Shown here: positions 1-20,327 of the stretch, piece by piece
Position numbering within the stretch: the stretch's first letter is position 1
How the letters are laid out: the number at the start of each line of letters is the position of its first letter
DNA from: a virus
DNA: 20,327 nucleotides
Direction: 5' to 3' (one strand)
IMG/VR virus record: IMGVR_UViG_3300031759_000178
Coordinates: 1-20,327 of that record
Notes under the pieces: generated by a model
Seen by the model: the letters and a program-made list of their open reading frames with translations, nothing else
The model's database searches: none
What the model was told of the DNA's origin: nothing
Made by a program: the position numbers and the translations under genes

Positions 1-1931
1 AAGCCTGAAAAATCACCTGCTTGACCTTTTAAAGTCTTCATGTAGTTATCAATCAGATCTTTTTGAGTCATTGGGCCAGATTTGGCAGAAACCAAACTCT
101 GATACTGTTTAGCAAACTCCGGATCTTTCATGGCTTGCACCAATTGAATTTCTGGAGTAACACCATAGTGCGCACTCAAAGCTTTTTGGTATGCTTCTTC
201 AGACGCAATCTTACGTTCTTCAAGCGCTTGCTTTTTGGCTTCCTGTTCTTGACGCAACGCGCCAATACCCGCTTCACCCAAGTTTTGTAAAGCGTAGGGG
301 GACTTACCGGCCATCAGCCCAAGACCCATGTTCAACAAGAAGTCATTCCAGTCACGACCACCTTTGGCGTTTGGTGTATCTGTAACAGTCTTAGCAATAT
401 CGTTTGTGGAAGGGGCAGTGGGAGTTGATGGTGCGTTTTGTGTTACGCCCGACCAAAGAGTATCGCTGCCTGCATCTTCTGGGCCATAAGCATATTGCGC
501 TTTGCGCAAATCAGTATTGTCTGAAGCTTCCAATGGTTGATTGAGAGGTTTTACCAAATTATTTGGAGAAACCGCAACGTTTTGTTTGTTTTGGTTAGGC
601 GCGCTTACAATAGCTTTTGGTATCGTAACCAACGCATTTTTCATCTGTTCTGCATAAGGCATATTAGATGGACCTTCGGGATTGTTGGCGGCAGCGTCTG
701 TAATAGCGCTTGCCAATCCAACGTCCCCACTCATCATGCTAAGCATAGGGTTGTTAGCCAATTCGTTGCGTTGGTCGGGTGGCAAATAGCCCAAATTGTT
801 CATGGCATTTTTAGAAGCAGCCAAGCCTCCAGCAAGAACGCTAGAAGGCACCAAACCCGCCAAACCAATGCGCCCCAAAGCTTCACTCAACGTTGTTCCG
901 GGTTTAAATTGCGGCGCGAATAGCGCTTCATGTGCAAGTCGAGCAATAGGTTCTGAAATAGCCACGCCCATAGGAACATTACCTGCTGACATTAAAGCGG
1001 CTTTGCCAAGAGTGTCAATTTTTTCTAAACTTTGAGGTTGCGTTTGTGCAGGCGCTTGTGCAGGAGCCTGTACAGGGGGTGTTGTTTTAGCCTCCGCTGT
1101 CGATAAAGGCAAATAATCATTTAGCTTTTTTAAATAATCCGCCGCTTCTATTTTATGGGGGCCTTCGAAATTTGAAGGTACCAACTGTCCATTATTTGCT
1201 TTTAAATGGTCGTTCAAAAACGGCTCACCTTGGTTGTATGCAACGGCCATTTTTTGAATATCGCCATTGTATTTTCCTTGCAAGTCTTTCATAAATGCAA
1301 GTGAAGCGTCGATATTTTTAAACCCGTTTGTGCGTTCTTCTGGCTTTAGACCATAGCCTTTGGATGTATCCGCAGCAAGTTGCCCAATCCCAACGGGCCC
1401 AGTTTTAGATTTAGCGTTGGGGTTATACCCAGATTCGTTGTGAAAAATAGTGTCAACAAACTCAGGCGGCAGTCCCATTTTTTGCGCTTGTTGAATTGCA
1501 TACCGTCTGTACACATCTGGGGAGTATGTTGTACCCCCGCTGTCATACCCAGTGATGCCGCCTTCTTTCATACCTTTGAGATTGTTGGCAGGCAAAGCGC
1601 CAATGCCGTGCTCCTCGGGCAACTTAGTGGCTTGCTGTTCAGGTTCAGGAGCTTGCTCCATAGAACCAGCGCCTTGTAAGGGAATACCCGTAGGCATGTT
1701 GGGCGCCTGTGGAGGAGCCATCTGCGCCAAATCTTGTTGAACAACAGGAGGTTTAGCTTGCCCAGCTTGCTGCGCCATTGCTTCAGCACGCATCTGTTTG
1801 CGGTCTTGGCTTTCTTGAAACGCCAAAGGAAAAATGTATGGGTCGTTCTGATGCATTGCAGCGTACTGCTGCAACTCTTGATCCGGCATCATCCGGAGTT
1901 TAGAACTGATTTGTTGTGGTGCAATAGACAT
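1..1931 (-). CDS. Virion-associated lytic transglycosylase (SLT-domain) protein, partial
   Basis: The frame is open from an ATG at 1931 to the left edge, giving 643 residues with no stop, so the C-terminus is missing. The ATG overlaps the TAA of the upstream gene as TAATG. A Gln/Pro/Met-rich N-terminus (about 1-130) leads into a soluble-lytic-transglycosylase-like domain at about residues 136-245. This carries the hallmark HNESGYNPNA with the presumed catalytic Glu166, then GPVGIGQL and VAYNQGE. Beyond it is a long Pro/Gln/Ala/Asn-rich region, then a charged, helix-prone Glu/Lys/Gln segment near residues 545-585. SLT enzymes cleave the peptidoglycan glycan strand. In phage particles they open the cell wall locally during DNA ejection. 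The position at the end of the large virion genes fits that role. The domain call is firm. The role as an ejected internal protein is inferred. Confidence 0.85.
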   Translation of the reverse strand, partial: MSIAPQQISSKLRMMPDQELQQYAAMHQNDPYIFPLAFQESQDRKQMRAEAMAQQAGQAKPPVVQQDLAQMAPPQAPNMPTGIPLQGAGSMEQAPEPEQQATKLPEEHGIGALPANNLKGMKEGGITGYDSGGTTYSPDVYRRYAIQQAQKMGLPPEFVDTIFHNESGYNPNAKSKTGPVGIGQLAADTSKGYGLKPEERTNGFKNIDASLAFMKDLQGKYNGDIQKMAVAYNQGEPFLNDHLKANNGQLVPSNFEGPHKIEAADYLKKLNDYLPLSTAEAKTTPPVQAPAQAPAQTQPQSLEKIDTLGKAALMSAGNVPMGVAISEPIARLAHEALFAPQFKPGTTLSEALGRIGLAGLVPSSVLAGGLAASKNAMNNLGYLPPDQRNELANNPMLSMMSGDVGLASAITDAAANNPEGPSNMPYAEQMKNALVTIPKAIVSAPNQNKQNVAVSPNNLVKPLNQPLEASDNTDLRKAQYAYGPEDAGSDTLWSGVTQNAPSTPTAPSTNDIAKTVTDTPNAKGGRDWNDFLLNMGLGLMAGKSPYALQNLGEAGIGALRQEQEAKKQALEERKIASEEAYQKALSAHYGVTPEIQLVQAMKDPEFAKQYQSLVSAKSGPMTQKDLIDNYMKTLKGQAGDFSG

Positions 1932-2992
1932 TATGCCCCCATCTTCGATAGAGCCAGATCCGCCAGCCCGTTTGATTTTCGTTTCTTTTCTTTAATTGGG
2001 CCGCCCTTGGCGGCTTTAAACGCGCCCAAACCTGCGGCAGTAAGCCCCACCCCGGCTACCTGAGACAGCATGCTTGGAGGCGCAGAATAGATATTGCTCG
2101 TGGTGTTCGTCATTGGCAGACCGCGCAACAAATTGGACATGTAGTTCAACTGATTGCCTTGATAGTTCTGCGCATTCATGAAACATTGGTACTGCTGATT
2201 GAGTACGTTCTGTGTCTGTTGTTGTTGCGTACCGCCCAACTGCGCTTGCAAACCTGTTATGCCAAGGTTTTGGTTGTACTGGTTGTTACCCAGAGTACCC
2301 AAAGTATTAGCTGATTGGTTGGCCAAATTAAGACCTTGAAGTCCGAGGTTGGCGCCAAACTGGCCTTGTTGTGCATTGAGGTTAGCCGCAGCTTGGCATG
2401 CAGCTTGTTGAGCCGTAAATGCTTTCTGTGCGTTGCAGTATGCTGTGTTGTAGGCGTTGCCAACCAAGTTGGCTTGTGCCAGTTGATTGGCTTGATTTTG
2501 AGCACCGGTCAACACTGCACAACGTGCACCGCCAAAGGCGCCATAGCCTACGGCTTGAGCTTGGTTTTGAGCTTGTTGCGTGCCTTGTTGTTGACGCATC
2601 AATGCAAGTTGGGGAGCCAACGCGCACTGCAAATAAGGGTTCATGTAAGAGCTAACATTGCTCTTACCCGTGGCTGCATTTGTACCCAGCGCTTGCTGAG
2701 CGCTATACGGGTTGTATGTGTAGCCTGTGTTGATTCCACCAAGACCCGCTTCTCCAGCAAGCGCAGTTGCGCACTTTAATTGTGGAGCGCCTTGCATCAA
2801 GGCGGCGTTTTGGAATGCTTGTTGTTGCAGTGGTGTGAACTGCGCTACTGTGCAACCTTGATATTGCAAATAGGGATTTTGGGTAGTACAAGTGTACGCC
2901 GCAGCTTGACCCAGCATTTGCTCGACGTATGGCGCCGCATAGCAAGGTATCGTTGTTTGCGTTATATTTGTTTGGGTAGGGCCGCAAGCCAT
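1931..2992 (-). CDS. Gln/Ala/Asn-rich virion protein
   Basis: 353 residues. The ATG at 2992 has an AAGGA Shine-Dalgarno (SD) sequence that overlaps the TAA of the preceding gene. The protein is very rich in Gln, Ala and Asn, with motifs such as YMNPYLQ, GAFGGAR and YMSNLLRGLPMT. I recognise these from conserved structural proteins of uncultured phages. The middle should be long helix with heptad-like QAQ/NQA spacing. The C-terminus has a short hydrophobic Gly/Ala stretch (VAGVGLTAAGLGAF) followed by a basic tail, KEKKRKS. It contains 10 cysteines, many for such a composition. It sits between the 814-residue protein and the transglycosylase gene, a place where short-tailed phages keep internal or ejection proteins. 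The exact function is unknown, and a core or ejection protein is the leading guess. Confidence 0.75.
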   Translation of the reverse strand: MACGPTQTNITQTTIPCYAAPYVEQMLGQAAAYTCTTQNPYLQYQGCTVAQFTPLQQQAFQNAALMQGAPQLKCATALAGEAGLGGINTGYTYNPYSAQQALGTNAATGKSNVSSYMNPYLQCALAPQLALMRQQQGTQQAQNQAQAVGYGAFGGARCAVLTGAQNQANQLAQANLVGNAYNTAYCNAQKAFTAQQAACQAAANLNAQQGQFGANLGLQGLNLANQSANTLGTLGNNQYNQNLGITGLQAQLGGTQQQQTQNVLNQQYQCFMNAQNYQGNQLNYMSNLLRGLPMTNTTSNIYSAPPSMLSQVAGVGLTAAGLGAFKAAKGGPIKEKKRKSNGLADLALSKMGA

Positions 2993-3002
2993 GATTTATT
3001 CC

Positions 3003-5447
3003 TTATGCTGGAAGATATTGATGTGCATTGGTGTTGGTCGCTACTGCGTCCTTACCAGTTGTTTTACGGCGCGCAGTTTGAATGCGATCCATCATCTTAT
3101 AAAGTTGTCTAGCACCCGCTTCAGTGGATCCATTGCCAAGCTCAGAAACGATCCGAGCAGGAACCACAAACTCACCGTCAGCAAGGCGAGCAGGTTCAGG
3201 GTCACTAGAACCAATAGTAGCAGGGATCGAATCAGAGACGCCGTCGCCCGGGCCTCGTAACAAACGTCCACCATCTGAGTATCCTCCTAAATGACCCACA
3301 GTCATTCCGCCTCCGGCCAGACCCATCAGGCCACCATGCGCTGCTTTTGTTGTTGATCCAAAGGCGCTGCCATCAGCGTTGTACTTATTGCCATCTGCAC
3401 CCAAATAAGAGCCATCAGATTGAGGCATAGCAATAATACCGTTGGGCAGTTTATATCCCACATTCTTAGGCGCCATGCCAACGGCTTGGAAGTATGGCAA
3501 CGCCACAGTTCCTTTTGGCCCTCTGGGCTGGGTTGTTTTACCCATCAAGAAATCATACGCCGCTTGTGAACCACCAGTCAGAGTGTTGTACTCTTGATTG
3601 AATTGATCCATTGATGTGGGCGCTGGGTTTGTATATCCCAAACTTCCGCCGCCTTGTGTATACGCGTTGGTCAAACTGGTCATGCCAGTAAAGCCACCTT
3701 TGGGAATGCCGGGAAGAACGGGAGATTCTGTAATCGTTCCGTTGGGATTGACAACAGTTCCGCCACCAAAAATACCCGCGCCAGTATTGCCACTAACGCC
3801 GGGCATCAACGTAGTTGCAGGCGTGTTTTGAATTGCGTTGGGTGCGTATGTGGCAGGGTTAGAGTACGATGGATTACGGGCGCAGCTTGCATATCTTGCC
3901 GCACAACAAATAGCACCACCGCCATAACCACCACCGCCTCCACCAGTACCCGTATTTGTTAAAGTTTGTGTTTGAGTAGGTTGCAGCCCAAGTTTAATGC
4001 CAGCCAAAGCCAACTCATTTTGGTTAAAGCTGGGGAACAAATTGCTCAAGTCTTGCGATGTCAAGCCATACTGAGTTGCCAATTTCTGCGCAGTGCCGTA
4101 ATCGCCTGTTTGCCAAGCATTGTACATTTGGTTAATGGCAGGAAGACTTAAGTTTGTAGCTGCAATTTGTGCGTTGGCTGCGGTTGTTGAACCGGGCAAT
4201 GTGATTCCTGCGGCAGTTAAAGCTGCTGGATTGTATGCAGAACCATAAAGCGCAGCAGCATCTGTACCTGTCAAGCCATACAAATTGGCCATGTTTTGCA
4301 CAGAGGAATAGTCTTTTGCGTTGTATGCGTTGGCAATCTGTTCTGACTCAGCTTGAGTCAAATTGGTTCCTTGGTAACCCGGATTGTTGTACGACTGAGC
4401 AGCATTGGCCGCGACAGCCGCAGGTAAAACATCTTGCCCCGCCAGTGAAATACCTTGGCCAGCTAAAACTGATTGGTCAAAAGTTGGCGCATACTTAGAC
4501 ACATCCGCAGAAGTCACACCATACTGGTTGACCAAATTCTGGGCCTGTGCATAGTTACCGGCTTGATACGCGGCATCAACGGCATCAAGCTGTGCTTGTG
4601 TAGGAGCCACACCGGGATCAGTTGAACCACCCGCATCAAAGCGGCGTACGGAACCCCCACGAGCCAAAGCCACGAGACCGCCAGTAGCCCCGTAATTAGC
4701 CGCAGTTACAGGGCCTGTGAATTGGTTAGCAGGTGTTATAGGCCCAGCCGTCATCTGCCCTGTGTAGGGGTTGTAACTATATTGTCTGATATTGCCGGGA
4801 TTAACTTTAGGCGGATTGATTTTTTGTGGGGTAGCCATAGCTTTGAGCGCAGTCAAGCCCACAGCGCCTGTGATAAATGGGTGCTCAGAAGCATAGGTTT
4901 TTAAGCCTTGCCAAGAAAAGTCTTGTGGGATAGCTGAACTAATAGCACTAGAAACAGTGCCTGTGTTTGTGGCTGCGGCGGGTATAGAAGTGCCCACACC
5001 TTCGCCTGCGCCAGAAGGCAGAGCGCCAGAAAAGTCTCCCACTTGACTGTTGGGAAACAAAGAAGAATATTGCTGTTGAAGCGCGCCATTACTGACATCC
5101 GCAGCGGGGGTATACGCAGGAGCCGCAGGCACTCCCGAGCCACTCAACATGTTTTCTGCACCAGCTCCACCATACGCGGAGAGCCCTGCCAAAAGACCTT
5201 GGCCCAAATTGCCTGAAGCCAAAGCGGAGATACCACCAACAGTTGCACCGGCCCCTATACCAGCAGCAGCGCCTTCGCCAGCGCCCAAATAACTACCAAC
5301 AGTCCCCATTGTTTCAGGAGCAAACGCCATCAAAGCTGCGCCAGCCAAAGCATCCACTAAAGGATTTTTAGATAAGTTAGAAACGCCTTTACCGAGGTTG
5401 CTAATGCCCCCGGATATATTTGCTATTGGGTTGTCAAAGAAGCTCAT
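3003..5447 (-). CDS. Large low-complexity virion protein with three internal repeats
   Basis: 814 residues. The start at 5447 has a GGAG SD about 6 nt upstream. Residues 1-100 are Gly/Ala-rich and hydrophobic (ALAGAALMAF, GAGEGAAAGIGAGATVGG), suggesting membrane-interacting helices. Residues 284-488 hold three diverged copies of a 75-80-residue unit with the pattern AYxAGxYxxAQNLxxQYGxTxxD. A Gly run at 502-511 precedes a Cys cluster, AICCAARYASC. The C-terminus (738-790) carries GPGDGVSDSIPA, LADGEFVVPARIVSELGNGS and AGARQLYKMMDRIQ. I recall this block from many metagenomic phage structural proteins. The gene lies between the short tail gene at 5806 and the 353-residue virion protein. It may act as an internal or ejection protein, or as a tape-measure equivalent. 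The protein family is recognisable, but the role is inferred. Confidence 0.75.
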   Translation of the reverse strand: MSFFDNPIANISGGISNLGKGVSNLSKNPLVDALAGAALMAFAPETMGTVGSYLGAGEGAAAGIGAGATVGGISALASGNLGQGLLAGLSAYGGAGAENMLSGSGVPAAPAYTPAADVSNGALQQQYSSLFPNSQVGDFSGALPSGAGEGVGTSIPAAATNTGTVSSAISSAIPQDFSWQGLKTYASEHPFITGAVGLTALKAMATPQKINPPKVNPGNIRQYSYNPYTGQMTAGPITPANQFTGPVTAANYGATGGLVALARGGSVRRFDAGGSTDPGVAPTQAQLDAVDAAYQAGNYAQAQNLVNQYGVTSADVSKYAPTFDQSVLAGQGISLAGQDVLPAAVAANAAQSYNNPGYQGTNLTQAESEQIANAYNAKDYSSVQNMANLYGLTGTDAAALYGSAYNPAALTAAGITLPGSTTAANAQIAATNLSLPAINQMYNAWQTGDYGTAQKLATQYGLTSQDLSNLFPSFNQNELALAGIKLGLQPTQTQTLTNTGTGGGGGGYGGGAICCAARYASCARNPSYSNPATYAPNAIQNTPATTLMPGVSGNTGAGIFGGGTVVNPNGTITESPVLPGIPKGGFTGMTSLTNAYTQGGGSLGYTNPAPTSMDQFNQEYNTLTGGSQAAYDFLMGKTTQPRGPKGTVALPYFQAVGMAPKNVGYKLPNGIIAMPQSDGSYLGADGNKYNADGSAFGSTTKAAHGGLMGLAGGGMTVGHLGGYSDGGRLLRGPGDGVSDSIPATIGSSDPEPARLADGEFVVPARIVSELGNGSTEAGARQLYKMMDRIQTARRKTTGKDAVATNTNAHQYLPA
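3984..4598 (-). repeat. Three diverged 75-80-residue repeats in the 814-residue protein
   Basis: Residues about 284-335, 364-417 and 434-488 share a register: a helix with xAYxxGDYxxAQxLxxQYG, then [VL]T[SG]xD, then an aromatic or Pro-containing turn, then LAxxGIxL. The copies are clear at protein level but well diverged in DNA, so the duplication is old. Confidence 0.7.
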
Positions 5448-5479
5448 GCTTGCTCCAAGAATTTGTTTAAGTTTACCAT

Positions 5480-5806
5480 TTAGCCTACTTTCCAGCTAGT
5501 ACCATTTGAGTACACAGGCACGGTGTTTGTACCACCACCAGTTACAGTCGCGCCAAAAGTTGTAGTTGTAGAATCAGAAACAAAAGTTCTAGTTCCAACA
5601 TTTGAAGTTGATGCGGTGGGCAATGTAGCCACAGTGTAAAGCGTTGTATTGGTAATGTACGCATCAGTTAATACGGTCAGTACGGCATTTAACTGGTTAA
5701 AAAACAAACGCAAAATGTTTGTTAATTTGTCAACATATTGCCGGTCATACTGATCCGGCGCTAACGGCATGTTGGGTACGGCTGGGTTTTGTGGTTTTGT
5801 AGCCAT
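5480..5806 (-). CDS. Conserved short tail-associated protein
   Basis: 108 residues. The ATG at 5806 overlaps the TAA of the nozzle-like gene as TAATG, so the two are translationally coupled. The N-terminal half has a probable helix with YVDKLTNILRLFFNQLNAVL. The C-terminal half is a small beta-rich module ending VPVYSNGTSWKVG. The second part (LPTAST, GTRTFVSD, TVTGGGTNTVPVYSNGT) resembles a module found at the end of many phage tail-fibre or neck proteins in environmental phages. It could be a fibre-anchoring or tail-tip accessory subunit. No enzymatic motif is visible. It is confidently a gene, but its function is uncertain. Confidence 0.75.
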   Translation of the reverse strand: MATKPQNPAVPNMPLAPDQYDRQYVDKLTNILRLFFNQLNAVLTVLTDAYITNTTLYTVATLPTASTSNVGTRTFVSDSTTTTFGATVTGGGTNTVPVYSNGTSWKVG

Positions 5807-7920
5807 TATCTTCTGCCGTCTTCTCGAATATCAAAACGCACAGCACCCAATTGCCAAGTGGTTCCAACTTGGTTGGACTCCATCTTGAAAATCAACTGAC
5901 GACCGCGAATTCGGGTGTAAATAATGCCTGTAAACTCATCCGTCACTGTATAAGTAGAACCTTTGTATGTCACAGCATCAGTATTACCCGTTCCAGTTCC
6001 AGAACCTGCGCTATTTAATGGGTACAAAGTCATCAGTGCTTGAGGTGTTGTTGAGCTGGTATTTGACCCCGTAAAAGTCAAGTCGGGCAACATACGCCAA
6101 ACAAATGAAAAGTGATCCCCTTGCTGAATATCAAACTCAGAAGATTGGATGTACGCATCAATAGGGGCAGGAGTGCCAGTAGATACGTCATCAACACCGC
6201 TTTCTTGATTTAGTAATTGCCCAGTGCCCGTTGTTGGGTTGTAGCTTGCGCCTATTGGATTGGACTGAAGCGTGGTATCTAGCCAAGCTGTGCGGTTGAT
6301 TGTGCCGTAATACCAAATTTTATCTTGGTAGTTGTATACAACATAGCTGTCTGGATTGGTGTTTTGACCGGTACAGTAAAACCACCATACTTCATTAAAG
6401 CCTTCAACCGTGCTGCAATACACTTGTTGGTTTTGTTGTTGATTGATATTTTGAAATACGTAGCGACGCAGATCGCAATTAAGCGTTTGTACGCGGCCAT
6501 CGTACATGTAAAACTTATCAACACCCATCCAATAAACCACGCCGTTGGCATAAATAGCGGCATTGGGGCCAATGATGGATGTGTTCTCTCCCAATAACTG
6601 GGACGCCCAAACAAATGGAGGGCCCACATACTGTAATGAATAGACTGCCTGATCCGTTATGGTCACAATCTCTTGGCGTGTTTGGACGGTAGTTACAATT
6701 TGTGAACCGTGAGATAACCTAATGCTACCGGCTTGATTGGTAATATCAGGATACCAAACCAAAGGATTGGCTTGATCCGACCAGCGGATCAACATGGGAT
6801 CAAGGACACTAGATTGATATGCGTTGGTGCCAAATACAATAATGAAGCGTGAAGCATCAGACACAGTAAGCGTGTTTTGATAGATTGGAACATCCACCAA
6901 ATCAGAAATGTAAACGCCAGAACCTGTACTAGAAGTTGGCAATGGCGAACCGCCGGGAGTGGCAGCAAGATTAAAAGTTGTGCCAGTGGTGTTGGTTACG
7001 TAGTAAGTTGTATTTGCCGACAACCCTGTTGGCATTGAACCGGTTGCATTTAATTGAATGCCTGAATTGTTGGGTAAGGAAACATTTGTTGTGGTCACAA
7101 CGGCGGGGGTTGCATTTGTAACCGTGACCGTTCCTCCTAGAGAACTAAGCAAAACGCCGGGATTGCTCGTTCCATTAACTGCTGGTTGCCAATAATAAAT
7201 TGCTCCGCCTCGGGGTCCATACAACAGGTTTTCACCATAGTTATAAGCGTTCCAAATTTGTAGGTTTACTTTTGTTGTACCGCCTGTGCCCCATGTGCCA
7301 GAACCCCAACTGCCTGCTCCCCACCCATAAAAAGGTGTTTGAACTGCTGGCCCCGTATTAACTTGATACGTTGCTGTAACTGTCCCACCACCCGGAGAGC
7401 CTGCGGCATCGGTGGAATTGGCTGTGGCCGTGGCTGTAAAAGTATATGTGCTTGTGCTTGTAACCGTGATTTGATATTGTTGGTTCAACACGGCGGCTGT
7501 GATATTGCCCCCTAAACCAGTAGCTCCACTGAAAGTCACAAAGTCGCCTGTGACTGCGCCATGCGATGAAGCCGTAACTGTTATTTTTGCCGAGCCAGCA
7601 GTTGCAGTAAAAGGATTTGTCAGCGTAGATACAACACGAACAGGCGTGATGTCATAGTATTGAGCGCCCAAAGTTACATAAAACTTTAGATTTGTACCGA
7701 CTGCTACAAAGTTTTGGTTGGCTAAAGTAATCCAGTTCCAAAGCAGTCTACATACACCTTGGTATGTATATGTTCCGTTGTACTGTGTCCAGCCCCCAAT
7801 TTTCTCAGGCATTCCTTGACGGAATCTAACTTTGTCGGACTGATACCATCCACCACCCGTGTAATACTGGGTGTTTTCGCGATTAACGCCGGGTCTGAAC
7901 TGAGGCTTTAAGAGTGGCAT
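5806..7920 (-). CDS. Tail nozzle-like beta-propeller protein (T7 gp12 / P22 gp10 type candidate)
   Basis: 704 residues, beginning MPLLKPQFRPGVNRENTQYY. The N-terminal block (GGWYQSDKVRFRQGMPEKIGGW) and blade-like segments LWNWITLANQNFVAVGTN, FIIVFGTN, VYWMGVDKFYMYDG and WYYGTINRTAW are what one expects of a beta-propeller nozzle. The C-terminus, IRGRQLIFKMES then WQLGAVRFDIREDGRR, also fits. Two Thr/Gly-rich beta modules appear inserted between blades, at about residues 102-192 and 262-342. The second looks Ig-like or bacterial adhesin-like. The usual role is the end of the short tail, through which DNA passes. The SD at this start is weak. Unusually, the lysis and fibre genes separate it from the adaptor-like gene at 17968. 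The propeller assignment is by motif memory, with no structural comparison. Confidence 0.7.
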   Translation of the reverse strand: MPLLKPQFRPGVNRENTQYYTGGGWYQSDKVRFRQGMPEKIGGWTQYNGTYTYQGVCRLLWNWITLANQNFVAVGTNLKFYVTLGAQYYDITPVRVVSTLTNPFTATAGSAKITVTASSHGAVTGDFVTFSGATGLGGNITAAVLNQQYQITVTSTSTYTFTATATANSTDAAGSPGGGTVTATYQVNTGPAVQTPFYGWGAGSWGSGTWGTGGTTKVNLQIWNAYNYGENLLYGPRGGAIYYWQPAVNGTSNPGVLLSSLGGTVTVTNATPAVVTTTNVSLPNNSGIQLNATGSMPTGLSANTTYYVTNTTGTTFNLAATPGGSPLPTSSTGSGVYISDLVDVPIYQNTLTVSDASRFIIVFGTNAYQSSVLDPMLIRWSDQANPLVWYPDITNQAGSIRLSHGSQIVTTVQTRQEIVTITDQAVYSLQYVGPPFVWASQLLGENTSIIGPNAAIYANGVVYWMGVDKFYMYDGRVQTLNCDLRRYVFQNINQQQNQQVYCSTVEGFNEVWWFYCTGQNTNPDSYVVYNYQDKIWYYGTINRTAWLDTTLQSNPIGASYNPTTGTGQLLNQESGVDDVSTGTPAPIDAYIQSSEFDIQQGDHFSFVWRMLPDLTFTGSNTSSTTPQALMTLYPLNSAGSGTGTGNTDAVTYKGSTYTVTDEFTGIIYTRIRGRQLIFKMESNQVGTTWQLGAVRFDIREDGRR

Positions 7921-7933
7921 ACTCGATTAGCAG

Positions 7934-8530
7934 TTAAGCGCCCAGAACGGCAAGCGCGTGTTGAGTCAGTTTAATGCGTTCCTCAAGACCAAATGTACCA
8001 CCATTTATGCGTTTTGTTAAGCCCTCCCAGTTCTCGGCTTCGGCCAAATCATTGCATCCGTGGGTTTTCCAAAACCACCCGGCGGATAGTGCGGCGTACA
8101 TGGGGGTAGCCACGAGTTGTGGTTCGGCAACAAGATCTTTGCCTACGGCTTGCCCAAAGTGCCAGTAGTTGTCGTGCCCGGTCAACTGTATACATCCACG
8201 CCCGTGGAATCTCCAGCCATCTCCGCTCTCTTCCCCCCTGTTTCCCATTCGGCTGGCGTATATCCGATTGGCAATCTTTTGGGGATTGTGGGCGTAAACG
8301 GCAAACTCGTCTGGTTTAAACTTGTGACCAAACAGCTTTTGAAGGGTTTCTGCTCGATAGTTGAGGTTTTCTTCCAGTGTTTTGAAATGGTCGCACTCGT
8401 GTGAACATTGTCCAATAAACGCAGCTTGGCGCTTAACATCGTTGATTCCAAACGTGGCAAAGGTTGTGGTCAAAGGTTCAGACCACTCAGGCCCAATCCC
8501 CAGCGTGTGCAGCTTTTCAGGGCTTAACAT
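7934..8530 (-). CDS. GH19 chitinase-like endolysin
   Basis: 198 residues. It shows the phage GH19 (chitinase-fold lysozyme) pattern: AAFIGQCSHECDHF with the presumed catalytic acid Glu45, LEENLNYRAETL with the likely second catalytic Glu54, then ANRIYASRMGNRGEESGDGWRFHGRG and CIQLTGHDNYWHF. Enzymes of this type hydrolyse the glycan backbone of peptidoglycan to release progeny. There is no signal peptide, so it would need a holin or another way through the membrane. The length is normal for a single-domain enzyme. The start at 8530 (GGGAG SD) overlaps the end of the spanin gene by 14 bp, completing a spanin-endolysin lysis cassette. The call is strong on sequence motifs. Confidence 0.92.
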   Translation of the reverse strand: MLSPEKLHTLGIGPEWSEPLTTTFATFGINDVKRQAAFIGQCSHECDHFKTLEENLNYRAETLQKLFGHKFKPDEFAVYAHNPQKIANRIYASRMGNRGEESGDGWRFHGRGCIQLTGHDNYWHFGQAVGKDLVAEPQLVATPMYAALSAGWFWKTHGCNDLAEAENWEGLTKRINGGTFGLEERIKLTQHALAVLGA

Positions 8531-9092
8531 TGATTGTCTCCCTTACTTGGTTGTAGGTGGCAATGCAGGCGTTGAGTTGGGTGATGGCGGCGTCTCCGTC
8601 TGCTGCGATGGCTGCAATATCTTTAATAGCCTGTTTAGTAGCGTCGGATCCATCGGCTTGATCTCCTCTGGAAGCGGTGGTACTTGAACTGGTTTGTACA
8701 CTACAGGTGGAGGGGAGGCGCAGCTCGCCAGAGTCAATGCGAGCGCTAATACTAAACTGCTTTGCTTTAATGTCATTTTTAGCCTGCTTCAGTTGGCTGG
8801 TGGCTCTTGCGAGCTTTGTGTTGAGCTCGGCTTCTTTGGCGCGAGCTTCGCCATTGAGTCGGTCAATTTCTGCTTGATCTTCTGCAACGCGTCTTTGATA
8901 ACCGTGATGATCTGAGACATAGAAACCTCCTAGTAAAACCAACACCAATCCCACAACCTTCATGATGAGGGCGTGGGGCTTTAACATAGGGATAAACCCT
9001 ACAAGATAACTTAAAACGTACGCGGTAGTACCGACACCCAGCGCGGCCAAGGCCAGCCAATACATGATGTCACCAAACAACCAACCGATCAT
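8517..9092 (-). CDS. Rz-like inner-membrane spanin (i-spanin)
   Basis: 191 residues. Two hydrophobic segments (about 11-33 and 41-59) precede a charged coiled-coil-like region (about 65-110, RRVAEDQAEIDRLNGEARAK) and the Rz-family signature FSISARIDSGELRLPSTC. Rz proteins are anchored in the inner membrane and span the periplasm to contact an outer-membrane lipoprotein, fusing the two membranes at lysis. The classic protein has one N-terminal membrane segment, so two is unusual. The ATG at 9092 overlaps the upstream stop as ATGA. A complete o-spanin frame is embedded inside it, and the endolysin gene overlaps its end. The C-terminal about 50 residues (DAAITQLNACIATYNQVRE) form a further helix. 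Confidence 0.85.
   Translation of the reverse strand: MIGWLFGDIMYWLALAALGVGTTAYVLSYLVGFIPMLKPHALIMKVVGLVLVLLGGFYVSDHHGYQRRVAEDQAEIDRLNGEARAKEAELNTKLARATSQLKQAKNDIKAKQFSISARIDSGELRLPSTCSVQTSSSTTASRGDQADGSDATKQAIKDIAAIAADGDAAITQLNACIATYNQVRETINVKP
8543..8776 (-). CDS. Rz1-like outer-membrane spanin lipoprotein (o-spanin), embedded in Rz
   Basis: 77 residues, read in a different frame wholly inside the i-spanin gene. It starts MTLKQSSLVLALALTLASC with a clear lipobox L-A-S-C at residues 16-19, so the mature protein starts at Cys19 and is about 59 residues. The mature part is Pro-rich (ASPPPVVYKPVQVPPLPEE and SPNSTPALPP), as expected for Rz1-type o-spanins. These sit in the outer membrane and pair with Rz across the periplasm. 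The nested architecture is the same as in lambda Rz/Rz1. The SD is weak (AGG about 7 nt upstream). The signal peptide, lipobox, proline content and position together make this convincing rather than a chance frame. Confidence 0.88.
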   Translation of the reverse strand: MTLKQSSLVLALALTLASCASPPPVVYKPVQVPPLPEEIKPMDPTLLNRLLKILQPSQQTETPPSPNSTPALPPTTK

Positions 9093-9562
9093 ACGGCCTC
9101 CCGTCTGGCTGCCGCCATGCGCTCACGTTCTTCCTCGTGCTCTAGCGTTGGGGGAGTTGTTGGAGGTGGGGGTGGAGTCCAAGCTGTTCCGGGGTCAATG
9201 CTGAATCCAGCAGTGGAGTTATCCAGATTAGGGCCATTAAACCCCATTGGAGTCCCCATAGAGTTATATCCTACCCTTTGCATGGGTTGGCCCATACAAG
9301 GATTCATAGGCATCACAGGAGGTGGTGGAGGCACGCTAGACTTGCCTGTGAGCACCAAACTGACTACGGTGAATATCTGAGCCATAACCATAGACAAAAT
9401 CGCTATGATGGCCTTATCCGCGGGCGCCTCATTGAACAACGGTTGCTCCACAAAAACAATACTATAGGAGAACAAAGTCGCCACCATCACTAAGACAAAA
9501 CAAAATGTCTTGAGGATGAATGCCTTCGTTTCGGCTTCAAGTTGTTCAGGGCTTTTTGTCAT
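9089..9562 (-). CDS. Two-TM membrane protein with Pro-rich tail; holin candidate
   Basis: 157 residues from the ATG at 9562 (MTKSPEQLEAETKAF). A longer frame upstream lies within the lipoprotein gene and looks non-coding. Two hydrophobic segments, about 15-38 (FILKTFCFVLVMVATLF) and about 51-72 (AIIAILSMVMAQIFTVVSLVL), are separated by a short acidic loop. A long non-hydrophobic tail follows, with Pro runs (VPPPPPVMP and WTPPPPPTTPP) and a charged end, EHEEERERMAAARRE. Two TM segments directly before spanin and endolysin genes fit a holin, which forms the inner-membrane lesion. The about 85-residue Pro/Met/Gly-rich tail is atypical, so the holin call rests on position and topology. Its stop overlaps the Rz start (ATGA). 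Confidence 0.6.
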   Translation of the reverse strand: MTKSPEQLEAETKAFILKTFCFVLVMVATLFSYSIVFVEQPLFNEAPADKAIIAILSMVMAQIFTVVSLVLTGKSSVPPPPPVMPMNPCMGQPMQRVGYNSMGTPMGFNGPNLDNSTAGFSIDPGTAWTPPPPPTTPPTLEHEEERERMAAARREAV

Positions 9563-9749
9563 CTTTGTTGTTATTGAAAAATTCTGGACAATTTTGAGCC
9601 GCAACGCAGAGAGGAGGCTTGCAATCTTTTTGCTCCCAGTTGTTAGGGTCTTGGCAATGGTATCTGTAGTGATCTTCACATGCACACAAAAGTAGAAAAA
9701 GTAAACATGTCAAACTCCTCATGTATAGAAAATGGCATTTTTTAATCAT
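9546..9749 (-). CDS. Small Cys-rich lipoprotein
   Basis: 67 residues from the ATG at 9749, which overlaps the preceding TGA as ATGA. Alternatively it starts at the internal ATG at 9722, which has no visible SD. The signal peptide RSLTCLLFLLLCAC has an atypical but acceptable lipobox L-C-A-C, with Cys24 as the likely lipidated residue. The short mature part has HYRYHCQDPNNWEQKDC and CVAAQNCPEF, with four further Cys (32, 43, 48, 54) that could form two disulfides. I recall similar YRYxCQDPxNW proteins in other marine and freshwater phages, but know of no function. It would be exported and anchored to a membrane. The position among membrane genes before the lysis cassette suggests an envelope role such as lysis or superinfection exclusion. 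That is inference. Confidence 0.75.
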   Translation of the reverse strand: MIKKCHFLYMRSLTCLLFLLLCACEDHYRYHCQDPNNWEQKDCKPPLCVAAQNCPEFFNNNKDDKKP

Positions 9750-9988
9750 TTCCCTTCAATCCTTGTTAATGCTTTGTTAACTCTAAGTTCCATTTGTCTT
9801 ACATCGACATACATCCAAGCGATCAGCGGAATTAACAATAACAAAACAACCAATAGCACAACGATCAGTAGGATGGCGAGTGAGTCAGACTGAGAATCAT
9901 TAGCCATATCCACATTAGCATCAGCACTGTAATTACTGAAGCCGCCATTCTTCCCCTTATTAGATCCGCCTTTTGCCGCCGTTGCCAT
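9746..9988 (-). CDS. Single-TM small protein
   Basis: 80 residues. The N-terminal 37 residues are Gly/Asn/Ser/Lys-rich and polar. One very hydrophobic segment follows at about 38-60 (LAILLIVVLLVVLLLLIPLIAW), then a short charged tail, YVDVRQMELRVNKALTRIEGK. The ATG at 9988 has an AAGGAG about 11 nt upstream. An internal ATG at 9907 would still keep the TM segment but has a poor SD. With the 9988 start the gene overlaps the end of the preceding gene out of frame by 124 bp. I do not recognise the family. It may work with the neighbouring membrane proteins. Confidence 0.65.
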   Translation of the reverse strand: MATAAKGGSNKGKNGGFSNYSADANVDMANDSQSDSLAILLIVVLLVVLLLLIPLIAWMYVDVRQMELRVNKALTRIEGK

Positions 9989-10584
9989 TTTGCTCTACGC
10001 TCCTTCAGCATTTCCTCTCGTCTTGCAAGCGCTTGCACATTGGCAATGTGACCAATTTGCTGGTTGACCCGAGTATACAAGTCCTTTAATTCATTAGGCA
10101 CATGGTATATCATGTAATCGCTCAGCTCCGTATTCAACTTCTCCATCTGCAAATTGGCAATCGTGATCTTGATTGCAGCCTCTTGGCCTTCATCATTATT
10201 TGCGTGGAGAGCAAATTCTTCCTGTTCTTTGACGTAATTCTTCAGAGCGTTGTACGCTTGAAAGAACTTGATGAGAGCATCACTGACCTGTTGGTAAATG
10301 AGGTTCTCGTCAAACTCTGGGGGAGGCTCTTTCTTCTTTTTGACCTTCTTTGCGGGTTGAGCAACTTTTGGTTGCTCTTCCTGTTTAGCCGGACTGAAAA
10401 TGGCTGTTAAGAACCCAAGAAGCCCTTTGGCTTTCTTTTGTACTGCCTTAACGTCTTTGACAACTCCATCAACTTCATGGGCAATATCAGTAACAATTTG
10501 ACGCCCTTCCTTGTACATCTCACAAGCGTCTTTGCACATCTTAAAGGCCCCGGACGCCAGAGCAACAAGGGTGAACGGATCAAT
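9865..10584 (-). CDS. Tail-anchored membrane protein with charged linker; non-canonical ATT start proposed
   Basis: The frame is open from just after the TAA at 10594-10596. Its first ATG (10539) would cut off DPFTLVALASGAFK, which matches the conserved start I recall for this phage family (M-x-DP-x-T then an Ala-rich helix). I therefore propose initiation at ATT 10582-10584, giving 239 residues, with an SD (AAGGTGAT) whose GG lies 7 nt upstream. The domains are an N-terminal Ala-rich helix, an amphipathic region, a basic linker KKVKKKKEPPPEFDE (about 80-95), a helical middle, a basic stretch ERRAKWQRRQK, and one C-terminal TM (about 213-233, SVITVLMLMWIWLMILSL). The family occurs in many uncultured phages, but the function is unknown to me. 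An ATG start at 10539 (224 residues) or an upstream frameshift remains possible. Confidence 0.7.
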   Translation of the reverse strand: MDPFTLVALASGAFKMCKDACEMYKEGRQIVTDIAHEVDGVVKDVKAVQKKAKGLLGFLTAIFSPAKQEEQPKVAQPAKKVKKKKEPPPEFDENLIYQQVSDALIKFFQAYNALKNYVKEQEEFALHANNDEGQEAAIKITIANLQMEKLNTELSDYMIYHVPNELKDLYTRVNQQIGHIANVQALARREEMLKERRAKWQRRQKADLIRGRMAASVITVLMLMWIWLMILSLTHSPSY

Positions 10585-10587
10585 GGC

Positions 10588-10595
10588 ATCACCTT
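10588..10595 (-). promoter_or_regulatory. Ribosome binding site that supports an ATT start
   Basis: On the minus strand the sequence reads TAAGGTGATGCCATTGAT. The segment AAGGTGAT complements the 16S rRNA 3' tail. Its GG is 7 nt from ATT at 10584-10582 but only 2 nt from the out-of-frame ATG inside GATGCC. The spacing therefore favours the ATT, or a frameshifted ancestor of this start. Confidence 0.45.
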
Positions 10596-10779
10596 ATTTC
10601 TTCTTGAGTTTGCCAAGCGTCTTAGCCAAATTAGCCATCTTAGCCACCTTGGGGTTGGTTGACTTCGCGGCTTTAGCCATCTTTTTGGCGGGGATCTTTT
10701 CCCCTTCAGGCACTTTGAGGGCTCGGTGCAACGCACCTTTGTTCTTTACTGCTCCGGCGATCCAGTTTTTTGTTGCCAT
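10594..10779 (-). CDS. Small Lys-rich conserved phage protein
   Basis: 61 residues, beginning MATKNWIAGAVKNKGALHRA, then VPEGEKIPAKKMAKAAKS, and ending in KLKKK. The composition is strongly basic. The pattern NWIxGAxKxxGALHRxLxVPEGxKIPxKK is one I recognise as widespread in environmental phages, where it is a hypothetical protein. The start at 10779 has a good GGAG SD about 7 nt upstream. The gene overlaps the end of the preceding gene out of frame by 74 bp, and lies in the same frame as the next gene, separated only by a TAA. Nucleic-acid or virion-DNA binding is plausible from charge alone, but no domain supports it. Confidence 0.8.
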   Translation of the reverse strand: MATKNWIAGAVKNKGALHRALKVPEGEKIPAKKMAKAAKSTNPKVAKMANLAKTLGKLKKK

Positions 10780-11011
10780 GTTTAACTCCGAGAGTTGCGG
10801 TTGAGGTTTCTTTATCTATGGTCAAAAAGCCATAGCAGCATATATTCCAGTCTGCGCCACTGGGGTCAAGCTCACTAAAGCAAGGCACGTTGATGCGCAC
10901 ATTTTTAAAGAGATATTCTTTATCGCCTTCAAAGACACGCCATACGTGATCTACAGTGCCACGTCCTTCCATGCCTCTAGATTTATTAAATCTAATTCTG
11001 TACTTGTTCAT
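10706..11011 (-). CDS. Conserved phage protein with NKYRIRFNKSRG start
   Basis: 101 residues. The ATG at 11011 overlaps the oxygenase-like gene's TGA as ATGA. Residues 1-75 (NKYRIRFNKSRGMEGRGTVDHVWRV.., FKNVRINVP, DWNICCYGFLTID) match a small conserved protein I recall in T4-like and other aquatic phages. Its function is unknown. WNICC..G...ID suggests a compact beta fold with a paired Cys. Residues 78-101 (HGNKKLDRRSSKEQRC..) lie entirely over the next gene in another frame and look like a read-on tail rather than a conserved domain. The ATGA coupling suggests co-translation with the upstream oxygenase-like gene. Confidence 0.75.
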   Translation of the reverse strand: MNKYRIRFNKSRGMEGRGTVDHVWRVFEGDKEYLFKNVRINVPCFSELDPSGADWNICCYGFLTIDKETSTATLGVKHGNKKLDRRSSKEQRCVAPSPQSA

Positions 11012-11691
11012 ACAATCTCCGCTGCTGGAGGAACCGCACACACAGGTTGTTGCGCCAACTGAACAGTCAAATTGAAGTGAACAAACTTCATGGGTTTATT
11101 GGCAGCATGGCGGCCAAAAGAATGAGGCAACCAAGAATTTGCAAAGATCAAAAGTCCGGGTTTTGGATTGAAGTGAATGGCGTTACTGGCTGGCGTTACC
11201 ATAGACATATTGGCTTCCATGAGGTTACTCTGCACTTTTCCTGCACGGGGATCGTGGAAAATAACTTGTGAGCTTTTATCAGGTACTTCGAGGAAGTAAA
11301 ACCCAATCAACTGTGCGCCAAACCCGTGTACATGCTGCTCCATCAAAGAGTGCTTGTGGTGTTCTTGCGTCCACATTGATTCAAAAACAGTGGCTAAATT
11401 GTCCATTGCATAGCCCTGAGACTGCAATATGTTCCAAGCCGTAGAACCCACATACGAAGAGAATTCAGTCATGCGTGCATCAGTGAACAGATTGTCCGTC
11501 ATGACGACTGGGAAAATAGGATCTATTTTCTTTTGCGCTTTCTGTATTTTCAAACGCTCTTCTGACACATCTTTTACCGTCTGAAGAAACTCAGGTTTCT
11601 CAATGGTATAGATTAAAGATGGAAAATACGTCCATGTGCCCAGTTGATTTTCAACTGGGGTTTCTAACTCTGTTTGCGTTCCGTCTGGCAT
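11008..11691 (-). CDS. 2OG-Fe(II) oxygenase-like protein (PF13759-like)
   Basis: 227 residues. The ATG at 11691 has a strong SD (AGGAG, 11698-11702). After an N-terminal region (LGTWTYFPSLIYTIEKPEF), the second half follows the jelly-roll pattern of phage putative 2OG-Fe(II) oxygenases. It shows EQHVHGFGAQLIGFYFLEVP, VIFHDPR, GLLIFANSWLPHSFGRH and MKFVHFNLTV. Candidate iron ligands are His120/His122 and the distal His190. The acidic ligand is unclear (Asp147 is one option), and the 2OG-binding basic residue may be Lys202 where relatives often have Arg. Such enzymes hydroxylate proteins or small molecules using 2-oxoglutarate and O2. The substrate is unknown. The gene follows the adhesin genes and precedes small conserved genes. 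The fold is likely; activity is not shown. Confidence 0.72.
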   Translation of the reverse strand: MPDGTQTELETPVENQLGTWTYFPSLIYTIEKPEFLQTVKDVSEERLKIQKAQKKIDPIFPVVMTDNLFTDARMTEFSSYVGSTAWNILQSQGYAMDNLATVFESMWTQEHHKHSLMEQHVHGFGAQLIGFYFLEVPDKSSQVIFHDPRAGKVQSNLMEANMSMVTPASNAIHFNPKPGLLIFANSWLPHSFGRHAANKPMKFVHFNLTVQLAQQPVCAVPPAAEIV

Positions 11692-11697
11692 ACTTCT

Positions 11698-11702
11698 CTC
11701 CT
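11698..11702 (-). promoter_or_regulatory. Strong Shine-Dalgarno for the oxygenase-like gene
   Basis: AGGAG lies 6-7 nt before the ATG at 11691 on the minus strand, in the 39-bp spacer at 11692-11730. This is one of the few real intergenic gaps in the window. A TATAGT lies further upstream, but I see no good -35, so I do not call a promoter. Confidence 0.55.
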
Positions 11703-11730
11703 ATTGTGTTGTTGGAGTCAATACTATACA

Positions 11731-12000
11731 TCAAGACTTAGGAGTTATGGCGGCAATTTGTGCTTGTAAAGCAGTTAACTGCGCTAGAAGTTGTTCAGGC
11801 GTTGGTTGAACCACCGTTGCTTGAACTTCAACAGGCGCAGTAAAAATACCATTTGCATAGGAATAACCAATACCTGCAATTGTATTTTCTATGTTGATAG
11901 CCTCATAACCAGCGGGACAAGTCCAATCAGGGCCGCCATCCCACATGACAGTGTTATCAACAATGTTTGTTTTTGTGTTCACTAAAGCGTATTTGTACAT
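11731..12000 (-). CDS. Small conserved protein, possible fibre-assembly factor
   Basis: 89 residues from the ATG at 12000 (MYKYALVNTKTNIVDN). An alternative ATG at 12012 lacks an SD, whereas 12000 has GGTGA about 6 nt upstream and matches the start I recall in relatives. Residues 1-55 form a likely beta module (NTVMWDGG, WTCPAGYEAI, IGYSYANGIFTAP). The C-terminus PTPEQLLAQLTALQAQIAAI is a predicted coiled-coil helix. This layout, right after a fibre or adhesin gene, resembles short tail-fibre-assembly or chaperone-like proteins of aquatic phages. That role is inferred. The TGA of the Gly-rich gene at 12006 lies just upstream. Confidence 0.7.
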   Translation of the reverse strand: MYKYALVNTKTNIVDNTVMWDGGPDWTCPAGYEAINIENTIAGIGYSYANGIFTAPVEVQATVVQPTPEQLLAQLTALQAQIAAITPKS

Positions 12001-12005
12001 ATTAA

Positions 12006-13226
12006 TCACCATGAGTAAACTTTTAGACCGCCATTACCACCTGCTCCACCAGCGCCTGAATTTCCTCCACCAGCGGCCGCTCCACCTCCACCTCCGCCAC
12101 CACCATAAGCACTACCAGCGCCACCATTCCCAACAAAAGCACAGCCAGCGGCTCCACCACCGCCTCCTTGCCCCGATCCCGTATAAGTATTAACGGAACC
12201 AGCAGTACCATTTTGGGATCCGCAAACATTAAGGCCTCCTGCGGCACCTAAAGCACATATATTTCCAACTTGATATGCATTAGATACTCCACCTCTTGAT
12301 CCACCAGAATACGAACTAGCGCCATAGCGACTTCCTCCTGCACCGCCTCCACCAGCGCCATAAATAGATCCGCCGCCTCCAAAACAGGAACTAGATACAA
12401 TACATTTAAGTCTACTAAAATTACCAGCGCCCCCACCCCATTCCGCACTTCCAGTAGCGTTACAACAAACACAAGCATTTGCCCCAGCGCCACCACCGCC
12501 TACTGCGCATACAATACTACTTGCGCTAGTTACACTAATACTCCGTTGAAATGGTTTTCCTACAGCACAACCACTACCAGCACTACCTGTACCTCCGCCA
12601 GGCCCACCATGCTTGATTGCGTTACCATTTCCACCAAAACCAAAAGAACCACCGTATGCTTTCAGATAATTTCCAAAAGATGTAGTTCCGCCAGAAGTAC
12701 CATTAAAACCGCAATTTGTTGAAGTTCTAGAAGCCCCACCACTACCACCAGAACCAATCGTAACGGTTACAGTTGATGGCAAACAAGCGGCAACAAACAT
12801 TTGTCTTACCCTTGCACCCCCGCCACCACCAGTTCCTCCGCCAATACAATTACTTGTTCCTTTACGACCAGATCCACCGCCACCACCAGCACCCCATGCA
12901 CAAACCATCACAAACGTAACGCCTGCTGGTTTAGTCCAAGTACCTGATGAAGTGAAAGTTTGAGAGTTAGCAGTAGATCCAGATACACAAGCCCAAGTCG
13001 GGGCTGATGCACCGTTAGACTTTAAATATTGGCCAGAAGTACCGGCAGAAGTAGTCGCCAAAGCACCACCAGAACCGTAAGCAACACCACCAGTTGTTGG
13101 GGTTGATGTCGATCCAGTTCCTCCATTACCTACTGGTAAAGTACCACTCACACCAGTCGTCAATGAGACTTGTCCTGATGTATTCAGATTGTCGGCAAAT
13201 GCGCCTAGATTACGAGGTTGTGTCAT
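12006..13226 (-). CDS. Glycine-rich, cysteine-containing adhesin/tail-fibre protein (406 aa)
   Basis: Residues 1-80 are a fibre module (VSGTLPVGNGGTGSTSTPTTG, then SGQYLKSNGASAPTW). Residues about 83-115 (FTSSGTWTKPAGVTFVMVCAWGAG) are a common lead-in to phage Gly-rich domains. The remaining about 290 residues are mostly Gly/Ser/Ala with repeated GGGG, GGAGG and GGNGG runs. They include 13 of the protein's 15 cysteines, one cluster being NACVCCNATG. Gly runs of this type form polyglycine-II sandwiches in phage adhesins such as S16 gp38, where they present variable loops to the host surface. The start at 13226 has an AAGGA SD that overlaps the TAA of the previous gene. The adhesin role is inferred from composition and position. 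Confidence 0.75.
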   Translation of the reverse strand: MTQPRNLGAFADNLNTSGQVSLTTGVSGTLPVGNGGTGSTSTPTTGGVAYGSGGALATTSAGTSGQYLKSNGASAPTWACVSGSTANSQTFTSSGTWTKPAGVTFVMVCAWGAGGGGGSGRKGTSNCIGGGTGGGGGARVRQMFVAACLPSTVTVTIGSGGSGGASRTSTNCGFNGTSGGTTSFGNYLKAYGGSFGFGGNGNAIKHGGPGGGTGSAGSGCAVGKPFQRSISVTSASSIVCAVGGGGAGANACVCCNATGSAEWGGGAGNFSRLKCIVSSSCFGGGGSIYGAGGGGAGGSRYGASSYSGGSRGGVSNAYQVGNICALGAAGGLNVCGSQNGTAGSVNTYTGSGQGGGGGAAGCAFVGNGGAGSAYGGGGGGGGAAAGGGNSGAGGAGGNGGLKVYSW

Positions 13227-13235
13227 TGTGTTTCC

Positions 13236-13640
13236 TTATGTTCTGGGAATTTCTACCCAAGTTTTAGTAGGCTCATCCCACGCATAAATTGTAGGTGGTG
13301 TTGTTGTGCTTGTTGGCATTTGTGTTGGAGCAGTCCAAGTCCATGTAGGCGCTGAAATTGTCCAGCTTTCACATAATACACCGTTACGATCTTGAGGTCT
13401 TGGGGCATAAAACACATCATGTGTTGAATCATAAACATAACCTATGCCAGCATAATTTCCACGTAAAGCGATGCCACCGTCAGGTTTTTTGTCTTGACCA
13501 TAATGAACACCACCAACAGTATTATAGGATGTCTGAACCCATTCAGATGCAGGGCCAAGGGCACCACTATTAATAAAATCTTGTTCGGCAACAATAACTT
13601 GTGTAACTATTCCATTTATAACTTTTGCAAAATGACTCAT
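13236..13640 (-). CDS. Conserved MSHFAKV-type fibre-associated protein
   Basis: 134 residues from the ATG at 13640, chosen over a TTG at 13652 because GAGGTT sits at good SD distance and the family begins MSHFAKV. Motifs are VNGIVTQVIVAEQDFI-like, SEWVQTSYNTVGGVHYG, GGIALRGNYAGIGYVYD and a Trp/Pro/Thr-rich C-terminus (SAPTWTWTAPTQMP, WDEPTKTWVEI). Proteins of this pattern are common near tail-fibre genes in cyanophages and other aquatic phages. Their role is not established, and a fibre component is the usual suggestion. It lies between the two glycine-rich genes, consistent with that. Confidence 0.78.
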   Translation of the reverse strand: MSHFAKVINGIVTQVIVAEQDFINSGALGPASEWVQTSYNTVGGVHYGQDKKPDGGIALRGNYAGIGYVYDSTHDVFYAPRPQDRNGVLCESWTISAPTWTWTAPTQMPTSTTTPPTIYAWDEPTKTWVEIPRT

Positions 13641-13648
13641 TTTTAACC

Positions 13649-14527
13649 TCAAAATTTAATAGTTCCAGAACCAGTGAATTTATAAACTTTTTTGCCACCT
13701 ACACAAGTTGGCCCTGTATAAGTTCCAGTAACTGTTGATGCAACAGCACACGCAGAAATAATCACAATGCCTGATCCACCGGCAGAACCTTTTGTGCAAC
13801 ATCCACAAGAACGTGAAACACCGCCTCCACCGCCACCTGTGTTTGGTGAACCATTAAACCAACAATTATTACTTCCTGCACCGCCACCGCCGTTGCCACC
13901 ACCGCCAAAAGAACTTCCAGTACCACCACCACCACCGCCATAATATGTAGATGTTCCTGTTATAGATGATGCTTTACCTGATCCACCAAATCCAGCAGAA
14001 CCTCCTGAGCCATTTCCACCAACTGCTCCTGCGCCGCCACCTCCACCGCCTACATAGTAACCACAACATGGAGCAGCGTATCCGCTTCCACCATGAAAGC
14101 CTTGCCCAGAAATACCAAAACCATAAGCAGATAATCTACCTGGATATCCAGCAGCACCGCCGCCTGATCCACCACAATTTCCAGCTGCACTTGAATTGTT
14201 ATAAGCACCGCCTCCACCACCAGTTGTACTTATAGAAACGCTGCATCCAGAAATAGATGATGAAGACCCATTAAAACCATTTCCATGTGTGCAAGCGGCT
14301 CGATTAGCTCCTCCAGCACCAACTGTCATTGTGTAAGTTATGCATTTGATAAAACATATTGATCCACAAAGCACCCCCCCAGCACCGCCACCACCAGCTT
14401 GGCCTCCTTTTCCACCTCCAGCTCCCCCCGCAACTAAAAGATAAGATGCTGTAATAAGTTTTGCACCACCACTACCAAAACCAAATGCTTTTGCTGAAGC
14501 CGCACCTCTAGTAATAATCGTTGGCAT
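13649..14527 (-). CDS. Glycine-rich, cysteine-containing adhesin-like protein (292 aa)
   Basis: A short N-terminus (MPTIITRGAASAKAFGFGSGGAK) is followed by YLLVAGGAGGGKGG, the typical entry into Gly-rich phage domains. After it come long stretches of GGGGG-type runs broken by Ser/Asn/Tyr. The C-terminus (GSAGGSGIVIIS, then VYKFTGSGTIKF) is the conserved end of such modules. Fourteen Cys are spread through it, including CC pairs (APCCGYY and SCGCC). A polyglycine-II adhesin fold, as in S16 gp38, is plausible, with variable loops meeting the host receptor. The start at 14527 has AAGGGG about 8 nt upstream. It is like the 406-residue protein in composition, but I do not see a close DNA-level copy. 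Confidence 0.75.
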   Translation of the reverse strand: MPTIITRGAASAKAFGFGSGGAKLITASYLLVAGGAGGGKGGQAGGGGAGGVLCGSICFIKCITYTMTVGAGGANRAACTHGNGFNGSSSSISGCSVSISTTGGGGGAYNNSSAAGNCGGSGGGAAGYPGRLSAYGFGISGQGFHGGSGYAAPCCGYYVGGGGGGAGAVGGNGSGGSAGFGGSGKASSITGTSTYYGGGGGGTGSSFGGGGNGGGGAGSNNCWFNGSPNTGGGGGGVSRSCGCCTKGSAGGSGIVIISACAVASTVTGTYTGPTCVGGKKVYKFTGSGTIKF

Positions 14528-14537
14528 TAATTACCCC

Positions 14538-15914
14538 TTAAAACTGTGTTTGTGATGCTAAAACAGTGTATGTTGCACTTCCAGTTTTAATAACTGTATA
14601 AGTGTAAACATCAATACCACTTGCGTTTCCTTTTGTTGGAGCACTTCCACTTTGCCAATAAGGTGTTACTGATGTTCCATCAATGGTTACTGCTGAATTG
14701 TAATAAGCAGTAGAACCTTGCGTTGCTAACATAGCAATGGTCATTGATTGTCCAGTTGACATTGCTGAATTAAGTGATGTTCCAGAACTAAATGCAATGT
14801 TTAATGTCCAATTGTTTGCAGCATTGGATGTGTAATACTGAACCGATCCACTTTGAACATAAAAGTTAGTTGTACTAGATGGTGCTGACCCAACGACATT
14901 AACAGTTTCAGCAACATTTAACATCACTGCACTAAATGTGCTCGATGAGCCATTAAATGTTTGAGTTGCAGTCCATGTTTGGGCTGAACTCAATGATGGA
15001 TAAGACAATGTTGACCAAGTAGGAGCACTTGTACCATTGCTTGTCAAAACCTGACCTGTTGTACCTACTGCTGTAAAGCTAGTAGCACCTGAGCCTGATT
15101 GGTAAACAACTTCACCTGCAGAACCACCAGCAATGTTAGTTGAAGAAGATGCAGTTCCTAATGATGTGACACTATAAGCAATTGTTTCAAGAATATCACC
15201 CGAATTAGCACCAACTGCCAAAACGATGGATGTTCCACTGGTAGCAGTGTAATCAGTACCATTTAACAGAACACCATTAAGGTAAACTTCAACATAACCA
15301 ACTGTATAAGTTACTGAAAATGTGGTTTGTGATGCCGTTGCCGTAAAACTTGTACGAGTGTATGTAGAGCCTGTTCCAGCCGCATTGATTGTTACTGCGC
15401 CTGTTCCACCAGAAGGACTGATTGTGATATTGCTACCAGCAATAATTTGAGACACGCCAGAAACAATTGGGTATGTGCTGACTTTAATAACATCCGTTGC
15501 AGTAATAGAGTCGTAGTACACATACGCTCTCTCACTTGGAGCAATGGTAACTCCTGTGCCACCAGATTTTTTAACGGTGAAACTGTACCCGCCAGTGGCG
15601 TTATTTACAATCAAATAAATCTTACTTGAAGCCGGAACAATAATGTTTCTATTTGCCGTTCTTGCGCCTGTTAAATTTAAAACCGCATACTGCGCAACTG
15701 TTGAATTCGAACCAGTTGTTGAAAATGTCGAAGAGTTGTTTCCATTAGTAACTGACAATGTGATGTCAGAATCTTGCGTGATATTATTTGTACCAGCAAC
15801 AGAAATATCTACGAGTTGTGTAAATCCGTTATTTACATCATCGCCCCAAACACCACTTTCAGAACCTGTGGTTGGCTGGTTTAAACCCAATAGCGTCGTA
15901 TTTGCGTAAGTCAT
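14538..15914 (-). CDS. Tail fibre protein
   Basis: 458 residues. The start at 15914 has a GAGG SD about 6 nt upstream. The N-terminus (MTYANTTLLGLNQPTTGSES, GVWGDDVNNGFTQLVD) is a virion-attachment-like segment seen in many aquatic phage fibres. Next is a beta-rich block (about 45-150) and a module at about 184-252 (FTATASQTTFSVTYTVGYVE, VYLNGVLLNGTDYTATSGTS) found in many fibre proteins. Then comes a module at 267-300 (GEVVYQSGSG, TTGQVLTSNGTSAPTW) that also occurs in the 406-residue protein. The C-terminal about 150 residues are Ser/Thr/Asn-rich beta structure and likely the distal or receptor-facing part. There is no enzymatic motif. The role is structural and host recognition. Confidence 0.8.
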   Translation of the reverse strand: MTYANTTLLGLNQPTTGSESGVWGDDVNNGFTQLVDISVAGTNNITQDSDITLSVTNGNNSSTFSTTGSNSTVAQYAVLNLTGARTANRNIIVPASSKIYLIVNNATGGYSFTVKKSGGTGVTIAPSERAYVYYDSITATDVIKVSTYPIVSGVSQIIAGSNITISPSGGTGAVTINAAGTGSTYTRTSFTATASQTTFSVTYTVGYVEVYLNGVLLNGTDYTATSGTSIVLAVGANSGDILETIAYSVTSLGTASSSTNIAGGSAGEVVYQSGSGATSFTAVGTTGQVLTSNGTSAPTWSTLSYPSLSSAQTWTATQTFNGSSSTFSAVMLNVAETVNVVGSAPSSTTNFYVQSGSVQYYTSNAANNWTLNIAFSSGTSLNSAMSTGQSMTIAMLATQGSTAYYNSAVTIDGTSVTPYWQSGSAPTKGNASGIDVYTYTVIKTGSATYTVLASQTQF

Positions 15915-15921
15915 AGTGTCC

Positions 15922-16833
15922 TCATTGAGTGGTGATTAGCGACCAACCCGCTGTTTCTGAATTGTTGATATTTTGCCATGAACTTGTCTGGCTGTCATTG
16001 ATTACTGACCAGTAAATTGCTTGCATGTTTCCAACTTGCCCAGTTGCTGCAATACCTGTCAAAACAGCTCCGCGTCCATCCATTGTCACAGTTCCTGCTA
16101 CACCCGTTGCTCCAACACCCGTCAAAGCCAAAGTAATGCTGTATCCCACCGAACCAACATTGGCTGCAATTGCTTGGGAAGACAAAGGAACAGAAACAGC
16201 GCCAACAATACCTGTGGCATTATTGCCAGTCAAAGCTTGTGTAGGGTTAGCACCTACTGAACCAACCGCACCAGATGCCCCAACACCAGACAAAGCCAGT
16301 GTAAGATTAAACCCAACGGTTCCAACACCGCCCGTGGCGTAATTCCCAACTTCTTGCTCAGACCCGCTGGCTGTTGGCGTACCCACCAAACCTGCTGCTG
16401 TAACCCCTGATACATTAACTGCTTTGGTAAAAGAAACACTTCCAACATTACCAGTTGCCAAAACGCCAGTTAGCGCCGCAGCATTGGTAACAAGAACGGA
16501 GCCAGTCAAACCGCTGGCAAAATTGCCCGTGATACCAAAACTTACATTGGACGTTACCGTACCAACATTGCCCGCCGCATTAACACCCGTCAATGCAATA
16601 CTAACGCTACCCGTCAGGGATCCCGCATAACCAGCAGCAAAAACACCAGCAATTGTTGGGTTATCAGTATCGCTGACCGTCCCAACAAGACCAGAAGCTC
16701 CAACCCCAGTTAGGGCAATTGTCAGATTGGGGGTGACAGTGCCTGCATTACCTGCTGCATTGTTACCCGTGATGATGGTTAACCCATACCCCCACGGGCC
16801 GTCACCCCAATTGGCACTGCCCCATCCGGCCAT
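15922..16833 (-). CDS. Virion protein with an exact 20-residue repeat
   Basis: 303 residues. The N-terminus (MAGWGSANWGDGPWGYG) is a Trp-Gly module seen in other phage virion proteins. Residues about 22-211 are a repeat with an invariant 20-residue step and consensus ALTGVxAxGxVGTVxxxxxx. The G-x-[VAT]-G core falls at residues 28, 48, 68, 88, 108, 128, 148, 168, 188 and 208. Three looser copies follow with changed spacing. The C-terminus (IYWSVINDSQTSSWQNINNS, then AGWSLITTQ) has a W-x-x-I short repeat. A regular beta-solenoid or beta-roll-like fibre is likely. The gene sits before the tail fibre, so a shaft or spike role is inferred. The start at 16833 has an AGGTGA SD inside a small hairpin. 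Confidence 0.75.
   Translation of the reverse strand: MAGWGSANWGDGPWGYGLTIITGNNAAGNAGTVTPNLTIALTGVGASGLVGTVSDTDNPTIAGVFAAGYAGSLTGSVSIALTGVNAAGNVGTVTSNVSFGITGNFASGLTGSVLVTNAAALTGVLATGNVGSVSFTKAVNVSGVTAAGLVGTPTASGSEQEVGNYATGGVGTVGFNLTLALSGVGASGAVGSVGANPTQALTGNNATGIVGAVSVPLSSQAIAANVGSVGYSITLALTGVGATGVAGTVTMDGRGAVLTGIAATGQVGNMQAIYWSVINDSQTSSWQNINNSETAGWSLITTQ
16201..16770 (-). repeat. Array of 20-residue (60-bp) protein repeats
   Basis: Ten consecutive coding units of 60 bp each encode [LIV][TS]Gxx[AV][STA]G[NLYTIGA][VAT]G[TS]V-type motifs. The phase is exact although the DNA copies have diverged, so this is a selected structural period, not a recent slippage repeat. Confidence 0.75.
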
Positions 16834-16837
16834 AAAT

Positions 16838-16850
16838 CACCTATTAGGTG
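16838..16850 (-). promoter_or_regulatory. Small hairpin over a stop codon and Shine-Dalgarno
   Basis: The minus-strand RNA reads CACCU-AAU-AGGUG followed by AUUUAUG. The 5-bp perfect stem holds the TAA of the 159-residue gene in its loop region and sequesters the AGGUG SD of the next gene. A ribosome terminating there would open it, giving translational coupling. The stem is short, so it could be chance. Confidence 0.3.
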
Positions 16851-17323
16851 GTAGACAAGCGCAACAAAGCTGTACTTGTTGTGTTTGAAGGCATGGTCAA
16901 AGTAAACGTACCAGCAGTAATTGTCTGTGCGCCAAATGTGTGAACGCTAACAGCTTTGTTAGACTGAGTTGAGTTGTACAACAAAACTGTATCAAAAGCT
17001 GTAGAAATGGTCACTGTGGAATACACAATCGAAGCTGAAGGCGTCCAGTATCCAACACCCGCAGTTGCAGAACTGTTGGTAGAAGTTGGGTTGGTTGCAT
17101 TGGTTACAGTCACACCACCTGCGGTGTAATTTGTACCAGTTACTTCGCCAGTCGCTGTATAAGCTGTGGTGGCTGCATTGATCGTGGCAGTTGTAAAATA
17201 CAAAGCTGCTTTGAATGTGTCAGCGGTGTTGGCTGTGTGTGCAGGATTAGCTGAGCTGAAGTTGTGCGTTGCGCTCAACAGTTCGCCCAAGAAAGAAGTG
17301 CACATTGATTGAGTATTTGCCAT
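16844..17323 (-). CDS. Conserved virion protein, paralogue A
   Basis: 159 residues. The start at 17323 has an AAGGA SD about 7 nt upstream. It begins MANTQSMCTSFLGELLSATH and continues with DTFKAALYFTTATINAATTAY, TGEVTGTNYTAGGVTVTN and ISTAFDTVLLYNSTQSNKAV, ending in a beta-strand-rich FTLTMPSNTTSTALLRLS. It is Thr/Ala/Asn-rich with no enzymatic motif. Proteins of this type sit in head-tail or fibre regions of many environmental phages. A minor capsid or decoration role is plausible, but unproven. It shares clear motifs with the protein at 17528-17971, so the two probably arose by duplication. Confidence 0.75.
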   Translation of the reverse strand: MANTQSMCTSFLGELLSATHNFSSANPAHTANTADTFKAALYFTTATINAATTAYTATGEVTGTNYTAGGVTVTNATNPTSTNSSATAGVGYWTPSASIVYSTVTISTAFDTVLLYNSTQSNKAVSVHTFGAQTITAGTFTLTMPSNTTSTALLRLSTT

Positions 17324-17333
17324 GATGTTTCCT

Positions 17334-17528
17334 TTAAGCCAATGAAGCGGCGATTAAGTCCATGAAAGGGGAGGTTTTTAACGTGACATGTGCGGAGCGA
17401 TGAACCAATTCGTCATCCAACCAATACTCAACCCATGTGGTTAACTCGATGTCGTTATCAACGGTGCCTTCTTTCTTTACCAGAAGAGACTCGTCCATAT
17501 CGCCTTTAGTCGTTGTAATCAATGCCAT
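17334..17528 (-). CDS. Small conserved acidic protein
   Basis: 64 residues from the ATG at 17528, which overlaps the preceding TAA as TAATG. An earlier in-frame ATG at 17597 lies inside the previous gene and is not favoured. The sequence MALITTTKGDMDESLLVKKE, then ELTTWVEYWLDDELVHRSAH, follows a pattern I recognise (TTKGxMDExLLxKxEGxVDND and WVEYWLxxELVHRSxHVxLK) from many aquatic phage genomes. Its function is unknown. It lies between two paralogous virion genes and is translationally coupled to one of them. Confidence 0.78.
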   Translation of the reverse strand: MALITTTKGDMDESLLVKKEGTVDNDIELTTWVEYWLDDELVHRSAHVTLKTSPFMDLIAASLA

Positions 17529-17971
17529 TATGCGATCCTCAAAATTGCGTTGGTGTTTGTAGCTGCGGGGAACTGAATCGTAAATGTGCTGGTACAAGTT
17601 TTATCTGAACCAAAATCCAAAACAGCCACTGAAGCATTATTTTGACTTGCATTGTAGATCAGAGCACCGCGAGCTGTAAATGAGGCTGGACTCCAAACTA
17701 CATTGGCAAAAGACCAGTAAGCCACAGTGCCGCCAGTAGCCCCAGACGTAGGGGTTGCAATAACAACCAAAGGTTGACCACCTTGTGTATAGCCAGTACC
17801 GGTAATTTCACCAACCAAAGCGGTCGAATATTGGGTTGTTGCGGCATTCAATGTGGCCGTAGAGTTGAACAACGCAATATAAAATGTGTTTGGGTTGGTT
17901 GGCCCAAAGTTGTGCAGCCCTTGAGCAAGCTGCACTTTGAAACTGGTCGTAGCGGTTTGAACTAGACTCAT
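17528..17971 (-). CDS. Conserved virion protein, paralogue B
   Basis: 147 residues. The ATG at 17971 overlaps the adaptor TGA as ATGA. MSLVQTATTSFKVQLAQGLH, FYIALFNSTATLNAATTQYS, GEITGTGYTQGGQPLVV, ARGALIYNASQNNASVAVLD and IQFPAATNTNAILRIA line up in order with the paralogue at 16844-17323. The shared parts are ALxxxTATxNAATTxY, GE[VI]TGTxYTxGG, LxYNxSQxN and FTLxxPxxTxxxxLLR-like segments. It is beta-rich with no catalytic motif. It is probably a neck, decoration or fibre-associated subunit. Position and duplication support a structural role. Confidence 0.75.
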   Translation of the reverse strand: MSLVQTATTSFKVQLAQGLHNFGPTNPNTFYIALFNSTATLNAATTQYSTALVGEITGTGYTQGGQPLVVIATPTSGATGGTVAYWSFANVVWSPASFTARGALIYNASQNNASVAVLDFGSDKTCTSTFTIQFPAATNTNAILRIA

Positions 17972-18837
17972 GTGACTTGCTGCCTATATTGTGGAGTACG
18001 GTAGGCATCTTGACGCTCCATACCATCTCCAAGACGTTTGGCCAAAGCAAGAGCTTCAGTGTAACGATCCATGTAAAGCTTAACCATGTCCGCCTCACCT
18101 TTCATAAAGGTGTAAGCCTCAACGAGAGAGCCATACAAAAGTACGGTATCAAAGTTGTCGCCAAGCCAAGAAGTACCAGACGGGTTATTGACTGTATCCG
18201 CGATAGAAACAGGATAATAGTAATAATGCAGCTCGGCAGTATAAGCAACATCAGGAGTGGGGCCCATGATGAAAGAAAGTTCATTTGTGATTGTACTTCC
18301 GGAAACTGTGGGCCCGAACAAAGCATAATATTGTGGTGTTCCGTAAGACACAGGATTGCCGTATGTCTCACGAATGAAGTTAACATCTTTGTTAATCAAA
18401 TAGGCATAGTTGCTTTGGAACGTTACATTGTTGGCAACTAAATTTGTATTGGGCAAACTTAACGTAATGATTAACCCATTGATATTTGTAACTACAGCTC
18501 CTTGTGCAATGCCTGCGCCAGCAACAATTTGACCCAACGCAACATTGGTGTTTGATGCAATTGTTATCGTATAAGAGCCGCCATTACCATTTGCTGCTGT
18601 TGTGGTAACTTGATAAATGGCCAAAGAATACACCGCCAAAAAATCATTTGGCGCTGATAAGTATTGGTTATATTGTGTAATGGCTCCCGTTACATTCTTT
18701 CGGATGGACGGAAACTGGATCGTGTTGTAGATCCGCTGCTCAGCCTGCTCAATGAACGTGGGAATATACTGTACGAAAGTGGTTTCGTAGTTCTGCGTAT
18801 AGTCTTGAATTGATTGAGAAAGCTGGGCGTAGTTCAT
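17968..18837 (-). CDS. Head-tail adaptor-like protein (SU10/T7 gp11-type candidate)
   Basis: 289 residues. The ATG at 18837 overlaps the upstream TGA as ATGA. The N-terminus (MNYAQLSQSIQDYTQNYETT, FIEQAEQRIYNTIQFPSIRK) and the conserved C-terminal part (LSFIMGPTPDVAYTAELHYY, WLGDNFDTVLLYGSLVEAYT, MVKLYMDRYTEAL) match the adaptor-like family I recall from short-tailed aquatic phages. Such proteins bridge the portal to the tail nozzle. A Gly/Thr/Asn-rich block at about residues 77-140 (GGSYTITIASNTNVALGQIV, GLIITLSLPNTN) looks like an inserted beta domain not needed by the basic fold. Its place between connector-like genes and tail genes fits. The assignment rests on motif recall. Confidence 0.75.
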   Translation of the reverse strand: MNYAQLSQSIQDYTQNYETTFVQYIPTFIEQAEQRIYNTIQFPSIRKNVTGAITQYNQYLSAPNDFLAVYSLAIYQVTTTAANGNGGSYTITIASNTNVALGQIVAGAGIAQGAVVTNINGLIITLSLPNTNLVANNVTFQSNYAYLINKDVNFIRETYGNPVSYGTPQYYALFGPTVSGSTITNELSFIMGPTPDVAYTAELHYYYYPVSIADTVNNPSGTSWLGDNFDTVLLYGSLVEAYTFMKGEADMVKLYMDRYTEALALAKRLGDGMERQDAYRTPQYRQQVT

Positions 18838-19073
18838 GCCATTGGGCCTCTGGCCATCAAGCCTTTAGTAGCTGCACCAGTACCACGGATTTTCACGCCG
18901 TCTGTTTCAACACGGTCGTCCATCGTAATAGACACGCCCATCAACGGAACCCAGTTCTTTTTCTTTTGAAACTCAGGTTCGGTGAAAGCTGCTTCGGGGC
19001 CGACAGGTTTGCCGTCCATTGTGTGGGGCTTTGCATACTCAGATGCAGGCCGATTGTTTTTACCTTTAGCCAT
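18834..19073 (-). CDS. Small conserved protein, head-tail module
   Basis: 79 residues. The start overlaps the TAA of the upstream gene as TAATG. It opens with a basic MAKGKNNRPASEYAKPHTMD, has a mid-section KKKNWVPLMGVSITMDDRVE, and ends KIRGTGAATKGLMARGPMA. The GTGAATKG..A pattern is familiar from phage small proteins next to the connector genes. No domain or TM is visible. Its function is unknown, and a role in neck assembly or DNA-end binding would be a guess. Confidence 0.72.
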   Translation of the reverse strand: MAKGKNNRPASEYAKPHTMDGKPVGPEAAFTEPEFQKKKNWVPLMGVSITMDDRVETDGVKIRGTGAATKGLMARGPMA

Positions 19074-19261
19074 TATCCACCTCTTTGGTTTTTAGCGCGC
19101 GCCATGTTACGACCTACTGCGCGCATGTCTTTACCGGTTGGGCCGCCTTTTTTGAGCTTGGACAAGTTAGTGTGCTTGCCGGGGTGCTCTTGTTTGTCAT
19201 GCATCGAAAAAGCTTTTTTAATCAGCTTTTTGTCTTCTTTAATATCATCGTGCTTGGCCAT
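19073..19261 (-). CDS. Small highly basic protein
   Basis: 62 residues, with a strong SD (AGGAG about 7 nt before the ATG at 19261). It is rich in Lys/Arg/His: MAKHDDIKEDKKLIKKAF, then KKGGPTGKDMRAVGRNMARA, ending KNQRGG. There is no hydrophobic segment. Arg/Lys-rich tails like this are seen in small neck or DNA-associated phage proteins. The gene is coupled to the 79-residue gene. Nucleic-acid contact is suggested only by charge. Confidence 0.72.
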   Translation of the reverse strand: MAKHDDIKEDKKLIKKAFSMHDKQEHPGKHTNLSKLKKGGPTGKDMRAVGRNMARAKNQRGG

Positions 19262-19269
19262 GATTGCTC

Positions 19270-19659
19270 CTACGTTGTAACTATTGTAACTGTACCCACT
19301 TGTACGGCCGGAATCAAATTATTTTGAGTTAAAACCGCATCAAAACTACTGGCTCCGCCAACAGGCGCCCAGCCCCACTGAAAAACTCTACTACCACCGC
19401 CAATACTACCATCTGCTGTCACACCAGACGCATAGTACGTTGTGTCAGGTCTTGGATCACGCAAACCTTGTGGGTCATCCACAGGGTACATACCCAATTG
19501 CAACTGAGGCTGATCTGGATCCCAACAAGTTGGGCATACCAAGATACTATAGTTTTTAGTCTTGATAATCTCTTTTCTCAAAACCGTCAGTTTGTACTGA
19601 AAGCCGCAGCGATCACACTCCGAAATCGCATTTTTACCAGAAGCAAAACGATTACCCAT
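19270..19659 (-). CDS. Zinc-ribbon-like phage protein
   Basis: 129 residues. The start at 19659 lies just beyond the stop of the connector-like gene. The N-terminal half carries CDRCG (Cys15, Cys18) and CPTC (Cys42, Cys45), a CxxC..CxxC zinc-ribbon layout, then WDPDQPQLQLG and DPQGLRDPRPD. The latter pattern is conserved in many aquatic phages. The C-terminal half is Gly/Val/Thr-rich (FQWGWAPVGGAS and VQVGTVTIVTT) and beta-like. The family has no established function. Its position between connector and adaptor genes suggests a neck or virion-associated role. Confidence 0.8.
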   Translation of the reverse strand: MGNRFASGKNAISECDRCGFQYKLTVLRKEIIKTKNYSILVCPTCWDPDQPQLQLGMYPVDDPQGLRDPRPDTTYYASGVTADGSIGGGSRVFQWGWAPVGGASSFDAVLTQNNLIPAVQVGTVTIVTT

Positions 19660-19661
19660 GA

Positions 19662-20327
19662 CTAATAGCTCCCACCAATATACATTCTGCGGGGTACAAA
19701 ACGCACCGCAGCCTTCTCATGGTCTTCACCAGCGGCCAATTCCCAAGCTTCGTCGTATTGCTGCTTTAAAACTTGCAATCTTTCCAACGCATTGGGGATT
19801 TTAAGTGCCATGTAGTAGGACAAACCCGCTACCAAGCACGGAATAAACCTAAATGGAACGTCAGCAATGTTGGTACCACCGCCCATATCCTGCACACGAC
19901 GCATTCTCCAGTACACAAACTGGTATGTCTGGGATGTATCAGGGGTTGGCCACACGGTGATGCTGTTCTTTTGAGACAGAATGACCGCAATTCCTGCGTT
20001 GTGTGTGGCTGCTGTGGTGTTTCCTTGACCGCGAGTGCAGTTCAAGAGGTATGCGGGGTTGCCATTGGCTGCGGGTTGAAGTTCGTTGTACCCAATCAGC
20101 TCGGAATCGAGCTTAATAAAACCAGCATTTGGTAGTCCGTTGAGGGTACTAACGGCAATTGAGGTGTCTGTAGTACCGACTGCTGAATATACCGTGGCAG
20201 TAGTGACTTGATCGTTGGCTGAAAGACGCTGAATCCACACTTGGATAGGGCGCCCTTGGATGAGTTTGTTTGGGATCGTCGCATAGGTTGAAACGCTGAT
20301 GCGCGTAATCGTTAAGTCGGCCTGATT
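19662..20327 (-). CDS. Head-tail connector-like protein, partial (C-terminal part)
   Basis: The frame is open through the right edge, and about 221 C-terminal residues are visible. An internal GTG at 20240 is not the start, because the coding pattern continues upstream (ITRISVSTYATIPNKL and QGRPIQVWIQRL). Other motifs are FIKLDSELIGYNE, CTRGQGNTTAATHNAG and VWPTPDTSQTYQFVYWRMRR. FRFIPCLVAGLSYYMALKI and RLQVLKQQYDEAWELAAGED, with a C-terminal RFVPRRMYIGGSY, complete it. I recall this pattern from a protein commonly found just before the zinc-ribbon and adaptor genes in uncultured phages. It is probably a neck or connector subunit. The N-terminus lies outside the window. Confidence 0.78.
   Translation of the reverse strand, partial: NQADLTITRISVSTYATIPNKLIQGRPIQVWIQRLSANDQVTTATVYSAVGTTDTSIAVSTLNGLPNAGFIKLDSELIGYNELQPAANGNPAYLLNCTRGQGNTTAATHNAGIAVILSQKNSITVWPTPDTSQTYQFVYWRMRRVQDMGGGTNIADVPFRFIPCLVAGLSYYMALKIPNALERLQVLKQQYDEAWELAAGEDHEKAAVRFVPRRMYIGGSY

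Follow-up and report, generated by a model that had tools for sequence, protein, structure and literature searches.

Several described systems come close to the locus analyzed here. In cyanophage Pam3 (PDB 7yfw and 7ypx), the fiber protein gp24 is described as a TNF-like domain with a glycine-rich lattice and a hypervariable distal tip; it is bound by the chaperone gp25 and carries an additional N-terminal helical shaft (PMC9608196). The account of gp38 of Salmonella phage S16 likewise places glycine-rich motifs and hypervariable segments at the fiber tip, although there the lattice is three layered and sits on a beta helix (PMC6851490). Bxb1 gp33, the "tail wing brush" of a mycobacteriophage (PDB 9d93), is found at the tail tip, and the extracellular region of the animal receptors ALK and LTK also combines a TNF-like part with a glycine-rich one. 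The text of the Pam3 paper (PMC9608196) contains neither the word cysteine nor the word disulfide. A precedent for disulfides in phage tails is given by the description of the tail of Agrobacterium phage Milano, but the proteins there are different ones and the cross-links are described for every component of the tail, the sheath among them (PMC10811340). The two proteins described below are a Cys-rich variant of the already known polyglycine module. Our searches of open-licence PMC papers turned up neither a description of polyglycine adhesins rich in Cys nor one of a link between such adhesins and a 2OG oxygenase.

The window, meaning the whole stretch of DNA that was analyzed, is a phage contig of 20,327 bases from IMG/VR. 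Transcription of its minus strand runs from a 458-aa tail-fiber-like ORF through the genes for proteins of 292, 138, 406, and 93 aa to a gene for a 2OG-Fe(II) oxygenase. We re-read the two polyglycine ORFs on the minus strand, at positions 13649 to 14527 (292 aa) and 12006 to 13226 (406 aa), and the lengths, positions, and Cys counts given for them in an earlier sequence-only reading were correct. The 406-aa protein, which has the motifs of our type A (TWTKPAGV...KVYSW), contains 15 Cys residues, 30% Gly, 1 Asp, 1 Glu, and 17 Lys/Arg residues. The 292-aa protein, of type C (...GSGIVII...), contains 34% Gly, 14 Lys/Arg residues, and no Asp or Glu. It has 14 Cys residues, as does the domain of the 406-aa protein, in which C80 precedes the domain and all other Cys residues lie inside it. 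The Cys clusters pointed out in the same reading are also there, all encoded on the minus strand: CVCC at residues 252 to 255 of the 406-aa protein (positions 12462 to 12473) and, in the 292-aa protein, CGCC at residues 241 to 244 (positions 13796 to 13807) and CC at residues 154 and 155 (positions 14063 to 14068). Because three contigs (the window, L003/L010, and L004/L011) encode the same protein pair at 100% identity, the Cys-rich sequence is not an assembly slip.

Both proteins matched the Pfam family Gly_rich_2 (PF21722; cutoff, 24.3 bits), the 292-aa protein at 5.9e-19 (69.4 bits) and the 406-aa protein at 1.4e-9 (38.7 bits). Among PHROG families, the 292-aa protein matched phrog_2295 (8e-32) and the 406-aa protein matched phrog_863, "tail fiber assembly" (3e-20). 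An AlphaFold2 model of the 292-aa protein, made with 47 kin, had a mean pLDDT of 91.6 and a pTM of 0.89 and aligned in VIA-align with Bxb1 gp33 (Z, 14.1; 2.9 Å over 169 residues) and with the Pam3 fiber (Z, 12.8; 2.8 Å over 168 residues). At these Z scores of 12.8 to 14.1, the model has the predicted TNF-like sandwich and polyglycine lattice; ALK/LTK chains matched it weakly, with Z scores of 5 to 6. Confidence is lower for the model of the 406-aa protein (pLDDT, 74), with weak stretches ahead of residue 80 and at residues 215 to 238, and Foldseek matched it to Bxb1 gp33 (5.5e-9) and the Pam3 fiber (3.4e-6). The polyglycine adhesin fold suggested by the sequence-only reading is thus borne out in predicted models. 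A type-A profile also recovered Bxb1 gp33 by sequence (1.4e-11). The aligned stretch of gp33 differs from the window proteins in having one Cys; the stretch of LTK that aligns to the same profile contains Cys. S16 gp38 (6F45) was absent among the structural matches listed for these models, and tblastn searches of named phages with the whole adhesins gave no match, probably because the low-complexity filter masks the glycine runs. Conserved glycine frames alternate with hypervariable segments in 184 aligned type-B domains and, as read from the alignment, in type A. On the strength of family, fold, and sequence matches, "tail-tip adhesin" is the best name for both proteins, which probably act as such at the tip, with receptor binding as a putative function.

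To gauge the Cys content, we took as a baseline the 0.83% Cys found across the remaining ORFs of the window that reach 75 aa, which predicts 3.4 Cys residues in the 406-aa protein and 2.4 in the 292-aa protein (Poisson P, 3e-6 and 3e-7, respectively). We then drew kin from uncultured phage contigs by DNA patterns for the motifs, with no selection on Cys; the sample also took in relatives found separately and matches in bacterial genomes, and contigs of the window species and duplicate loci were removed before counting. Gly-rich ORFs were sorted by motif into types with letters of our own, A (TWTKPxG), B (SWVAPxxV...FPST), and C (GSGIVII), with a further 131 fitting none of the three. The counts by type are samples from among the matches listed and not censuses. 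In these samples, the median Cys content was 0.39% in type A, 1.72% in type B, and 0.36% in type C, and at least 2% Cys was present in 6 of 89, 91 of 195, and 8 of 196 ORFs, respectively. The 406-aa protein had the highest Cys content of all 89 sampled type-A ORFs and the 292-aa protein the highest of all 196 sampled type-C ORFs. The contrast can also be seen within one relative, G001, in which Cys is absent from six large non-Gly ORFs (366 to 1,183 aa), while the two that are Gly rich contain 10 and 11 Cys residues. Glycine-rich phage modules were taken to be Cys poor in the sequence-only reading, and with medians of about 0.4% this holds for types A and C; it is not universal, because nearly half of the type-B ORFs reach 2% Cys. 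The fold does not ordinarily come with many Cys residues, but Cys-rich forms recur independently and are seen in all three types.

We next consider where the Cys residues sit. The seven Cys-rich rows of type A form one clade (support, 98/93), which corresponds to a single change on the 40-row tree. Only 2 of the 45 Cys columns in this clade, C109 and C148, are common to all seven rows; of the others, 2 occur in three rows, 10 in two rows, and 31 in one row, so that conservation of the Cys positions, which the sequence-only reading had proposed to check, was largely not seen. In the 33 Cys-poor type-A kin, the position of C109 is most often occupied by Glu (18 rows) and that of C148 by Asp (15 rows). 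For type B, removing domains that exceeded 80% identity took the set from 191 to 185, and one domain outside the range of 170 to 330 aa was left out of the alignment, which gave 184. Cys made up 6.1% of the non-Gly residues (563 of 9,163) in the hypervariable segments and 2.0% (404 of 20,413) in the frames of the 184 aligned domains, which agrees with the earlier suggestion that Cys lies in variable segments. CC pairs were observed 58 times (expected, 22.6 ± 4.3) and CxC pairs 47 times (expected, 22.7). The outcome that the sequence-only reading had named as refuting it was half seen: the Cys sites are mostly unconserved, but ordinary homologues are not equally Cys rich. We rejected a mutational leak from Gly codons (G to T) as the source of the Cys residues: it predicts a rise in Trp, which made up 1.6 versus 1.8% of the non-Gly residues.

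If Cys residues pair with one another, even counts should be in excess. The count was even in 47 of the 60 type-B domains that have 8 or more Cys residues, compared with 57% under a smooth null (P = 5e-4), and in a replication set it was even in 19 of 25 (P = 0.038). The threshold of at least 8 was chosen after the first set and fixed before the second set was fetched. A null of 50% was unsuitable because even counts are favored when a declining distribution is truncated at an even value; when it was replaced by the smoothed null, the even bias became weaker but was still present. Non-Gly ORFs of the same loci showed a weaker even excess (67 versus 58%; P = 0.04), which perhaps comes from metal-binding proteins, and the type-A group with at least 6 Cys residues showed no even bias (5 even, 4 odd). 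We also looked for specific Cys partners and rejected this idea, as no pair of columns or segments accounted for the type-B bias; the 2 of 378 column pairs that passed Bonferroni correction were 33-34, which are neighbors in one segment, and 7-39. Virion assembly takes place in the reducing cytoplasm, which counts against disulfides. The disulfides proposed in the sequence-only reading thus gain moderate support from the even counts of type B and none from the type-A clade of the window. As far as such counts can tell, Cys pairing as disulfides is likely.

The Cys-rich forms also differ in charge. In type B (n = 185), Cys content correlated negatively with Asp plus Glu (rho, −0.67) and positively with Lys plus Arg (rho, +0.60), and the mean numbers of acidic and basic residues were 7.1 and 6.4 in domains without Cys, compared with 1.5 and 10.9 in domains with at least 10 Cys residues. 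Depletion of acidic residues was present in types A and B and in the window proteins, where it is extreme (0 acidic and 14 basic residues in the 292-aa protein; 2 and 17 in the 406-aa protein). Oxygenase-linked type-C and unclassified ORFs were not acid poor overall. Neither this loss of acidic residues nor the oxygenase link described below was within the view of the earlier reading.

Two small genes and the oxygenase gene accompany the adhesin genes on the minus strand. Directly 3' of the 292-aa gene lies that for the 138-aa protein (positions 13236 to 13652; phrog_7759, 1.8e-21), and directly 3' of the 406-aa gene lies that for the 93-aa protein (positions 11731 to 12012; phrog_14370, 1e-5). 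Homologues of the 138-aa protein were encoded directly downstream of a Gly-rich ORF in 139 of 216 cases and those of the 93-aa protein in 43 of 62; from this position, both proteins are candidate cognate chaperones or partners. The 138-aa family gene showed no rise with adhesin Cys content. The second gene past the 406-aa adhesin gene encodes the 227-aa 2OG-Fe(II) oxygenase (positions 11008 to 11691), which matched PF13759 at 3.2e-8 (34.3 bits; cutoff, 27) and phrog_81 at 1.7e-13; a match to TIGR02466 (2.2e-10) was below the cutoff of that model. H122 is conserved in 100% and H190 and H205 are conserved in 99% of 121 aligned rows, a pattern suited to iron binding, and these His residues are the putative iron-binding residues.

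Oxygenase homologues lay on the same strand as the adhesin gene and downstream of it, at a median distance of 516 bp. We noticed their association with Cys post hoc, on inspecting neighboring genes and without an advance plan. In a strict count, which took a single type-B domain from each locus and was restricted to loci with enough downstream DNA, an oxygenase gene was found within 1.5 kb downstream at 29 of 40 loci whose domain has 8 or more Cys residues, 19 of 31 with 3 to 7, and 1 of 27 with 0 to 2 (P = 7.5e-9). Split by sample set, the strict count for Cys-rich versus Cys-poor loci was 17 of 24 versus 1 of 12 in one set and 12 of 16 versus 0 of 15 in the other. Under looser counting rules, the figures were 50 of 57 versus 5 of 36; loci with too short a downstream stretch were left out here and in the comparison of medians that follows. 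The same trend was seen in median Cys contents with versus without an oxygenase, which were 1.85 versus 0.35% in type A, 2.49 versus 0.38% in type B, 0.91 versus 0.23% in type C, and 1.06 versus 0.43% in unclassified ORFs. Of the 60 type-B domains in this highest Cys class (8 or more), six had no oxygenase on the locus sequence available, which for two of them extends less than 2 kb downstream.

An origin of the link in one lineage was suggested at first, with 840 of 1,081 pairs of loci sharing a gene, but we rejected it. The most widely shared gene was the small gene often found 3' of the adhesin gene. When genes within 1.5 kb of the Gly-rich ORF were removed, Cys-rich loci with an oxygenase shared a gene in 26% of pairs, and such loci shared a gene with Cys-poor loci without an oxygenase in 21% of pairs. 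Since gene sharing is so alike, the link cannot be put down to one lineage of phages.

Four named phage records contained an oxygenase homologue. In three of them (HTVC023P, HTVC033P, and 023Pt_psg01), the oxygenase gene lay just downstream of Gly-rich ORFs that have 5 to 11 Cys residues; the fourth had no Gly-rich ORF nearby. Cultured Pelagibacter phages thus have type-C ORFs beside 2OG oxygenase genes, with 10 or 11 Cys residues in HTVC033P and 6 or 7 in HTVC023P, but they differ from the window in that the Cys content is 1.2 to 1.8%, acidic residues are less depleted, and the oxygenases are 28 to 31% identical to that of the window. In Synechococcus phage S-CREM1, where no such oxygenase is annotated in the 6.1 kb examined, Gly-rich ORFs have 0 or 1 Cys.

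Taken as a whole, we favor, tentatively and at slightly less than an even chance, a reading in which an uncultured tailed phage uses both proteins as adhesins at its tail tip, with Cys-paired variable loops, a partner gene, and a putative adhesin-modifying oxygenase. By analogy with Pam3 gp24 and S16 gp38, the predicted TNF-like beta sandwich would project a polyglycine-II lattice, and the hypervariable segments between the glycine runs would form the receptor-facing tip. Several lineages would have shifted this module to a state that is rich in Cys and in many cases also cationic and poor in acidic residues. Most of the Cys would lie in the hypervariable segments, where Cys pairs would most likely pin the loops once the virion enters oxidizing water. 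The genes for Cys-rich adhesins are accompanied by a small partner gene downstream, and a 2OG-Fe(II) oxygenase gene is found with them far more often than with those for Cys-poor adhesins; to judge from this linkage, the oxygenase probably modifies the adhesin posttranslationally.

The linkage could instead mark a host or habitat, with certain hosts or waters favoring both traits and the oxygenase acting elsewhere, on host metabolism, DNA, or the receptor. We consider this somewhat unlikely. It would account for the correlation of Cys content between adhesins of different types on one contig (rho, 0.53; 99 pairs) and for the lower Asp-plus-Glu content of non-Gly ORFs on Cys-rich loci (7.8 versus 9.5%), and it would fit published accounts, in which phage 2OG oxygenases are mainly read as auxiliary metabolic genes (PMC9599517, PMC3037559, and PMC9602691). 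It sits less well with the short distance from adhesin to oxygenase and with the similar sharing of backbone genes between groups; moreover, among loci with the same small gene, an oxygenase was present for 53 of 58 domains with at least 8 Cys residues, 47 of 58 with 3 to 7, and 6 of 41 with 0 to 2.

The Cys residues themselves could be free, serving on a permissive scaffold as small neutral substitutes for Asp, Thr, Asn, or Ser without any cross-links. The drift of Cys sites in the type-A clade, the odd counts in that clade, and the replacement by C109 and C148 of the Glu and Asp of Cys-poor kin all point that way, but the clustering in CC and CxC, the even bias of type B under the corrected null, the near absence of Cys from the other large G001 ORFs, and a Trp content that does not rise as a leak from Gly codons would require make the idea improbable. 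That the tip is stiffened by soft metal ions bound at CVCC, CGCC, and CC is highly improbable: CC and CxC pairs do occur in type B at about twice the expected number or more, but there is no conserved four-ligand motif, Cys positions vary among kin, and His does not rise strongly with Cys (type B rho, 0.16). The adhesin, partner, and oxygenase could further form a maturation cassette, in which the enzyme would oxidize Cys or nearby residues and so tune the receptor surface. We regard this as rather unlikely. In its boldest form, oxidized Cys residues would replace the missing Asp and Glu, C109 standing in for Glu and C148 for Asp.

If true, this would mean that some of the 2OG oxygenases common in phages, which are at present called metabolic, are adhesin-modifying enzymes. 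The cassette is the part worth testing. The tight link between oxygenase and adhesin gives a concrete, testable substrate, and cultured pelagiphages exist. Hypervariable loops pinned by Cys on a polyglycine lattice would be one more natural design for variable binding tips.

The composition of the two adhesins, the Cys-rich, Asp/Glu-poor proteins of 406 and 292 residues, is matched by that of a different virion protein, a 353-residue DNA ejection protein-like product (positions 1931 to 2992, minus strand; PHROG match to phrog_4287), which contains 10 Cys (2.8%) and just 1.1% Asp plus Glu. The 814-residue protein (3003 to 5447, minus strand) has three Cys in total, clustered at residues 514, 515, and 522 and adjoined by a glycine run.

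Residues 33 to 105 of the 406-residue adhesin resemble the linker (14934 to 15167, minus strand) of a 458-residue tail-fibre-like protein, with 49% identity. In loci L226, L179, L216, and L290, the type-B adhesins (those sorted by the motif SWVAPxxV...FPST) are preceded by upstream repeats, presumably fibronectin-like, that also bear Cys at similar sites.

Elsewhere in the window, an 87-residue ORF is flanked on both sides by copies of a phrog_644 protein (16844 to 17323 and 17528 to 17971, both minus strand). The GH19-like endolysin (7934 to 8530) is followed by an Rz-like spanin gene (8517 to 9092, minus strand), within which an Rz1-like lipoprotein gene (8543 to 8776, minus strand) is fully nested in a different frame.

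In the cultured pelagiphages HTVC023P (L616) and HTVC033P (L617), Cys-bearing polyglycine genes are followed by two 2OG oxygenase genes and a ferrochelatase-like gene. Synechococcus phage S-CREM1 (L621) carries, closely downstream of a glycine-rich ORF, a gene annotated as a tryptophan halogenase, another candidate modifying enzyme adjoining a glycine-rich protein.
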